This document shows, piece after piece, positions 1-64,000 of a stretch of DNA of 64,000 nucleotides. The DNA comes from an uncultured Cyclobacteriaceae bacterium (GTDB lineage Bacteria; Bacteroidota; Bacteroidia; Cytophagales; Cyclobacteriaceae). The stretch is taken from positions 124,001-188,000 of the forward strand of contig CAKZRQ010000016.1 in NCBI GenBank assembly GCA_937146645.1, in the 5' to 3' direction. Positions within the stretch are counted from its first letter, which is position 1, and each line of letters starts with the position of its first letter. The notes under the pieces are model-generated. The model saw only the letters and a list, made by a program, of their open reading frames with translations, searched no databases and was not told the DNA's origin. Made by a program: the position numbers and the translations under genes.

Positions 1-2194
1 TAATTGAAACATTCGACTGACCTTGACCAGCTTCTATTTCTCCACCGATTGCATCCCATAAGATTTCTACTCCCTCTTCGATTTCTATGGAGTAAACTTC
101 AGTAGTTCCTGTGCAGGCTGTTCCACTTCCTTCGATAGTTTGAATCGAAGGAATATCCGTTACCAAAACTTCCAGGGCGGAGGTCTCACCATTCCCACAG
201 AAATTCTCGTTAGAAACGAGTACAGCATTTCTTCCAACCCGTTCCCACTGAACCTGAATGGTTGAGGTACCTTGGCCTTCTAAAATTTTCCCCCCATCTA
301 CTCTCCATTCGATAAATGCATCATCGATCTGAGGTTCGTCAATCCGATACTCCTGGATAATAAGGCAACTTTCTTCTGGTCCAGTTATCTCACTCAAAGA
401 CCCTGGAGGGGCGCAGGTATAATTCAAAATTGTTCCATCCTCTCCTGCTGAATAAGCAATAAGGGGAGTAGCAATACTTATCGAGTGAAGATTTGACCGT
501 GTACCACTTGGTATTTCTGTCCAAGTTTCACCTCCATCCTTTGTTTGGATGGTGAAACCGTTGTCACCAACGGCCATGCCTAATTCATCATCCCAAAAGT
601 CAACATCGTTAATTCTTTCAGAGAATCCTGTTTCTATTTCGCGCCAATTAAGTGCTTTATCCTCTCCTTTTAGTATCACACCTGCATCTCCTACTACTAT
701 GGCGGTAGAAGAATCGACCTTTGCCAATGCATTTAGATTTTCATTCGTCAAGCTTGGTAAGGTTTCCCAATCATTTCCACCATTAGACCAGCTTATTTGA
801 CCATTATCACCCATTGCGAAACCGACCTGAAAATCAAAAAAAGTAACATCCTTTAAATCAAGCGTGGTATTGGTATTTACCTGGGAGTCCCAAGAACCGC
901 CAGAGTCGAAAGAGCGTGCGATATACCCATCAGATCCAGCAATATATGCAACAGAAGGAGCAAAAAGATAGAATCCATTAACATCTTCATCCTCGTTGGT
1001 TGACACATCGATCCATGTTCTAGCGGAATTCCCAGTTCTGAAAATTTGACCATTTTTACCAGAAACATAACCAAAACCAGTGCTCCAAAAATCAATGCTT
1101 TCAATGTCAAGAAGCTCAGGCAGAGGTCTCAGTATGAGGCTTGATCCGGCATTGCCGGTGACATAGACAGCCCCTCTTTCTCCTGCAATGAAGCCAAAGC
1201 GATCCGTCTTAAAATCTATACTGGAAAAGTTATTCCGTATGCCGGCAAGTATTGCGGTCCAGGCACCCCCCCCATTACCTGAAGAGATCATGTAACCATC
1301 TTGACCCACTGCGACACTATTGTTAGTACCAGGAATAAATTGAAGTTGTCTTAAAAAGCGCGTATTCCCATTCCCCAAGTTGGCTCGCCCAAAGCTATTT
1401 CCCCCATTTGTTGATCGAATGGCCGTGGCGTCTTCGCCAATGGCAATAATATTATTTAGGTTGGAGGGATTGACTTTAATCTCATTTAGTTGAGCAGTGA
1501 CCCCACTATTTAGTGCATTCCAGGTAAGACCAGAATCGATTGATTTAAGGAAAATCCCTTGAGCACCAACTATGTACCCATTTTTGTCTTGATCAAAATA
1601 AATTCCAAATAGATCTGAGCTAGTCCCTGTGGGTATAGTTGACCATGAATCCAAATCATCAACTGAAACCTGGAGTCTACCTCCATTTCCAGTCACAAAA
1701 ATTGAATCCGATTCGGAAAAGAAAAGGTCATTAATGATCAAATCTGGGTTATTAGGGGCCTGAGACCAGGATGTCCCCAAATCGATGGAGAATAGAATTT
1801 CGGACTCGGTGAAGACACTTAAGAGATCCTCTTCAAAAAATCGAATGCCTTTAATATCGCCATTAATGCTAGGATCAATTTGAGTCCAGTTTTCACCTTG
1901 ATCTGTTGATCGAATGATGTACCCTTCTTCTCCTACGGCTAAAATGAGTTGATCGCTAATGAATTTTAGGTCCAAAATCCGAGAATTTGGCAAGAATTCA
2001 ATTTCCTCCCATGTCAAACCTCCATCGGAAGTTTTGATGATTAATTCTTCACCAGCTGCAAAACCTATATTTTGATCCAACCAATCAATCGTTTCCAGAT
2101 CCAAACCCCAACTTTGCAAACGCGTCCAAGTTTGAGCTTTGGCCGAAAGACCAATAAAAACCGATAAAAACAATCCGAGAATCAATCCGCGCAT
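1..2194 (-). CDS. Secreted YCF48/Asp-box repeat protein, 3' end outside window
   Basis: An uninterrupted reverse-strand frame starts at ATG 2194 and runs off the left edge after 731 codons. Residues 1-20 are a Sec signal peptide ending in AKA before QTW. Residues 20 to about 600 are successive beta-propeller-type repeats carrying Asp-box motifs such as STDQGENW, SIDSGLTW, SFDSGGSW and TKDGGETW, typical of YCF48/BNR-like propellers. From about residue 610 the sequence changes to PKD/Ig-like beta-sandwich character (EWRVDGG, VQWERVG), beginning with a Cys-containing segment. In gliding Bacteroidota this layout usually ends in a type IX sorting domain, but that part is not visible, so the secretion route is inferred. 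The binding target is unknown. Confidence 0.85.
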   Translation of the reverse strand, partial: MRGLILGLFLSVFIGLSAKAQTWTRLQSWGLDLETIDWLDQNIGFAAGEELIIKTSDGGLTWEEIEFLPNSRILDLKFISDQLILAVGEEGYIIRSTDQGENWTQIDPSINGDIKGIRFFEEDLLSVFTESEILFSIDLGTSWSQAPNNPDLIINDLFFSESDSIFVTGNGGRLQVSVDDLDSWSTIPTGTSSDLFGIYFDQDKNGYIVGAQGIFLKSIDSGLTWNALNSGVTAQLNEIKVNPSNLNNIIAIGEDATAIRSTNGGNSFGRANLGNGNTRFLRQLQFIPGTNNSVAVGQDGYMISSGNGGGAWTAILAGIRNNFSSIDFKTDRFGFIAGERGAVYVTGNAGSSLILRPLPELLDIESIDFWSTGFGYVSGKNGQIFRTGNSARTWIDVSTNEDEDVNGFYLFAPSVAYIAGSDGYIARSFDSGGSWDSQVNTNTTLDLKDVTFFDFQVGFAMGDNGQISWSNGGNDWETLPSLTNENLNALAKVDSSTAIVVGDAGVILKGEDKALNWREIETGFSERINDVDFWDDELGMAVGDNGFTIQTKDGGETWTEIPSGTRSNLHSISIATPLIAYSAGEDGTILNYTCAPPGSLSEITGPEESCLIIQEYRIDEPQIDDAFIEWRVDGGKILEGQGTSTIQVQWERVGRNAVLVSNENFCGNGETSALEVLVTDIPSIQTIEGSGTACTGTTEVYSIEIEEGVEILWDAIGGEIEAGQGQSNVSI

Positions 2195-2198
2195 CGAT

Positions 2199-2206
2199 CA
2201 AAAATA
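2199..2206 (-). promoter_or_regulatory. -7 element TATTTTTG
   Basis: Read on the minus strand, TATTTTTG matches the Bacteroidota -7 consensus TAnnTTTG and ends four bases before the ATG at 2194. No good TTG lies at the usual distance. If it is used, the transcript would have almost no leader. Confidence 0.4.
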
Positions 2207-2298
2207 GCATACTTTAAATAATATTAGACTAAACTCATTGCAGAATACTTGGGTTAAAAAGGGAATCCCGGACTTGGATAGGGTCAGTTGAAAAAGTT

Positions 2299-2306
2299 TA
2301 AATTTG
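2299..2306 (+). promoter_or_regulatory. -7 element TAAATTTG
   Basis: TAAATTTG matches TAnnTTTG and ends three bases before ATG 2310. A TTG sits at 2274-2276, with 22 bases between, slightly longer than the usual 19-21. Start of transcription would fall at or next to the start codon. Confidence 0.45.
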
Positions 2307-2309
2307 GGT

Positions 2310-2975
2310 ATGATTAGAATATGGAAATCGCTTGTCCTTGCGTGTATAATCTCAGTTTTCCTTCTCGCTTGTGGAAGTGGTGAAAGGGTATCTAAAGAAG
2401 TATTCGAAGAAGTAAATAAAAATATGGAGGTCAAAAGGCTAACTGAGGCAGAGATTCTCCAAGAAGCCATGATTTGGGGTGATTCCATTACGATTGAAGC
2501 TCAAAATCAATTGATATCTGCACTGACCCAGGCTATTTCAGAAAATGGTACTGCGAGTGCCATAGAGTTTTGCAACGTTCAAGCTCTTCCAATTCTTGGC
2601 GAAGTATCTGAGAAATATGAAGTAGAGATTCGCAGGGTTTCAAATAGATATCGAAACCCAAAGGATCAGCCCTTTGAAGAAGAAGAAATGCTTCTAGACG
2701 CCTACGAGTATAATGCCGAGAATGGGCTAGAAAGTGATCCTAATATTCAAAAGATTAATTCTGGCGAGACATACTTGTACACCAAAGCCATAGTCATTCC
2801 AAGTGCATTTTGTTTGAGTTGCCATGGAGAGATAGGTAAGGACATTGATAGCGAAACTGAAAGCAAGATCAATGAGTTCTATCCAGAAGATAAAGCGAAA
2901 GGTCATAAGGTTGGAGACCTTCGAGGGATGTGGTCTCTCAAAATACCTAAGAGTTCGGTTGTCAAGAGAATGTGA
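2310..2975 (+). CDS. DUF3365-type lipoprotein with one CxxCH heme motif
   Basis: The protein has 221 residues. The N-terminus MIRIWKSLVL continues into a hydrophobic stretch ending FLLACGS, a lipobox, so a lipoprotein is expected. The C-terminal part contains CLSCH (C168, C171, H172), a single c-type heme site, within a stretch resembling the DUF3365/Tll0287-like family (ALPILGEVSEKY, RVSNRYRNPKDQP, YTKAIVI). ATG 2310 is preferred over an in-frame TTG six bases upstream because the signal peptide begins there. Family members are thought to be periplasmic redox or sensory heme proteins. It precedes four same-strand genes and could hand electrons to or from the oxidoreductase among them; that is speculation. 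Confidence 0.75.
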   Translation: MIRIWKSLVLACIISVFLLACGSGERVSKEVFEEVNKNMEVKRLTEAEILQEAMIWGDSITIEAQNQLISALTQAISENGTASAIEFCNVQALPILGEVSEKYEVEIRRVSNRYRNPKDQPFEEEEMLLDAYEYNAENGLESDPNIQKINSGETYLYTKAIVIPSAFCLSCHGEIGKDIDSETESKINEFYPEDKAKGHKVGDLRGMWSLKIPKSSVVKRM

Positions 2976-3047
2976 CGCTCAACTTAAACACCTTTCTTTT
3001 TCTTGGATATTCTGGTATTTTAAAGGGCTTTCAGTATACCTAGCCCT

Positions 3048-4022
3048 ATGTCCAGCATCCATTTTTCTATTCTATTGTGGTTTATTTCTTTTGCTGACCT
3101 GAGTATCCAGACATGGGGGTATGCTACAGAATTTGAAACCTATACCCAGGAAATTCCAGGAACAGAAGTGTCTTTTGATATGGTGCCGATTCCAGCTGGG
3201 GAATTTCTGATGGGGTCAGAAAATGCTGATTTTCCTGATGAGACTCCATCGCACAAGGTAAAGCTAGATGCTTTCTGGATGGGGACCCATGAAGTGACCT
3301 GGGATGCTTTCGAGTTATTTCTGGATAAAAATTATGAGTTGGCTATCTCGGAGACCCCAATCTCAGAGGAAGTTGATGGCCTTACCAGACCGAGTTTACC
3401 TTATTTAGACATGACTTTTGGGATGGGCAAAGAAGGAAAGCCTGCCATAGGAATGACTCAATACGGAGCGATTCAATTTTGCCGATGGCTTTACCTTAAG
3501 ACTGGAATTTTTTATCGCTTACCAACAGAGGCTGAATGGGAATACGCAGCTTCGGCTGAAACTGATTCAGATTATTTTTTCGGGGATAATTCGGATGAAC
3601 TCTCTGAATACGCTTGGATCGCTTCGAACTCCAATGGATCGACTCAGGAGATAGGAAAAAAGAAGCCAAATCAGTTTGGTCTCTATGATATCTACGGGAA
3701 TGTCATGGAGTGGACCTCTGATCAATACGAGAGTGATTTCTATTCGAATTCTCCAGACTCTAATCCAGAAAATCCTTCATTAAAACTCTATCCTCGAGTG
3801 GTCCGAGGAGGTAGCTTTAAGCATAGTGAAGGAGAGATTAGTTCTTCTCGGAGATATAAAAGTGACCCTAAGTGGAAGCAATTGGATCCCCAGATTCCTA
3901 AATCACAATGGTGGTTCCCAGAAGCGCCATTCATTGGGATGAGATTAGTAAGGCCTCTTGAAAATCCTTCTCAAGAGGAAATTGAAGCATATTATTCCCG
4001 AGAACCCATACCAGATTATTAA
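3048..4022 (+). CDS. FGE-sulfatase (SUMF1) fold protein lacking active-site cysteines
   Basis: 324 residues. The segment VPIPAGEFLMGS, then KVKLDAFWMGTHEVTW, RLPTEAEWEYAA, GLYDIYGNVMEW and RVVRGGSF is the classical order of formylglycine-generating-enzyme domains. True sulfatase-maturing enzymes have a cysteine pair shortly after the RGGSF motif; here that region (KHSEGEISSSRRY) has none, and the only cysteine is in QFCRWL. It is therefore unlikely to be a copper-dependent maturase and may be a structural or binding member of the fold, as in GldJ/GldK-like proteins. A short hydrophobic N-terminus suggests export. It lies 72 bases after the heme lipoprotein and 19 before the oxidoreductase. 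Confidence 0.85.
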   Translation: MSSIHFSILLWFISFADLSIQTWGYATEFETYTQEIPGTEVSFDMVPIPAGEFLMGSENADFPDETPSHKVKLDAFWMGTHEVTWDAFELFLDKNYELAISETPISEEVDGLTRPSLPYLDMTFGMGKEGKPAIGMTQYGAIQFCRWLYLKTGIFYRLPTEAEWEYAASAETDSDYFFGDNSDELSEYAWIASNSNGSTQEIGKKKPNQFGLYDIYGNVMEWTSDQYESDFYSNSPDSNPENPSLKLYPRVVRGGSFKHSEGEISSSRRYKSDPKWKQLDPQIPKSQWWFPEAPFIGMRLVRPLENPSQEEIEAYYSREPIPDY

Positions 4023-4041
4023 AAACTTAAAATAAGAACCC

Positions 4042-5355
4042 ATGAATAACTCAAAAACCAGAAGAGACTTTCTCAAAGCTTCGGCACTCGCTTCCGGAGC
4101 TTTAATGACTCAGCCTTTTACATTAAGCGGTGCTTATGCTGCACCAGATAATCATCTGAAATTGGCTTTAATAGGCTGTGGAGGTCGAGGGACCGGGGCG
4201 GTTTTCCAGGCCTTTGATACAGGGCAGCCCATCAAACTGGTAGCTATGGCTGATGCTTTCCGGGATAGATTAGATAAAAGTCTGGAACCCATGTTGAATA
4301 AATATGGAGCGGAAAAAGTGGACGTGCCTGAGGAACGAAAATTTGTAGGTTTCGAAGGGTACAAACAGGCCATGGCTGAGGCGGATGTAGTGATTTTGGC
4401 AACCCCTCCTGGATTTAGGCCTATGCATTTTGAGGAGGCAGTAAAACAGGGGAAGCAGATTTTCATGGAAAAGCCCGTGGCTACTGATGCTGCGGGAATC
4501 CGAAAGGTTTTGGCGGCAGCCGAAGAAGCGAAAGCCAAAAAGTTAAATGTGGTGGTGGGTTTACAAAGACACTATCAGAATAATTACCGAGAAACCATCA
4601 AGAGAATCCAGGACGGTCAGATTGGAGATATCGTAGGTGGTCAGGTGTATTGGAATGATGGCGGAGTTTGGGTGCGTGAGAGGCAAGCTGGTCAGACCGA
4701 GATGGAGTATCAGATGAGAAACTGGTACTACTTCAATTGGCTTTGCGGTGATCACATCACCGAGCAGCATGTGCATAATATTGATGTGGCAAACTGGGTG
4801 AAAAACGGCTACCCAGTTAAAGCTGAAGGGACTGGTGGTCGGCAAGTTCGAACTGGAAAGGATCATGGAGAGATTTTTGATCACCATGTCATCACATTTA
4901 CATATGAAGATGGAGCGGTGATTCATAGTGAATGCAGGCATTTTCCTGGAGCCGCGAATCGTGTGGATGAGTCTTTTCAGGGAACCAAAGGGAAAGCATA
5001 TATGAGTGCTGGAAATCATGGAATTCTTACCGATTGGTCAGGGAATAGCATTTATGAGCATGATCGTGAGAATAATCCGAATCCTTATCAGCAGGAGCAC
5101 GATGAGCTTTGGGCTGCGCTTGTGAATGGCGATTATAAATTTGCAGATGCTGAAAATGCAGCGAAGAGCACCATGACTTCAATCATGGGGCGATATGCTA
5201 CCTATTCTGGTAAAGTGATTACATGGGATGAGGCTATGAATGGCCAGGTAGACCTTTTCCCAGAGACTCTGTCTTGGGATGCCATGCCTAAGATTGTACC
5301 TAATGAGGACGGATATTATCCCCATGCCATTCCAGGAAAAACCAAAGTTGTGTAA
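4042..5355 (+). CDS. Tat-exported Gfo/Idh/MocA family oxidoreductase
   Basis: 437 residues. The N-terminus carries a twin-arginine motif (TRRDFLKASA) and an AYA cleavage site, so the folded protein is exported with its cofactor. A Rossmann NAD(P) site follows (ALIGCGGRGTG), then the EKP motif (FMEKPVATD) that holds the nicotinamide-side lysine, and a C-terminal substrate domain with GDHITEQHVHNIDVANW, typical of periplasmic sugar oxidoreductases in Bacteroidota. The substrate is probably a sugar or cyclitol oxidised or reduced at one carbon. It is followed after two bases by a Tat-exported TIM-barrel protein, a pairing known from keto-sugar pathways. Confidence 0.9.
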   Translation: MNNSKTRRDFLKASALASGALMTQPFTLSGAYAAPDNHLKLALIGCGGRGTGAVFQAFDTGQPIKLVAMADAFRDRLDKSLEPMLNKYGAEKVDVPEERKFVGFEGYKQAMAEADVVILATPPGFRPMHFEEAVKQGKQIFMEKPVATDAAGIRKVLAAAEEAKAKKLNVVVGLQRHYQNNYRETIKRIQDGQIGDIVGGQVYWNDGGVWVRERQAGQTEMEYQMRNWYYFNWLCGDHITEQHVHNIDVANWVKNGYPVKAEGTGGRQVRTGKDHGEIFDHHVITFTYEDGAVIHSECRHFPGAANRVDESFQGTKGKAYMSAGNHGILTDWSGNSIYEHDRENNPNPYQQEHDELWAALVNGDYKFADAENAAKSTMTSIMGRYATYSGKVITWDEAMNGQVDLFPETLSWDAMPKIVPNEDGYYPHAIPGKTKVV

Positions 5356-5357
5356 TT

Positions 5358-6272
5358 ATGGAAAGAAGAAAATTCATAAAAAATATCAGTGCAGGAGCTA
5401 CACTGGCGAGTATCTCAGGAGGACTAGCTATCGCAAAGCCAACTTCATTATCTAATCGCGCCGAACCCTTTAATATTGATTTTGCTCCGCACTTCGGGAT
5501 GTTTAAAAACTCCGCTGGAGATGATCTGGTAGATCAGTTAAAGTTCATGGCCGACCAGGGTTTTCGATCTCTTGAGGATAATGGCTTGCTAAAAAGAAGT
5601 CTGTCTGATCAGGAAATGATTGGCAAGACTTTGAATGATCTAGGAATGAGAATGGGGGTTTTTGTGGTAGATGGTGGCCAAAATTGGATGACTTCGTTGA
5701 CCACCGGGAAGCAAGAATTTATGGATGTATTCCTAGAAACTTGTCGTAAATCAGTGGAAGCAGCAAAACGAGTTGATGCGAAGTGGATGACAGTGGTTCC
5801 TGGATTTTATGATAGAAGAATGCCGATTGGGATTCAGACCGGAAATGTGATTGAGGCCATGAAAAGGGGCGCTGAGATTTTTGAACCACATGGGCTTACA
5901 ATGGTGATGGAGCCTTTGAGCGATACGCCGGAATTATTTCTAAGAAGATCTGATCAGAGCCATATGATCTGTAAGGCGGTGGATAGTCCAAGCTGTAAAA
6001 TTCTTTACGATATCTACCATATGCAGCGAAATGAAGGAAACTTGATCGCTAATATGGATAGTTGCTGGGATGAAATAGCCTATATCCAAATTGGGGATAA
6101 TCCAGGGCGAAAGGAACCAGGAACAGGTGAAATACATTACAAAAACGTCTTTGATTTTATTCATTCCAAAGGCTTCACCGGAATCTATGGAATGGAGCAT
6201 GGCAATGCACTTCCTGGAAAAGAGGGTGAGATGGCTTTAATCGAAGCCTACAGGAAGGTGGATATCACTTGA
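5358..6272 (+). CDS. Tat-exported sugar isomerase/epimerase-like TIM barrel
   Basis: 304 residues. The start MERRKFIKNISAGA is a Tat signal. The rest fits the xylose-isomerase-like/AP-endonuclease-2 TIM-barrel superfamily (hydroxypyruvate isomerase, YcjR-like): LTMVMEPLSD provides a metal-binding glutamate, KILYDIYHMQRNEGN the Asp/His pair, IAYIQIGDNPGRKEPGTGE a further metal site and YGMEHG the last glutamate. The reaction is probably isomerisation, epimerisation or retro-aldol chemistry on a keto-sugar made by the neighbouring oxidoreductase. The exact substrate cannot be read from sequence. Its stop overlaps the start of the next gene. Confidence 0.85.
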   Translation: MERRKFIKNISAGATLASISGGLAIAKPTSLSNRAEPFNIDFAPHFGMFKNSAGDDLVDQLKFMADQGFRSLEDNGLLKRSLSDQEMIGKTLNDLGMRMGVFVVDGGQNWMTSLTTGKQEFMDVFLETCRKSVEAAKRVDAKWMTVVPGFYDRRMPIGIQTGNVIEAMKRGAEIFEPHGLTMVMEPLSDTPELFLRRSDQSHMICKAVDSPSCKILYDIYHMQRNEGNLIANMDSCWDEIAYIQIGDNPGRKEPGTGEIHYKNVFDFIHSKGFTGIYGMEHGNALPGKEGEMALIEAYRKVDIT

Positions 6273-7291
6273 GAATTCATAAGGTTCTTTTATTCTCTCT
6301 TTTCTATCTACTTTTTGTAGAAGGCGCTTTTGCCCAGAAGTATGGGTGGAAGGAGTTTGAAACACCAGTTGAGGTATCATTGAGGGGGTTATCTGCGGTA
6401 AGCGATGATGTAATTTGGGCAAGCGGATCTGGTGGTGTTTGGCTTAAATCAGAAGACGGAGGGCAAAACTGGGATCACGGAATTATCGATGGCTTAGATT
6501 CCGTGGATTTCAGATCTATTCATGCTTTTGACAAGTCAAATGCCGTAAGCGCTTCAGCTGGTCAACCAGCTGTGATTTATAGGACATCTGACGGAGGGAA
6601 TTCTTGGCAAAGAGTATTGACTTTATCAAAAGAGGCCTTTTTGGATGGTATTAGTTTTTCAGATCCCCTGAATGGGTTTGTGTTTGGGGATCCGGTAAAT
6701 GGCGAGTGGATGATTTACAAAACCCATGATGCTGGTTTTACATGGGAGAAGCTGGAGAATACCCCTGAAGTGATAAAAGGAGAGGCCGGTTTTGCCGCCA
6801 GCGGTTCTTCTATGGTCGCTACTGGAAATATACTTTGGATTGGTAGTGGAGGGACACAGTCAAATCTCTGGTTTTCGTACGATTTAGGTGATACTTGGGA
6901 AAAGAAACCAAGCCCTCTTTCACAAGGCCAACCTTCACAAGGAATTTTCTCTACTTGTTTCATTAGTCCTGAATTGGTTGTGGCTGTTGGTGGAGATTAC
7001 CTAAAACCTGAAGAAACTGAAGGGACGCTTGGAATTTTTTCTGTTTCAAATGGAAAGTGGATTTCTGGGGTAAGCGAACTATATGGTTACCGATCTGGCG
7101 TTGAATATTTGATAAAGAGAGACTTGCTGATAGCGGTGGGACCATCAGGATCAGATTATTCACTTGACATAGGGAAGACTTGGTCAAATTTTAGCTCATC
7201 TGGTTTTCATGCCGTTCGAACGACAAAGAATGGATCTGTTCTTTGGGCAAGTGGCAGTGATGGACGCATTGCGAAACTAATTGAATATTAA
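6269..7291 (+). CDS. Secreted YCF48/Asp-box beta-propeller protein
   Basis: 340 residues with a TTG start that overlaps the preceding stop (TTGA). The TTG is chosen because a complete signal peptide begins exactly there (RIHKVLLFSL to EGAFAQ). Five Asp boxes are visible: KSEDGGQNW, RTSDGGNSW, KTHDAGFTW, SYDLGDTW and SLDIGKTW, so it is a small propeller of the YCF48/oxidoreductase-associated type common in Cytophagales. Catalytic residues of sialidases are not evident, so it is more likely a binding or assembly protein. It is the last gene of the run from 2310 and shares its repeat type with the larger protein at 1-2194. Confidence 0.8.
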   Translation: MRIHKVLLFSLFYLLFVEGAFAQKYGWKEFETPVEVSLRGLSAVSDDVIWASGSGGVWLKSEDGGQNWDHGIIDGLDSVDFRSIHAFDKSNAVSASAGQPAVIYRTSDGGNSWQRVLTLSKEAFLDGISFSDPLNGFVFGDPVNGEWMIYKTHDAGFTWEKLENTPEVIKGEAGFAASGSSMVATGNILWIGSGGTQSNLWFSYDLGDTWEKKPSPLSQGQPSQGIFSTCFISPELVVAVGGDYLKPEETEGTLGIFSVSNGKWISGVSELYGYRSGVEYLIKRDLLIAVGPSGSDYSLDIGKTWSNFSSSGFHAVRTTKNGSVLWASGSDGRIAKLIEY

Positions 7292-7351
7292 CCCCAGATC
7301 ATAAAGTTTATAAATTTTGGTTACCAACTTTAGAGTTTTGGCTATCGATAG

Positions 7352-7359
7352 TATCTTTG
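7352..7359 (+). promoter_or_regulatory. -7 element TATCTTTG upstream of HisA paralogue
   Basis: TATCTTTG matches TAnnTTTG exactly and would give a leader of about 25 bases before the GTG at 7388. The -33 region is poor (TTT near 7329). Confidence 0.5.
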
Positions 7360-7387
7360 AATCCTTTTAAACCTATTCCAGTAGACT

Positions 7388-8122
7388 GTGAGCAAATTTG
7401 AAATCATACCTTCCATTTGGCTAATCAATGGCAAATGTGTAAGACTCAAAAGAGGAGACTTTTCAACAGAAGAGGTAATCTCCGAGAATCCACTTGGGAT
7501 AGCGCAGTCTTTTGAATCTGTAGGAATTCAAAGAATTCACCTCGTTGATTTGGACGGAGCGAGACGAGGAGAGCCTAAAAATTACCATATCCTTGAAGCA
7601 ATAGCAGGTTATACCGATTTAAAGATAGACTTCACTGGTGGTGTTAATACGGATGGTGATGTGATCAAATCATTCGAAAATGGGGCGAGCACCGTGACCA
7701 TATCTTCAGCTGCGGTTAATCATCCCGAGCGATTTGCTCAGTTTATCCTGAGTTATGGAAGGGAGAAGATAATTCTCGCGGCTGATACAGATCCTGCAGA
7801 CCATAAAATTAAAATTCGCGGTTGGTTGAAGAAGACGAAAATCGATCTATTTGATCATATTGAATTCTTTTATGAGCGCGGTCTGAAGTATGCCAAGGTC
7901 TCTGATATTTCCAGAGATGGAGTTATGGAAGGACCTAACCTGAGTTTATATCAGGAAGTGCTGGATAAATTTCCGACTATTTCCTTGAGAGCTAGCGGTG
8001 GAATTCGTGGGATTGATGATTTTAAGGCCTTAAAAGACATGGGTGTTCAATCGGTACTTTTTGGAAGAGCCTTTTTTGAAGGGAAGATTACTTTGCAGGA
8101 AATCGCTGAATTTAATGGCTAG
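7388..8122 (+). CDS. HisA/HisF-related TIM barrel protein with altered active site
   Basis: 244 residues, GTG start. Overall it reads like phosphoribosylformimino-AICAR ribotide isomerase (HisA): IIPSI, GKCVRLKRGDF, RIHLVDLDGA, KIDFTGGV, DISRDG, RASGGIRG and the length all fit. However, the first catalytic aspartate in the canonical PAIDLxxGxxVRL motif is tryptophan (W11), the following Asp is Asn14, and the usual GS of the first phosphate loop reads SS (ISSAAV). The second catalytic aspartate seems kept (D133 in AADTD). It stands alone, outside a histidine operon. I infer a paralogue that has changed or lost activity. It could be the only HisA if W11 is tolerated, but that is unlikely. Confidence 0.8.
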   Translation: MSKFEIIPSIWLINGKCVRLKRGDFSTEEVISENPLGIAQSFESVGIQRIHLVDLDGARRGEPKNYHILEAIAGYTDLKIDFTGGVNTDGDVIKSFENGASTVTISSAAVNHPERFAQFILSYGREKIILAADTDPADHKIKIRGWLKKTKIDLFDHIEFFYERGLKYAKVSDISRDGVMEGPNLSLYQEVLDKFPTISLRASGGIRGIDDFKALKDMGVQSVLFGRAFFEGKITLQEIAEFNG

Positions 8123-8124
8123 GT

Positions 8125-8484
8125 TTAATCAGCCTTAAATTTATCAACGATATACAGGAATAAATTAAACGAGAGGGTCGAAGATCCCTCTTCTTTTTTT
8201 GCTACAACTTTTTCGTTGTTTTCCTTTCTAACGGGGGTGCTTGGAACAGCGGTAGTCTTTTGGTTTCTTCTAATAATCAATGATTGATTACTATCTTCTG
8301 AACCAGTTTCTAAAGAAAGATCATCAACTTCAATAATTGGATTCTCTTTAATAACCTCAAGTGTACCTTTTTCTTCATCCTTGTCAGATTGAGCAAAGGT
8401 TGCAGTTGTAAAACAAAAGATTCCAATCGCTAAAAACGCTACGAACGGTAATTTTTTCGAAGTAAAAGTCGTTCTAAAGGGCAT
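8125..8484 (-). CDS. Small exported protein of unknown function
   Basis: About 119 residues if started at ATG 8484. The frame extends further upstream, but that would overlap the divergent CsaA gene; MPFRTTFTSKKLPFV begins a standard signal peptide ending ATFAQ, which supports the short form. In-frame ATGs at 8493 and 8514 are alternatives. The mature part is acidic then basic, low in complexity, with no domain I recognise, ending in a hydrophobic FNLFLYIVDKF. It ends three bases from the convergent HisA paralogue. Confidence 0.55.
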   Translation of the reverse strand: MPFRTTFTSKKLPFVAFLAIGIFCFTTATFAQSDKDEEKGTLEVIKENPIIEVDDLSLETGSEDSNQSLIIRRNQKTTAVPSTPVRKENNEKVVAKKEEGSSTLSFNLFLYIVDKFKAD

Positions 8485-8557
8485 ATTTCGCATATTCCTG
8501 AGTTGAGTTAACATTACTCGCTGGAAAAGGTTCATAAAAATAGGAAAAAAAACCACT

Positions 8558-8896
8558 ATGCAAACGATTGATTTCAAAGATTTCCAACAAATCGATATAC
8601 GAGTAGGAACGGTTACTGAAGTCAAATACTTCGATAAAGCCAGAAAACCCGCGTATAAGATTTGGGTGGACCTCGGAGAAGAACTTGGAATTAAAAAATC
8701 TTCTGCGCAGCTAACACAACTCTACACCCCGGAAGATTTACTTGGTAAGCAAGTGGTTTGTGTGTGTAATTTTGAACCAAGACAAATTGCAGACTTCATG
8801 TCTGAGGTTTTAATAACTGGCTTCGACATCGAAGAAGGAGGCGTGGCGATAACCACTGTGGACATTCCTGTTCCCAATGGAACAAAATTATACTAA
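8558..8896 (+). CDS. csaA: CsaA-type tRNA-binding/EMAP domain protein
   Basis: 112 residues forming one OB-fold tRNA-binding domain: IDIRVGTVTEVKYFDKARKP at the N-terminus, IKKSSAQLT in the middle and VVCVCNFEPRQIADFMSEVLITGF near the end. This is the full length of CsaA, described as an export-related chaperone and homologous to the C-terminal domain of methionyl-tRNA synthetase. There is no fused synthetase, so the free form is certain; the physiological role is less sure. It converges with the Rieske gene, with one base between their ends. Confidence 0.88.
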   Translation: MQTIDFKDFQQIDIRVGTVTEVKYFDKARKPAYKIWVDLGEELGIKKSSAQLTQLYTPEDLLGKQVVCVCNFEPRQIADFMSEVLITGFDIEEGGVAITTVDIPVPNGTKLY

Positions 8897-8897
8897 A

Positions 8898-9224
8898 TCA
8901 TTCTGGTAGGGTAATTATCAATCCATTTTGCGAGAGCTCCCATGGATAGGTTTCAAGATCCGAGCAGTAACCTGCTTTCACCTTACCAGTTTTCAATTCG
9001 AATCGATATTGATGTAACGGACAAATGATTTCATTTTGAGGGTTGATACTTCCTTGAATTAAAGAAGCTCCCCTATGTGGGCAAAAGGCATCAAAAACAT
9101 AAAAAATCTCAGCTTTTCTAGTAATTCCTAAGGTCCTGGATTTCGCCTGCAGCTTTTTGATTACTCCTTCTGGGATTAATGATAAGGCCTCTACAGCATT
9201 TCGTCCAATCGTTAACCGCTTCAT
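8898..9224 (-). CDS. Rieske [2Fe-2S] ferredoxin-like protein
   Basis: 108 residues. The two cluster-binding motifs are intact: CPHRGASL and CPLHQYRF, separated by 16 residues, giving two Cys and two His ligands. No signal peptide or membrane helix is present, so it is a soluble cytoplasmic Rieske protein like the small subunit of assimilatory nitrite reductase or dioxygenase ferredoxins. No partner reductase or oxygenase is adjacent, so the electron acceptor is unknown. Confidence 0.88.
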   Translation of the reverse strand: MKRLTIGRNAVEALSLIPEGVIKKLQAKSRTLGITRKAEIFYVFDAFCPHRGASLIQGSINPQNEIICPLHQYRFELKTGKVKAGYCSDLETYPWELSQNGLIITLPE

Positions 9225-9283
9225 CCATTTACCTTTTGAATCTGAAAAAGACCAATACTGGGGAATTGCTTTTAAATCTTTGA

Positions 9284-9291
9284 TAAGTTTG
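9284..9291 (+). promoter_or_regulatory. -7 element TAAGTTTG
   Basis: TAAGTTTG matches TAnnTTTG. A TTG occurs at 9266-9268, only 15 bases upstream, so the -33 match is imperfect. A purine-rich AAAGGAAAA follows just before ATG 9324. Confidence 0.4.
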
Positions 9292-9323
9292 ATTATTTAA
9301 TTTCACAACAAAAAGGAAAAGCC

Positions 9324-10070
9324 ATGAAAAAACTTTTGATTTTACTCTTTGTATTTGCAATTGGGTATAGTAATGCTCAGGATATCGAGGGGGCTTGGAA
9401 GCTTACACATCAAAATGGTCAAATGGTGACCGATATGGAGTATGTTAAGATTATCCAGGATGATTATTTCGCTTTTGGAGCCAAAAATCTTTCCGATAAT
9501 CATTTCGTGGCCGCCGGTGGAGGCCCCATAAAAATAGATGGCGATAAGTACACTGAGACGCTGGATTTCTTCACACTGAATCCTTTGCAAGTAGGGACAT
9601 CAACGATTTTTAAGCTAGATATGGTAGATGGAAAAATGGTGATTTCTGCTGACACGGATAATGGGATGCTAGTAGAAATTTGGGAAAGAATCGAAGGGAA
9701 TAAGGATCGACTGACAAGGAATTGGGTAATCACTGGCCGTAAAAGGAATGATGAAATTAGAAGATCTACTCCTGGTGCTAGGCGAACAATCAAGATATTA
9801 AGTGGAGGGCGCTTTCAATGGATCGCGTTTAATTCAGAAACAAAGGAATTTATGGGCTCAGGTGGGGGTACCTACACCGCAGAGAATGGCAAATACACTG
9901 AAAATATCACTTTCTTCTCTAGAGATGACAGCAGGGTAGGAGCGTCACTTGAATTTGATTTTGATGTCAAAGATGGCGAGTGGCATCACTCAGGCCTAAG
10001 CTCTAAAGGAGCACCTATTTACGAAATATGGTCTCCTTACGAGATTGCATATAAACCAGAAAATAAATGA
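9324..10070 (+). CDS. Secreted protein with two lipocalin-like repeats
   Basis: 248 residues with a signal peptide ending SNAQ. The mature protein consists of two related halves, roughly residues 23-125 and 130-240. Shared landmarks are GDKYTETLDFFT against NGKYTENITFFS, VGTSTIFKLDMVDGKMV against VGASLEFDFDVKDGEWH, and LVEIWERI against IYEIWSPY. The pattern suggests paired small beta-barrels of a lipocalin-like type, as in periplasmic Bacteroidota proteins annotated only as membrane or secreted. No function can be named. Its stop overlaps the start of the CPBP protease by ATGA, so the two are translationally coupled. Confidence 0.75.
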   Translation: MKKLLILLFVFAIGYSNAQDIEGAWKLTHQNGQMVTDMEYVKIIQDDYFAFGAKNLSDNHFVAAGGGPIKIDGDKYTETLDFFTLNPLQVGTSTIFKLDMVDGKMVISADTDNGMLVEIWERIEGNKDRLTRNWVITGRKRNDEIRRSTPGARRTIKILSGGRFQWIAFNSETKEFMGSGGGTYTAENGKYTENITFFSRDDSRVGASLEFDFDVKDGEWHHSGLSSKGAPIYEIWSPYEIAYKPENK

Positions 10071-10702
10071 TAAAGGAAGTCTTAAATTTCTTAAAGAATC
10101 CGGTTCGTTTCGAAGAGTATACTCCGATGAAGGCCAAAGATTTTTTTATTCTCCTATTTGCGGTCCTAATTGTAATCATTCCTTATGCCTTGATCCTGGA
10201 TTCGCTCGATCTTCAATTTGACAATATGATTGAGGAATTAATGAGGGATTACAAATGGGTGGTTGTGATTGGAGCTGTTATTCTTGCTCCGCTGCTTGAA
10301 GAGCCCGCTTTCAGAATGCATTTGGATTATAAAAAAAGTTCGTTCTTCTGGGGGATAGGGTTAGCACTTCTCTTTATGTCAGAGCTCTGGTATATACCCT
10401 TGGCATATATGGGATATTTGTTTTACTGCTGGATGCAGGTAAAAGAAAATAATCCACCTAATCTTAAATTTGTGGTCTACACATCCGCAGCTTTTTTTGG
10501 TCTGGTACACCTCGGCAATTATCAGAATGTAGACTGGTCCCAATACTTTTATTTCATGCCTATCCTGGTATTGGCACAGTTCGGGCTAGGCTTGGTTCTC
10601 AGCTTTATTCGGATGAAACATGGACTGAAATATGCCATCTTTTTTCATGGGGCATATAATGCAATTATCCTCATTCCTTCAGCTATTTGGGGAGATTTCT
10701 AA
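10067..10702 (+). CDS. CPBP family intramembrane metalloprotease
   Basis: 211 residues with about six membrane helices. The conserved motifs of the CAAX-protease/bacteriocin-processing family are present: LLEEPAFR (E78, E79, R83), FGLVHLGNY with the metal-ligand histidine, and HGAYN near the C-terminus. It acts in the inner membrane, substrate unknown. The ATG overlaps the preceding stop by four bases, linking it to the secreted two-repeat protein, which may be its substrate or partner. A terminator follows immediately. Confidence 0.85.
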   Translation: MIKEVLNFLKNPVRFEEYTPMKAKDFFILLFAVLIVIIPYALILDSLDLQFDNMIEELMRDYKWVVVIGAVILAPLLEEPAFRMHLDYKKSSFFWGIGLALLFMSELWYIPLAYMGYLFYCWMQVKENNPPNLKFVVYTSAAFFGLVHLGNYQNVDWSQYFYFMPILVLAQFGLGLVLSFIRMKHGLKYAIFFHGAYNAIILIPSAIWGDF

Positions 10703-10704
10703 TC

Positions 10705-10733
10705 AAAAAAGGGAGCTTTAAGCTCCCTTTTTT
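10705..10733. terminator. Bidirectional intrinsic terminator
   Basis: Stem GGGAGCT with loop TTA and AGCTCCC, flanked by six A on the left and a T run on the right, lies between convergent genes ending at 10702 and 10732 and can serve both strands. Confidence 0.85.
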
Positions 10734-11877
10734 ATACTTCTTCTACGGCGTAGAGTGACTTCAATTTCTCGGTCGTGTAGAGCACATCGTCCATGGTATT
10801 GAATCGACTGAAGGAAAACCTTACTGCGTCTCTTTCCGGAGAATGGTTCAATGCTCTCAATACATGTGAACCTACCGTGGCACCTGAACTGCAGGCAGAT
10901 CCTCCGGATGCTGAAATACCTTCCAGATCAAGATTAAATAAAAGCATTCCTCGATTCGCTTCTGATGGAGGGAGACTAACGCTTAAAACGGTGTAAAGGC
11001 TTTTGTTCAAATCGGCGGAATTACCATTGAATTCCACCCCTGGTATTCCGACTTTCAATTCCTCGATAAATCTGGATTTCAGGGCTTCGATGTGCTTTTG
11101 GTGACCTGACATGTCTTCGTATGCGATTTCTAGGGCTTTGGCTATGCCCACAATACCGATCACATTCTCTGTACCACCGCGCATATTTCTTTCCTGCGCT
11201 CCTCCATGGATGAAAGGTGGAATCTTCTTGTTTTTGTTCAGGTATAAAAAACCAGAACCTTTAGGCCCATGAAATTTATGACCACCAGCCACGATAGCAT
11301 CTATCAGCAAGCCTGCAAGATCGTGAACATAATGTCCTACGGTTTGCACGGTGTCAGAATGGAAAAATGCTCCATATTCTTTAGCTAACGCCCCGATTTT
11401 TTCAAGATCATTAATGTTACCAATTTCATTATTGGCTTGCATTAAGGAAACCAGGCTGTTTGGATTTTGCCTTAATAACTCTCTGAGTTGGTCGAAGTCG
11501 ATTTCCCCTCTTTCGTTTACATCAAGAATACTGAGTTTGATATGACCTTTTTGTTCACAGATTTCAAGCGTATGAAGCACAGCGTGATGTTCCAATGGAG
11601 ATGTGATCGCATGCTTTATTCCAAGGGCCTCAATACTCCCAATTAATGCCGTGTTATCTGCTTCGGTTCCACCAGATGTAAAGAATATTTCACCAGGACT
11701 AGCATTTAGAAGCTCTGCAACCTTTTTCCTCGCCCTTTCGATAGCCGTACGAACTTCCCTTCCATGACTGTGCACAGAAGATGGATTACCAAAATGGTCT
11801 CTCATAAAAGGAATCATGGCTTCGATCACGCGATCGTCCATGGCAGTAGTAGCAGCGTTGTCGAGGTAAACTTTCAT
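10732..11877 (-). CDS. Cysteine desulfurase (IscS/NifS family)
   Basis: 381 residues, aminotransferase class V fold. The start YLDNAATT is diagnostic; the PLP lysine is in GGHKFHGPKG (K201), the PLP-stacking region in PLEHHAV, and the persulfide-forming cysteine in GGSACSSG (C329). It removes sulfur from cysteine for Fe-S clusters or tRNA thiolation. No iscU or sufU is next to it, so the target pathway is open (IscS-like or for tRNA thiolation). It is downstream of the phosphoglucosamine mutase gene, 33 bases away. Confidence 0.92.
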   Translation of the reverse strand: MKVYLDNAATTAMDDRVIEAMIPFMRDHFGNPSSVHSHGREVRTAIERARKKVAELLNASPGEIFFTSGGTEADNTALIGSIEALGIKHAITSPLEHHAVLHTLEICEQKGHIKLSILDVNERGEIDFDQLRELLRQNPNSLVSLMQANNEIGNINDLEKIGALAKEYGAFFHSDTVQTVGHYVHDLAGLLIDAIVAGGHKFHGPKGSGFLYLNKNKKIPPFIHGGAQERNMRGGTENVIGIVGIAKALEIAYEDMSGHQKHIEALKSRFIEELKVGIPGVEFNGNSADLNKSLYTVLSVSLPPSEANRGMLLFNLDLEGISASGGSACSSGATVGSHVLRALNHSPERDAVRFSFSRFNTMDDVLYTTEKLKSLYAVEEV

Positions 11878-11910
11878 CTCGCTTCAAGTTTGGGTTAACT
11901 CAGGTTGATT

Positions 11911-13305
11911 TCAAATCAAAGCCGAATTCACGATCTCCTTAATATCCTGAATTATTTTTTGCGCCAGATGCTCAGCAGTAGCTTCAGACGCAGACTCAGA
12001 ATAGATTCTGATGATAGGCTCTGTGTTTGACTTTCGCAAATGTACCCATTCCTTTTCAAATTCAATTTTCACTCCATCAATATCGTTGATTTCATGATTT
12101 TGATACTTGCTTTTGATTTCAGATAGGATGTTATCCACGTCAAGATCTGGAGTCAGTTCGATCTTATTTTTTGAAATGAAGTATCCGGGATAGGTTGCTC
12201 GAAGTCTTGAAATAGTCCCTCCTGTCTTTGCCAGATGGGTAAGGAAAAGGCCAATACCCACCAAAGCATCTCTTCCATAATGAGAAGTTGGGTAAATAAT
12301 TCCACCGTTTCCTTCGCCTCCGATAACAGCATCCACGGCTTTCATTTGATTGACCACATTCACTTCTCCCACAGCAGCAGCCGTATACACACCACCTCTT
12401 TTTTCAGTAACATCTTTGAGGGCTCTGGTCGAAGAAAGATTTGAGACGGTATTTCCTGGAGTTTGAGAAAGCACATAGTCCGCTACCGCGACCAATGTAT
12501 ATTCCTCTCCAAAGGCAGAACCATCTTCATTTACGAAAGCCAGTCTATCCACATCAGGATCGACCACTATTCCTAGATCAAAATTTCCTTTTTCGAGCTT
12601 CGAAGAAATATCTCGTAGATGCTCTGGCAAAGGCTCTGGATTATGTGGGAAATCTCCTGTTGGCTTACAGAACATCTCTTCAATAACTTCTACACCTAGG
12701 GCTCGAAGTAGCTTTGGCACCACAATGCCTCCTGTAGAATTCACAGCATCCACGACGATTTTGAAATTCCGCTCCTTAATCGCTTGTGCATCCACTAGTT
12801 CAAGATTGAGAACGTGCAGAATGTGTTTTTCTAAATAATCATCCAGCTGAGTGTAGCTTCCCAGTTTTCTTACTTCCGCAAAGGTGAAGTCTTCGTTTTC
12901 TGCTCGTTCCAGGATGTCTTGACCCTCTTCAGCAGAAATAAACTCTCCTTTATTATTTAAAAGTTTTAAAGCATTCCATTGGATGGGGTTGTGACTGGCA
13001 GTAAGGATAATCCCCCCGCCCGCTTTTTCCATTGGAACCGCTAGTTCCACAGTAGGTGTAGTGCTTAAGCCTAAATCGATAACATCGATTCCAAGTCCCT
13101 GCAAAGTCGAAGAAACGAGATTGGAAACCATTTGGCCAGAAAGTCTCGCATCTCTTCCGATTACTATTTTTCGATTGTCCGTTTGATCCAGAACCCATGA
13201 ACCATACGCTGACGCAAATTTGACTACATCCACTGGTGAAAGTCCTTCACCCACCTTTCCCCCGATAGTACCTCGAATACCGGAGATTGACTTGATTAAT
13301 GCCAC
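11911..13305 (-). CDS. glmM: Phosphoglucosamine mutase
   Basis: 464 residues, four-domain alpha-D-phosphohexomutase. It has the phospho-serine loop LTASHNPIQWNALK (S104), the metal loop DPDVDRLAF, the sugar loop GGEGNGGI and the phosphate-binding RKSNTEPIIRIY. GlmM converts glucosamine 6-phosphate to glucosamine 1-phosphate for peptidoglycan and LPS. The motif GGEGNGG and the length match Bacteroidota GlmM; phosphomannomutase activity is an alternative. It is co-directional with the cysteine desulfurase. Confidence 0.88.
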   Translation of the reverse strand: MALIKSISGIRGTIGGKVGEGLSPVDVVKFASAYGSWVLDQTDNRKIVIGRDARLSGQMVSNLVSSTLQGLGIDVIDLGLSTTPTVELAVPMEKAGGGIILTASHNPIQWNALKLLNNKGEFISAEEGQDILERAENEDFTFAEVRKLGSYTQLDDYLEKHILHVLNLELVDAQAIKERNFKIVVDAVNSTGGIVVPKLLRALGVEVIEEMFCKPTGDFPHNPEPLPEHLRDISSKLEKGNFDLGIVVDPDVDRLAFVNEDGSAFGEEYTLVAVADYVLSQTPGNTVSNLSSTRALKDVTEKRGGVYTAAAVGEVNVVNQMKAVDAVIGGEGNGGIIYPTSHYGRDALVGIGLFLTHLAKTGGTISRLRATYPGYFISKNKIELTPDLDVDNILSEIKSKYQNHEINDIDGVKIEFEKEWVHLRKSNTEPIIRIYSESASEATAEHLAQKIIQDIKEIVNSALI

Positions 13306-13320
13306 TTAGAAGATTTTTAG

Positions 13321-13351
13321 TAAAAAAGAAAGCCTCCTGAAACAGAGGCTG
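13321..13351 (-). terminator. Intrinsic terminator
   Basis: Hairpin arms AGCCTC (13331-13336) and GAGGCT (13345-13350) are followed on the minus strand by a U-rich run. It sits just after the stop of the small cysteine-rich protein. Confidence 0.75.
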
Positions 13352-13356
13352 ATGAT

Positions 13357-13587
13357 TTATTTGAATTTGGCAAGTACCTTATCTACTTCGTTATCAGGAT
13401 TTCCACAGCTGCTATTCGCATCTACCGTCTTTCCACAGTAGCTACAAGTTCCACCCTCCTTATTCAGGTAAGGATTTTGCGAAGCACAAGTCCCTTTGAA
13501 TTCTCCATTTTTCAAAAATAGAAGTCTCACGGACATCAAGATGAAGAACAAAGCGATAAAACCGAGGGTAAGATATACTGTTGCCAT
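13357..13587 (-). CDS. Small membrane protein with zinc-ribbon-like cysteines
   Basis: 76 residues. Residues 3-25 form one membrane helix; the rest contains four-plus cysteines (GTCASQNP, GGTCSYCGKTV, NSSCGNPDNE) that could bind zinc. Small proteins like this occur next to housekeeping genes in many Bacteroidota, but I do not know a function. A -7 element lies upstream and a terminator follows, so it is its own transcription unit. Confidence 0.7.
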   Translation of the reverse strand: MATVYLTLGFIALFFILMSVRLLFLKNGEFKGTCASQNPYLNKEGGTCSYCGKTVDANSSCGNPDNEVDKVLAKFK

Positions 13588-13603
13588 AACGAATATTATT
13601 GCG

Positions 13604-13611
13604 CAAATTTA
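13604..13611 (-). promoter_or_regulatory. -7 element TAAATTTG
   Basis: On the minus strand TAAATTTG matches TAnnTTTG and lies 16 bases before the ATG at 13587. The -33 element is not clear. Confidence 0.45.
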
Positions 13612-13659
13612 AAACTTTACATCGAGAACGTCCACACTTTCTTCATAGTTTCCTCATCC

Positions 13660-14460
13660 ATGACAAATTTGAGTACCCGAGCCGAAAAGCTAGCGGCATT
13701 TGACAGACTTTTAACCATTATGGATGAGCTTAGGGCTCAGTGCCCTTGGGATAAAAAGCAGACGACCGAAAGCTTGAGACATTTGACGATAGAAGAGACA
13801 TTTGAGCTCTCGGATGCGATCCTGGATGGAGATGCTGATGAAGTCAAAAAAGAGCTTGGAGACCTACTCTTGCACATTGTTTTTTACGCAAAAATCGGTT
13901 CTGAAGAAGGCAACTTTGATATCGCTACACTGACTAATGCCCTTTGTGAAAAATTGATCAGAAGACATCCACACATTTATGGCGATTTGGATGCTAAAGA
14001 TGAAGAGGCGGTAAAGCAGAATTGGGAGAAGATTAAACTGAAAGAAAAGGGGAATAAATCTGTTTTAGGAGGGGTACCAAAGTCGCTTCCTGCCTTAATC
14101 AAAGCAATGAGAATCCAGGAAAAGGCAAGAGGGGTAGGTTTTGACTGGGAAGAGAAAGAGCAGGTCTGGGAGAAGGTTGAAGAGGAAATGCAGGAATTCC
14201 ACGCCGAACATAATGGCGCATCAGCAGAGCAGATTGATAAGGAAAAGGCTACGGAAGAATTTGGCGATATGCTCTTTTCCTTGATTAATTATTCCCGCTT
14301 CATTGATATCAATGCAGAAGAAGCTTTGGAACGAACAAACCTTAAGTTCATAAAGCGGTTTCAACATCTCGAGCAGTCCGCGAAAAAGGCTGGAAAGGAA
14401 ATTTCAGATATGACTCTTGATGAAATGAACGTTTACTGGAATGAGGCGAAAACATTGTGA
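13660..14460 (+). CDS. mazG: Nucleoside triphosphate pyrophosphohydrolase MazG
   Basis: 266 residues with two MazG domains, the usual full-length form. The first has CPWDKKQTTESL, EETFELSDAI and KKELGDLLLHIVFYA (ExxE/ExxD metal sites); the second has EEFGDMLFSLINYSRF. GVGFDWEEKEQVWEKVEEE marks the linker. It hydrolyses (d)NTPs to monophosphates and pyrophosphate, cleaning the nucleotide pool. RidA follows after 27 bases on the same strand, possibly as one operon. Confidence 0.93.
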   Translation: MTNLSTRAEKLAAFDRLLTIMDELRAQCPWDKKQTTESLRHLTIEETFELSDAILDGDADEVKKELGDLLLHIVFYAKIGSEEGNFDIATLTNALCEKLIRRHPHIYGDLDAKDEEAVKQNWEKIKLKEKGNKSVLGGVPKSLPALIKAMRIQEKARGVGFDWEEKEQVWEKVEEEMQEFHAEHNGASAEQIDKEKATEEFGDMLFSLINYSRFIDINAEEALERTNLKFIKRFQHLEQSAKKAGKEISDMTLDEMNVYWNEAKTL

Positions 14461-14487
14461 TCAAAATCAACTTTTACTAGGCATAAC

Positions 14488-14865
14488 ATGAGCAAGCAAA
14501 TCATTTATTCATCCGAAGCACCTGAACCTATAGGTCCTTATTCACAGGCGGTTTTAGCTGGAAATACACTTTACGTTTCTGGGAATATTGCCTTGGACAC
14601 CGAAGGAAACCTGATCAATGAAAACATTACTGAAGAGACTCATGCGGTGATGAAGAATATGGAGGCGGTGCTGCGCAAAGCTGGCTTTGGCTTCGAAAAT
14701 GTGGTGAAGTGCAGCATCTTCGTGAAGAGTATGGGAGATTTCGTGGCGGTGAATGAGGCTTATGGGCAATATTTCAAAGAGAATCCTCCTGCGCGGGAAA
14801 CGGTGGAAGTTTCCATGCTTCCCAAAAATGTCAACGTTGAGATTTCCTGCATAGCCGTAAAATGA
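14488..14865 (+). CDS. ridA: RidA family enamine/imine deaminase
   Basis: 125 residues, full length for the YjgF/YER057c/UK114 family. PIGPYSQAV at the N-terminus and PARETVEVSMLPKNVNVEI at the C-terminus, including the catalytic arginine, are intact. It hydrolyses 2-aminoacrylate released by PLP-dependent dehydratases. A PLP serine/threonine dehydratase gene is present in the window at 53348, but not adjacent. Confidence 0.93.
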   Translation: MSKQIIYSSEAPEPIGPYSQAVLAGNTLYVSGNIALDTEGNLINENITEETHAVMKNMEAVLRKAGFGFENVVKCSIFVKSMGDFVAVNEAYGQYFKENPPARETVEVSMLPKNVNVEISCIAVK

Positions 14866-14869
14866 TCTA

Positions 14870-15358
14870 ATGGTTCGTTGGCTTCCATATCACTCAGAAA
14901 CTCTGGTTAGCTCTTTTTCGAAAGAGGAGGTCAGAGACTGTTTGAAAAAAGCGACAGCTGAAGTGAATTATTTGGATAAAAGAAGTATGACCAAGGAAGG
15001 AGTAAAATTCAATGGACTTATTGGGGAGTCTGGATTTCGCATTTCAAAGGTCGTTGACAAGGGAGATACTTTTTTACCGCTCATGCTAGGTGAAATTGAA
15101 GATACTCCAAGAGGGTCGATCATCTTTCTGAATTATAAACTTTTCCCAGGGGCGATTTTCTTCCTGGGACTTTGGTCAGTGCTTTTGGTAGTCTTTTCAG
15201 TACTTTTTGCCTGGATTAGTGCGGAGTTTAGTTATGCTCTGTTTTGCCTTTTGGCTGCCGGCCTAAACTACTCCGTGTCGGTTTTCTTTTTTCATCGACA
15301 AGTCAAAGCTTCCAGAGAGGTTTTCATCCAGCTTCTTGACCTTCAGGTGAAGGATTAA
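14870..15358 (+). CDS. Membrane protein of unknown function, two helices
   Basis: 162 residues. The first 80 residues are soluble and mixed charge; two membrane helices follow (FPGAIFFLGLWSVLLVVF and YALFCLLAAGLNYSVSV), then a short cytoplasmic tail. It begins four bases after the ridA stop, so it is co-transcribed with mazG and ridA. I recognise no domain. Confidence 0.7.
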   Translation: MVRWLPYHSETLVSSFSKEEVRDCLKKATAEVNYLDKRSMTKEGVKFNGLIGESGFRISKVVDKGDTFLPLMLGEIEDTPRGSIIFLNYKLFPGAIFFLGLWSVLLVVFSVLFAWISAEFSYALFCLLAAGLNYSVSVFFFHRQVKASREVFIQLLDLQVKD

Positions 15359-15424
15359 TCTGATGATTGGCTAGGCAAAAAACGACTTGGAGCGTATTTT
15401 AGCGGTCCATAAAAATCAACACAT

Positions 15425-16825
15425 ATGAGCATTCGAATTGAAAAGGATACCATGGGGCCAGTGGAGGTTCCTGCGGATAAATATTGGGGCGCCCAAACCC
15501 AAAGATCAATCAATAATTTTAAAATCGGTGGAGTCAAAAATCAGATGCCGATTGAGATCATTCGAGCATTCGCTATTTTGAAAAAAGCTGCAGCTCAAAC
15601 TAATGCTGAACTTGGAGTTTTGGCACAGGAGAAAGCAGATACCATTTCAAAAGTCTGTGATGAGATTTTAGCAGGAGACTTGGATGATCAATTTCCGTTG
15701 GTTGTTTGGCAAACCGGTTCTGGTACCCAATCCAACATGAATTCGAATGAGGTCATCGCCTACAGATCTCATGTGCTTCTCGGAGGTTCTCTCGAAGATT
15801 CGGTGAAGAAAATCCACCCAAATGATGATGTGAATAAGTCGCAGTCATCAAATGATACCTTCCCAACTGCGATGCATATCGCTTCCTACAAAATGGTGGT
15901 AGAGACTACCATTCCGGGAGTGGAAAAGCTTCGAAATACCCTTCACAATAAAGCCAGAGATTTTGAAAATGTGGTTAAGATCGGTAGAACGCATTTTATG
16001 GATGCTACTCCTCTTACCCTAGGTCAAGAATTTTCAGGGTATGTGGCTCAACTTAACCATGGCCTAAAGGCCTTGAGAAGTACTTTGGATCACCTATCCG
16101 AGCTGGCTCTCGGTGGAACTGCAGTAGGTACCGGGCTTAATACGCCGAAAGGTTATGCCGAGAAAGTAGCTGGGAAAATAGCCGAGTTCTCAGGCCACCC
16201 TTTTGTTACTGCGCCAAATAAATTTGAGGCCCTCGCTGCTCATGATGCTATGGTTGAGACGCATGGTGCCTTAAAGCAAATAGCTGTTTCGTTGATGAAG
16301 ATTGGGAATGATATTCGTATGCTTTCTTCAGGTCCAAGATCCGGAATTGGGGAAATTTTGATCCCGGAAAATGAGCCAGGGTCTTCCATTATGCCAGGTA
16401 AGGTTAACCCAACGCAATGCGAAGCTTTGACGATGGTTGCTGCTCAGGTGATGGGTAACGATGTGGCCGTAGGTGTTGGAGGTGCTACCGGTCATTTTGA
16501 GCTGAATGTCTTCAAACCAATGATCGCAAACAATCTTCTTCAGTCAGCTCGATTAATCGGTGATGCTTGCGTTTCATTTAATGATAATTGTGCGGTTGGA
16601 ATCCAGCCGAATGATCCAATGATTAAGAGGCATTTGGAAAACTCTTTGATGCTTGTAACCGCCCTGAATACGCATATCGGTTACGAAAATGCTGCAGCTA
16701 TTGCTAAGAAAGCACATAAGGAAGGAACCAGCCTCAGAGAAGCCGCAATTGCGCTAGACCTTCTTACTTCCGAACAATTCGATGAATGGGTAAGACCAGA
16801 AGATATGACTGGTGGACTGAAATAG
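15425..16825 (+). CDS. fumC: Fumarate hydratase class II
   Basis: 466 residues. It opens with [25 protein letters not shown] and contains the fumarase/aspartase signature [11 protein letters not shown], the catalytic-serine loop in it, and [12 protein letters not shown]. It interconverts fumarate and malate in the TCA cycle with no iron-sulfur cluster. Aspartate ammonia-lyase is excluded by length and the [10 protein letters not shown] start typical of FumC. It is a single gene followed by a terminator. Confidence 0.95.
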
Positions 16826-16843
16826 ATTTGCTTATTCAAACAC

Positions 16844-16882
16844 AAAAAAGCCCGTGCTGAATTTTCAATACGGGCTTTTTTA
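16844..16882. terminator. Bidirectional intrinsic terminator
   Basis: AGCCCGT (16849-16855) pairs with ACGGGCT (16870-16876), with A and T runs outside, between the convergent fumC and symporter genes. Confidence 0.85.
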
Positions 16883-16896
16883 TGGATAACTATTTC

Positions 16897-18198
16897 TTAG
16901 CTAACGTATTCTTCCTGAAGCTCTCCTTCCGTGCTGGCTACTACCGAGCAGACTGTTGCATCTCCAGTTACGTTAACGGCTGTTCTAAACATGTCCAAGA
17001 TTCTGTCTGGAGCTAGAATTAGGGCTATTCCTGCAGCGGGCACTGCTATGGATTCCAACACGATGATCAGCATAATCAATCCTGCCCCCGGAACTCCTGC
17101 TGATCCAATGGATGCCAGCGTAGCAGTCAAAACTATCATTAGCTGCTGAGTGATACTCAAATCCATACCCAACGCTTGGGCAATAAAAACAGCTGCCACG
17201 CCTTGGTAAAGGCTGGTCCCATCCATGTTGACGGTAGCTCCAAGAGGTAAAACGAAGCTTGATACTTCCTCCGAAACCCCAAGCTCCTCTTCCACTTGTT
17301 TCATGGTAACAGGCAAGGTTGCTGAACTTGAACTGGTAGAAAACGCGAGCAGCTGAGCAGGTCGGATAGATTTGAAAAATTTCAGGTAAGGTATCTTCGT
17401 GAAGATTTTGAGGATGGATGGGTATACCACCAAAATCATAAACATCAAGCCTCCCACTACCACAAGGCTATACTTTAGTAGGGCTAAAAGAAGCGCAAAG
17501 GCAGAATCTGGATTATCACCTGCTATTTCCACGATCAAAGCAGCCATTAGAGCAAAAACGCCAAATGGGGCGATCATCATGATGAAATTCACAATCTGAA
17601 TAATCACATCATTGAAACCATCAAAAAAGGCGATCACTGGATTGGCCTTTTCTTTTGGGATTTTCAGCAAAGCCACTCCAATCAAAATAGCAAAGAATAC
17701 CACTTGAAGCATGGCTCCATTATCCGTAGTGGCTTGAAAGAAGTTTGGAGGAACGATATCTACCAAAGGCTGCAAAGGGCCTTGTTCCTGAACTGCTTGT
17801 GCAGCACCCACTCGGCTTCCCGCATCACCTTCATACATACTCATGAGGTTTTCCCTTGTTTCCTGCGGGAGACTTTTACCGGGCTGGAAAACATTCACCA
17901 TCAGTAGTCCCATGGTTACCGCCAGCACGGTGGTACAGAGATAAATGCCAATGGTTTTACCCCCGATTCTACTCAGCTTGGAGATATCGCCAAGGTTTGA
18001 TACGCCCACAATTAGCGACGCCAAAACAAGAGGAACAGCTATCATTTTCAGGGAATTGATGAAAATGGTCCCTATGGGCTTGATGTAATCAATGGTGAAA
18101 GAATTTGGAATAGCCGTAAAGATCACCACCAGACCAAATGCAAGTCCCAAGACCAGACCAATGATAATTTGCGTATGTAATGGGATTTTTTTGAACAT
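16897..18198 (-). CDS. Dicarboxylate/amino acid:cation symporter (DAACS family)
   Basis: 433 residues, GltP/DctA fold with eight helices and two hairpins. The serine-rich hairpin AFSTSSSSATLPVTM, the NMDGTSLYQG motif with the sodium-binding residues, and GSAGVPGAGL are all present. It takes up glutamate, aspartate or C4-dicarboxylates with Na+ or H+. It follows aroC by 18 bases on the same strand, but there is no clear functional link. Confidence 0.92.
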   Translation of the reverse strand: MFKKIPLHTQIIIGLVLGLAFGLVVIFTAIPNSFTIDYIKPIGTIFINSLKMIAVPLVLASLIVGVSNLGDISKLSRIGGKTIGIYLCTTVLAVTMGLLMVNVFQPGKSLPQETRENLMSMYEGDAGSRVGAAQAVQEQGPLQPLVDIVPPNFFQATTDNGAMLQVVFFAILIGVALLKIPKEKANPVIAFFDGFNDVIIQIVNFIMMIAPFGVFALMAALIVEIAGDNPDSAFALLLALLKYSLVVVGGLMFMILVVYPSILKIFTKIPYLKFFKSIRPAQLLAFSTSSSSATLPVTMKQVEEELGVSEEVSSFVLPLGATVNMDGTSLYQGVAAVFIAQALGMDLSITQQLMIVLTATLASIGSAGVPGAGLIMLIIVLESIAVPAAGIALILAPDRILDMFRTAVNVTGDATVCSVVASTEGELQEEYVS

Positions 18199-18216
18199 CT
18201 CTTGCTGTTTGGTGAA

Positions 18217-19293
18217 TTACAGTTTATTGCTTTTTGCCAACAAAATATAATCGGCTATGACTAAGGCCGCCATGGCTTCCACGATCGGCACGGCCCTCGG
18301 AACCACGCATGGATCGTGTCGTCCTTTTCCAGAGACCGTGACTTCCTCACCGGATTCATTCACGGATTGCTGGTCCTGCATGATGGTGGCTACTGGTTTG
18401 AAGGCGACATTGAAATAGATATCCTCTCCATTTGAAATACCTCCCTGAATACCTCCAGAATGATTTGTAGTGGTTTTAGTTTTTCCATCTTCCTGCACGA
18501 AGGAGTCATTGTGTTCGGAGCCTTTCATTTTGACTCCGTCAAAGCCACTTCCGTACTCGAAACCCTTTACGGCATTGATACTCAGCATCGCCTTGCCCAG
18601 CTCCGCATGAAGCCGATCAAAAACAGGTTCTCCAATTCCAGCGGGTGTGTTCTGAATCACACAGGTGACTATGCCTCCAATGGTGTCTCGATTCTTTCTA
18701 ACGGAATCAATAAGAGTAATCATCTCCTCTGCCGTGTCGGGATCGGGACATCTCACAATATTTTCTTCCGCCTTGGCCAGATCCATTTCGGTATAGTTTT
18801 TTGACAAGGTCAAATCACCTACCTGAGAAACGTAAGCATTGATTGAAACTCCATAATGCTCCAGAAGCTGCTTTGCGATAGCTCCTGCGGCCACTCTGGC
18901 AGCAGTCTCACGAGCGCTGGATCGTCCGCCACCTCGATAATCGCGAATTCCGTACTTGGCGAAATAGGTGAAATCCGCATGTGATGGACGGAATTTATCC
19001 GCAATGTGGGAATAATCTTTACTCTTTTGATCGGAGTTTGGGATGACAATTCCGATGGGTGTCCCTGTGGTTAATCCTTCGAAAACTCCCGAGAGAATTT
19101 GAATGTCGTCCTCCTCTTTTCTTTGGGTGGTGATTTTTGATTGGCCTGGCTTTCTTCGCTGCATTTCTAGCCAGATTTTGTCCTCATCTAGCATCAGTCC
19201 AGCAGGACAACCTTCTATAATCACACCTAAAGCTTTGCCGTGAGATTCACCGAAAGTGGTGATCTTGAAAAGCTTACCGAAAGAATTTCCCAT
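18217..19293 (-). CDS. aroC: Chorismate synthase
   Basis: 358 residues, full length. [18 protein letters not shown] at the N-terminus, [23 protein letters not shown] and [14 protein letters not shown] are the family signatures with FMN- and EPSP-binding arginines. It makes chorismate from EPSP, last step of the shikimate pathway. Its ATG overlaps the BatD stop as TAATG, so translation is coupled although the functions differ. Confidence 0.96.
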
Positions 19294-20741
19294 TATTTTC
19301 TCCGAATTATCAATACGACCAACATGATCACTGCTAGCAGCAGCAAAGCGTTAATCGCCGCGGCAAAATAGTACTTATATTCCTCGTTTAAAAACTTGTT
19401 ATCCTCGATGGCTATGCGGTCATAAATTCCGCCTAGACGTAGATTGGAGATGGATTGATTTACTTTTGAATCACCACTTACGAGAATTTTAGCGGACGAT
19501 TTCAAGGTGTCATAAACTTCCCTTTTTGGGTCAAAATAAATCCATTCGAATTGATCCGCCAGATCATATTCCCCCGCCTCATTTATGGTGATGTAGTAAT
19601 TGAATTCTTTGATTCCTGATACTCGCCCATATCCTCGATTGATTTGCTGTCGAACGTTCGGATCATACGTGGTGAGGTTAGGAACTGAAAGGCTCTCCGG
19701 AGGAGAAATTGAATTGATATTTCCGGTTCCACTGATCCCAAAACTATAATCAAAGCCCTGTCCGGTCTTCACAGAAACTTCGTCGATATTTTCTCGAAGC
19801 TGGAAATCGCCCACGCTGACCTCATTCTTTAATGGATGTGGCGGCAGCGGTTTTACGGTAATGGTTTTCGGCGCTGAATAGAATGTCTTGATATCCTCCT
19901 GCCTATTCGCGCCAAAGAAACTTGGATTCTTGGCTACCTTATATTTTATCATATCCCAAGCGATGGAAGGGATATTGATTTCTCCTTCGGAAAAAGGAAA
20001 GAAGGTGGCTTCATAAACCTTGTATCGCGTCCACTGTTTTCCACCAAAATTCACCTTCTCAGGCTCGATATTGGTAATGTTGAAATTCTCTTCCCAAACG
20101 TTTTTAGGCTTAATTTCTTTAAGAATCTTATCTAATTGCTGACCGGGCTCATAAAACTGAAATGGGGCCTGATTGTCCTCCGACATATAAAATGCCAGAT
20201 TCATGGTAAAGCCTTCTCCAGCGTAGATTTCCTCTTTGTCCACGGTTACCCCAAAGAAGGCATCGTCTTCCATTTCTATATATTCAGGTTCTGTAGCTGG
20301 GGATCTGGAGAAAAAGTCTGAAAAGGGATCATTTGGATTAGATCGGAATCCTTGACTTGATACAGCTTCGGTGACTGTGATTTGCTGCCCAGGGGAAGAG
20401 TATTCACTTCCATTGATTTCTATGGTGAAGGGAGCCAAAGTGGTAGTCCCTTCCTGAAGAGGTCTATAATACTGAATGAAACTATTCGAACTCGTCATCT
20501 GACCATTGATAAGATTCATGGAAGATGACTGAGAAACTCCCTGCTTCTGAAATCCCGGAATATCTGGAAATTCCGCATTCGATCGTATTTTTTCATTTTC
20601 CAGGGTGACTTTGATCGTGAAAGTCTCGTTAATTCCTATCTCGGTAGGGCCAAGATCGATCGTAACTTCCTGAGCCAAAAGCACTCCCGAAAAAAGAGTT
20701 AAGAAAAGCACGAAAGACGTAAGTAAATACGTTTTAAACAT
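19293..20741 (-). CDS. batD: BatD-like protein (aerotolerance operon type)
   Basis: 482 residues from ATG 20741, chosen because the signal peptide [14 protein letters not shown] to LLAQ starts there; the frame stays open 42 bases further up. The sequence shows the BatD pattern of beta-sandwich repeats ([46 protein letters not shown]), one C-terminal helix ([21 protein letters not shown]) and a short basic tail. Family members sit in the periplasm with BatA/B/C/E and MoxR. Here none of those partners is adjacent, so it is an isolated copy. Confidence 0.85.
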
Positions 20742-20857
20742 GGTTGCGAAAATAGGAATAATTCTTTTTGGATTGGTCCCCAAAATAACGTAACATCTAT
20801 TGATTTGGCCTCGTAGGTCTACTTAAAATCAGTTAATAACTTTTAAACTCTTTAATT

Positions 20858-21046
20858 ATGATCGAATACGTAAAGACGATTCTTCAAAAGGTCAGCTTCA
20901 GTAAGTATTTGTTTGAAAAAGAGCTACGAAAGGGCCTTCGCTTAATCAAGCCCGATGAAGCTGAAGAATTTAAAAACTGGTGTTACCAAATGTTTGAGAG
21001 GCTCCATGGAGCGATTCTCAATCGGTATTTCAAACCTGCTATTTAG
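20858..21046 (+). CDS. Small conserved-type protein of unknown function
   Basis: 62 residues, mostly helical and basic-acidic mixed (FEKELRKGLRLIKPDEAEEFKNW), with no signal peptide or helix in the membrane. A strong terminator directly downstream and a good start support a real gene. I do not know the family beyond similar small Cytophagales proteins. Confidence 0.65.
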   Translation: MIEYVKTILQKVSFSKYLFEKELRKGLRLIKPDEAEEFKNWCYQMFERLHGAILNRYFKPAI

Positions 21047-21051
21047 AACCT

Positions 21052-21082
21052 ATCCCCGATCGAAAGATTGGGGATTTTTTTT
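21052..21082 (+). terminator. Intrinsic terminator with GAAA tetraloop
   Basis: A 10-bp stem with one G-U pair (ATCCCCGATC / GATTGGGGAT) closes a GAAA loop and is followed by eight T. Confidence 0.9.
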
Positions 21083-21111
21083 GACCGAATAGGTCAAGTC
21101 AATATTGACTT
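21081..21111. promoter_or_regulatory. Cluster of inverted TTGAC/GTCAA half-sites
   Basis: TTGACC-GAATA-GGTCAA (21081-21097) is followed by the perfect palindrome AAGTCAATATTGACTT (21096-21111). Four half-sites thus lie within 31 bases, directly upstream of the promoter of the nucleotidyltransferase gene. It looks like a dimer or tetramer operator; the regulator is unknown. Confidence 0.5.
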
Positions 21112-21117
21112 AAATCC

Positions 21118-21147
21118 TTGGCTTGGTGGATAATTGATTTAATTTTG
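21118..21147 (+). promoter_or_regulatory. Bacteroidota-type promoter
   Basis: TTG at 21118-21120, exactly 19 bases, then TAATTTTG at 21140-21147. This matches the TTG/TAnnTTTG consensus in sequence and spacing. AAAGGAAA follows before ATG 21170. Confidence 0.7.
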
Positions 21148-21169
21148 CGACAAATTTTATCAAAGGAAA

Positions 21170-22072
21170 ATGAATCAGAAACCAACACTTTTAGTGCTCG
21201 CTGCCGGAATGGGAAGCAGATATGGAGGGAATAAGCAGATCGATGGCTTTGGTCCGAATGGAGAGACTATTTTGGAGTATTCCATTTTTGATGCCATCAG
21301 AGCCGGCTTCGGCAAAGTGGTGATGATTGTGAGAGAGGAAATTCTTGACGTAGCCAAGGAGAAGTTTATGCCAAAGCTGGAGGGGAAGATCGAAGTAGAA
21401 TGGGTGATTCAGTCCTTAGAAAGCTTTGTGCCGGAAGATTTGCGACAGGCAGAAAGGGTAAAGCCATTTGGTACGGCTCATGCCATGCTTTGCGCAAAAA
21501 ATGTGATCCAGGAGCCTTTCGCTGTTATCAATGCTGATGACTTCTATGGAAAAGAGGCCTTCGAAGTTCTTGGAAAATTCCTTTCTGAAGAAGTGAATCC
21601 AAAGCTTCATGCCATGGTGGGTTATGCCATTCAGAATGTTTTATCAAAGAATGGAACCGTGAGTCGTGGGGTTTGTGAAACCAATGAAAAAGGTCAGCTG
21701 ATAGGGATGACTGAAAGAACATCCATCGCCAGAGAAGGTGAAAAGATAGTTAGCCGAGGTGAGGATGAGGAATTAGTCATCGAAGAAGGAACCCCGGTGA
21801 GTATGAATTTCTGGGGTTTCCATGGGGATGTATTCGCAGATGTTCAGCGCATGTGGGATGAATTTCTTCCTGCCAACCTGGACAACCTAAAATCTGAATT
21901 TTATATCCCGACAGTTGCCAATAATCTAATTCAGGAAGGAAAAGCAGCTTTTGAAATTTTGCCTGGCGGCAAAACCTGGTTTGGAGTAACTTATACAGAT
22001 GACAAGCCGGTCGTGATCGACTCATTAAAAAAACTTCATGAATCAGGTGAGTATCCTGAAAAGCTTTGGTAG
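21170..22072 (+). CDS. Sugar-phosphate nucleotidyltransferase-like protein
   Basis: 300 residues. The glycosyltransferase-A-type NTP-transferase signature LVLAAGMGSRYGGNKQID is at the N-terminus, with the metal-binding VINADDFYG further on and the substrate loop HAMVGYAIQNVLSKNGTVSRGVC. It probably makes an NDP-sugar from a sugar 1-phosphate; base and sugar cannot be told. Homologues in Bacteroidota are often found next to a NahK-like kinase; such a kinase is in this window at 32758 but 10 kb away. It has its own promoter and terminator. Confidence 0.85.
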   Translation: MNQKPTLLVLAAGMGSRYGGNKQIDGFGPNGETILEYSIFDAIRAGFGKVVMIVREEILDVAKEKFMPKLEGKIEVEWVIQSLESFVPEDLRQAERVKPFGTAHAMLCAKNVIQEPFAVINADDFYGKEAFEVLGKFLSEEVNPKLHAMVGYAIQNVLSKNGTVSRGVCETNEKGQLIGMTERTSIAREGEKIVSRGEDEELVIEEGTPVSMNFWGFHGDVFADVQRMWDEFLPANLDNLKSEFYIPTVANNLIQEGKAAFEILPGGKTWFGVTYTDDKPVVIDSLKKLHESGEYPEKLW

Positions 22073-22095
22073 CCTACATTTGAGTTTGATTCCAT

Positions 22096-22124
22096 AAAAA
22101 TACCCTCAATTGGGTATTTTTTTT
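22096..22124 (+). terminator. Intrinsic terminator
   Basis: Ten-base arms AAAAATACCC and GGGTATTTTT, six-base loop, then more T residues, 23 bases after the nucleotidyltransferase stop. Confidence 0.85.
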
Positions 22125-22164
22125 GTCTATGAGAATTTAGAACTTATTGACTCAACGTATTTTA

Positions 22165-22425
22165 ATGGAAAGCTACCATTTATTATTGTTTGGAATTGCT
22201 GTCCTTTACCTTGTTCTGGGGCTGTTGCAAAACTGGAACGATGAGGTCTTCAAGCAGAATCGTATCTTTTATATTTTCGCTTCGCTCTGTTTACTTGTTT
22301 TGATTTGTCTGGTATGTATTTTCCCAGAGTTTACATCCAATTATTGGTGGGGAATGATATTGTTAGCCCTACCTTATTTTTATCTTCAAATTAAGATGTG
22401 GAGGCTTAAGAATAGAGTTGAGTAG
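22165..22425 (+). CDS. Small integral membrane protein, three helices
   Basis: 86 residues from ATG 22165; a TTG 18 bases upstream in frame is an alternative start. Three hydrophobic segments (LLLFGIAVLYLVLGLL, IFYIFASLCLLVLICLVCIF, WGMILLALPYFYL) cover most of the protein, ending in a basic tail. No family recognised. Confidence 0.65.
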   Translation: MESYHLLLFGIAVLYLVLGLLQNWNDEVFKQNRIFYIFASLCLLVLICLVCIFPEFTSNYWWGMILLALPYFYLQIKMWRLKNRVE

Positions 22426-22447
22426 AATGAAGAAAGAGGCTAGTTCT

Positions 22448-23548
22448 CTACATCTCCACAGCTCCAGCATTAATTGAGAAAAACCTTACCTCTGCCTCCA
22501 ACTCCTTCAGAATGGTCTCAGACCTTTCGGGCCTCGCATCGGTGAGAAATATTTGGCCGAAAGTATTTTGGGAGATTAATTGCATCAGCTGCTCGATTCG
22601 ACTGTCATCCAGTTTATCGAAAATATCATCTAGCAGAAGTAAGGGTTTCTCTCCTTTGGCTTTTTCGAAGATCTGAAACTGAGCCAACTTCAGTGCTATA
22701 ATAAATGATTTTTGCTGTCCCTGACTTCCGATTTTTCGCAAGGGATGCCCATCGATTAAAAAGTGATAGTCATCCTTATGTACGCCGGCCGCTGTGGTTT
22801 TAATCATCAGGTCACGATCACGTTTTGAATAGAAGTACTCTCCAAAGTTCTCTTCAAGGGCTTTGGTTTCGTAGCTGATTTCTACTTTTTCCTGGCCACT
22901 TGATAATTCCTCGTAGTATTTCTGCAGTAGCGGGGCTAATTCCTCTAAAAGGCTTTTTCTTCTGCTTGCAAGCCATTCACTTAAGGAAATAAGTTCTACA
23001 TCATAGCTTCCCAAAAGTGTGAAATCAGGATTACCTGTCTCAGCGAATCTTTTTAGCAGGGCATTTCTTTGCTTTAAGAAGTTATGATAGCGGATCAGCT
23101 TTTGTAAATACTCATGATCCAGCTGAGAAATAAGCCCATCGAAAAACTTTCTTCTACCCTCACTTCCTCCTCGAATCAAATCTGTGTCATCCGGAGCGAT
23201 CAAAACCAGAGGAATTGTACCGACATGCTCAGAGTTTTTTGCCATAGGATTCTCATCCTGAAAAATGGTCTTTTTCTTGCCCAGCTCCATGGTACATCTC
23301 ACGTCGAGGTTTTGTCGGGATAATTCAAAGCTACCCTTGATAGTAAAAAACGGCTGCTCATGCAGGACGTTCAGGGTGTCGCTCGATTGGATAGCACTTT
23401 TGGTCAAAGAGAGGTAGTGAATCGCATCAAGGATGGTGGTTTTTCCACTTCCATTTAGCCCAACGATACAATTGATTTCTTCCGAAAACTGAAGCTTGGA
23501 TTTTTGGTGATTTTTGAAATTGATTAGCTCCAAAGACTTCAGGTGCAT
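22448..23548 (-). CDS. recF: DNA replication and repair protein RecF
   Basis: 366 residues. N-terminal LKSLELINFKNHQKSKL and Walker A GLNGSGKT (residues 30-37) with QQKSFIIALKLAQF as the ABC signature region and LLLLDDIFDKLD as Walker B. This is the RecF layout, an SMC-like ATPase that loads RecA at gaps. It is not next to dnaA/dnaN as in classical operons. It is divergent from pdhA. Confidence 0.93.
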   Translation of the reverse strand: MHLKSLELINFKNHQKSKLQFSEEINCIVGLNGSGKTTILDAIHYLSLTKSAIQSSDTLNVLHEQPFFTIKGSFELSRQNLDVRCTMELGKKKTIFQDENPMAKNSEHVGTIPLVLIAPDDTDLIRGGSEGRRKFFDGLISQLDHEYLQKLIRYHNFLKQRNALLKRFAETGNPDFTLLGSYDVELISLSEWLASRRKSLLEELAPLLQKYYEELSSGQEKVEISYETKALEENFGEYFYSKRDRDLMIKTTAAGVHKDDYHFLIDGHPLRKIGSQGQQKSFIIALKLAQFQIFEKAKGEKPLLLLDDIFDKLDDSRIEQLMQLISQNTFGQIFLTDARPERSETILKELEAEVRFFSINAGAVEM

Positions 23549-23598
23549 CTGCGAGTTTAATTATTTGAGGGCTACCCTTTTTTTTAGGTCGGGTTGAT

Positions 23599-23606
23599 TA
23601 TATTTG
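23599..23606 (+). promoter_or_regulatory. -7 element TATATTTG of pdhA
   Basis: TATATTTG matches TAnnTTTG, giving a leader of about 30 bases to ATG 23640. At -33 there is TTT rather than TTG. Confidence 0.5.
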
Positions 23607-23639
23607 AGGCCTAAAAATAGCAAATTTGATCTGTTAGAT

Positions 23640-24659
23640 ATGGCAAAAAGACGGACAACAGCGAAAGCAAAAGCGAAATATTCAAAAGAGACCTATGCCT
23701 TTTGGTATGAGAGCATGCTCTTGATGAGAAGGTTTGAGGAGAAGGCTGGGCAGCTATATGGCCAGCAAAAAATCCGGGGTTTCTGTCACCTTTATATTGG
23801 TCAGGAAGCTTGTGCTGCTGGCGCAATCACTGCTCTTGAGAAGGATGACAAGTGGATCACCGCCTATCGAGATCACGCACATCCGCTAGGATTGGGAACT
23901 GATCCTGGTGCTGTTATGGCTGAGCTTTTTGGCAAAGCCACCGGTACGACCAAAGGTAAGGGTGGTTCCATGCACATTTTTGACAAGGAGAGAAATTTCA
24001 TGGGAGGCCATGGTATCGTAGGAGCTCAGGTTCCTATGGGACTAGGTATTGGCTTTGCCGAAAAATATAAAGGCACTAAGAACCTATGCATCTGTCACAT
24101 GGGTGATGGTGCTGTAAGACAAGGAGCTGTTCATGAAGCATTCAACCTTGCGATGCTTTACAAGACCCCGGTGATTTTCGTTATCGAGAATAATGGCTAT
24201 GCCATGGGGACCTCGGTGGAGAGGACTTCAAATGTAACTGAGCTTTATCAGGTTGGTGAGTCTTATGACATGCCAGCATTCCCTGTGGATGGGATGAATG
24301 TGGAGGCTATTCATGAAGCCGTAGCTGAGGCTGCTGAAAGAGCCAGACGAGGCGATGGACCCACGCTTCTTGAATTCAGAACGTACAGATATAAGGGGCA
24401 TTCCATGTCGGATCCTCAGAAGTACCGAACCAAGGAAGAAGTCGAAGAATACAAGCAGCGCGATCCAATCGAGCAAGTGCTTGGAACCATCCGTGATAAT
24501 AAGATCATGTCGGAAGATGAGATCAATGAAGTGATTGCCCGAGTGAAGCAGCAAGTAGCTGATGCTGTGAAGTTTGCGGAAGAATCTCCATGGCCTGATG
24601 GTCAGGCAGCCTTCGAGGATGTTTACGTTCAGGAGGACTATCCGTTTACCATGGAATAG
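23640..24659 (+). CDS. pdhA: Pyruvate dehydrogenase E1 component, alpha subunit
   Basis: 339 residues from ATG 23640; an in-frame ATG-like start 36 bases upstream lies inside the promoter region. The thiamine diphosphate motif GDGAVRQGAVHEAFN ... NNGYAMGTS is complete, with MLLMRRFEEKAGQLYGQQKIRGFCHLYIGQEA at the start and the phosphorylation-loop-like YRYKGHSMSDPQKYRTKEE. It decarboxylates pyruvate with the beta subunit, which is not adjacent. The PDH E2 and E1 beta genes must be elsewhere, a common arrangement in Cytophagales. Confidence 0.93.
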   Translation: MAKRRTTAKAKAKYSKETYAFWYESMLLMRRFEEKAGQLYGQQKIRGFCHLYIGQEACAAGAITALEKDDKWITAYRDHAHPLGLGTDPGAVMAELFGKATGTTKGKGGSMHIFDKERNFMGGHGIVGAQVPMGLGIGFAEKYKGTKNLCICHMGDGAVRQGAVHEAFNLAMLYKTPVIFVIENNGYAMGTSVERTSNVTELYQVGESYDMPAFPVDGMNVEAIHEAVAEAAERARRGDGPTLLEFRTYRYKGHSMSDPQKYRTKEEVEEYKQRDPIEQVLGTIRDNKIMSEDEINEVIARVKQQVADAVKFAEESPWPDGQAAFEDVYVQEDYPFTME

Positions 24660-24679
24660 TCTTAAAAAATCAAAAAAAA

Positions 24680-24715
24680 AGCCATGGAGCAGCGCTTTGC
24701 TTCATGGCTTTTTTA
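24680..24715 (+). terminator. Intrinsic terminator
   Basis: A 12-base stem with one wobble pair (AGCCATGGAGCA / TGCTTCATGGCT), loop GCGCTT, then a T run follows pdhA. Confidence 0.9.
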
Positions 24716-24721
24716 TTTGTC

Positions 24722-24751
24722 TTTGAGGTATTTATAAAAACCGTATATTTG
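24722..24751 (+). promoter_or_regulatory. Bacteroidota-type promoter
   Basis: TTTG at 24722-24725, 18 bases, then TATATTTG at 24744-24751. ATG 24771 follows 20 bases later. Confidence 0.7.
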
Positions 24752-24770
24752 CGGCTGAAATTTGAGTAGC

Positions 24771-25484
24771 ATGGCAACTAAAAGAAGCAGAAAGAAGCAA
24801 CACGACCCAGCGAATGACCTACTGGAGAACCCAGCAGAGATTGCCGAGAGATTGGGACGTGGTGAAGAATTTGTAAAGAATAATAGCAAAATACTTAGTG
24901 CGGTTTTGGGTGTTGGAATCCTTGCAATTGCAGTGATTTTATACTTCCAGATCAACGAGCAGAATCAGAATTCAAACGCTCAGGAAGATATGTTCCAAGC
25001 GGTTTATTTCTTCGAGCAGGATAGTGTTCAGTTCGCACTAAATGGCGACGGAATTAACGCTGGTTTCTTGCAAATTGTAGATGATTATAAAGGTACGGAC
25101 GCTGCTAATCTTGCGCACTATTACATTGGTTCTATTTACATGAGTGAGCTGAACTTCACAGATGCTTTGACTCATCTAGAGCAGTTTTCTTCTGATGATT
25201 ATTTAGTGCAGGCCAAAGCTTATTCCTTAATTGGCGATGCTAATCTCGAGCTAGGAAATACTCAGGAAGCGATCTCAAATTATGAGAAGGCTGCTGACTA
25301 CCAAGACGACAAATATTTTACTCCAAAGTATCTTTCAAAGCTAGCCATCGCCTATGAAGAGGCTGGACAGCTTGATGATGCAATAGCTGCATACCAGAGG
25401 ATTGAAGATGAATTCTTCGAGTCTTTTGAGTTTGCGGGAGCACGAAAACATAAAGCTAGACTTGAAGGTCTTGCTTCTAACTAA
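24771..25484 (+). CDS. YfgM-like tetratricopeptide repeat membrane protein
   Basis: 237 residues from ATG 24771. A basic N-terminus (KRSRKKQHD), a cytoplasmic helix, one membrane helix (ILSAVLGVGILAIAVILYF), then periplasmic tetratricopeptide repeats (AYSLIGDANLELGNTQEAISNYEKA, LSKLAIAYEEAGQLDDAIAAYQRI). This layout is that of YfgM/ancillary SecYEG translocon subunits, which help hand exported proteins to periplasmic chaperones. It has its own promoter and terminator and sits upstream of ribH, as often in Cytophagales. Confidence 0.82.
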   Translation: MATKRSRKKQHDPANDLLENPAEIAERLGRGEEFVKNNSKILSAVLGVGILAIAVILYFQINEQNQNSNAQEDMFQAVYFFEQDSVQFALNGDGINAGFLQIVDDYKGTDAANLAHYYIGSIYMSELNFTDALTHLEQFSSDDYLVQAKAYSLIGDANLELGNTQEAISNYEKAADYQDDKYFTPKYLSKLAIAYEEAGQLDDAIAAYQRIEDEFFESFEFAGARKHKARLEGLASN

Positions 25485-25510
25485 TTGAGTGATTTTATCA
25501 CAATGAGTAA

Positions 25511-25541
25511 AGAGTAAGGCGTGCGTCTTACTCTTTTTTTG
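25511..25541 (+). terminator. Intrinsic terminator
   Basis: AGAGTAAGGC pairs with GTCTTACTCT (one G-U pair) around loop GTGC, followed by a T run. Confidence 0.85.
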
Positions 25542-25563
25542 TTTAAAAATAAAAATTCCTGAA

Positions 25564-26040
25564 ATGGCAACTTCACAAAAAAATCTTAGCGATCATTCCT
25601 CAAAAAACATCACCGATGTGAGCAAGAAGACCTTTGCCATCATAGTTTCAGAGTGGAACGAAGAGGTGACAGAATCCCTTTACTCTGGCGCATATCAAAC
25701 TCTTCTTGACCATGGTGTTGAGAAAGAAAATATCATTCGGAAAAACGTACCAGGCTCATTCGAGCTTTCGCTTGCTTCGCAATGGATGGCAAGTGATTCA
25801 AACATAGATGCTGTCATTTGTCTTGGATGTGTAATTCAGGGGGAGACTAAGCACTTCGATTTTATCTGTGATGCGGTGGCTAATGGAATTACGAATGTGA
25901 GTTTGAAGTATAACAAGCCAGTGATTTTTGGTGTGCTCACACCAAATACACAACAACAGGCTCTTGATCGCGCTGGTGGAAAGCATGGCAACAAAGGCGA
26001 TGAGGCCGCGATTACTGCCATCAAAATGCTCGGATTTTAA
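25564..26040 (+). CDS. ribH: 6,7-dimethyl-8-ribityllumazine synthase
   Basis: 158 residues, full length. IIVSEWNEEVTESLYSGA, VPGSFELSLASQWM, CLGCVIQGETKHFDFICDAVANGI with the catalytic histidine, and PVIFGVLTPNTQQQALDRAGG are the lumazine synthase motifs. It condenses ribulose-derived dihydroxybutanone phosphate with the amino-uracil in riboflavin synthesis and forms icosahedral or pentameric shells. No other rib gene is adjacent and no FMN riboswitch was seen upstream. Confidence 0.95.
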   Translation: MATSQKNLSDHSSKNITDVSKKTFAIIVSEWNEEVTESLYSGAYQTLLDHGVEKENIIRKNVPGSFELSLASQWMASDSNIDAVICLGCVIQGETKHFDFICDAVANGITNVSLKYNKPVIFGVLTPNTQQQALDRAGGKHGNKGDEAAITAIKMLGF

Positions 26041-26071
26041 TCATCCACCCACCTATAAAGCTTTTTAACTT

Positions 26072-27394
26072 ATGAGAATAATGAAATTTGGGGGTACCTC
26101 TGTGGGACGTCCCGAACGTATGCATCAGGTGATGGAATTGGTATCGAATACTGGAGAGGATACCCTGGTGGTTCTTTCTGCATTATCAGGAACCACGAAT
26201 TCACTGACACAAATTGGTGAGGCTTTGGCGGCTGCTGATAAGCCGCTGGCCAAAGAAAGAATCGATACGCTGAATGAGCATTACCTGGATTTTTATCCAA
26301 AGCTTCTAAAAACTGAAGAGGGTAGAAAGAAAGCCAGAGCGGTGGTTGATGAGCATTTTGAGTTTCTGAATATCCTTCTCAAAATCTCATTTAATGAAGC
26401 TTTAAATCTTGACATTTTGGCTCAGGGAGAGCTTCTCTCCACAAAGCTTTTCTTTATTCTTCTCGAGGAGAAAAAGGCTGATGCAGTCTTTTTGCCTGCC
26501 CTGGATTTTATGAGCATCGATGAAAATGGAGAACCTGAACTCGAAAAGATTTCCAAGAAATTATCGGCAATTCTTGAAGGGTACGAAGGAGCAAATAGGC
26601 TCTTCATTACTCAGGGCTACATCTGTAAAAATCACAGAAACGAAGTTGACAACCTGAAGCGGGGAGGAAGTGATTACACGGCTTCATTGATCGCTGCGGC
26701 GGTTAATGCCAGGGTCTGTGAAATCTGGACGGATATCGATGGGATGCACAATAACGATCCCAGAATTGTGGACCGAACCAGGCCTATCGCACAGCTCTCA
26801 TTCGATGAGGCAGCAGAGCTTGCTTACTTTGGGGCGAAGATTCTCCATCCAGCTTCCATCTGGCCAGCACAGCAATACAATATTCCCGTTCGACTTTTGA
26901 ATACTATGCAGCCTGAGGCTCAGGGGACAATAATTAAGGATGAAGTTCCTAGAGTCGGAGTGAAAGCTATTGCGGCAAAAGACGGGATCACCGCGATCAA
27001 GATTAAGTCCAGCCGAATGCTCTTGGCTTATGGTTTCTTAAGAAAAGTTTTTGAGATTTTTGAAAAGTATAAGACTCCAATTGATATGATCACCACATCG
27101 GAGGTGGCAGTTTCTGTGACGATTGACGAGCTTGGAAACCTTGAGCATATTGTGGAGGAGCTGAAAGCTTTCGGAATAGTGGAGGTTGATTCGGATCAGT
27201 CTATTATTTGCATTGTGGGCAATAGAATAGCCGAGGATGAAGGAACACTTAAGTCCGTGCTTGACGCCTTGAAGGGAATTTCAGTGAGAATGCTTTCTTA
27301 TGGGGGAAGTAGGCATAATGTTTCAGTTTTGGTAGATTCCAAAGTGAAAAAAGATGCCCTGTCTCAATTGAATGAGGGAGTTTTTTCTTGGTAA
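26072..27394 (+). CDS. Aspartate kinase (monofunctional)
   Basis: 440 residues. The kinase start MKFGGTSVGRPERM, the substrate loop RGGSDYTASLIAAAVNA and WTDIDGMHNNDPRIV are diagnostic; the C-terminal third has two ACT-like domains (SRMLLAYGFLRKVFEIFEKY, SIICIVGNRIAED) for feedback control by lysine or threonine. It has no homoserine dehydrogenase domain. It phosphorylates aspartate for lysine, threonine, methionine and diaminopimelate. It overlaps the frame of the next small gene. Confidence 0.93.
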   Translation: MRIMKFGGTSVGRPERMHQVMELVSNTGEDTLVVLSALSGTTNSLTQIGEALAAADKPLAKERIDTLNEHYLDFYPKLLKTEEGRKKARAVVDEHFEFLNILLKISFNEALNLDILAQGELLSTKLFFILLEEKKADAVFLPALDFMSIDENGEPELEKISKKLSAILEGYEGANRLFITQGYICKNHRNEVDNLKRGGSDYTASLIAAAVNARVCEIWTDIDGMHNNDPRIVDRTRPIAQLSFDEAAELAYFGAKILHPASIWPAQQYNIPVRLLNTMQPEAQGTIIKDEVPRVGVKAIAAKDGITAIKIKSSRMLLAYGFLRKVFEIFEKYKTPIDMITTSEVAVSVTIDELGNLEHIVEELKAFGIVEVDSDQSIICIVGNRIAEDEGTLKSVLDALKGISVRMLSYGGSRHNVSVLVDSKVKKDALSQLNEGVFSW

Positions 27395-27405
27395 ATTTGC
27401 GTGAC

Positions 27406-27738
27406 ATGAGCGAGGAGATACAGAAAAAAAGCTACCTGCAAAAACTTCAGGATAAGTGGAATTTAGATAGCCTGAGACAGGTAATCATGGTTCTAATCGT
27501 GTTTGCTTTCACAGGAACAACCATTCTTTTCATCAAGCAACCTGTGCTTGATTTCTTTGGAGTTGAAAAAGGTGGTTTCGTAAATACCGTCTTCTACTTA
27601 CTTCTGGTCTTACCTCTTTATCAAATCCTACTACTGATCTATGGCTTTATTTTTGGTCAGTTCAAATTTTTCTGGGAGTGGGAGAAAAAGACTTTTGGTC
27701 GCATCGCCGGACTTTTTAAAAAGCGCCAAAAAGACTAA
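27406..27738 (+). CDS. Small membrane protein, DUF6787-like
   Basis: 110 residues if started at ATG 27406, just after the aspartokinase stop; a TTG at 27388 would extend it into that gene. Two membrane helices (VIMVLIVFAFTGTTILF and FYLLLVLPLYQILLLIYGFIF) are followed by a basic aromatic tail (FFWEWEKKTFGRI). The family resembles small Bacteroidota proteins labelled DUF6787. It converges with the regulator gene, with no space between stops. Confidence 0.7.
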   Translation: MSEEIQKKSYLQKLQDKWNLDSLRQVIMVLIVFAFTGTTILFIKQPVLDFFGVEKGGFVNTVFYLLLVLPLYQILLLIYGFIFGQFKFFWEWEKKTFGRIAGLFKKRQKD

Positions 27739-29016
27739 TCAGAACTCTTCCTCAAGGATGCTAATGCCCTTCGCATTTTGGAGATTCACAAAATCAATTT
27801 CACCGGTCCCCTTGAAGTGGTAAACCAATCCAATAATATCTCCTGGGTTGTTTTCGAAGCTGTCTTCGAATATAATTTCAGATCCTAGAAAAACGGATAC
27901 TTGTTGGTTTACAACAGAAACTTCCAAATCAATCCATTCTTCCGGTTCGATACCAAAGGCGGACAGATCAGTTTTTTTTCCATCTATCTGTTTTTCTGAA
28001 AGAAGTAATCCTAATTCTGAAGTGCAGCCTGGAATCGAAAAGTTAAAAACCATAGGTGCATCCTTAGTTAGGATGAGCATTTGCGCGAATTTACAAGCTT
28101 CATTTCCTCCAGTATAAGAGTTTCGAAACTTGGTTTTGAGGCTAAAGTTTTGAGCACTTATCTCTCCCAGATCATCAACGAAATAGATGCTGCTCACGGG
28201 TACTTCTGGTTTAAGGGCGATATTTTCCCGGGTGAAATCTTCTTCGGTAAGACTCAGAACTCCATTTCGGATTGATGGATCTTTCTCAAAATATATCGGA
28301 GTAGTTTCACGATTTACCAGGGGCAACCAATCACCACTTGGAATCAGAAGACCATGCTCCTTGACTATCTTATTTCCAACGAGCAATTTGGCATTGAAGA
28401 ATCCCGGATAGTAATAGACTGTTGTAGCCTGATTTTGAGTTGACTCCACCGAAAATTTCTTGCTTGAATCCCATGATTGTTGAATAAATACTGAGTCGGA
28501 AACGGAACTTGGCACGTCAAAATCAAATACTACTGAATTTGGGATGCCTTTGGATATGGGCTGGCTGCTGAATGAAAATAAGGTAGGATCTAATTCTTCT
28601 TCGTTAGCCTCCGTCTGATTCAAGCCCCAGATAATTACCAGCAATACTCCGACTCCAATTAGAATGGCACCAGCTCTCCAAAAGATGGAATTCTTTGGTT
28701 TGGGGGATTCAGGAATTTCCGAGATCGGTTCTGAATTTTCCGCTGGAGGAAGTGAGGCTGTAAACTCCAGGAAGTTTTCGAACCCTAGAAATTGGGCTAA
28801 GGCATTCAGCGTAGTCGGTTGGGGATCACTTTCATACTTAACTTTTCCCCATAGTCTTCGAAGAGTACTCACGCTGAGATTAACACCAGTTTTATCAAGA
28901 ATCTTTTCTCGAAGAAGCTCAAAATCGCTCGTTTTCCAATTTTCACTATCTCCCCATCCTAGCTTTTTTTCGATCTGAGTTAAACAATGCTGAAGGTGAT
29001 AGTTGGTCTTATTCAT
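27739..29016 (-). CDS. Membrane-anchored HTH protein with extracytoplasmic jelly-roll domain
   Basis: 425 residues in three parts. Residues 1-90: helical cytoplasmic region containing LSVSTLRRLWGKVKYE, an HTH type frequent in Cytophagales one-component regulators. About 113-131: one membrane helix (RAGAILIGVGVLLVIIW). 140-425: extracytoplasmic beta-rich region whose last 170 residues (EWIDLEVSVVNQQVSVFLG, DIIGLVYHFKGTGEIDFVNL) look like a concanavalin/LamG or 3-keto-disaccharide-hydrolase-type jelly roll. It probably binds a carbohydrate outside and regulates DNA inside. It is divergent from a secreted protein with a related jelly roll. Confidence 0.75.
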   Translation of the reverse strand: MNKTNYHLQHCLTQIEKKLGWGDSENWKTSDFELLREKILDKTGVNLSVSTLRRLWGKVKYESDPQPTTLNALAQFLGFENFLEFTASLPPAENSEPISEIPESPKPKNSIFWRAGAILIGVGVLLVIIWGLNQTEANEEELDPTLFSFSSQPISKGIPNSVVFDFDVPSSVSDSVFIQQSWDSSKKFSVESTQNQATTVYYYPGFFNAKLLVGNKIVKEHGLLIPSGDWLPLVNRETTPIYFEKDPSIRNGVLSLTEEDFTRENIALKPEVPVSSIYFVDDLGEISAQNFSLKTKFRNSYTGGNEACKFAQMLILTKDAPMVFNFSIPGCTSELGLLLSEKQIDGKKTDLSAFGIEPEEWIDLEVSVVNQQVSVFLGSEIIFEDSFENNPGDIIGLVYHFKGTGEIDFVNLQNAKGISILEEEF

Positions 29017-29180
29017 AAAGAAGAATGGCTTAGCTGAAGAAAGCTACTAAAAAGATTGAAATGAAAAAGTAATCCCTTTCCAATGGCCTTGAACTCACCT
29101 TGAACAGGCTTTGAAATTCTTTTTGCCCCTACTGGTACTACTTTTATTCTGAAATTAGAACATACCATAAACCAACTACC

Positions 29181-30578
29181 ATGAAACCACTATTGCTTTT
29201 TTTTATTTCCTTTTTGCTCTGTAATCATCTTTATGCCCAGAATGGAGAATACAGAAACCTTACTCTTGAAGCTGAAAACTGGGAGTCCACTTCAGGTGAT
29301 ATCGAATTTCGAAATGAGAATGGAATCCAAAAAATGATGCTTACTCCTGGAGTCGGCAAAGTCATTGCCAAGGATTTTGAATTCACTGACGGGACAGTCG
29401 AATTCACTACGCGAGACACTAAGGCGCTTTCCTTTTTCTTCAGAATGGAGAACAAGGATGAGAACGAGTATTTTTATCTACGGCCCGCCAGGGCTGGGAA
29501 TCCAAATGCGACGGACGCCTTTCAGTACGCTCCTTACATCAAAGGCGTTCTCATGTGGAATACCTATCCACAATTTCAGTCTAATGCAAACTATACCACG
29601 GATGGTGAGAACGACTTCAAGTTCGTTATTTCTGGATCCAGAATGCTTATTTATATCAATAGCGATACACCAACCCTTGAAGTCGATCATTTGGAAGGGA
29701 ATTTCGATTCTGGCAGAATAGGGTTCGAGGGAGAAGCTGAAATTATGAATCTCAAGGTATCTAATGATGTCGAAGGTCTTTCTTCCATTTCTTCACCTGA
29801 TCCGACAGCTTATGATCCGCGATATATCCGTGAATGGGCAGTGAGCGAGGCTATTGACATTCCTGGAAAAATTGACTTCAGCTACGAATATCTTCCTTCA
29901 CCTGAAACCCAATGGACGGTAGAGAAAACCGAGAGAAGAGGATTTTTGAACCTTTCTAGGATGTTTGGGAATGTGGAAGGAAAGCGGCTCAACTGGCTGA
30001 AATTGAAAATCGAGTCGGATGAAGATCAAACCAAAACGCTGGACCTTGGATACCTCACGGAAGTCTGGATTTTCTTGAATGGACAAATGACCTTTTTGGA
30101 CAAAAACCTGGAAGGAAGACTTATGGCTAAAACTCCTGATGGGAGGCTTTCGGTAGATAATTCTTCTGTTCCTCTAGTCTTGAAAAAAGGGAACAATGAA
30201 TTGATTATTGGTATTGCGAATACTGCCTGGGGAACGGGTGCTATGGCTAGATTCGATAACATGAATGGAATTCGAGTGATGCCTGACCCGACCTTTGATT
30301 CCAGAATGATCAAGCTCTCCAAGGAGTCTCTATCAACTTTTGAGGGGAATTATGCTATTCCTGGTTTTGATGAAGATTTGGTGGTCAATTCTGACGAGTA
30401 CTCGATTATTATCAAAAGTCCGGTTTTCAATGGTACGGCTTACCCAAAATCTGATTCACGATTTTTTGTGAGGGAAATGGAATTGGATATCCAATTTAGT
30501 TTCGAACCTGACGGAAAGGTCTCAGTTCTGGACTTCATCGTAGATGAGGCCAGTGTTTTGAAAGTGGATAAGAAATAG
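29181..30578 (+). CDS. Secreted jelly-roll/LamG-like protein
   Basis: 465 residues with a signal peptide (LLLFFISFLLCNHLYAQ). Residues 25-200 form a concanavalin-like beta-sandwich: GTVEFTTRDTKALSFFFR, FYLRPARAG, FKFVISGSRMLIYIN and GRIGFEGEAEIMNLKVSND. The middle (about 215-375) resembles galactose-binding jelly rolls, including TEVWIFLNGQ and NNELIIGIANTAW. The C-terminal 90 residues are unassigned. It is probably a glycan-binding or modifying protein of unknown substrate. It faces the membrane HTH regulator across 164 bases, which probably controls it. Confidence 0.75.
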   Translation: MKPLLLFFISFLLCNHLYAQNGEYRNLTLEAENWESTSGDIEFRNENGIQKMMLTPGVGKVIAKDFEFTDGTVEFTTRDTKALSFFFRMENKDENEYFYLRPARAGNPNATDAFQYAPYIKGVLMWNTYPQFQSNANYTTDGENDFKFVISGSRMLIYINSDTPTLEVDHLEGNFDSGRIGFEGEAEIMNLKVSNDVEGLSSISSPDPTAYDPRYIREWAVSEAIDIPGKIDFSYEYLPSPETQWTVEKTERRGFLNLSRMFGNVEGKRLNWLKLKIESDEDQTKTLDLGYLTEVWIFLNGQMTFLDKNLEGRLMAKTPDGRLSVDNSSVPLVLKKGNNELIIGIANTAWGTGAMARFDNMNGIRVMPDPTFDSRMIKLSKESLSTFEGNYAIPGFDEDLVVNSDEYSIIIKSPVFNGTAYPKSDSRFFVREMELDIQFSFEPDGKVSVLDFIVDEASVLKVDKK

Positions 30579-30602
30579 AATGGAAAAAGAAATAGCTATA
30601 GA

Positions 30603-32723
30603 TCAGGAAATCCGACTCCAATTGACCGCATGCTTCTTTTGATTCCTGATCTGGTTGAGGATAGGTCGATTTTCTTCCTTGCTCAGATCAGGGTCATTTC
30701 CTAAAGTCAGCTCTGCTGCATCCCTCGCTAAGGTGAGCAAAGGAGCATCCTTGCTTAGATCAGCGATTAGCAAATCTGTGACCCCGCTTTGTTGGGTTCC
30801 CATCATGTCTCCAGGACCACGAAGTTTGAGATCCACATCAGCGATTTCGAAACCATCATTTGTTCTGACCATGGTGTCCAGCCTGACTCTGGAGTCTTTG
30901 GAAAGCTCATATTTGCTCATTAGCACGCAGTAGCTTTGCTCAGCTCCTCTACCAACTCGACCTCTCAGCTGATGAAGCTGCGAAAGTCCGAAACGCTCTG
31001 CATTCTCGATGATCATCACTGAGGCATTCGGGACATTCACCCCAACTTCGATCACCGTGGTTGCAACCATTATTTTGGTTTCGCCCTTCACAAAACGCTG
31101 CATTTCGTAATCCTTGGCATCGGCTTTCATTCCACCATGAACGATACTCAGCGGAAACTCAGGGAAAGCCCTGGAAATACTTTCAAAGCCATCCATCAGG
31201 TTCTTCAAGTCAAGCTTTTGCGACTCCTCTATGAGTGGGTAGACAATATAGACCTGACGGCCTTTGAGAATCTCTTTTTTGATAAAGCTAAAGACGAGCG
31301 ATCGGTCCTTATCATAGCGATGAACGGTCTGGATGGGTTTTCTACCAGCAGGGAGCTCATCGATAACTGAAATCTCCAAGTCACCATACAGCGTCATGGC
31401 TAAGGTCCTTGGAATAGGAGTGGCGGTCATGACCAAGACATGGGGAAGAAAATTCTCATTTTTAGCCCAAAGCTTTGCCCTCTGGGCTACGCCAAATCTA
31501 TGCTGCTCGTCCACAATAGCCAGACCTAAATTTTGGAACTGAACCACATCCTCAAGTAGTGCATGAGTGCCAATCAGGATCTTTAGCTCTCCGTTCAATA
31601 GCTCTTCATGAATCTGTTTTCTCTCACTTTTCTTACTTGAGCCTGTCAGCAAAGCGATCTTGAGATTCATTAAATCAGCATATTCCTTTAGACCCTCGTA
31701 GTGCTGATTTGCTAGAATTTCAGTAGGTGCCATCAAGCATGCCTGAGCTCCGGAACTAATGGCGAGAAGCATGCAGATGAAAGCAACCATGGTCTTTCCA
31801 CTACCGACATCGCCTTGAATGAGACGATTCATTTGCTGACCGGATTTCATGTCCCTATAAGATTCCCGAATCACCCTTTTTTGGGCATTGGTGAGCTCAA
31901 AGGGAATATGGTCTGCATAGAACTTATTGAGCAAATCGGTATTGGAAAGAACCTGCCCTGGAGATTTCTCCGTGCGCGTGAGCTTCATTTTCAGAAGCCT
32001 CAATTGAAGAAAGAAAAACTCCTCAAACTTTAGCCTTTTCTTTGCTGCCTGGAGGGCTTTACCCTCACTTGGGAAGTGAATTTCTTTAAGTGCAGTTTTC
32101 TTACCGATTAGTCCGAATCGGTTCATAATTTCCGAGGAAAGGGTCTCCCTAATTTGATTTTGGCTTACCGCCAAAAGTTGTTCCTGAAGCTTGGAAATCC
32201 CTCTGGAATCAAGAAATCTGGCCCTGAGTTTTTCAGTGGTAGAATAGACCGGCTGATAACTATTTCTTTGCTCTCTTGACTGAGAGAGAGGTTCCATCTC
32301 CGGATGCGCAATACTCCACTTTCTGCCGTACTGTGCGGGCTTACCGAAGAAAACGTAAACGGCCCCGGGTGGTAATTTTTTTTGAACCCATTGAATTCCT
32401 TTGAACCAGGTCATTTCCATGGTTCCAGTTTCGTCTATTACCTCGGCTACCAGCCTTCTTTTTCCGCCTGCTCCGATGATTTCAACCTTTTTAACCTTAG
32501 CTATCACCTGAACATTTTCCAGGTCTCTACTCAGCTGATTTATTTTCCAGAACTTGCTGCGGTCCTCGTATCGAAATGGATAGTGCTGAATTAAATCCCC
32601 GTAAGTAAAAATGGAAAGCTCCTTATTGATTAGGGCGGCTTTTTGGGGGCCGACACCTTTCAGGAATTCTATTTTCGTATCAAAAATACCGGGCAATTGG
32701 GAGGGGTTTAAACTGATCCACAA
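30603..32723 (-). CDS. recG: ATP-dependent DNA helicase RecG
   Basis: 706 residues. An N-terminal wedge/OB domain (FLKGVGPQKAALINKE) is followed by superfamily 2 helicase motifs: QGDVGSGKTMVAFICMLL (Walker A), AIVDEQHRFGV (Walker B), MTATPIPRTLAMTLYGDLE, and VNVPNASVMIIENAERFGLSQLHQLRGRVGRG (motifs V-VI). RecG reverses stalled forks and processes Holliday junctions. It is 34 bases after a sugar-kinase-like gene on the same strand. Confidence 0.95.
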   Translation of the reverse strand: MWISLNPSQLPGIFDTKIEFLKGVGPQKAALINKELSIFTYGDLIQHYPFRYEDRSKFWKINQLSRDLENVQVIAKVKKVEIIGAGGKRRLVAEVIDETGTMEMTWFKGIQWVQKKLPPGAVYVFFGKPAQYGRKWSIAHPEMEPLSQSREQRNSYQPVYSTTEKLRARFLDSRGISKLQEQLLAVSQNQIRETLSSEIMNRFGLIGKKTALKEIHFPSEGKALQAAKKRLKFEEFFFLQLRLLKMKLTRTEKSPGQVLSNTDLLNKFYADHIPFELTNAQKRVIRESYRDMKSGQQMNRLIQGDVGSGKTMVAFICMLLAISSGAQACLMAPTEILANQHYEGLKEYADLMNLKIALLTGSSKKSERKQIHEELLNGELKILIGTHALLEDVVQFQNLGLAIVDEQHRFGVAQRAKLWAKNENFLPHVLVMTATPIPRTLAMTLYGDLEISVIDELPAGRKPIQTVHRYDKDRSLVFSFIKKEILKGRQVYIVYPLIEESQKLDLKNLMDGFESISRAFPEFPLSIVHGGMKADAKDYEMQRFVKGETKIMVATTVIEVGVNVPNASVMIIENAERFGLSQLHQLRGRVGRGAEQSYCVLMSKYELSKDSRVRLDTMVRTNDGFEIADVDLKLRGPGDMMGTQQSGVTDLLIADLSKDAPLLTLARDAAELTLGNDPDLSKEENRPILNQIRNQKKHAVNWSRIS

Positions 32724-32757
32724 ATTAATCCGTCAGCCTTCATCAGGCAATGGAATG

Positions 32758-33825
32758 TCAGTTTTTGTCAGAAAGGAGCTTGGAAAAAATCTCTCGAATT
32801 TCCAATCGGTGAGCTTTCAAGCTTTCTAAAAGAAGCATTTGATTTTTGGTCCTTACGAGGTTTGCCAATGGGTGATGAACATGATAGTACTTGTTGCCAT
32901 CGAGGTGATCAGTCAGAAACCTCAAGCCCATCATCAGTGTCATGAATTCACCTGCCCAATGGAGAGATTCAATTTCTTCCTTGGTTATTTCTTCCCCAAA
33001 ACCTTCCAAATATCCTTCAGCCAAACTTTGGAATAGGCCAATCTGTAATCCAATGCTGTCCCAATCTTCATTGTTCTCATCGACTCCAGAAGCTGCTGTC
33101 CGAACCAAATCCCCGAAATCATACATGAGAAATCCGGGCATAAGTGTGTCCAAATCTATGACGGCTTTTAAATGTAGAAGGTCCTTTGAAAAAATAAGGT
33201 TGTTCAGCTTGGTGTCATTATGCGTGATCCGAATTGGAAGCCTTTTGATGATATTGGAGTACTTTTCAATTATACTTTTTTGTTCTGCGTAGTAATCCAC
33301 AAGCAGCTTTTCTTCTTCCGATAATTCCTTACCTGGTATTCCTTCGAAAAACTGCTGAAACCTTAAATCGAGCCGGTGAAAGTCTGGAATGGTATCGTTC
33401 AGGTCTTCTGGATTTATGTTGTTCATTGCTGCCGCAAAGCCTCCAAATCCCTTAGCTGCTTCCTTTGCCTGAGTCTCGCTCTCAGGATAGTCCACTGATT
33501 TACCATCTACAAAATCGAAAAGACGGAAATACTTTCCATCTGCTTCAAAAAGGAGCTTACCCGAACGGGTAGCAATAGGTAGCGGAACTTCAAAGGATAA
33601 AGCTTCAAAATGGGCTTCCCTAGCTACTTGGCTTTGATTCGAGGCAATCGTCTCAGGAGATTTGAAAACCGTGGAATTGAACTGCTGAAGTATGAATTTC
33701 TTTGTGCCTGCTTGCACCAAAAAGGTACCATGGATATGACCATTGCCAAATCTCTTAAGCCCTGGAGCAGTGGCTTCGCTAATTGGATATTCCTTTAAAA
33801 GGGACTGGATCTGGTCAAAATTCAT
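32758..33825 (-). CDS. APH-fold phosphotransferase, NahK-like sugar kinase
   Basis: 355 residues. Kinase-fold motifs: ITHNDTKLNNLIF (catalytic Asp and metal Asn) and VIDLDTLMPG (DFG-equivalent). GNGHIHGTFLVQ forms the nucleotide loop. Bacteroidota members of this group, sometimes misnamed mucin desulfatase, include N-acetylhexosamine 1-kinases. Aminoglycoside resistance is unlikely given length and context. It faces a sodium:solute symporter across a palindromic region, suggesting uptake and phosphorylation of a sugar. Confidence 0.82.
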   Translation of the reverse strand: MNFDQIQSLLKEYPISEATAPGLKRFGNGHIHGTFLVQAGTKKFILQQFNSTVFKSPETIASNQSQVAREAHFEALSFEVPLPIATRSGKLLFEADGKYFRLFDFVDGKSVDYPESETQAKEAAKGFGGFAAAMNNINPEDLNDTIPDFHRLDLRFQQFFEGIPGKELSEEEKLLVDYYAEQKSIIEKYSNIIKRLPIRITHNDTKLNNLIFSKDLLHLKAVIDLDTLMPGFLMYDFGDLVRTAASGVDENNEDWDSIGLQIGLFQSLAEGYLEGFGEEITKEEIESLHWAGEFMTLMMGLRFLTDHLDGNKYYHVHHPLANLVRTKNQMLLLESLKAHRLEIREIFSKLLSDKN

Positions 33826-33856
33826 GTGCTAAATCTACTGAAGGTTTTCAGATTTT

Positions 33857-33873
33857 CATGAATACTATTCATG
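33857..33873. promoter_or_regulatory. Palindromic operator candidate
   Basis: CATGAAT-ACT-ATTCATG is a perfect inverted repeat with a three-base centre, in the 242-base gap between the divergent kinase and symporter genes. Confidence 0.45.
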
Positions 33874-33999
33874 TTGAATGCATATGATTTGAGCTCATTT
33901 CAAGGGGCTTAACCATCCAAAGAAAAGGAATCAGTTTTTGGGAAACTTAATTGTATTTTTCTTTCCTCAGTAAAGATTTTTAAATACATTGCTAAAATA

Positions 34000-34027
34000 T
34001 TTATAAAAGTTTTTCTTCTTTTATAAA
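34000..34027 (+). repeat. AT-only inverted repeat in symporter leader
   Basis: TTTATAAAA at 34000-34008 pairs with TTTTATAAA at 34019-34027. The loop is pyrimidine rich. It lies about 40 bases before the start codon and may be promoter sequence or a weak hairpin. Confidence 0.35.
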
Positions 34028-34067
34028 AAAAATTGATAAACCTTCTTATCACCCCAACCTAGAAGCT

Positions 34068-35843
34068 ATGAATGTAACCGGAATCGATTGGGCCATAATC
34101 GGAGCCTTTTTTCTTGTCTCACTTCTGATCGGTCTTTTTACCTCGAAGAAAGCTGGATCCTCGGCAAAGGAGTTTTTCCTCTCTGGACGAAACATGCCCT
34201 GGTGGCTATTAGGTGTTTCCATGGTCGCTACCACCTTTTCTGCGGATACTCCAAACCTCGTTACTGATTTGGTGAGAAAAAACGGTGTGGCTGGAAACTG
34301 GAGTTGGTGGGCATTCCTGCTTACTGGTATGTTGACGGTTTTCGTTTACGCCAAACTCTGGAGAAGATCTGAAGTAACCACGGACCTGGAGTTTTATGAA
34401 CTGCGCTATTCAGGCAAAGGAGCTGCATTTCTAAGGGCCTTTAGAGCACTTTATTTAGGTGTATTCTTTAATGTGGTGATTATGGCCACAGTTTCACTGG
34501 CAGCGATTAAGATAGGAGGAGTAATGCTTGGTTTGACTCCGGTACAGACCCTTTTGATTGCTTCGATAGTCACTGTGGTTTACAGTTCTCTGGGTGGTTT
34601 GAAAGGGGTTCTACTCACAGACTTTTTCCAGTTCTTTATCGCGATTATTGGTTCCTTTGGAGCAGCTTATTATATCATTGATCTTCCAGAAATTGGATCA
34701 GTTAGCAACCTGTTGAGTCATGAGTTGGTTGCGGATAAACTAGATTTCTTTCCGGATTTTTCTGATCCGAATGCTTTCATTCCTTTGTTTCTGTTGCCCA
34801 TAGCAATTCAATGGTGGGCGACTTGGTATCCAGGTGCTGAGCCTGGAGGTGGGGGCTACATCGCCCAAAGAATGCTTTCTGCCAAAGATGAAAAGAATGC
34901 CATGGGTGCCACCCTATTCTTTAATGTGGCGCATTATGCATTAAGACCTTGGCCTTGGATTTTGATTGCCTTGGCCTCGCTGGTGATTTTCCCAAATATC
35001 AGTGATATGCAGGAGGCTTTTCCAGCCATCACCGAAGATAAGCTTGGTGATGATTTGGCTTATTCTGCTATGCTAACATTCTTACCCACAGGCCTGATTG
35101 GAATTGTACTGGCCTCTCTTATCGCGGCGGTGATGTCCACTTTATCCACTCATTTGAATTGGGGATCTTCCTATATCGTTAATGACTTCTATCTGAGATT
35201 TGTGAAGCCTGAAGCTTCCGACAAAGAGCTTGTAGCGGTTGGAAGAATTTCAACGGTATTACTAATGGTTTTCTCAGCCTTTTTGGCTTTGGCACTTTCA
35301 AGTGCTCTGGATGCCTTTAATATTCTCCTTCAAATAGGAGCAGGTACCGGGCTTATTTTTATTCTGAGATGGTTCTGGTGGAGGATTAATGCCTACACTG
35401 AAATCTCAGCTATGGCAATTTCTTTTGTGGTGGCTATTTTCTTCGAGGCTATCAATCCAAATATTGGACTCATTGCTATTCCAGAAGATCAAGCCTATCT
35501 GAAGCTGATCTATAGTGTTTCTATAACTACCGTGGGATGGCTTTTGGTTACTTTCCTTACACAGCCAGAAAAGGATGAAATTCTGCTAAGCTTTTATGAA
35601 AAAGTGAAGCCTGCAGCCTTTGGCTGGAAGAAGGTTCTGGATCGCTATCCTGAAATCAAGCAGAATCCAGGTCAGTTGCCAAAAGAAATCGGCATGATGC
35701 TGTTGGGTTCAATTATGGTTTACACCGCCTTGTTCTCCACAGGTTTCTTCATTTACAGCGAGATGCTGGGTGGGGTAATCTGTGCGATTGTTGCTTTGGC
35801 CTCAGGAGGCCTAATGCTCAAAACCTGGAAAACTCTAGGTTAA
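34068..35843 (+). CDS. Sodium:solute symporter family protein
   Basis: 591 residues with about 14 membrane helices. The SSS pattern is clear: FFLVSLLIGLFTSKKAG, then SAKEFFLSGRNMPWWLLGVSMVATTFSADTPNLV with the Na+ and substrate sites in the first broken helix, and the inverted-repeat second unit. It couples inward Na+ to uptake of a sugar or other small solute; length and the GRNMPWW motif resemble SGLT-type proteins. It is divergent from the NahK-like kinase and overlaps gldD tail to tail by four bases. Confidence 0.9.
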   Translation: MNVTGIDWAIIGAFFLVSLLIGLFTSKKAGSSAKEFFLSGRNMPWWLLGVSMVATTFSADTPNLVTDLVRKNGVAGNWSWWAFLLTGMLTVFVYAKLWRRSEVTTDLEFYELRYSGKGAAFLRAFRALYLGVFFNVVIMATVSLAAIKIGGVMLGLTPVQTLLIASIVTVVYSSLGGLKGVLLTDFFQFFIAIIGSFGAAYYIIDLPEIGSVSNLLSHELVADKLDFFPDFSDPNAFIPLFLLPIAIQWWATWYPGAEPGGGGYIAQRMLSAKDEKNAMGATLFFNVAHYALRPWPWILIALASLVIFPNISDMQEAFPAITEDKLGDDLAYSAMLTFLPTGLIGIVLASLIAAVMSTLSTHLNWGSSYIVNDFYLRFVKPEASDKELVAVGRISTVLLMVFSAFLALALSSALDAFNILLQIGAGTGLIFILRWFWWRINAYTEISAMAISFVVAIFFEAINPNIGLIAIPEDQAYLKLIYSVSITTVGWLLVTFLTQPEKDEILLSFYEKVKPAAFGWKKVLDRYPEIKQNPGQLPKEIGMMLLGSIMVYTALFSTGFFIYSEMLGGVICAIVALASGGLMLKTWKTLG

Positions 35844-36415
35844 TTCTGAAAAGTAACTGAATTCATCAGGTGCGCCATGTCTACTTTGATGTATTCGATC
35901 ACGGGTTCAAGGGAATCATTTTTCATTGCCGTATTGAAATACAAAGCACCTCGTAAAAAGTGCTTAGTAGAATCCGTCACGAAAAACTGGAATTGAGTGG
36001 GAACTTCACCTTCAAGTTCTGCGACTACTCCTGTGTAGCCATTAGGGGTGATTGTCACTGCCTCTTCGATGCCATAAGCTTTGATCTGATGCTTTGCGGT
36101 AAGCTTAAAAGCATCTTCAGATAAAGTACGGAAATCCACAGTTTTTCCATCGATTTCCTTGTAGGTCATATGAATTTTGGCACCAAAATCCACATAGTGG
36201 AGATTAATCCAATTCTTTTCTGCAAGATTAAATGAATCCGCTTCCACGCGGCTAAACTTCGAGTATTCCAGTTGATAGGGGAGCTCATTTGCCAGAGATT
36301 CGAATTGGTGCTCAGGAAGGTCAATCCGATTATACCCAGGAGGTTTTGGCAAATAGTTTTCCGAGCAGGAACTCAAAAAAAGAATAGAAAATAGGATCAG
36401 TGCCGATCTTTTCAT
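35840..36415 (-). CDS. gldD: Gliding motility lipoprotein GldD
   Basis: 191 residues. The lipoprotein signal ends SSCSEN and is followed by YLPKPPGYNRIDLPEHQF, the hallmark of GldD, then a beta-rich domain. GldD is needed for gliding and for the type IX secretion system of Bacteroidota. It stands alone here, as gldD often does, and supports the taxonomic assignment. The last bases overlap the symporter stop on the other strand. Confidence 0.92.
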   Translation of the reverse strand: MKRSALILFSILFLSSCSENYLPKPPGYNRIDLPEHQFESLANELPYQLEYSKFSRVEADSFNLAEKNWINLHYVDFGAKIHMTYKEIDGKTVDFRTLSEDAFKLTAKHQIKAYGIEEAVTITPNGYTGVVAELEGEVPTQFQFFVTDSTKHFLRGALYFNTAMKNDSLEPVIEYIKVDMAHLMNSVTFQN

Positions 36416-36493
36416 AGGGTAAAATTAGACTATTCAATTTGAAATAGCGGGGAAATAGTACGATTTTAACGTAGAATCAAACACCACATTATC

Positions 36494-37024
36494 ATGAAAA
36501 GCTTTTCAAAATTATTCGGAGTATTGGTTATGCTCTTTTCTTTTCTTGCTGTAGGGACTCTTCAGGCCCAGACTACGGTTGAGGAATTCGTGGCAAAATG
36601 GGGAAATGGAGAGAAATTTACGCTTGACGTTTTAAATGCTATGCCTGACTCAGGTATGGATTATAAACCTGCTGATGAGTCCATGTCTTTTAAGGAGCAG
36701 TTACATCACATCGGTGGCGGTATCGTTGGAATTAGTCAGGGATTTTTAAACGGTGACGAGGCTTCCGCCCCCAAACTAGATTTAGAGGGAGCCTCTAAGG
36801 AGGATTTGGCTAAATATCTGAGCGATGCCTATGCCTACGGCAAAGCTACGGTTGCTGCTTTAAGCGAAGAGGAGCTTGCCGAAGTAATTCCCGTTTTTGG
36901 AACCGAGGCATCACGGAGACAAGTGATTGCCTTAATTGACGATCACTGTACTCATCACCGAGGAGTTGCAGTGGCCTATCTAAGAGCTAATGGAGTGAAA
37001 CCTCCTTCATTTGTTGGTTTCTAA
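36494..37024 (+). CDS. Exported DinB-fold protein
   Basis: 176 residues with a signal peptide (FGVLVMLFSFLAVGTLQAQ). The mature four-helix bundle carries the DinB/YfiT metal triad: a histidine in EQLHHIGGG and the histidines of DDHCTHHRG near the C-terminus. Export is uncommon in this mostly cytoplasmic family but frequent in Bacteroidota. Thiol-transferase or hydrolase activity has been proposed for the superfamily; the substrate is unknown. Confidence 0.85.
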   Translation: MKSFSKLFGVLVMLFSFLAVGTLQAQTTVEEFVAKWGNGEKFTLDVLNAMPDSGMDYKPADESMSFKEQLHHIGGGIVGISQGFLNGDEASAPKLDLEGASKEDLAKYLSDAYAYGKATVAALSEEELAEVIPVFGTEASRRQVIALIDDHCTHHRGVAVAYLRANGVKPPSFVGF

Positions 37025-37033
37025 TTCAAAATT

Positions 37034-37058
37034 TAGAATTATTTAATTCTACCTTTTT
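37034..37058 (+). terminator. Weak intrinsic terminator
   Basis: TAGAATT-ATTT-AATTCTA followed by CCTTTTTG, nine bases after the DinB stop. The stem is AT rich. Confidence 0.45.
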
Positions 37059-37148
37059 GTCACATTGAGCGCCCGCCTGACCCCGGGCAGGGAGTCGAAA
37101 TGTTCTTCTACGAATCAGAAATAGACTTCGACTCCGCTCAGTCTGACA
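37058..37148. repeat. REP-like inverted repeat with insertion in one arm
   Basis: The right arm (37125-37148) and the left arm (37058-37070 plus 37091-37101) are near reverse complements of each other, sharing the core GAGTCGAA and TTGAGC/GCTCAG. A 20-base GC-rich segment (37071-37090) interrupts the left arm. This family of short repeats is frequent between genes in Bacteroidota. Confidence 0.6.
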
Positions 37149-37175
37149 GATTTTTCTATTACGAACAACCTTTTT

Positions 37176-37784
37176 TTACTCTGTTACCCAGGCAACTTTT
37201 TCATCGAGTGATTCTCTCTTGCCTTCCGGCCAAAGGTCTGAAGCCCTTTTGGCCACATAGAAAAAGCCCATTAACATATCCTCTCCTTCAAGCCCAAAGT
37301 CTTCTCTTGCTTCCTGCCAAAATGTAGGCCCACCCGTAGACCAGTATGCTGCTAAGCCATGAGCTGAAGCGGTTAAGTACATGTTTTGAACGGCCATAGC
37401 TGTGCAGGCAATTTCTTCCATCACAGGGATAGGAGTGCCTTCAGTTCTTTTCATCAGGATGGCGATGATATGAGAAGCTTTGGTGGGGGCCAGCTTAAAT
37501 TTTTCATACTTGGCTTCCACAAATGGAGTCCCATTTTTCTCAGCTCGGTTCCTATACATATCAGCCTGATAATTGGCAAATTTCTTAAGCCCATCTCCCT
37601 TGTAGACGATAAATCTCCAAGGTTCGGTTAGCTTATGTGAGGGAGCCCAACGGGCATTTTCAAGCATCTCTTCGATGATGGAATCATCGACAGGATCGTT
37701 TTCCTTGAACTGAGCAGGAAACATCGATCTCCGCCCACGTATGATCTTATTTACTTCTTCTATATTAAAATCAGGTATCGCCAT
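37176..37784 (-). CDS. Nitroreductase family protein
   Basis: 202 residues. FMN-binding residues are in IRGRRSMFPAQF at the start, NARWAPSHKLTEPWRFIVY, and AYWSTGG/LMGFFYV near the end. It is the small NfnB/NADH-dependent nitroreductase-type fold, usually a dimer that reduces quinones or nitro compounds. The substrate here is unknown. It follows the S10 peptidase gene by 51 bases. Confidence 0.88.
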   Translation of the reverse strand: MAIPDFNIEEVNKIIRGRRSMFPAQFKENDPVDDSIIEEMLENARWAPSHKLTEPWRFIVYKGDGLKKFANYQADMYRNRAEKNGTPFVEAKYEKFKLAPTKASHIIAILMKRTEGTPIPVMEEIACTAMAVQNMYLTASAHGLAAYWSTGGPTFWQEAREDFGLEGEDMLMGFFYVAKRASDLWPEGKRESLDEKVAWVTE

Positions 37785-37801
37785 ATTTTTTATTTATAAT
37801 A

Positions 37802-37820
37802 AATCTAAATAATTTGGATT
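37802..37820. promoter_or_regulatory. Imperfect palindrome upstream of nitroreductase
   Basis: AATC-t-AAAT-a-ATTT-g-GATT forms a 19-base near-palindrome between the S10 peptidase stop and the nitroreductase start. AT-rich, so chance is possible. Confidence 0.3.
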
Positions 37821-37835
37821 AGTTCCCCGATCTAA

Positions 37836-39341
37836 TTATTTAAGATTCGACTCCAAAAACGCACGAATATCTGAAGATAAAGCATCGAAATCTTCCTGAC
37901 GATTGTACATCATGTGTCCCGCTTCATAATAGGTCATTTGAATGCGATCCTGTGGGAATTCATGTCGAGAAAATGTGAATTCAGAATCGAAAAATGGAGT
38001 GATTAAATCGTAGTATCCATTCGCGACTAAGACCTGTAGTTGTGTATTTCTTCGCATGGCCTCACTTAGACTTCGAGCGGTGCTCACGTAAGAAGGTTCC
38101 CAGTATCCACCAGCCGATGGCTTCCAATCCCAACCTGACATACTTTGTGAGGAGGTATAATATGGACGATCCATTTTTACTTCCAGATCATTCATCAGGT
38201 AATCATTGAACGTGGCCGTGTAGGCAGCTCCTGTCATATATCCACTTGGATCACCTAACACCGGGCCTTCAGCAACCGCTTCTGTTTCCTCATTCAGAAA
38301 TCTCCCATCCAGAGTTCCGATTACTTTGCGCTCATCGCGCAAAAGCTCTTTCTTAAATCTTCCCATCAGGATTTGATTGTCCGAAAGGAGAATATAATCC
38401 TTATCCAAACCTGTAAAATAGGCTAGCTTCTCGGCAATCGCATTCTTTTGCTCAGGTGTCTGCTTCTGTGCCAAAAAGAGCGATTCCAGATATTCTCCGT
38501 AAGCAAACTCCCTTGCTTCCTGAGCAAATTCCTCAATCGTTTTACCTTGACCAGCTTTGCCATGGTACCAGGCAGTCACGGCTTGAGAAGGGAGATAGGT
38601 GAAAAGTGAAGTCAGATTATCCTTTGTAGAAGTGGAACCTGCATAGTCAAGAGCCTGAGAGATCAAAACCAATCCATTCAAGGCCATGGTTTGACCTCCG
38701 CCCTGAAGTACTTCGGTGATCAGTGCAGCTCTGGTGGTTCCAAAGCTTTCTCCTGCTATAAACTTTGGTGCTTGCCAACGATTATGTTTGGTCACCCAAG
38801 TTCTCATAAACTGAGCAATGGAACGTGCATCTGCATTTAGTCCCCAAAAGTCTTTTCCTTCTCCTTTGCCTTCAAGTTGGCTGAATCCTGTTCCGATGGG
38901 ATCTACAAAAACCAGGTCGACCAGATCAATCAAAAAATCTGAATTGTCCACCATTTCGTAAGGAGCCGCTCCATCGTCCTCATCTGCATCGCTATCCACT
39001 TTGACCACCTTTGGTCCAAAAAAACCCATATGCAGCCAAACCGAAGCAGAACCAGGACCTCCATTGAAAACGAACATCACCGGGCGTGTGGAATCAGTAC
39101 TTCCTCCAGATTTCAAATAGGAGGTACTCCACATGGAGCCGATGACTTCACCCTCAGAGTCTTTAATGAAAGTTTCTCCCACAATCGCATCATATGAAAT
39201 GGATTTTCCACCGAAGTTGCCTTGATGACTGGTCTTAAATTCTTTGGGCTCTCTTGGCTCCCAAGATTTTTCCTGGTCCTGGGCGAAAGAGATGCTGCTG
39301 ATCAGAATCAGCATTAAAAGTGTATTGATAATTCGTCTCAT
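37836..39341 (-). CDS. Secreted S10 family carboxypeptidase-like protein
   Basis: 501 residues with signal peptide ending SFAQ. The oxyanion-hole motif FNGGPGSASVWLHMGFFGP, the nucleophile elbow GESFGTT (S199), NGYYDLITPF with the Asp and YEAGHMMY with the His complete the Ser-Asp-His triad of peptidase family S10. It probably cleaves peptides in the periplasm or outside. It is 16 bases downstream of a TonB-dependent receptor, which probably imports the products. Confidence 0.9.
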   Translation of the reverse strand: MRRIINTLLMLILISSISFAQDQEKSWEPREPKEFKTSHQGNFGGKSISYDAIVGETFIKDSEGEVIGSMWSTSYLKSGGSTDSTRPVMFVFNGGPGSASVWLHMGFFGPKVVKVDSDADEDDGAAPYEMVDNSDFLIDLVDLVFVDPIGTGFSQLEGKGEGKDFWGLNADARSIAQFMRTWVTKHNRWQAPKFIAGESFGTTRAALITEVLQGGGQTMALNGLVLISQALDYAGSTSTKDNLTSLFTYLPSQAVTAWYHGKAGQGKTIEEFAQEAREFAYGEYLESLFLAQKQTPEQKNAIAEKLAYFTGLDKDYILLSDNQILMGRFKKELLRDERKVIGTLDGRFLNEETEAVAEGPVLGDPSGYMTGAAYTATFNDYLMNDLEVKMDRPYYTSSQSMSGWDWKPSAGGYWEPSYVSTARSLSEAMRRNTQLQVLVANGYYDLITPFFDSEFTFSRHEFPQDRIQMTYYEAGHMMYNRQEDFDALSSDIRAFLESNLK

Positions 39342-39357
39342 AGTGTTTAGATGAAAT

Positions 39358-41598
39358 CTAGTAGTTGAAGCTTAATTTAATTCCTCCATACCAGTTTCTG
39401 GCAGGGGCTGGCTGATAAAACCGTCCACCAAAAGGATTGAGATCATTCCCCAAGGAATAAACCTCATCTAATAAATTGTCTATTCCTGTAAATATCTCCA
39501 AATCCCATCTTCCTCCCAGGTTACTTGCCCATCCTACTCTCAGATTCATCAGGTTAAAGGGATCCTGATAGACGGTATTAGCATCATTGAGAGGAATTTC
39601 AGAGACATATTGATGGGTTAGATTCAGATAAATTCCTGGAGATGTACGAAGATCGAACCTGGTGACCAAAGTCGTTTGGGGAACGCCAGTTAGGTCATTT
39701 CCAGAAAAGTCATTCTCTCTTTTTTGATAATCCACAAAAGTGAAAAACTGACCCGTGTAAGCCGTTCCCAGACTTAGATTTCTGATGGCCCCTGAAGCAT
39801 TTCTGATAAAATCATAATCGATGGCGGCCTCTATTCCTTTCTGATCTGTGGCTCCGGCATTTTGGAAAAGTACAACGCCTTGCTCATTTGTAAAGGTGGT
39901 GATCGTTTCATCCAGCTTGAAGAAATAGACAGTGAAATCCACGTTTAGCTCATCTTTTCCATGGCGAAATCCTATTTCATAATTTTGGCCTCGCTCGGCT
40001 TCTAAGTCCAAATTCAGACTGCCTTCATTGGTTCGAACCTCGTCAATCGTGGGAGGTGAAAAGCCACTACTGATGCTTCCATAAACTGCCGTAAAATCAG
40101 AAATTCTATAATTCAGAGCTACTCTTGGAATCACGATGGGATCGAAAGTTCTTTCTTGAATTCCAGTGGGTCCTCCGGATGCATCTACCTGCCTGTCTAT
40201 TTCGAAACTTGAGAAGTTCTCGCTTAAACCAAGCGTGAAAAGGAGCTTTTCGGTTAAACTCCATTCGAGTTGCTGGAAGAGGAATGCCTGACTTGCTCTT
40301 AGCTTATCAGCAAAGCGAATGGTGTCAGCCACTCCATTTACATTTCCAAAGTTCTGAGCATCCGTGATGCTTCCCTGAGCTTCTGCCCCGAGGACAATTC
40401 TCATCGGTTTTTTGAGAAGATTCCCGTTGAATTCAAAGCTCGTTCGTCCACCATACCCAAAACTCAATTCCTTTTTGTAATCCAGAATAAAAGGGTTTTC
40501 GAAATCGGTAGTGGTAAGGTAAAGGGCTGTGGTATTCTTACTCTTCTCAGAAAAGGTATAGGTTTGAGCGAGCGAACCGAAAATGGTTTGCTGATCTATG
40601 GAGCTATTTTGGTCTTCCGACCTGGGTCTTGCCTGAGTTGGGTCCTCATTAAATTGTTCCTCATTAAGGCCTCCTGGAATTTCATACTGAAGATCAGAAA
40701 CTAAAAGCTGGGTTCTGATCTCCTGCTTTTCAGATGGATTGAAGCTTCCTGAGAGCTGGAAAACTTTGCGATCCATCGCAGAATGATCGCGGTAGCCATC
40801 TGCTTTTTGGCGCACAAAAGAAGCTTCCAGTCCTCCGGTTCCTATTTTTTGAGCCAAACCAAGACGATATTTTACCAGACCAAAATCTCCCAAAAGTAGA
40901 TCGGAGCTAACCCGATTACCACTGACTTGAGCAGGGCTACTTAGATTAATCACTCCGCCATTTCCTGCACCATAGACAGAACCAGAAGGACCCTTGATTA
41001 CTTCTCCAGTCCGAATATTTGTAAGGTCCAGAAGGTTCAAAGGAGTGGTGCCATCAGGTGCGGTAAATGGAACTTCATTCCAGTAAACCTTCACATTTCG
41101 CACTCCAAAAGGCGCACGCAAAGAACTTCCGCGAATAGAAACCCGATAACTGGCAGGAGCTCGCTCTTCTATTCTTACCCCGGGCTTTGTATTAAAGGAA
41201 TTGACAATGGAAGTTTCATTGAATCGATTGAAGTCGGCTTCTCGCAGGACCGCAATGGATGCCGACTGTTCCAACAAAGGTCGCTGTGTTTCAAAAGCTG
41301 TAATGGTAACCTCGGAAAGGTCTATGGCCAGCTTTTGTAAAAAGACCACATTCTCTCCCATTGAAAGTCTGACTCTGAGGGTTTGATATCCCTCCTTGGT
41401 AATAAGAAAGGATTCAGCAGATTCTAAATTAAAGGCAACTTGTCCTGAAACATTACTTAATTCGGTTCTACCATCTTCACTTTCAACGATGACATCCGGC
41501 AGAGGTAACCGACTTTCCTGATCCAGAACCTTGATTGAAATTTGCCCATGGCAAAGAAGACTAATAAAAAGAAGCAGAAGGGTGAAAATTCTACGCAT
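39358..41598 (-). CDS. TonB-dependent receptor
   Basis: 746 residues. Signal peptide ending CHGQ, an N-terminal carboxypeptidase-regulatory-like domain (VLDQESRLPLPDVIVESEDG), a TonB box region with DLSEVTITAFE, plug (IRGSSLRAPFGVRNVKVY, GPSGSVYGAGNGGVINL) and a 22-strand barrel ending in WYGGIKLSFNY. The plug style and lack of a SusD partner resemble FecA-like siderophore/metal or peptide receptors more than SusC. It forms an operon with the S10 peptidase. Confidence 0.92.
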   Translation of the reverse strand: MRRIFTLLLLFISLLCHGQISIKVLDQESRLPLPDVIVESEDGRTELSNVSGQVAFNLESAESFLITKEGYQTLRVRLSMGENVVFLQKLAIDLSEVTITAFETQRPLLEQSASIAVLREADFNRFNETSIVNSFNTKPGVRIEERAPASYRVSIRGSSLRAPFGVRNVKVYWNEVPFTAPDGTTPLNLLDLTNIRTGEVIKGPSGSVYGAGNGGVINLSSPAQVSGNRVSSDLLLGDFGLVKYRLGLAQKIGTGGLEASFVRQKADGYRDHSAMDRKVFQLSGSFNPSEKQEIRTQLLVSDLQYEIPGGLNEEQFNEDPTQARPRSEDQNSSIDQQTIFGSLAQTYTFSEKSKNTTALYLTTTDFENPFILDYKKELSFGYGGRTSFEFNGNLLKKPMRIVLGAEAQGSITDAQNFGNVNGVADTIRFADKLRASQAFLFQQLEWSLTEKLLFTLGLSENFSSFEIDRQVDASGGPTGIQERTFDPIVIPRVALNYRISDFTAVYGSISSGFSPPTIDEVRTNEGSLNLDLEAERGQNYEIGFRHGKDELNVDFTVYFFKLDETITTFTNEQGVVLFQNAGATDQKGIEAAIDYDFIRNASGAIRNLSLGTAYTGQFFTFVDYQKRENDFSGNDLTGVPQTTLVTRFDLRTSPGIYLNLTHQYVSEIPLNDANTVYQDPFNLMNLRVGWASNLGGRWDLEIFTGIDNLLDEVYSLGNDLNPFGGRFYQPAPARNWYGGIKLSFNY

Positions 41599-41689
41599 GC
41601 GGCGAAGTTAAGGGCTTTTTTGAGAATGAGCTTTTACCTGAAAAGACCAGTGGTCAGCTAAGGTGATGGGCTAGCAAATTGTACTTTCT

Positions 41690-41711
41690 ATTCCGGATTA
41701 GAATCCGTAAT
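41690..41711. promoter_or_regulatory. 22-base near-palindrome upstream of fucosidase operon
   Basis: Core CGGATT-AG-AATCCG, extended by ATT and AAT with one mismatch on each side, located 21 bases before ATG 41733. It is a good candidate operator for the fucosidase/sulfatase operon. Confidence 0.45.
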
Positions 41712-41732
41712 ATTCCTATTAACCATCCTGCC

Positions 41733-43769
41733 ATGAAAAAGTATTTTTTTGTTTTCATTCTCTTTGGATTTTGGGCTTGTGAGCCTAAGGTTGCTCCTCC
41801 AGAACCGGTATTTCCTATCCCGGAAGAAAGGCAGATTCTTTGGCAGGAACTCGAATATTATGGGTTCATCCATTTTAACATGAACACCTTCTCGGATCGG
41901 GAATGGGGCTTTGGAGATGAATCTCCTGATCAGTTTAATCCTAATGAACTTGATACCCGTCAGTGGGCGAAGGTTGCTTCGGAAGCAGGAATGAAGGGCT
42001 TGATTTTGACGGCAAAGCATCATGACGGATTTGTGCTTTGGCCATCGGCCTACACAGAGCATTCTGTGAAAAACAGCCCCTGGAGAAATGGAGAGGGCGA
42101 TTTGATTCAGGAATTTGTGGATGCCTGTAGAGAATTTGGGCTTCAGCCTGGCATTTATTATTCCCCATGGGATAGAAATCATCCCGACTATGGGAAGCCT
42201 GAATACATCACCTACATGCGAAACCAGCTGAGAGAATTGCTTACGAATTACGGGGAGATTTTTGAGGTGTGGTTTGATGGTGCAAATGGGGGAGATGGAT
42301 GGTATGGCGGAGCCAATGAAACCCGGAAAGTGGATAAGCTGACCTATTACGATTGGCCGAATACGCATGCTCTGGTTCGAGAACTACAACCCAATGCCGT
42401 TTTATTCAGTGATGCCGGTCCAGATGTACGCTGGGTGGGAAACGAAAGTGGCTTTGCATACGAAACCACCTGGTCGAATTTATTCCGAGATTCCGTTTAT
42501 GCAGGGATGCCAGAGTATGCTCAGGAATGGTCGGATGGACAGGAGAATGGCTCGCATTGGGTTCCCGCTGAGACCAACGTCTCCACGCGTCCAGGATGGT
42601 ATTACCATACCTATGAGGATCATAAGGTGAAGACTCTGGACAGACTGGTGGATATTTACTATGAAAGTATTGGCAGAAATACATCGCTACTCATCAATTT
42701 CCCAGTGGATACCAGAGGACTAATTCATGAACGAGACGAAGAAGCTGTCCTGGCTTTGGCGGCCAAAATAGAAGAAGACTTTGCCTATAATTTACTTGGT
42801 GAATCTGAAATTATCGCCTCGTCTGAGCGAGGGAAAGGCTATGAGGCTACTAATCTATTTGATCAGGATTATGAGACTTACTGGAGCGTTCCGGATGGTA
42901 CTTCTGATGCTGATTTAATTTTTGATTTTGGGAAGGAGACTACTTTTAATAGGCTTTTGATTCAGGAATATACCCCCTTGGGGCAAAGGGTAAAATACTT
43001 TGTTCTGGAAAAAGAAACAGTTGATGGATGGGATAAAATCGCAGATGGGACTACGATTGGTTTTAAAAGGATTTTAAGATTTCCTGAAGAAAAAGCTCAG
43101 CGAGTCAGATTAAGAATTCTAGATTCGAAGGATATTCCTGTGATCTCCGAAGTTGGAATTTATCATGCCCCAGCTCTTCTTTTGCCTCCAAAAATATCCA
43201 GAGAAAAGAATGGAATGGTTACACTAAGTTCTACTGATAATGATCTGGAAGTTTACTATTCACTTAATCCAGATTCGGAAATGCAACTTTACTCTGAACC
43301 CTTTATGGTGAATGAAGCAGTAACCTTGAGGACTTTTTCAAAAGATCCAGGAACTGCAGAGATGAGTGTTGAAACTGAGGTTAGAATAGAGAAAAGTAAG
43401 GCTCTTTGGCAGAGCGACGAAGAAAGGGCGATCGATGAAAACCCACAGACCTATTGGACCAGTGAAAATAACGAGATTGAAATAGACCTGGGTGAAGAAG
43501 TGGAGCTTTCAGGATTCACTTATTACCCCATGCAAGCCAGATATCCCAGCGGCTTTATCAGCAGCTATGAATTTCAGGTGAGTCAGGATGGGAAACTTTG
43601 GAAGAAGGTTTCTGAAGGTGAGTTTTCAAACATCAAAAACAATCCCATTCAGCAAGAGAAAAGGTTTGAGGTGGAGACAGCCAGATTTATCCGTTTGAGG
43701 GCTATTCAAACCGTAGATAATCAGGCAGCCACTTTTGCCGAAGTAGGAATTATTACTCCATTACTATGA
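41733..43769 (+). CDS. GH29 alpha-L-fucosidase lipoprotein with discoidin domains
   Basis: 678 residues from ATG 41733, chosen for the lipoprotein signal MKKYFFVFILFGFWACEP; an upstream in-frame start is possible. The catalytic barrel has HFNMNTFSDREWG, GLILTAKHHDGFVLW, PGIYYSPWDRN and EVWFDGAN with the nucleophile D182. After it come an F5/8C (discoidin) domain (about 350-490), a chitobiase-like beta-sandwich (about 495-560) and a second F5/8C domain (about 565-675). It cleaves terminal alpha-L-fucose at the cell surface. Its stop overlaps the sulfatase start by ATGA. Confidence 0.93.
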   Translation: MKKYFFVFILFGFWACEPKVAPPEPVFPIPEERQILWQELEYYGFIHFNMNTFSDREWGFGDESPDQFNPNELDTRQWAKVASEAGMKGLILTAKHHDGFVLWPSAYTEHSVKNSPWRNGEGDLIQEFVDACREFGLQPGIYYSPWDRNHPDYGKPEYITYMRNQLRELLTNYGEIFEVWFDGANGGDGWYGGANETRKVDKLTYYDWPNTHALVRELQPNAVLFSDAGPDVRWVGNESGFAYETTWSNLFRDSVYAGMPEYAQEWSDGQENGSHWVPAETNVSTRPGWYYHTYEDHKVKTLDRLVDIYYESIGRNTSLLINFPVDTRGLIHERDEEAVLALAAKIEEDFAYNLLGESEIIASSERGKGYEATNLFDQDYETYWSVPDGTSDADLIFDFGKETTFNRLLIQEYTPLGQRVKYFVLEKETVDGWDKIADGTTIGFKRILRFPEEKAQRVRLRILDSKDIPVISEVGIYHAPALLLPPKISREKNGMVTLSSTDNDLEVYYSLNPDSEMQLYSEPFMVNEAVTLRTFSKDPGTAEMSVETEVRIEKSKALWQSDEERAIDENPQTYWTSENNEIEIDLGEEVELSGFTYYPMQARYPSGFISSYEFQVSQDGKLWKKVSEGEFSNIKNNPIQQEKRFEVETARFIRLRAIQTVDNQAATFAEVGIITPLL

Positions 43770-45097
43770 AGAAAATATTTTTTTTGGTAAGCCTTTTGGT
43801 TTTGAGCTCTATTTGCTTTGCGCAGCAAAAACCCAATGTCATCATCCTCTTCGCCGATGATATGGGTTATGGGGATCTGGGTATCAATGGACATCCGACC
43901 ATCCAAACTCCAAATCTGGATCAAATGGGGATGGAAGGGATACGTTTCACAAACTTCTACTCGACCTCTCCAGCCTGTACTGCAAGTCGTTATGGATTGC
44001 TCACAGGTCGATATCCAGACCGATCAGGATTTTCTTGGGTTTTAAACCCAAATTCTCCTAGGGGGATTCATCCCAAAGAATACACTCTGGCGGAATTTCT
44101 TAAGGATCAAGGATATGCCACTGCCATGTATGGGAAATGGCATTTGGGTACTACGAAGATGGAATATCTACCACTTCAAAATGGCTTTGATGAATATCTG
44201 GGACTTCCTTATAGCAATGATATGATTCCTCCGAAATGGCCGGATATTCCATTGCTTTCAGGGAATGACACCCTGACGCTTAATCCTGACCAGACTACCC
44301 TCACCCAACTTTACACCGAGAGGGCGATTGAGTTTATGGAGAAAAATCAAGATGATCCCTTCTTCATATATATGCCTTACGCTATGCCTCATGTGCCGCT
44401 CTATCCTGGCGAAAAGTTTCAAGGAAAATCAAGGAGAGGACTTTACGGCGATGTGATTGAGGAGATTGATTGGTCAGTTGGACAAATTCTGGACTATCTC
44501 CGTGAAACTGGGTTGTCAGAAAATACCATGGTTTGGTTTACTTCAGATAACGGTCCCTGGATTATTAAGGATGAATTAGGGGGTTCTTCAGGGCTTTTCC
44601 GCGATGGCAAAGGCTCTACTTGGGAAGGAGGACAAAGAGAGCCAGGAATTCTTTGGTGGCCTGGAGAAATAGATGAAGGAGCTGTTTATATGGAAATTGC
44701 TTCCACAAAAGATATATACCCCACTATCGCCGGGATTCTAGAAGAAGAACTTCCTGAGGATATGGTTCTTGATGGAATAGATATTTTCAAATTCTCTTTA
44801 TTCAAGGAAGAGCCAGAGCGAACGTTTTTCTACTACGGATATGACAATACAGTTTTTGCCGCCAGACAAGGAAGATGGAAGCTTCACATTCGCACTAATT
44901 CCCAAACTGGGAAAACCTATTTTGATGATCCATTACCATTACTTTTTGATTTAGAAACGGATCCATCCGAGCAATACAATTTGGCTACTGAACGTCCGGA
45001 GATAGTAGAAGAACTACAAGCCCTTATTCAAACTCATAATGAAGAATCTGCAGCTAATCCTGATTTCTATACCCTTGAAGAGAGTAATGAGAAGTAG
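43766..45097 (+). CDS. Secreted Cys-type sulfatase 1
   Basis: 443 residues, signal peptide ending ICFAQ. The metal-binding ILFADDMGYGDLG, the sulfatase signature CTASR (C71, converted to formylglycine in an active enzyme) followed by YGLLTGRYP, and GKWHLG are all present. It removes sulfate from a glycan; subfamily and substrate cannot be told. It needs a formylglycine maturase (FGE or anSME), and none with an intact active site is seen in the window. It starts inside the fucosidase stop and overlaps the next sulfatase. Confidence 0.92.
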   Translation: MKKIFFLVSLLVLSSICFAQQKPNVIILFADDMGYGDLGINGHPTIQTPNLDQMGMEGIRFTNFYSTSPACTASRYGLLTGRYPDRSGFSWVLNPNSPRGIHPKEYTLAEFLKDQGYATAMYGKWHLGTTKMEYLPLQNGFDEYLGLPYSNDMIPPKWPDIPLLSGNDTLTLNPDQTTLTQLYTERAIEFMEKNQDDPFFIYMPYAMPHVPLYPGEKFQGKSRRGLYGDVIEEIDWSVGQILDYLRETGLSENTMVWFTSDNGPWIIKDELGGSSGLFRDGKGSTWEGGQREPGILWWPGEIDEGAVYMEIASTKDIYPTIAGILEEELPEDMVLDGIDIFKFSLFKEEPERTFFYYGYDNTVFAARQGRWKLHIRTNSQTGKTYFDDPLPLLFDLETDPSEQYNLATERPEIVEELQALIQTHNEESAANPDFYTLEESNEK

Positions 45098-46472
45098 ACT
45101 TTTTACGGCCTTCATTTTGGTCTCAGCTATTTTGGCTTGTTCTGGTCCGCAGCCTGAAAGCCGAATCTCATCCCAACCGAATATCCTTGTAATCCTTACC
45201 GATGATCAGGGAACCTTAGATTTGAATAGTTATGGAAGTAGGGATTTAAAAACCCCTAATTTGGATCGTCTCGCTGCCAATGGGGTTAGATTTACCCAAT
45301 TCTATTCTGTGGCTCCGGTATGTTCTCCATCACGTGCTGGCTTGCTGACAGGAAAGTATAATTATAATGCAGGTCTTTTTGGAAATGTGAATACTCCGAA
45401 TAATGATCCAGAAGGGAAGTCGGGAATGCCCACGGAACAGGTGACCATGGCAGAGGTATTTAAACCGGCTGGTTATCGAACGGCTTTGATTGGGAAATGG
45501 CATCTTGGCCACACCCTGGAAAAGCTTCCGAATGGTCAGGGTTTCGATTATTTCTTCGGTCATCAAAGAGGCTGCATCGATAATTATTCCCATTTCTTTT
45601 TTTGGAACGGACCTAATCTTCATGATCTCTATCAGAACGAAACTGAGGTTTATCATGAGGGTCAGTTCTTTGGAGATTTAATGGTAGATGAGCTAGTGAA
45701 TTTCACTCAACCCAAGCCCGACCCTTTTTTTGTGTATTGGGCGATTAATATGCCACACTATCCCTATCAGGGTAGAGAGAGTTGGTTGAATCATTACGCG
45801 GATTTACCAAGTCCCAGAAAAGAATATGCTGCTTTCATTTCCACCATGGATGAGTTGGTTGGTAATGTATTGGATCATTTGGAGGCTATCGGTCAATTAG
45901 AAAATACCATCATTGTTTTCCAATCAGATCATGGTCATAGTGTGGAATCAAGGGCATACTTTGGTGGAGGGAACCCAGGACCCTTTAATGGGGCGAAGTT
46001 CAGCATGCTGGAAGGAGGAATCCGAGTTCCAGCGATTATCTCATGGCCTGCTGGAGACCTGCCAAAAGGTGAGGTCCGAAATCAATGGGTTGGAGCTGTA
46101 GACTGGCTTCCGACTTTGACCGACTTAGCCAAAGTTGATTTACCTGAATCCGAGGATCTGGATGGTTTTAGTCTTAGGGATGTGATTTATTCCAATAGTC
46201 AGTCTCCTCATGAAACCATGTTTTGGGCTACTGGAAACCCGGAAGTACGAACTAATTCCTGGGCTGTCAGGAAAGGTGATTGGAAGCTTTTGGGAAACCC
46301 AACAGACCCGAGGAATGAATTGAACTTTGCGGAAGCCGATTCGCTCTATCTGGTGAATTTAAAGCAGGATAGCACCGAAAGTAAAAACCTGGCAAAAGAG
46401 CATCCACAGGTACTTCTGGAGCTGAAATCGCTTCATGACGATTGGCGCAAAGAAATATTGAGCCAACAGTAA
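45087..46472 (+). CDS. Cys-type sulfatase 2, lipoprotein
   Basis: 461 residues from ATG 45087, chosen because the lipoprotein signal MRSRLFTAFILVSAILACSG starts there and overlaps the previous stop by 11 bases. NILVILTDDQGTLDLNSYG binds Ca2+, CSPSR (C79) is the formylglycine site, and GKWHLGH and QSDHGHS complete the active site. It belongs to the S1 sulfatases. With the first sulfatase and the fucosidase it forms a unit suited to sulfated fucans or similar marine glycans. Confidence 0.92.
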   Translation: MRSRLFTAFILVSAILACSGPQPESRISSQPNILVILTDDQGTLDLNSYGSRDLKTPNLDRLAANGVRFTQFYSVAPVCSPSRAGLLTGKYNYNAGLFGNVNTPNNDPEGKSGMPTEQVTMAEVFKPAGYRTALIGKWHLGHTLEKLPNGQGFDYFFGHQRGCIDNYSHFFFWNGPNLHDLYQNETEVYHEGQFFGDLMVDELVNFTQPKPDPFFVYWAINMPHYPYQGRESWLNHYADLPSPRKEYAAFISTMDELVGNVLDHLEAIGQLENTIIVFQSDHGHSVESRAYFGGGNPGPFNGAKFSMLEGGIRVPAIISWPAGDLPKGEVRNQWVGAVDWLPTLTDLAKVDLPESEDLDGFSLRDVIYSNSQSPHETMFWATGNPEVRTNSWAVRKGDWKLLGNPTDPRNELNFAEADSLYLVNLKQDSTESKNLAKEHPQVLLELKSLHDDWRKEILSQQ

Positions 46473-46540
46473 AATAGGAGTGGTTTTTCGGCGGGGATTT
46501 GCTTAGTTTATATTCCTAATTACCCAAAATACCATTATCT

Positions 46541-47095
46541 ATGAATAGAAGAATTGCTCTCAAACATCTCGCTATGGTAACCGGAGGTATCGCTTTGATT
46601 CCTTCTTGCGATTTTAGCTCAGATGACATTATTGCGGCCTATGAAAAGCTTCAAATTAAGGCCTCTGAAAAAGAATTACTTGGAGCTATTTCAAATACCA
46701 TAATTCCAGCAGGAGAAATAAAAGGCGCTCTCGACATAGAAGTTCCAGACTTCATATTAGTAATGGTCAATGACTGTGTGAAAACTGAAGACCAGATCAA
46801 TTTTATGGCTGGACTCAGAGCTTTCCCTGAATTTGTCAAAACACAAACGGGAAGCAGCTTTTCAAGTTTAAGTGACAACGGAAGAGAAGAAATAATCAGA
46901 GAGGGTTTGATAGTAGAAACCGAAGAATCAGTTAATGTGAAATACTTCCTTCAAATGGCTAAACGCTTCACTATTCAAGGCTATATGGCCTCTGAATATA
47001 TACAGACGGAGGTAATTCCTTATTCATTGATTCCGGGAGAATACAATGGAGCTGTTATGATCTCAGATATTAATAAACCTCAAATCAATGGCTAA
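46541..47095 (+). CDS. Gluconate 2-dehydrogenase subunit 3 family protein
   Basis: 184 residues. The start MNRRIALKHLAMVTGG is a Tat signal, with a possible lipobox at LIPSC. The body matches the small subunit of FAD-dependent sugar dehydrogenases: LLGAISNTIIPAGEIKGALDIEVPDFI and FTIQGYMASEYIQTE. Such subunits carry the Tat signal for their GMC partner, which has none, by a hitchhiker mechanism. It overlaps the next gene by eight bases, in agreement with that. Confidence 0.9.
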   Translation: MNRRIALKHLAMVTGGIALIPSCDFSSDDIIAAYEKLQIKASEKELLGAISNTIIPAGEIKGALDIEVPDFILVMVNDCVKTEDQINFMAGLRAFPEFVKTQTGSSFSSLSDNGREEIIREGLIVETEESVNVKYFLQMAKRFTIQGYMASEYIQTEVIPYSLIPGEYNGAVMISDINKPQING

Positions 47096-48797
47096 TCTAA
47101 ATATTCAAAACAAGCAGGAACGAACCTATGAAGCCATTGTGGTTGGCTCAGGTATTTCTGGGGCCTGGGCGGCCAAAGAGCTTTGCGATTTGGGTGTAAA
47201 AACATTGATGATAGAACGGGGAAGGAATGTGGAGCACATAAAGGATTACCCCACCACGAATATGCTCCCTTATCAATTCGAGCATCGAAACCAGCTTACC
47301 GAAGACATCAAAAAAGAGAATCCTGTCATTAGTAAATGCTACGCATTCAGAGAGGATGCTATGCATTTCTTTGTGAAAGATAAGGAGCACCCTTACGTAC
47401 AAGAGAAGCCATTTGATTGGATTCGTGGGTATCAGGTTGGAGGAAAATCTTTACTCTGGGCGAGACATGTCCAAAGATGGTCTAAATATGATTTTGAGGG
47501 GCCAGCGCGAGACGGATTCGCTGTGGAATGGCCTATCACTTATGATGAAATTGCGCCTTGGTATAGCCATGTGGAGAAGTTTGCCGGGGTTTCAGGAAAT
47601 AAGGATGGATTAGCTCATTTGCCTGATGGTGAGTTTTTACCCGCCTTTGGGCTGAATGTAGTAGAAAAACATTTACAGGAAAGTCTAAAAAAGAATTATG
47701 GTAATGATCGCCATATGATCGCTGCCCGGATGGCTCATATTAATGGGAGTCCTGAGAAATTTGTAGAACAAGGTAGAACTCTTTGCCAAAGCCGAAATTT
47801 GTGCCAGCGTGGTTGTCCATTTGGTGGATATTTTAGTAGTAATTCTTCGACTATACCATGGGCGATGAAGACTGGTAATTTGACTTTGAGACCTATGTCC
47901 GTGGTCCATTCCGTCATTTATGATGAGGAAAAGGGTAAGGCTACGGGTGTGAGAATTATTGATGCCGAGACGAAGGAAATGGAGGAGTTTTATGCAGATG
48001 TAATTTTTCTCAATGCCGCAGCTTTGAACACCAACGCTATCCTTTTGAATTCCAAGTCTGATCGCTTTCCCGAGGGATTAGGGAATGATAATGGGCTCCT
48101 AGGTAAATACATTGCTTTTCATAATTATCGGGCTCGGGTTTCAGCTGAATACGAAGGACTTTCTGAATTCACTACTTCAGGAGGAAGACCAGTTGGTGGA
48201 TATTTCCCAAGATTCCGAAATGTTTACAAGCAGGAGACCGATTTCCTTCGTGGATACGCGGCGGGCTTTGGAGCCAATAGAGGTGCATACGCTGATACCG
48301 ATGCCATAGGGATGGAACTCAAGAATAATTTGTTAAATCCTGATAAGTATGGACCATGGAGAGTCGGCTCGCATATGATGGGTGAGACCATTCCTAAAGA
48401 AACCAACTACGTGCGATTAGACCCAGAACTTACCGATGACTTTGGAATTCCTCAGTTGAGTGTATCTGTGGATTATGATGAAAATGATGAAAAGATGACT
48501 GCTGATTATCTTGAGCAGATGACTGAAATGTTCGAAAAAGCAGGATTTACGAATATTAGAACCAGTGATAGTAAACAGGCTCCAGGATTGGACATTCATG
48601 AAATGGGTGGTGTGAGAATGGGTAAGGATCCAAAGACCTCTTTATTAAATAAGAATCATCAGCTTCATGCCGTGCCAAACGTTTATGTGACTGACGGAGC
48701 CTGCATGACTTCTACATCTACGCAGAATCCATCCTTGACCTACATGGCCTTTGCTGCAAGAGCAGCACATCATGCAGTGAAAGAGAGTAAAGGCTAA
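47088..48797 (+). CDS. GMC oxidoreductase, sugar dehydrogenase large subunit
   Basis: 569 residues. The FAD motif is VVGSGISGAWAAKELCDLG; the catalytic His/Asn pair is in GLDIHEMGGVRMG and TSTQNPSLTYMAFAA. A cysteine cluster C233, C239, C243-P (CQSRNLCQRGCPFG) resembles the iron-sulfur ligand region of bacterial FAD-glucose dehydrogenase. There is no signal peptide, so export depends on the subunit 3 partner. It oxidises a sugar or glycoside, perhaps at C3, passing electrons to a cytochrome that is not encoded next to it. Confidence 0.9.
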   Translation: MANLNIQNKQERTYEAIVVGSGISGAWAAKELCDLGVKTLMIERGRNVEHIKDYPTTNMLPYQFEHRNQLTEDIKKENPVISKCYAFREDAMHFFVKDKEHPYVQEKPFDWIRGYQVGGKSLLWARHVQRWSKYDFEGPARDGFAVEWPITYDEIAPWYSHVEKFAGVSGNKDGLAHLPDGEFLPAFGLNVVEKHLQESLKKNYGNDRHMIAARMAHINGSPEKFVEQGRTLCQSRNLCQRGCPFGGYFSSNSSTIPWAMKTGNLTLRPMSVVHSVIYDEEKGKATGVRIIDAETKEMEEFYADVIFLNAAALNTNAILLNSKSDRFPEGLGNDNGLLGKYIAFHNYRARVSAEYEGLSEFTTSGGRPVGGYFPRFRNVYKQETDFLRGYAAGFGANRGAYADTDAIGMELKNNLLNPDKYGPWRVGSHMMGETIPKETNYVRLDPELTDDFGIPQLSVSVDYDENDEKMTADYLEQMTEMFEKAGFTNIRTSDSKQAPGLDIHEMGGVRMGKDPKTSLLNKNHQLHAVPNVYVTDGACMTSTSTQNPSLTYMAFAARAAHHAVKESKG

Positions 48798-48816
48798 TAG
48801 AAATAGAATTTCATTG

Positions 48817-48852
48817 AATAGTCCTATTGGAAAGAGTAGGACTATTTTTTTT
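48817..48852 (+). terminator. Intrinsic terminator
   Basis: Perfect ten-base arms AATAGTCCTA and TAGGACTATT, ten-base loop, then a T run, 20 bases after the GMC stop. Confidence 0.9.
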
Positions 48853-48872
48853 GCCTATTTTTTCTTAACTTA

Positions 48873-48902
48873 TTGATAACGAATCTTTTAGAATTATTTT
48901 TT
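48873..48902 (+). promoter_or_regulatory. Bacteroidota-type promoter
   Basis: TTG at 48873-48875, exactly 19 bases, TATTTTTT at 48895-48902 (one mismatch to TAnnTTTG). It would give a short leader to ATG 48926 and make the following gene an independent unit. Confidence 0.5.
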
Positions 48903-48925
48903 CTTTTCACTAAACTCTTTCAACT

Positions 48926-51900
48926 ATGTCTGACTCTATCCTCCAGTACAAATTTTCTTCCCTCGAATTAGCTAACCCAGACGGATCTAAACCTGCCACA
49001 GTTAGAAATTGTGTCATCGGTACCGGGCCCATGCGAGTTTCGAATTGGGGCACATTTCGTGATTCCTTTCAATTTGATGGAACTAGCTCAGTAAGAGTGA
49101 GTACTCCAAAGGCTGAATTCGATGACAAGCAATTTTCGATTAGAATGATTTTCAGATTAAATGAGAAGCCTACTGGTCGAATGAATATTTTTGAATCGAC
49201 TGCACTTCCAATTGCTATTTATGCGATGCCAGGAACTCGATCAAATACCTATTGGCTTCAAGTTTCGGTCAATACAAAGCACTACGGTTGGTCTGCAGTT
49301 AACTCGAAATTTGAAAGTGTCTTAGTAGTTAGTAATTGGACTCAACTTGAAGTTGCTTTTGATTTGGATACTCTATTTGTGAAAATTGGAGGCCGTACCA
49401 AACTCATCCAGGCTTTCCCAAAAGGATTACTGAAGCCGGGAACTGGCTCCTCTACTTTTATAGGAACATGGGTCGATGGTCGTCGGAATCCATTGAAAGG
49501 AGCAGTAGCTTATCTTGAAGTTAATAAGGGAATTTCCACATCCCTGGAGAGTGAGCTTGATCGAATGCGAACATCACCAGAGTGGCATATTGGGTACAAG
49601 TATCAAGATTTTATTGATGATCGAAACCTTGGGAACCCAAAATCCAAAGTGACTAGAATCTCCGAGGGTTACATGCGCGATTATGACCATGGCAAAATAA
49701 TTTATAGTCATCAATTTGGGGCATTTGCTATGTATGGTTCTATCTGGGCTTTATATCAGAGATTATCATCTGCAAAAAAATTCGGTCTAGGGCCTTTGGT
49801 GACAGACGAAATAGCAGGAAGGAGGTCCGGAGTTAGGAAATCTGTATTCCGTAAAGGTGCGATCTATTGGTCTCCTGCAACTGGAGCTGTGGCGGTTTTA
49901 GGGCAAATCTACCTTGATTATGAAAACATGGATGGCGAGCTGTCAGTCATGGGTCTACCTACCCAAGCTGAGCGTAATATCACCAGAGGTCGCTACCAAC
50001 AATTCCAAGGTGGCAGGATGTATCATAAGACTGGTGCTCCTAAGGCGTTTGAAGTCCATGGGGCCATACTTAGCAGATATTTATCACTTGGAGGCCATAC
50101 CAAGGCTGGTTACCCTCTGTCTCATGAAATGGATGTCAAAAACGGAAGCAGGACTGTAGGGAAGGTATCTGAATTCGAATCCTGGACTATATATTGGAGT
50201 GGTTCCACAGGTGCTTTCGAAGTACATGGGGCTATTCGAGCGAATTACACTCGAATAGGAGGGCCCACTGGAGTGCTAGGGTTTCCAACATCCAATGAGG
50301 TCAATATCCCAGGGACCTCTGGGCCAAAAATGAACTCGTTTCAGAATGGCTCCATCTGTTGGTTTGGGAGTCGAGGAACATTTATATGCTATCCATTTGA
50401 CATAAGGCTAGATCGAGTTAAGGTCAGAGATGCAGACAATGATATCATTTTTAAGGATGACAGTGATATCTATGCAAAAATTACGATCAAGGAAAATGAC
50501 CACCAAGTTCATAGTTCTGTTAGGCCAAGAAACGGAACCTACTCAAATACCACTGAGGCTAATCTGAATTACACAGTTCCTAGGCGGATTATTCCAAATG
50601 CTATTAATAAAAGAGTTGATTTTGCTTTCCAGGCTTGGGATAGTGATGATGGCAGGCCTTGGGGCGGCAATGACGATAACCTTGGACTTTATTCCAAAAG
50701 ATTAGAAGCTTCAAATGCTTGGGGATTGCTAGATAATAATGGTATCTACAACCAAGCAGGTGGATCTCATAGTTTAAGGCTTGATTGGTCTGTGAGGCCA
50801 AAAATTCCACAGGGGAATACCTCAGATCGAGACTATTATTTCTGGGGTCAGGCTAATCGTGGTACAAGTAACATTTCATGGAATACCTATGCCGATGCAT
50901 TTAGGGATGTTACCCGAGGAGTAAATTTCTTTGATCACGTCTCTTTGAAATCTCTTTTTTATGAATTGGTTGTTAAAGGTTTGGCGAATGGTGGGAATTG
51001 TTTTGGCATGTCCCTCGAAGGGATCTACGCCATGAAGTGCATGAGTAGATTTGGTAAACCTCTTAACAGGTTTAGCTGGTCTCAAATTGAACGAGAATTT
51101 AATATTAAGCATCAATATCAAGTTGGCGCGAGTGCAATCTGGTGGTTTGTAGGTCAGTTTATTACTGGTAATACCCACGATCCAGTAGATGTTTTTAATG
51201 AGAGTAACAGGTACAATTCCAGAGGAAATAAACCAGTAATCTGTATAGCCCAGAATTATGACTTCAGTGGTGCACCTCACTGTATTTTCCCATGGAAATG
51301 GACTAAAAATGGTTCGAATTGGCAGATCGAATGTTTCGATCCGAATAACCTGGATGGATCCAGAACCATCCACATTAATTCTAGAAACAACACCTTTTCC
51401 TATAATAATGGTAGACAATATCGAGGAGGAGAATGGTCTGGTGGACGTCTGCATTATATGCCTTGGTATATCTTGAATGAAGCTCCTAGAACTCCGATTT
51501 GGGATGTTATTCTACTTGTACTTGCTGGGACAATTTTAATTTTTGCGGATAGCGGAGAAACAGAGTCACTTACCGACGCATCAGGGAATAATCTGAATGG
51601 AGGTAAGATGAGAAAGTCAGATGCGTCAAGGAGATCCAAAATGTTCATCCCATTTAATGGGTTGAATTCTTCTATGGATAGCAATCTAATGATCCAAAAA
51701 GGTCAAGCTATGTCAAACAATATGACTCATAAAATAAGAGCTACAAAGACTAAGAAATTCGATTATGGTATAGCTAATCTGAACGGAGAGATACGATATA
51801 GCACTAATTTCAAACGGGGTGAACTGGAAACCTTTAAAACTACCAAACTCGGTACTCAGGATAATCAAGTTTCAATTCTGAGCAAGGAATCCAAACTCTA

Positions 51901-52237
51901 TAATTTGGACTTCAACCAAAAAATAGGAGAGGATACTATTCGAACTAAAATTGAGAATCTACCGACAGGTTCCAATAAGGATTTGCTTTTCAGTTTTGAA
52001 CCTGGAATGGAGGGAGTGGATATCGTGAGTTCTGGGGGTTCTGCAAATGCAAAGATTTTTACTGAAGTTTATGATAGAAATAATAAACTGAAGAATAAGC
52101 TCCAGTTCGTTTTGCCTATCGAAGGTGCCGTTCGTTTAAGAAATTCTTCTGTGCTAAGCTCTGGAATTCTAAGCACGTCAAAAATTGAGAAATTGAAGGG
52201 AAGTGTAATTGATTTAAAGACTATTCTTCCTAAGTAA
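48926..52237 (+). CDS. Large LamG, LGFP-repeat and papain-like multidomain protein
   Basis: 1103 residues without a signal peptide. Residues 1-215: LamG/concanavalin-like sandwich. About 263-490: four LGFP-type repeats (for example GAFEVHGAIRANYTRIGGPT with VLGFPTSNE, and the linker IYWSGSTGAF). About 493-640: beta-rich domain with Asp-rich loops, perhaps C2-like. About 680-840: a papain-like fold with GGNCFGMS (C692), PHCIFPW (H785) and ECFDPNN (D805) in the Cys-His-Asp order of clan CA. About 857-877: one hydrophobic helix (VILLVLAGTILIFA), then a 225-residue unassigned tail. LGFP repeats bind cell-wall or glycan surfaces in known proteins. Function is unknown; peptidase, transamidase or effector are options. 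Confidence 0.75.
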   Translation: MSDSILQYKFSSLELANPDGSKPATVRNCVIGTGPMRVSNWGTFRDSFQFDGTSSVRVSTPKAEFDDKQFSIRMIFRLNEKPTGRMNIFESTALPIAIYAMPGTRSNTYWLQVSVNTKHYGWSAVNSKFESVLVVSNWTQLEVAFDLDTLFVKIGGRTKLIQAFPKGLLKPGTGSSTFIGTWVDGRRNPLKGAVAYLEVNKGISTSLESELDRMRTSPEWHIGYKYQDFIDDRNLGNPKSKVTRISEGYMRDYDHGKIIYSHQFGAFAMYGSIWALYQRLSSAKKFGLGPLVTDEIAGRRSGVRKSVFRKGAIYWSPATGAVAVLGQIYLDYENMDGELSVMGLPTQAERNITRGRYQQFQGGRMYHKTGAPKAFEVHGAILSRYLSLGGHTKAGYPLSHEMDVKNGSRTVGKVSEFESWTIYWSGSTGAFEVHGAIRANYTRIGGPTGVLGFPTSNEVNIPGTSGPKMNSFQNGSICWFGSRGTFICYPFDIRLDRVKVRDADNDIIFKDDSDIYAKITIKENDHQVHSSVRPRNGTYSNTTEANLNYTVPRRIIPNAINKRVDFAFQAWDSDDGRPWGGNDDNLGLYSKRLEASNAWGLLDNNGIYNQAGGSHSLRLDWSVRPKIPQGNTSDRDYYFWGQANRGTSNISWNTYADAFRDVTRGVNFFDHVSLKSLFYELVVKGLANGGNCFGMSLEGIYAMKCMSRFGKPLNRFSWSQIEREFNIKHQYQVGASAIWWFVGQFITGNTHDPVDVFNESNRYNSRGNKPVICIAQNYDFSGAPHCIFPWKWTKNGSNWQIECFDPNNLDGSRTIHINSRNNTFSYNNGRQYRGGEWSGGRLHYMPWYILNEAPRTPIWDVILLVLAGTILIFADSGETESLTDASGNNLNGGKMRKSDASRRSKMFIPFNGLNSSMDSNLMIQKGQAMSNNMTHKIRATKTKKFDYGIANLNGEIRYSTNFKRGELETFKTTKLGTQDNQVSILSKESKLYNLDFNQKIGEDTIRTKIENLPTGSNKDLLFSFEPGMEGVDIVSSGGSANAKIFTEVYDRNNKLKNKLQFVLPIEGAVRLRNSSVLSSGILSTSKIEKLKGSVIDLKTILPK

Positions 52238-52312
52238 ATCTTGAGTATTTATGATCAACTCAATATTTAGGCTGAATTTTTGAAGTGAGTAGTGGCGACA
52301 AAATTCAGAATA

Positions 52313-53344
52313 ATGAATAATCATAAGTATTCACTTCTATGGTTACTTTCCTTCATAATTATTGCTAGTTGTGGAGATTCAGGAGACCTATTGCCGCCAG
52401 CTCCAGGTCCTGGACCAGGAGATGACGTAACCTTCGGTATTCGTGGGGATCTTGACTTAAGCGATTATGAGCGAGTAGCCAGGAATGATGCTCCTTACAA
52501 CACGAGCGAATATCCGGACTTTTCACCGATAGTGGCTTTTGTCTACAGTATCGATGGATCGGATCAATATGATTTTGTAGCCTCAGGAGTTCTCATTAGT
52601 CCGGATTGGATTTTGAGCGCGGGACATAATTTCTTCGTTTCTGAAGACCAATCTTCACCTGCTCCAGCATCAGGAATTCGAGCTGTTTTTGGGAACGATC
52701 CTAATAATGAAAGTAATTATGTTGAGGTAAAAGAGGTTGTTTACTTCCCAACCTGGCTTGAGGACGATGATATATTTGGCAAGGCCAATGATTTCTGTCT
52801 TGTAAGATTGAAGGAGCCATTAAACGGCATCACTCCAGCCAAAATGCTGACTACTGAGTCAGAGCCTTTGAATACTTTGGTCTGGGCTTGCGGTTTCGGA
52901 GATTATTCCCAGCAGCCGGGCCAGGACCCAGATTTATATTCCTTGAAACATGCCACTTCCAGTATTCTGGATCGCGTGGTAGGAGGAATTACATCGTCAT
53001 CTTCTGCAGGAACATTTACTGGTGGATTGCTAGCGGTGGATTTTGATTCCCCAAGTGGACAAATCAATACTCTTGGTGATGATTATATCTCACCGGATGA
53101 GCCTCTTTTGGGATCGGGCACAAGTAGTCCAACCCTAACCGAATTCGAAGCAGGAGCTGTCCAGGGAGATAGTGGAGGCCCTCTATTCGTTCGTGTAAAT
53201 GGGGAATGGTTAGTTGCTGGTATTCTTTCAGGTTCAGCGGAAGAACCTTACATCGGCCACGTTGGAAATAGTTACGGGGAAATAGATATTTATACCAGAG
53301 TATCTTTGGCCTACGATTGGATCAATGAAGTGACAGGATTGTAG
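52313..53344 (+). CDS. Trypsin-like (S1) serine protease lipoprotein
   Basis: 343 residues from ATG 52313, chosen for the lipoprotein signal YSLLWLLSFIIIASCGD; a GTG 21 bases upstream is in frame. A Pro/Gly-rich linker (LLPPAPGPGPGDD) leads to the chymotrypsin fold with all three triad parts: LSAGHNF (His), NDFCLVRL (Asp) and GDSGGPLF (Ser). It cuts proteins at the cell surface or periplasm. It follows the LGFP protein by 75 bases on the same strand and may process it. Confidence 0.9.
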   Translation: MNNHKYSLLWLLSFIIIASCGDSGDLLPPAPGPGPGDDVTFGIRGDLDLSDYERVARNDAPYNTSEYPDFSPIVAFVYSIDGSDQYDFVASGVLISPDWILSAGHNFFVSEDQSSPAPASGIRAVFGNDPNNESNYVEVKEVVYFPTWLEDDDIFGKANDFCLVRLKEPLNGITPAKMLTTESEPLNTLVWACGFGDYSQQPGQDPDLYSLKHATSSILDRVVGGITSSSSAGTFTGGLLAVDFDSPSGQINTLGDDYISPDEPLLGSGTSSPTLTEFEAGAVQGDSGGPLFVRVNGEWLVAGILSGSAEEPYIGHVGNSYGEIDIYTRVSLAYDWINEVTGL

Positions 53345-53347
53345 GAT

Positions 53348-54301
53348 TTAGAAGGGAAGTTTTTCTAAATCCACGTTTCCGCCGGAGAGGATTATTCCCA
53401 CTTTCTTTCCTTTGAACTTATTTTTATTTGCTAGCAAAGCTGCCAAAGGAACAGCACATGAGGGTTCTATGATTATCTTCATTCGCTCATAGATCAATCG
53501 CATGGCTGCAATGATTTCTTGATCACTCGTCAAGAGAATATCCTTAACGTATTTCTGGATGATTTCGAAATTCAGTTCTCCTAAAGAAGTCAAGAGGCCG
53601 TCAGCAATGGTATTAGGGCCAGTCTGAGGGATCAACCTTCCCGCCTTGAAAGATTGATAAGCGTCGTCCGCACCTTTGGGTTCAGCCCCATAAACTTCAA
53701 TACTTGGATCCCAGTAATGAGACAATAGTGCCGTGCCCCCTAGCAGTCCTCCTCCGCCCACTGGTGCCATTAAAACTTCAAGATGCTCTTGCGATTCTAA
53801 CAACTCCAAGGCACAGGTTGCCTGGCCCTCGATCACATCCATGTAGTCATATGGAGGAATAAAAGTGGCACCTGTTCTTTCGACCACCTCGGCTAAGTTT
53901 GTCTCTCGTGCTTTTAATGTGGGCTTGCATTCGATGATTTCTCCACCATATCCTTTTACTGCCTTTTTCTTGATCTCAGGTGCATTAGAAGGCATGACGA
54001 TGTAGGACGGAATTCCGGCTACTGTAGCGGCTCTCGCCAAAGCTGCAGCATGGTTCCCACTCGAATGAGTAGCCACCCCTTTTTTCTTCTGCTCATCAGA
54101 AAGCTTCATTACAGAATTGGCAGCCCCTCTTGCTTTAAAAGCTCCAACTTTCTGGAAATTCTCACATTTAAAATAAAGCTCACACCCAGCAATATCATTG
54201 ATGGCAGTACTCGTCAAAACGGGCGTGTTATGGATAAATGACTTAATCCTTACCGCAGCAAATCGAATGTCATTGAAGCTAGGGAATTCCTGGTTTTCCA
54301 T
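53348..54301 (-). CDS. PLP-dependent threonine/serine dehydratase
   Basis: 317 residues. The PLP lysine is in GAFKARGAAN (K56), with SSGNHAAALARAA and the glycine-rich phosphate loop VGGGGLLGGTAL; Cys of SxAxC near ILSGG is in the final turn. There is no C-terminal ACT regulatory domain, so it is the short catabolic type, threonine dehydratase or serine racemase. It produces 2-aminoacrylate or 2-aminocrotonate, which RidA (14488) clears. It converges with the trypsin gene. Confidence 0.88.
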   Translation of the reverse strand: MENQEFPSFNDIRFAAVRIKSFIHNTPVLTSTAINDIAGCELYFKCENFQKVGAFKARGAANSVMKLSDEQKKKGVATHSSGNHAAALARAATVAGIPSYIVMPSNAPEIKKKAVKGYGGEIIECKPTLKARETNLAEVVERTGATFIPPYDYMDVIEGQATCALELLESQEHLEVLMAPVGGGGLLGGTALLSHYWDPSIEVYGAEPKGADDAYQSFKAGRLIPQTGPNTIADGLLTSLGELNFEIIQKYVKDILLTSDQEIIAAMRLIYERMKIIIEPSCAVPLAALLANKNKFKGKKVGIILSGGNVDLEKLPF

Positions 54302-54395
54302 GTGGAAATGTAAAGATTAATCCTCGACAAAAGAAGTCCAGAAAGGCTGACTTTTTACATGAAGTGCATCGATTAAAGAAGCATTTTTTCCACAT

Positions 54396-55073
54396 TTGAA
54401 TATGCAATGGAAGGAACCATCGATCTTCCCCGTCATGGGAGAAGAACTTACCGAATCGAATAGTCTAAAACTTGATTTCACTCCCTCTAACGAGGCCTTA
54501 TCAAAAGTTGATTTAACTGATACCAGTGTCTTTGATGATTTCGTTTTTGATCAGCTAAAAGCGGCCAATAAAAAATATGGGCTAGGGGGATATCTTGAGA
54601 AAAGAGCGATTTATCAGAGAGCTCCTATGTTCGCGACGATGGGTGAGAATTTCAGAAATATCCATCTTGGAGTTGATATTTGGGCAGAAGCTGGGACTGA
54701 GATTTTTTCACCAATGGACGGTGAGGTTTATAGTATTCAGGACAATCAAGGCTTTGCAGATTATGGGCCGACAATTATTCTAAAGCACGATTGGGAGGGT
54801 AAAGAGATTTACTCCCTTTATGGTCACCTTTCAAGGGAAGACTTGAAATTTTTGGAGAAGGGTCAGCAGGTGATATCCGGCGAATTGCTTTGCCATATGG
54901 GACCCTATCCCGAGAATGGCGATTGGCCTCCACATTTACATTTCCAATTGATGTGGGATATGGAGGGAAATGTTGGAGATTATCCAGGGGTTTGTTCCGA
55001 GAAGGAAAAAGAACATTTTTCGAAAAATTGTCCAGACCCTAACCTCTTCCTTAAATCCAAGGTTTTAGACTAG
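54396..55073 (+). CDS. M23 (LytM) peptidase domain protein
   Basis: 225 residues. Zinc-site motifs HLGVDIWAEAGT (His, Asp) and PPHLHFQL (HxH) of lysostaphin-type peptidases are intact, with YGHLSR as the third part. Residues 1-80 have no signal peptide or coiled coil, which is unusual for peptidoglycan hydrolases. It could act after lysis, or on a cytoplasmic substrate, or be exported by another route. It overlaps coaX tail to tail by four bases. Confidence 0.85.
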   Translation: MNMQWKEPSIFPVMGEELTESNSLKLDFTPSNEALSKVDLTDTSVFDDFVFDQLKAANKKYGLGGYLEKRAIYQRAPMFATMGENFRNIHLGVDIWAEAGTEIFSPMDGEVYSIQDNQGFADYGPTIILKHDWEGKEIYSLYGHLSREDLKFLEKGQQVISGELLCHMGPYPENGDWPPHLHFQLMWDMEGNVGDYPGVCSEKEKEHFSKNCPDPNLFLKSKVLD

Positions 55074-55840
55074 TCATTTGCCAAGGTCATCAGTCGAAGT
55101 CCTTGTAGGGTGAGATTTTTGTCTGATTCATCAAAAACTCCTTCGAGATTCGTGAGTATTTCAGACAAGCCTCCAGTCGCAATGACCTTAAATGAGAGCT
55201 TGGTTTCCTCAGTAATGATTTGAATCATTTCTTTCACTAGGCCTGAGTAGCCAAAAAGAATTCCCGCTTGAATCGCATGAACGGTGTTTTTGCCAATTGC
55301 TGATTCTGGCAGTTTGAGGTCGACCTGGGGTAGCTTGGCAGTGTTTGATGAAAGTGATCGAATAGCGGTTTTTAAACCTGGAACTATACTTACTCCCAAA
55401 ACTTGTCCAGAATCATCGATCACGGTAAATGTCAAGGCAGTACCGAAATCCACAACAATCGTAGCCTGCCTAAAACGATCCCAGGCCCCCAAAACATTGC
55501 ACATGAGATCAGTACCGATCTCATTTGGTCTGATCGTTTTCACTGGAAGTTTTGCGTAGCTCTGGCTAGTTATGAGGTAAGGGTCTGTTCCGAAAAAGCT
55601 TTGGCAGTATGCCTGAAGAATAGGATTGATATGGGGGACCACCGAGCTAATTCCTATTTTTTCAATGTCCTGAGGACTCAGCCCATGTTCTAAGAAATAT
55701 AGAGGTACCTTTTTAGTTAATTGACCTTGAAGACTATCTGGCTCAGTGTCCACTCGAAAATGGTTCGTCCAGGTCTGATTTTCTTCATTAAAAATGGCAA
55801 AAACTATATTGGAGTTACCAACATCAATTGCTAAAAACAT
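55070..55840 (-). CDS. coaX: Type III pantothenate kinase
   Basis: 256 residues. It opens with LAIDVGNSNIVFAIF (ATP phosphate loop of the ASKHA fold) and has RPNEIGTDLMCNVLGA and VVDFGTALTFTVID, the CoaX signatures with the catalytic and metal aspartates. It phosphorylates pantothenate, first step to coenzyme A, and unlike types I and II needs a monovalent cation. It is divergent from the GNAT gene. Confidence 0.95.
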   Translation of the reverse strand: MFLAIDVGNSNIVFAIFNEENQTWTNHFRVDTEPDSLQGQLTKKVPLYFLEHGLSPQDIEKIGISSVVPHINPILQAYCQSFFGTDPYLITSQSYAKLPVKTIRPNEIGTDLMCNVLGAWDRFRQATIVVDFGTALTFTVIDDSGQVLGVSIVPGLKTAIRSLSSNTAKLPQVDLKLPESAIGKNTVHAIQAGILFGYSGLVKEMIQIITEETKLSFKVIATGGLSEILTNLEGVFDESDKNLTLQGLRLMTLAND

Positions 55841-55908
55841 ATATGAGGCTTTTGATTAAATTTAATCCTTCCGATTTTCAAAATCTAATTTAATCTCAGA
55901 TTGTAAAT

Positions 55909-56391
55909 ATGTTCAGGCTAAGAGAAGGTGTAAAAGAAGATTTGCCAAGAGTTTTAGAGCTCATTGTGGAGCTTGCAGTGTACGAGAAAGAGCCAGATGC
56001 AGTCACCAACACAGTGGAGTTAATGGAAGAACAGGGATTTGGAGCCAATCCGGTTTTTGGATTTTTTGTATGTGAGAAGGAGACCACTGGTGAAATTATA
56101 GGCACCGCTATTTATTATTATCGCTATTCCACATGGAAAGGGAAGCGCATTTATCTTGAAGATTTAATTGTGACAGAGGAGGAACGGGGTCAGGGAGCAG
56201 GCAAGATCCTATTCGACTCCATTATCAAAAAAGGTCTGGAGGAAGGTTGTTCAGGAATGATGTGGCAAGTCCTGGATTGGAATGAACCAGCCATCAATTT
56301 TTACAAGAAGTACTACAATGCTCAGATTGACGAGGAATGGTTCAACTGCAGCCTGGATAGTCCTGAGATGAAAGAATTATTAGAGAAATAA
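55909..56391 (+). CDS. GNAT family N-acetyltransferase, diamine type
   Basis: 160 residues. Motif A is EDLIVTEEERGQGAGKILFDSI with the acetyl-CoA pyrophosphate loop; earlier LIVELAVYEKEPDAVTNTVE and later VLDWNEPAINFYKKY match the spermidine/thialysine (SSAT-like) acetyltransferases. It probably acetylates a polyamine or amino acid; substrate unproven. A strong palindromic terminator follows. Confidence 0.87.
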   Translation: MFRLREGVKEDLPRVLELIVELAVYEKEPDAVTNTVELMEEQGFGANPVFGFFVCEKETTGEIIGTAIYYYRYSTWKGKRIYLEDLIVTEEERGQGAGKILFDSIIKKGLEEGCSGMMWQVLDWNEPAINFYKKYYNAQIDEEWFNCSLDSPEMKELLEK

Positions 56392-56392
56392 A

Positions 56393-56420
56393 AAAAGGCT
56401 GGTTAATTAACCAGCCTTTT
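56393..56420. terminator. Perfect palindromic bidirectional terminator
   Basis: A 28-base perfect palindrome with GGCTGGTTAA arms and A/T tails lies between the convergent GNAT and guaB genes. Confidence 0.88.
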
Positions 56421-56423
56421 CGC

Positions 56424-57926
<1,503 letters not shown>

Positions 57927-57938
57927 CTATTTGCCCGT

Positions 57939-57971
57939 CAAAGATAACAACAAATTTTCGAGTGGCAGCAA
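57939..57971 (-). promoter_or_regulatory. Bacteroidota-type promoter of guaB
   Basis: On the minus strand TTG (57971-57969), 22 bases, then TATCTTTG (57946-57939). The -7 element is perfect; the spacing is slightly long. Confidence 0.5.
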
Positions 57972-57993
57972 GCCTTCGGCAAATTTTATTTTG

Positions 57994-58761
57994 TCAAAGG
58001 AAGCCAAGAAAGCTTTTGCCCTGCAAAGCGTACCAAAGAGTGCCGGATGAAAGAATAATATAGATCAATCCAAAAATCCAGATGCCTTTTGGATTTTCTT
58101 TGAACCAATACCAACCGGCTAGAGAAAGCACTTGCAGGCCATGTAATCCCAGGAAGTGAAATATTCTCAAATCACCATAAGCTTTGGCCCAGCTCAAAAA
58201 GAAAACTCCTTCCTGTCCATCAGCTGCACCAACGGTATGGCTTAATCTTCCGGCCATCATATATCCCTCATATCCTCCGATAAGAAAAATCAGCAGCCCT
58301 AGGATCACTCCGATTTTATAGCCCTTTTCCAAGCCTTTTACTCGGACAAAAAGAATCAGTAGATAGATGTAAAATAGTGAGTTGACAAAAATTAGAATTC
58401 CCATCATGGCGAATAGAATTCCATCGGTTGGGGAGGCCACATTGAAATGTGAGGCTTTGCCCTGAACAGCCTGTAGTGTGATAATTACCAATTCACCTAC
58501 CAGACAAAAGAGAGTTCCGATACTGATAATTTTCACCGACTTGGGATTAGGTATGTCGTTCATGAGCCAGCCCGTAGTCCAAAGTAAAACTCCTATGGAC
58601 AGATAAAACTTAATGGGCTTGTTCCAGATATTGACACCAAAAAGCTCTCTTCCATCGAAGAAGGAAAGGATCACCAAGCAAGCTGTGATGATGAAACAAA
58701 GAAGGCCAGAATCGGCTAGAAGTCTATTCCGCCGGACTAATTCAAAATACCAATTCTTCAT
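57994..58761 (-). CDS. Multi-pass membrane protein of unknown function
   Basis: 255 residues with about seven membrane helices, beginning LLCFIITACLVILSFF and including WNKPIKFYLSIGVLLWTTGW and FHFLGLHGLQVLSLAGWYWF. Loops contain NIWNKPIKF and GRLSHTVGAADGQEG. I do not recognise the family. The histidines in FHFLGLHGLQ could bind heme or metal. It overlaps the ABA4-like gene by 20 bases, so they are translated together. Confidence 0.75.
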   Translation of the reverse strand: MKNWYFELVRRNRLLADSGLLCFIITACLVILSFFDGRELFGVNIWNKPIKFYLSIGVLLWTTGWLMNDIPNPKSVKIISIGTLFCLVGELVIITLQAVQGKASHFNVASPTDGILFAMMGILIFVNSLFYIYLLILFVRVKGLEKGYKIGVILGLLIFLIGGYEGYMMAGRLSHTVGAADGQEGVFFLSWAKAYGDLRIFHFLGLHGLQVLSLAGWYWFKENPKGIWIFGLIYIILSSGTLWYALQGKSFLGFL

Positions 58762-59194
58762 CGTAGGGGTGATGTGGGAACTTCTTCAAATGAACAGTTC
58801 TAATGATGGTATATAACAGTAGGCCGGCAGGGCCTAGCATGAAAGTACCAACCAAACAAGGTAGAGTTACCCAACGATTTATGCCTCTTTTCTTCGCATC
58901 CTGAGTGATCCACATACCCACGAAAAGGTCGAAAACCAAGTAATGAATCCATCCGGCAAGTACTGCCTCATCCTTGGTGAATAATGCTTTGACATTCGCG
59001 AGACTATCGAACCCACCTTGGGATTCTCCTCCCAAACCTTGCGCAATGAACCAGATATAGGTCAGGGACATAAAAACGAAGACTCCTGAGAACAAAACCG
59101 TGAAAAGCCATTTCTTTTTGTAAAACACAAAGAGAAAAACCCAGCTAAAGAAGGCCGTCGAATTGACGATGGAAAAAACTTGTTCTAGTGTCAT
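58742..59194 (-). CDS. ABA4-like family membrane protein
   Basis: 150 residues from ATG 59194, preceded by AAGGAAAA as a ribosome-binding site; an upstream in-frame start is 27 bases away. About four helices. FSIVNSTAFFSWVFLF, LFTKDEAVLAGWIHYLVFDLFVGMW and LPCLVGTFMLGPAGLLLY match the ABA4-like family, named for a plant protein of neoxanthin synthesis. In bacteria it is of unknown function, perhaps carotenoid- or membrane-related. It lies 36 bases after rsmB on the same strand. Confidence 0.85.
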   Translation of the reverse strand: MTLEQVFSIVNSTAFFSWVFLFVFYKKKWLFTVLFSGVFVFMSLTYIWFIAQGLGGESQGGFDSLANVKALFTKDEAVLAGWIHYLVFDLFVGMWITQDAKKRGINRWVTLPCLVGTFMLGPAGLLLYTIIRTVHLKKFPHHPYDEELVF

Positions 59195-59230
59195 AAGGTC
59201 TGATTTTCCTTTAAAGTACATAATTGTACC

Positions 59231-60439
59231 CTAAGACCCAGACCAGAACCTTTTACTTTTTCTAAGCCTTGCGATGTAGAATCCATCGAAGCCACTCTCC
59301 TGAGATAAGATTCTTTGCTCCTCAATCAGTTCAAAATCCTTCCCCGCATCACTGGTGAGAAACTTCTGAATTTGCTCTTGATTTTCTGAAGGTAGAATAC
59401 TACAAGTGGCATAGACCATCTGTCCACCTGACTTCAACATGGATGGATAGCTCTGAAGGATTTCAGCCTGAGTCTCTCTAACCTTTTTGATCGAATCTTC
59501 CGATAGCTTCCATTTGGTATCTGGGTTTCGACGAAGTACGCCAAGGCCCGAGCATGGAACATCGAGCAGCAATCGGTCTGCTGATTCTTTCAGTCTTTTG
59601 ATAGTCTTACTTCCTTCTATGAGCTTTCTCTCGATGATGGAAACACCGGACCTTCTTGCTCTCAGTTTGGTTTGTTGGAGTTTCCACTCTTCCAGATCCA
59701 TGGCCAGGATTTTTCCTTTGTTTTCCATTCTTGCAGCGATGTGCAAAGCTTTGCCTCCGGCACCGGCGCAGGCATCGATTACACGCATTCCTGGCTCCAC
59801 CGCAAGGGCTTCTGCTACAAGCTGCGAGGAGCCATCCTGAACCTCGAAAAGACCTTCTTTAAATGCAGAATTTTTGAAGACGTTCTGTCTTTCCTCCAGG
59901 ATTAAAGCATCTGGATAGCCTTTGATGGTCTGTGTGATGATTCCATCTTCTTTTAATCGATTCTTGAGTCTTTCCCGATTAATCTTTAGGGTATTCACTC
60001 TCAAGACGACTTCGGCTTCCTGATTTAGGCTATGGACTTCATCCATCCATTTTTCTCCAAGCTCTTTATCGCCAAGACTGTATAACCAATCGGGAAAAGA
60101 TTCAATGGTAGCGGGGTCTTCAAGACCCTGATATTTTTCCTTTAATCTATCTGGATTAAGACCTTTGAATTCTTCCCACGGCGGAAGCTCATGTCCATTC
60201 ATCAGCCAGTAAGTTCCGAAGAGATGCCAGTAATCGTTGGACTTGCTTAGGTAATTGATCAATCGCCACCAACGTACCATTTCATACGTGGTCTCAGCAA
60301 TGAAAGCTCGATCTCTGGCTCCCCATTTTGGGTTAGATTTAAGCGTTCGCGCAATAACCTTATCGGCGTATTGCCCCTCTTCGAAAATAGCTTTCAGAGC
60401 AGAGTGAACTCCTTTGATGGTATTGTTATGTAACCTCAT
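59231..60439 (-). CDS. rsmB: RsmB/NOP-family RNA cytosine-C5 methyltransferase
   Basis: 402 residues from ATG 60439; a start 21 bases further up is also in frame. N-terminal NusB-like helical domain, then a Rossmann methyltransferase: VIDACAGAGGKALHIAA binds SAM, LLLDVPCSGLGVLRRNPD has one catalytic cysteine and VYATCSILPSENQEQI the other. It methylates C5 of a cytosine in 16S rRNA (C967 in E. coli). The substrate site in Bacteroidota is not certain. Confidence 0.88.
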   Translation of the reverse strand: MRLHNNTIKGVHSALKAIFEEGQYADKVIARTLKSNPKWGARDRAFIAETTYEMVRWWRLINYLSKSNDYWHLFGTYWLMNGHELPPWEEFKGLNPDRLKEKYQGLEDPATIESFPDWLYSLGDKELGEKWMDEVHSLNQEAEVVLRVNTLKINRERLKNRLKEDGIITQTIKGYPDALILEERQNVFKNSAFKEGLFEVQDGSSQLVAEALAVEPGMRVIDACAGAGGKALHIAARMENKGKILAMDLEEWKLQQTKLRARRSGVSIIERKLIEGSKTIKRLKESADRLLLDVPCSGLGVLRRNPDTKWKLSEDSIKKVRETQAEILQSYPSMLKSGGQMVYATCSILPSENQEQIQKFLTSDAGKDFELIEEQRILSQESGFDGFYIARLRKSKRFWSGS

Positions 60440-60492
60440 CCGATGTGCAATAAGCCACAAAGGTAGGATTTCTTTACGAAGGAATCAGTCAA

Positions 60493-61287
60493 TTAAAATG
60501 GGCTTAATACTAAACCAAAGCGGATGCCCTGTCTTCTTATGGCAGACCCAAAGTCAGTATAGGATCCAAGGTATGATTGTGCTACGCTTGAGATAGGATC
60601 TGGAAATGGTAGAATGGAGGCAAAGTCTTCAGCACTCGATAAATTTTGCCTTCTCAGCTCTAAAAGATTCGCACGAATCTCCAGTTTAATCCATTCTCCA
60701 GCCTGATAGGCAAAAGCTGCATCTACACCGAATCTCCAGTTTTCTTCTTCGATAGGAATTTGCAGGGGCCCCGGCGTAATACTTAGACAGTTTACGCAGG
60801 GATCAAAAAATCCAAAGGGATAGAAAATATTTAGACTACCTGAATCACCTGATTCCCTGATCGCATAGGGGCTTAAATTAATGGAAGTCTTTTTTCCCAA
60901 AGGGATATGTCTTCTTGCAAAAAGTCCCACTCCGAAAAGATTATTATCAACAGAAACATCGTAAATATCGGTGCGAGTGTTGGTTCCAATTACATTTCCA
61001 TCTCCATCAAAAATCGGGTTTCCAACCGTGTATGAGAAGGAATTGTAAGCCTCCTCATAAGAATTGATGCTGGTCATGATGCCCACATCCCATTTGTCAC
61101 TTACCTTGAGGCCTATCATGGGACGAATGCTGGAATAAAACTCCTTTTCAATGCCAAAATCATTTCCGGATTTGACAGAATTCTGCCAGTAGCTTCCATC
61201 TACACCAACCCAAAATTGAGATTCGGTCTGAGCCGAAGCCAAAGTAGTTACCAAGCACAGTAGATAGATAAAGTAGAATCTTTTCAT
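60493..61287 (-). CDS. Outer-membrane beta-barrel protein, unknown function
   Basis: 264 residues. Signal peptide ending LASAQ; the mature chain alternates hydrophobic and polar residues (FWVGVDGSYWQ, MIGLKVSDKWDVGIMTS, NLFGVGLFARRHIPLG, IKLEIRANLLELRR) and ends GIRFGLVLSPF, the C-terminal aromatic typical of barrels. About eight to ten strands. It is divergent from prmC. Confidence 0.8.
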   Translation of the reverse strand: MKRFYFIYLLCLVTTLASAQTESQFWVGVDGSYWQNSVKSGNDFGIEKEFYSSIRPMIGLKVSDKWDVGIMTSINSYEEAYNSFSYTVGNPIFDGDGNVIGTNTRTDIYDVSVDNNLFGVGLFARRHIPLGKKTSINLSPYAIRESGDSGSLNIFYPFGFFDPCVNCLSITPGPLQIPIEEENWRFGVDAAFAYQAGEWIKLEIRANLLELRRQNLSSAEDFASILPFPDPISSVAQSYLGSYTDFGSAIRRQGIRFGLVLSPF

Positions 61288-61342
61288 AGTTGATTGTCTA
61301 GTTTGGTACTTTTACGACAAGACCAAATGTGAAAGTTTCCTA

Positions 61343-62179
61343 ATGAGCCAGTTTTTTTTGAAGATAAAAGAGTGGGCAACTGAGCTTGAGGATTACGAAC
61401 CTCAGGAAGCGGAGTCACTGATTTCCTGGCTTCTGGAAAAGCATTCAGGTATTTCCAAAAAAGATTGGTTTCAGGACTTGGATATCGAAATTCCAGATCA
61501 GTTCTTTCATGATTTTGAGGAGTTAAAACAAGGTAAGCCTATTCAATATATTCTTGGCGAAGCACCATTCTATGGACGTGAATTCAAAGTGAATGAATCC
61601 ACTTTGATTCCTAGAAATGAGACCGAAGAACTTGTCCATTGGATACTGAAGGAGATGCGATCAGGGGACTTGAAATTTCTGGATATCGGCACCGGTTCCG
61701 GTTGTATTCCCGTCACTTTGCTTCTTGAATTTGGCAGTGGAGAGGCATTTGGAATGGATATTTCGGGTGAAGCTTTGGCAGTGGCCAAATCCAATCAAGA
61801 TGCTTTTCAAACACTAGTTAGTTTCATTCAGGGAGATATCTTAACAGAGATTCCGGAGATGGATCAACTGGATTTTGTGGTTAGTAACCCACCTTATGTA
61901 TTGGATTCAGATAAGGTTCAAATGAAGAAGAATGTACTAGAATACGAGCCGGAAGAAGCGCTTTTTGTATCTGATGAAGACCCACTGATTTTCTACTATC
62001 GAATTGCAAAAATTTCAAAAATTCTACTCAAATCTGGAGGAAGACTATACTTTGAAATTCATGAGGAATTTGGAAGTGAGATAACTGAATTACTTCAAAC
62101 TGAGGGGTATGAATCCATAGAAATCAGGAAGGATTTGAACGGAAAAGATAGAATGGCTAGAGCTATCTGGCAGCCTTAA
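61343..62179 (+). CDS. prmC: Peptide chain release factor N5-glutamine methyltransferase
   Basis: 278 residues. N-terminal helical domain with YILGEAPFYGREFKV, then a SAM-binding FLDIGTGSGCIPVTLLLEF and the catalytic NPPY motif in FVVSNPPYVLDSD. It methylates the GGQ glutamine of RF1 and RF2. The related PrmB is excluded by the ILGEAPFYG segment. It overlaps the TPK-like gene by 17 bases at the stops. Confidence 0.94.
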   Translation: MSQFFLKIKEWATELEDYEPQEAESLISWLLEKHSGISKKDWFQDLDIEIPDQFFHDFEELKQGKPIQYILGEAPFYGREFKVNESTLIPRNETEELVHWILKEMRSGDLKFLDIGTGSGCIPVTLLLEFGSGEAFGMDISGEALAVAKSNQDAFQTLVSFIQGDILTEIPEMDQLDFVVSNPPYVLDSDKVQMKKNVLEYEPEEALFVSDEDPLIFYYRIAKISKILLKSGGRLYFEIHEEFGSEITELLQTEGYESIEIRKDLNGKDRMARAIWQP

Positions 62180-62783
62180 GCTCTTCGCCTATCCAGAAAA
62201 TCTCCTTGGCCTCCAGACTAGTCGTTCCCTCCGGCACTTCAATTTGTGTCAAATACAAATTAGGGACAATTCTATCCTCGGAATCACTACTAATTTGAAT
62301 TGGCAAATCATCCTTTGCCAATAGTCTCAATGTCGACTCCATAAACCACTTGGAAAGCTTTCCATGTCTCACCGAGTAGTATTTCCAGTCGTGATCGATA
62401 ATCGTTAGGTTGATTTTTTCCAGCAGTGGATGCAAGTCAAGAAATTTGGAGTGATCAAATCCTACCAGATGCGCCGCGAAATGATCTGTAGCTAGCAGAT
62501 ATCGAATTCCATTTTCTAAAAATGCATCACTTTCTGATTGTAAAAACTTCAAGGGATACTGTTCTTCGAGCATATTCTTATGGCTGGACTGAAAGTCTTC
62601 TGTTGAGATCAAAACATCCACTTTGATCCCCCAGCTGAGTACCTTTTCCAGAGAATGTTCTGTGACAATTACCGTGGGCACCCATTCCAGCATTGGCCCG
62701 ATTTTGTCGAAAGAAATTCCATCAGTTTCAAGGATAAAGACTGCAGGTTCTTGTTGTTCTTTGACAAAGTGATGCGAGGACAT
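62163..62783 (-). CDS. Degenerate thiamine-pyrophosphokinase-like protein
   Basis: 206 residues. The order of secondary structure and the segment WGIKVDVLISTEDFQS recall LGIxPDxVIGDFDS of thiamine diphosphokinase, but the GDFDS loop is TEDFQ and the N-terminal ADGGA motif is absent. The C-terminal half ends VPEGTTSLEAKEIFWIGEE, vaguely like the thiamine-binding sandwich. Perhaps a non-catalytic or repurposed relative; assignment is only tentative. Its ATG overlaps the dipeptidase stop, so they are co-translated. Confidence 0.6.
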   Translation of the reverse strand: MSSHHFVKEQQEPAVFILETDGISFDKIGPMLEWVPTVIVTEHSLEKVLSWGIKVDVLISTEDFQSSHKNMLEEQYPLKFLQSESDAFLENGIRYLLATDHFAAHLVGFDHSKFLDLHPLLEKINLTIIDHDWKYYSVRHGKLSKWFMESTLRLLAKDDLPIQISSDSEDRIVPNLYLTQIEVPEGTTSLEAKEIFWIGEELKAAR

Positions 62784-63772
62784 TAGCTCCAGAGTTTTTG
62801 ATAAAAGTTGATGACATTTTTATAAGCCAAATCTCTTAGACTCTCTTCATTCAAAGAGGATCCAAGGTGCGCTAAAATCGATGGATATTTGCTGGCATTT
62901 TCTGCAAGTGGGAAGTAAAAAGGAAAGCGATTTGGGTCTGGAAAATCTTTGGTGTAAAAGAAGTCAGCTCCAAAGCAGATGCTTTTTTCAGCGCCATTTT
63001 CAAAAGCATATAGAATGTGCTCATAAAGTCGCTCAGGGACTTTGTCATCCAAAAAGGCCCTTAGAAAATTTACCCCTAAAACTCCACCTCGTCCAATGAC
63101 CTCCTGAGCAAACTCATCTGAAATATTCCTTTTGTGATTCCAGATGGATCGGAAATTCGAATGGCTGGCAATGACCGGAATGTCCAATCCTTGACTATCG
63201 ATGTGGGTTAAAATTCCTTCGGCTAATTCATCTGATGTATGAGAGAGATCAACAGGAATTTTTAATCCATCCATTAAATCAAGAAGCTTTTTGCCATCAT
63301 CCTTGATTCCAATACTTGAAGTGTAATTTCCACCTCCGAACCTGTTTTCAGTATGATGAGTCAGACTGATATAGGCAAGCTGACCCGTCAGTCTTCGAAT
63401 TTCCTCAAACTGATGTTCTATCTCCGAAAATGAAACGTCTTCATTTCCCAGCCCAGCAGCATTCTCAATGGATGCGATTAGGGATACCTTTTTAAGCTTT
63501 GGCCATGAGGCCAAATCACCATCTAGATGTGTGAGATCATCAGAATATTTCGAAGGAAGCTCACTAAAAACTCTAGCCTGATTCAAAGCTGATTTCATGG
63601 AATCTGGAGAAACGCCGGTGTAAATGGCACAAACCTGAGTTTTGACATTTCCTTCCTGAAGAAAAGGAACCGCACAAGGCAAATGCTCACTGGCATCATA
63701 TGGACTTGCATCAGGATACTTCCCTAGGAAGGAGAGCAAGTCACAGTGCATGTCAAAAACCGGAAGACTCAT
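62783..63772 (-). CDS. Membrane dipeptidase (peptidase M19)
   Basis: 329 residues from ATG 63772; an in-frame start 30 bases upstream is possible. FDMHCDLLSF holds the first metal ligands, followed by VPFLQEGNVKTQVCAIY, VDLSHTSDE, VIASHSNFRSI with the third histidine and CFGADFFYT. This is the renal-dipeptidase fold with a binuclear zinc site. It hydrolyses dipeptides, possibly D-amino-acid types. No signal peptide is present, so it is cytoplasmic despite the family name. Confidence 0.9.
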   Translation of the reverse strand: MSLPVFDMHCDLLSFLGKYPDASPYDASEHLPCAVPFLQEGNVKTQVCAIYTGVSPDSMKSALNQARVFSELPSKYSDDLTHLDGDLASWPKLKKVSLIASIENAAGLGNEDVSFSEIEHQFEEIRRLTGQLAYISLTHHTENRFGGGNYTSSIGIKDDGKKLLDLMDGLKIPVDLSHTSDELAEGILTHIDSQGLDIPVIASHSNFRSIWNHKRNISDEFAQEVIGRGGVLGVNFLRAFLDDKVPERLYEHILYAFENGAEKSICFGADFFYTKDFPDPNRFPFYFPLAENASKYPSILAHLGSSLNEESLRDLAYKNVINFYQKLWS

Positions 63773-63846
63773 ATTAGGGACGTTTGAAACAAAGTAAACC
63801 AAAAATCAATTGGATTTTAATACTTTTAATTCCGATCAGATAATAA

Positions 63847-64000
<154 letters not shown>

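Follow-up and report, generated by a model that had tools for sequence, protein, structure and literature searches.

The DNA-binding domain of ToxR and CadC is an OmpR-type winged helix (Trans_reg_C), and the operator of PhoB lies close to the -35 region. ToxR, CadC, and TcpP combine a cytoplasmic DNA-binding domain, a single membrane helix, and an extracytoplasmic sensor, and membrane-acting transcription factors of this kind work in a way that the available excerpt of PMC10269533 describes as poorly understood. A protein with the same predicted layout, which would likewise act from the membrane, is encoded in the window analyzed here, a stretch of 64,000 nucleotides from an uncultured Cyclobacteriaceae bacterium. 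As the initial annotation had it, the gene for this putative membrane-spanning one-component regulator (gene A, 27739..29016, minus strand; 425 aa, from the open reading frame, its translation, and a structure model) stands divergent to gene B (29181..30578, plus strand; 465 aa), with 164 bases between the two open reading frames. A differs from ToxR and CadC in having a DNA-binding domain that is XRE-like by profile and a sensor made up of an Ig-like and a lectin-like domain.

The SusR-like and hybrid two-component proteins of Bacteroides likewise regulate secreted carbohydrate-related genes in Bacteroidota, from direct repeats on one face of the DNA. The excerpt of PMC3878776 gives their predicted repeats as paired sites, separated by 21 bp on average for HTCS and by 67/77 bp for SusR, whereas three to four units, repeating every 10-11 bp, make up the site predicted for A, a difference judged by site spacing. 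The PhoP operator, with 7-bp motifs, a 4-bp spacer, and cooperative binding, has a period of 11 bp (PMC4832192, in excerpt), and direct repeats with this period are the feature that OmpR/PhoB-type operators share with the array described below. That array has more units, however, and A has, by profile, another DNA-binding fold, sits in the membrane by prediction, and carries no phosphorylation domain. We found no description of the A family or of its operator in the open-access literature searched.

Predicted architecture of the two proteins

The structure model of A (mean pLDDT 92) begins with helices at residues 3-19, 29-43, 49-55, 67-76, and 82-88, continues with one long helix at residues 110-135, and is beta-structured from residue 148 onward. 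We assigned residues 1-90 (28747..29016, minus strand) to an XRE-like HTH domain from the model helices and from a profile comparison, in which the HTH profile of the A family matched the 11 HTH_3 domains of its own genome with an hhalign probability of 78% and a score of 28.7, vs. a best score of 15.7 among 30 column-shuffled profiles. The segment STLRRLWG of this domain (minus strand) was named by analogy as the candidate recognition helix. None of 76 A-family members matched a Pfam HTH family at E<=0.1; this held for the OmpR-type winged helix (Trans_reg_C), the profile resembling HTH_3 instead. Histidine kinase and receiver domains were likewise without a Pfam match in these 76 members (E<=0.1) and without a counterpart in the A model, which sets A apart from hybrid two-component systems. 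A PDB profile search with the HTH alignment returned chance hits only, none of the XRE/lambda-repressor kind, and neither A nor its HTH had a paralogue in its own genome at E<=1. Fold searches barely probed the HTH and Ig-like parts of A because the sandwich domain filled the hit list.

Residues 110-135 (28612..28689, minus strand) form the predicted single membrane helix, whose passage through the membrane is read from the model helix and its hydrophobicity. Two beta domains follow on its C-terminal side and, with the topology this implies, would make up the extracytoplasmic sensory part. The first, at residues about 140-247 (28276..28599, minus strand), was delimited by the model and by conservation, including the motifs IQQSWD and YYYPGFFNAKL, and is termed Ig-like from the strand content of the whole model. 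The second is a concanavalin/galectin-like sandwich (residues 248-425; 27742..28275, minus strand), recognized by VIA and bearing an invariant pair of cysteines, Cys308 and Cys331. The labels recG, Ig-like, and type 1, 2, and 3 are names of our own or customary ones. With a DNA-binding domain and a membrane helix predicted in one chain, A has the composition of transmembrane one-component regulators. The initial annotation had proposed just such a regulator facing its likely target, and the predicted architecture and the conserved divergent pair both support this. Its HTH-like part was likewise upheld by the HTH_3 profile match above shuffled controls, though without a Pfam HTH hit, and the beta-rich extracytoplasmic part is present in the model but as two domains rather than one.

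B had been described as secreted, and its N-terminal segment does look like a signal peptide when judged by eye. On its predicted model, the N-terminal sandwich of B (residues 25-202; 29253..29786, plus strand) has the CBM66 fold, matching 4azz_A with a VIA Z score of 17.0 (rmsd 2.4 over 151 aligned residues, 15% identity) and 3-keto-glycoside hydratases with Z scores of 12.8-14.2; B differs from these proteins in having additional middle and C-terminal domains. CBM66 modules are known to bind fructan ends and, in one case, treated xanthan (PMC11002231, in excerpt). The corresponding family-level sequence match was weak, the B alignment hitting 4azz_A at E 0.83 in a PDB profile search. The same search gave enterotoxin H hits at E 0.06, which we treated as chance. 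At E<=0.1, PF06439 (3-keto-disaccharide hydrolase) matched 47 of 57 relatives of B, with a best E of 1.1e-7; B itself had no match, and L089 scored 24.0 vs. a curated cut-off of 26.8. A C-terminal stretch of B (residues 380-451; 30318..30533, plus strand) resembles DUF3471 (PF11954, E 1.2e-4), its 22.9 bits falling short of the curated cut-off of 29.3. When the single A and B sequences were searched against Pfam, NCBIfam, and PDB, nothing useful emerged beyond this sub-threshold match.

Conservation and exchange of the divergent partner

We found at least 506 relatives of A in genome contigs and read about 100 of their loci. Pairing was counted in 80 Bacteroidota loci, the best 80 among the hits obtained with the sensor of this A, which numbered at least 506. 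A B-type domain was encoded in the immediately divergent gene at 51 of these 80 loci and within the divergent gene run at 63, which confirms the conserved pairing that had been proposed; since these are the best matches, the share with B may be lower across the whole A family. Environmental relatives with an A-B pair of their own include Dyadobacter fermentans (L133) and a Chitinophaga. Genes were called as the longest open reading frame, several with wrong starts, and A in L071 was truncated as called. The nearest divergent gene encoded a hydrophobic N-terminus in 69 of 74 cases, vs. 191 of 500 other genes, by a simple heuristic.

The family is patchy, with A matches in only 12 of 395 genomes of a sample spread over the phylum. 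Among 97 genomes of relatives, A matches occurred in 14 and B in 10, all of them within those 14 (Fisher p 8e-11, ignoring relatedness). The initial annotation had counted absence of the pairing from close relatives against its proposal. Such absence is in fact common, as 52 of 58 other same-genus genomes lacked both genes, but 5 had both and 1 had A alone, so the two genes mostly occur, or are missing, as a pair. At the site of the window locus, the flanking genes were adjacent, with neither A nor B between them, in 20 of the 22 same-genus genomes read; two of these 20 (G014 and G021) encoded A elsewhere.

This joint presence or absence (57 of 58 genomes) would also fit an arrangement in which B is both the target of A and its partner in the periplasm, the two sandwiches associating so that B signals its abundance or ligand state back to A. 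ToxS and VtrC are periplasmic partners of ToxR and VtrA, respectively, and A and B are both predicted to be extracytoplasmic and share a common fold. However, the divergent run lacked B at 17 of the 80 loci, and at 14 of these B was missing from the entire stretch read. By analogy with ToxS we consider such a role for B conceivable but decidedly unlikely. Divergent runs without B instead encoded, for example, DUF2911 (L072), DoxX (L059), an aspartyl protease with a PDZ domain (L130), or an Ig-domain/PD40-like protein (L049). On a tree of the sensors (99 rows, with L044 dropped, L044 and L064 being one and the same record), well-supported branches required no fewer than 12 switches between a B and a non-B partner; branches of this tree are long, and partner labels were set by hand.

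Proposed operator array and promoter geometry

Most of the evidence lies in a feature that the initial annotation did not mention. The gap between A and B holds three direct repeats, TTGAAC, TTGAAC, and TTGAAA, spaced at 11 bp on the plus strand, which repeat analysis predicts to be operator units: TTGAACTCACC (unit 1, 29089..29099), TTGAACAGGCT (unit 2, 29100..29110), and TTGAAATTCTT (unit 3, 29111..29121). We surveyed 81 regions (the 80 loci and the window), taking 160 nt upstream of A and reading toward B. Pairs of TTG occurred 117 times at 10 bp and 41 times at 11 bp, vs. means of 8.2 and 8.9 in dinucleotide shuffles. Two or more units with a spacing of 10-11 bp formed an array in 74 of the 81 regions (13.4 in shuffles), and three-unit arrays were present in 54 (0.95 in shuffles, 6 on the reverse strand). 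When each 70%-identity cluster was reduced to a single representative, three-unit arrays remained in 36 of 58 regions and two-unit arrays in 52. No two-unit array was found in seven regions (L071, L079, L081, L094, L118, L127, and L128). In a set of 19 loci, 11 had a three-unit array and 8 did not (L049, L051, L052, L054, L056, L057, L060, and L062), several of the latter showing two units by eye. Three type-1 hold-out loci had three TTG units (L184), two plus an ATG unit (L192), and none (L183), and no 5/6 box in any.

Downstream of the array, a -7-like box of the putative B promoter, TACTTTTA (29139..29146, plus strand), matches TAnnTTTG at 5 of 6 positions; counted from the first base of unit 3, it starts 28 bp downstream. 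A box of at least 5/6 matches stood at exactly 28 bp in 29 of the 74 array regions and at 29 bp in 2; one unit further, it stood at 39 bp in 13 and at 40 bp in 3, about 0.65 being expected per position from letter shuffles. No 5/6 box was found at 28/29 or 39/40 bp in 28 of the 74. TTG starts in the box-anchored regions (n=32) fell at -59, -49, -39, and -28. As the excerpt of PMC9723704 places the TAnnTTTG box at -12 to -5, the last unit would begin at about -40 and thus overlap the -33 region, an element that the excerpt of PMC7366714 gives as not established outside Bacteroides. The box would put the start of the B transcript near 29151. A candidate -7 box of A, sought as a hint of autorepression, formed a loose cluster 15-45 bp on the A side of the array.

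The unit sequence changed with the type of HTH. Type-2 relatives (L055, L058, L059, and L061) had TTTTGA/C-type units with the same period as the TTG arrays. In all four loci, two of them near-copies, a 5/6 box stood at 28 or 29 bp (no more than 2 in 2000 shuffles for each). Two of the loci without a three-unit array, L060 and L062, lay beside the type-2 clade in the sensor tree. The third HTH type (family f43), which a wider search found in 5 of 92 genomes, had weak arrays, with pairs in 3 of 5, a level reached by 4-9% of shuffles.

One could suppose that the array is unrelated to A and serves some other, widespread regulator or belongs to the core promoter of genes for secreted proteins. Arrays do stay with the promoters of differing target genes, and in G041 an orphan B, which lacks an adjacent A, comes with an array of four units and, at 28 bp, a 5/6 box. 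The G041 genome, however, encodes two A proteins elsewhere, the core differs in the type-2 HTH group, and 454 upstream stretches of other genes at the same loci, not all of them promoters, held only 3 sense and 2 antisense three-unit arrays. Moreover, a strict three-unit pattern matched just once in the 4.3 Mb of the window's own genome. Across 97 genomes it matched 8 times in 7 genomes, only the window match lying beside an A gene; the seven away from A matches were in six other genomes, and a reversed control gave three, all in one genome. The strict pattern misses most true arrays, so this search tests uniqueness within the own genome only. Taken with these results, an array independent of A appears very improbable.

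We therefore propose, with a probability of roughly 70%, that A is a membrane-tethered one-component activator of B that acts through the TTGAAC-type array, head to tail, one unit per turn. This reading builds on what the computations established, namely an architecture by prediction, a pairing that is conserved, an array at a fixed distance from the box, and an array core that changes with HTH type. The cytoplasmic XRE-like domain would bind the array in the shared divergent promoter region, one molecule of A per helical turn over three to four units with a period of 10-11 bp, the last unit starting 28 bp ahead of the TAnnTTTG box. Several tethered monomers may gather according to the state of the periplasmic Ig-like and lectin-like domains and recruit RNA polymerase to B, in the manner of a class II activator. 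A probably regulates its own gene as well. Since the start of A is close to the array as well, the array could serve in repression of A, or of B.

Many XRE-fold regulators are repressors, and if A were one, its occupation of the -33 region, which the last unit overlaps, would block polymerase until a periplasmic signal freed A. Yet the array is one-directional (54 sense vs. 6 antisense three-unit arrays in the 81 regions), and its exact distance to the box is kept in many divergent loci. Since blocking tolerates shifts, both observations fit contact with polymerase better, and we regard repression of B as unlikely, though a serious candidate.

Sensor fold and the wider family

The initial annotation had noted like end patterns in A and B and suggested that the sensor of A derives from the fold of B, so that both may bind the same glycan. 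The likeness held at the levels of profile and fold but not in direct BLASTP, where the best E was 0.88 and the similarity invisible. The two sandwich profiles aligned with an hhalign probability of 93% and a score of 47.7, above all of 50 column shuffles (at most 23.1) and the reversed profile (12.8). On the predicted model, the A sandwich reached VIA Z scores of up to 11.4 against galectin and L-type lectin folds and 10.8 against CBM66 4azz_A. A PDB profile search with the A alignment gave none at E<=1, and we used the VIA rows in place of the Foldseek lists for the A and B models, which contained many large unrelated chains with poor superposition. The structural comparison thus places the two predicted sandwiches in one fold superfamily, not in unrelated folds.

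Descent of the A sensor from B did not gain support in this way, given how widespread the fold is (galectins, L-type lectins, CBM66, and GH16). Binding of one glycan by both proteins, with B induced by its own ligand, would accord with the common superfamily, with the occurrence of PF06439 in the A family (11 of 76 relatives at E<=0.1, counted per whole protein) as well as in that of B, and with the pairing at 63 of 80 loci. However, the sandwich is less conserved than the Ig-like domain of A, its near-invariant positions are mostly structural (Gly, Cys, Phe, and Leu, the polar ones being Asp350 and Ser352), and the sensor persists with non-B partners. We consider a shared glycan quite improbable, and this part of the earlier proposal was not borne out.

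Beyond this locus, we tentatively suggest, at somewhat less than even odds, that an unnamed, scattered, Bacteroidota-wide family of membrane-tethered XRE-like activators reads a one-turn direct-repeat code, in which the units vary in sequence with the type of HTH but are fixed in their spacing and in their distance to the -7 box. The cassette would be portable, with its secreted target swapped often, and a lectin-like fold, possibly with a ligand or interface, would be common to the sensor and the commonest target. In the A family, nature supplies pairs of regulator and operator for which a site is predicted, the promoter geometry is fixed, and two or more unit sequences exist. The binding model, the count of monomers on each site, and the code that links HTH to DNA are thereby open to direct test. 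For many environmental Bacteroidota, the family also points to likely regulators of lectin-like secreted proteins.

The divergent pair and its genomic distribution

The gene for the predicted membrane-spanning regulator, here called A (27739-29016, minus strand, 425 aa), and that of its divergent neighbor, B (29181-30578, plus strand, 465 aa), are separated by 164 bases. In the predicted model of A, which has a mean pLDDT of 92, five helices lie within residues 3-88, an isolated hydrophobic helix covers residues 110-135, and beta structure extends from residue 148 to the C-terminus. The model of B has a signal-peptide-like start followed by beta domains (mean pLDDT 88.9). No Pfam HTH model matched the DNA-binding part of A in 76 family members (E ≤ 0.1), and a profile comparison with 11 HTH_3 domains from the same genome gave 78% with a score of 28.7, against at most 15.7 for 30 column-shuffled profiles. 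The coordinates, the predicted models and the HTH_3 match support the initial annotation in its description of a divergent pair, with an HTH-like part, one hydrophobic helix, and a beta part in A and a probable secreted protein in B.

A was present in 14 and B in 10 of 97 genomes of relatives, and all 10 also encode A (Fisher p = 8e-11, uncorrected for relatedness). The two were divergent neighbors or had one ORF between them at eight loci (L044, L045, L047, L048, L051, L052, L053, L055), and at L046 B lay further along the divergent run. Conservation of the pairing in relatives was borne out among 80 loci, the best of at least 506 A matches (L064 duplicates the L044 record): a B-type domain was encoded by the immediately divergent gene in 51 and within the divergent gene run in 63, with B elsewhere in the locus in 3 of the remaining 17 and absent from 14. 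Of 1132 ORFs at these loci, 72 encode B-type proteins, 70 of which are on the divergent strand and occupy positions -1 to -4. Absence from close relatives, which had been named as evidence against the pairing, holds for most of the genus, since neither gene was found in 52 of 58 other same-genus genomes (some incomplete), yet five carried both and one A alone. When 395 genomes spread over the phylum were sampled, 12 had an A match, which makes the family widespread but patchy. Two same-genus genomes encode, after B, an additional short secreted protein that is B-like (L044:5815-6456 and L045:8916-9539; 213 and 207 aa).

The pair is flanked on the left by a small membrane-protein gene (27388-27738) and on the right by a recG-like gene (30603-32723), which we take to be recG. 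Among 22 same-genus genomes having the left flanking gene, 20 had the flanks directly adjacent with neither A nor B between them (two of these, G014 and G021, carry A elsewhere), one (G019) carries A there, and one could not be decided. Genome G037 has the A-B pair between these two flanks as well (L045). In G019, a small HTH gene and one more small ORF separate A from the left flank. These arrangements indicate that, at this site, A and B were either acquired together or lost together. The A proteins of G037 and G019 are only ~50% identical to that of the window.

A direct-repeat array at a fixed distance from the promoter

Three consecutive units, TTGAACTCACC, TTGAACAGGCT, and TTGAAATTCTT, occupy 29089-29121 in the A-B gap, and TACTTTTA follows 3' of them at 29139-29146. 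We surveyed 81 divergent regions (the 80 loci and the window) for such arrays, whose unit consensus is approximately aayTTGaAC. TTG pairs were found 117 times at 10 bp and 41 times at 11 bp, versus 8.2 and 8.9 in dinucleotide shuffles; two-unit arrays were present in 74 regions and three-unit arrays in 54, where shuffles gave 13.4 and 0.95, respectively, and six three-unit arrays were on the opposite strand. The control, 454 upstream stretches of other genes at the same loci, held three sense and two antisense three-unit arrays. Among 58 representatives of 70% clusters, 36 had three units and 52 had two, and in a separate set of 19 loci three units were found in 11 and not in 8.

The arrays were then related to a -7 promoter box (at least 5/6 matches to TAnnTTTG), taking the 74 array-bearing regions and counting distance from their last TTG. 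The box lay at exactly 28 bp in 29 regions, including that of the window (5/6 matches), and at 29 bp in 2; in 16 others, whose last unit is degenerate, the distance was 39 or 40 bp. The chance expectation is ~0.65 boxes per position (38.4 in the whole tail, letter shuffles). The array is anchored to a box in 46 of the 74 regions and cannot be in 28. TTG starts fall at -59, -49, -39, and -28 relative to the box in the 32 regions with enough upstream sequence. If the box occupies -12 to -5 relative to the transcription start (PMC9723704), the last TTG would lie at about -40, with its unit over -33. A -33 element is described for Bacteroides and was not found in Flavobacterium johnsoniae (PMC7366714).

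Among three hold-outs of the A subgroup that we label HTH type 1, L184 has three TTG units, L192 two plus an ATG unit, and L183 none, and all three lack a 5/6 box. A distant A subgroup with a different HTH (L055, L058, L059, L061) has TTTTGA/C-type units with the same period, and the array ends 28 or 29 bp before a 5/6 box in all four, L058 and L061 being near-copies; for each layout, no more than 2 of 2000 shuffles gave a match. The neighboring branches L060 and L062 have no three-unit array. Because the subgroup keeps both period and box distance, the layout appears constant while the unit sequence varies with the DNA-binding domain. Arrays of a third HTH type (family f43, L185-L189, outside the class) are weak, and 3 of 5 have pairs. 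Candidate 11-bp units centered on ATGAACGG are too weak to claim, and L186-L188 have, by eye, a B-like partner. In four Mucilaginibacter loci (L088, L092, L096, L097) the units read TTGTAC, which makes parts of the arrays near-palindromes (cTTGTACaag); their divergent genes encode, by eye, a small DoxX-like protein (no Pfam match at L088) and a serine-hydrolase-like protein.

A B gene without an adjacent A, in genome G041, carries a four-unit array (L063:6417-6483; ATGAAT, TTGAAC, ATGAAC, TTGAAC, spaced 10, 10, and 11 bp) with a 5/6 box at the canonical 28 bp. As G041 also has two A genes, both on other contigs, A may control the orphan B from a distance.

Relation of the two sandwiches and exchange of partners

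It had been suggested that the sandwich domain of A derives from the same fold as that of B and that both may bind the same glycan. BLASTP of A against B gave no match. Comparison of the sandwich profiles gave 93% with a score of 47.7 over 57 columns (at most 23.1 in 50 shuffles, 12.8 for a reversed profile). In fold searches with the models, residues 227-417 of A matched galectins and L-type lectins (Z up to 11.4) and CBM66 4azz_A (Z 10.8, rmsd 3.8, 150 aligned), and residues 25-202 of B matched 4azz_A (Z 17.0, rmsd 2.4, 151 aligned, 15% identity) and 3-keto-glycoside hydratases (Z 12.8-14.2). PF06439 was matched by 11 of 76 A relatives and 47 of 57 B relatives (E ≤ 0.1). On these three lines of evidence the folds belong to one superfamily, which is so common that neither common ancestry of the A/B pair, and with it derivation from B, nor a common ligand follows.

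Two further observations count against a shared glycan. Across A relatives, mean majority frequency was 0.60 for the Ig-like domain, 0.60 for the HTH, and 0.48 for the sandwich, with 25 of 108 Ig-like and 13 of 178 sandwich positions at ≥90%. The conserved sandwich positions are mainly Cys308, Cys331, and Gly/Phe/Leu, with Asp350 and Ser352, a set that does not resemble a conserved lectin site. B is also replaced as partner by DUF2911 (L072), DoxX (L059), an aspartyl protease with PDZ (L130), or an Ig-domain/PD40-like protein (L049), and shares the run with an alpha/beta hydrolase (L075) or PD40 protein (L137). On a tree of 99 sensors, B/non-B labels change 14 times by parsimony, at least 12 of them forced by well-supported branches (23.8 on average with shuffled labels). 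Persistence through so many partner changes would be unexpected for a sensor specific to the B ligand, and the shared-glycan proposal is not supported.

A putative tethered activator

Transmembrane transcription regulators are enriched in Bacteroidota (PMC10269533), and the predicted architecture places A among them, outside the ToxR/CadC family. OmpR/PhoB-type regulators likewise use direct repeats, with a 7-bp motif and 4-bp spacer given for PhoP (PMC4832192). The repeats predicted for Bacteroides regulators differ from the A array in being two-site, with a mean spacing of 21 bp for hybrid two-component systems and one of 67 or 77 bp for SusR (PMC3878776). Searches of an open-access library, in which most subscription papers are absent, gave no paper on the A family or its operator. 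While the regulator class is already known, we could not match the combination of DNA-binding domain, sensor, and one-turn array there.

The simplest account is that A is a membrane-tethered activator bound head to tail along one DNA face, with binding, direction of control, and ligand all inferred. The last array unit, occupied by A, would sit over the -33 region, and the active form would be a cluster of monomers rather than a soluble dimer on a palindrome. In the 4.3 Mb genome of the organism the A-B gap holds the single match to the strict three-unit pattern, and no second A-like HTH was found in that genome, which suggests that A acts locally on a single target in this species.
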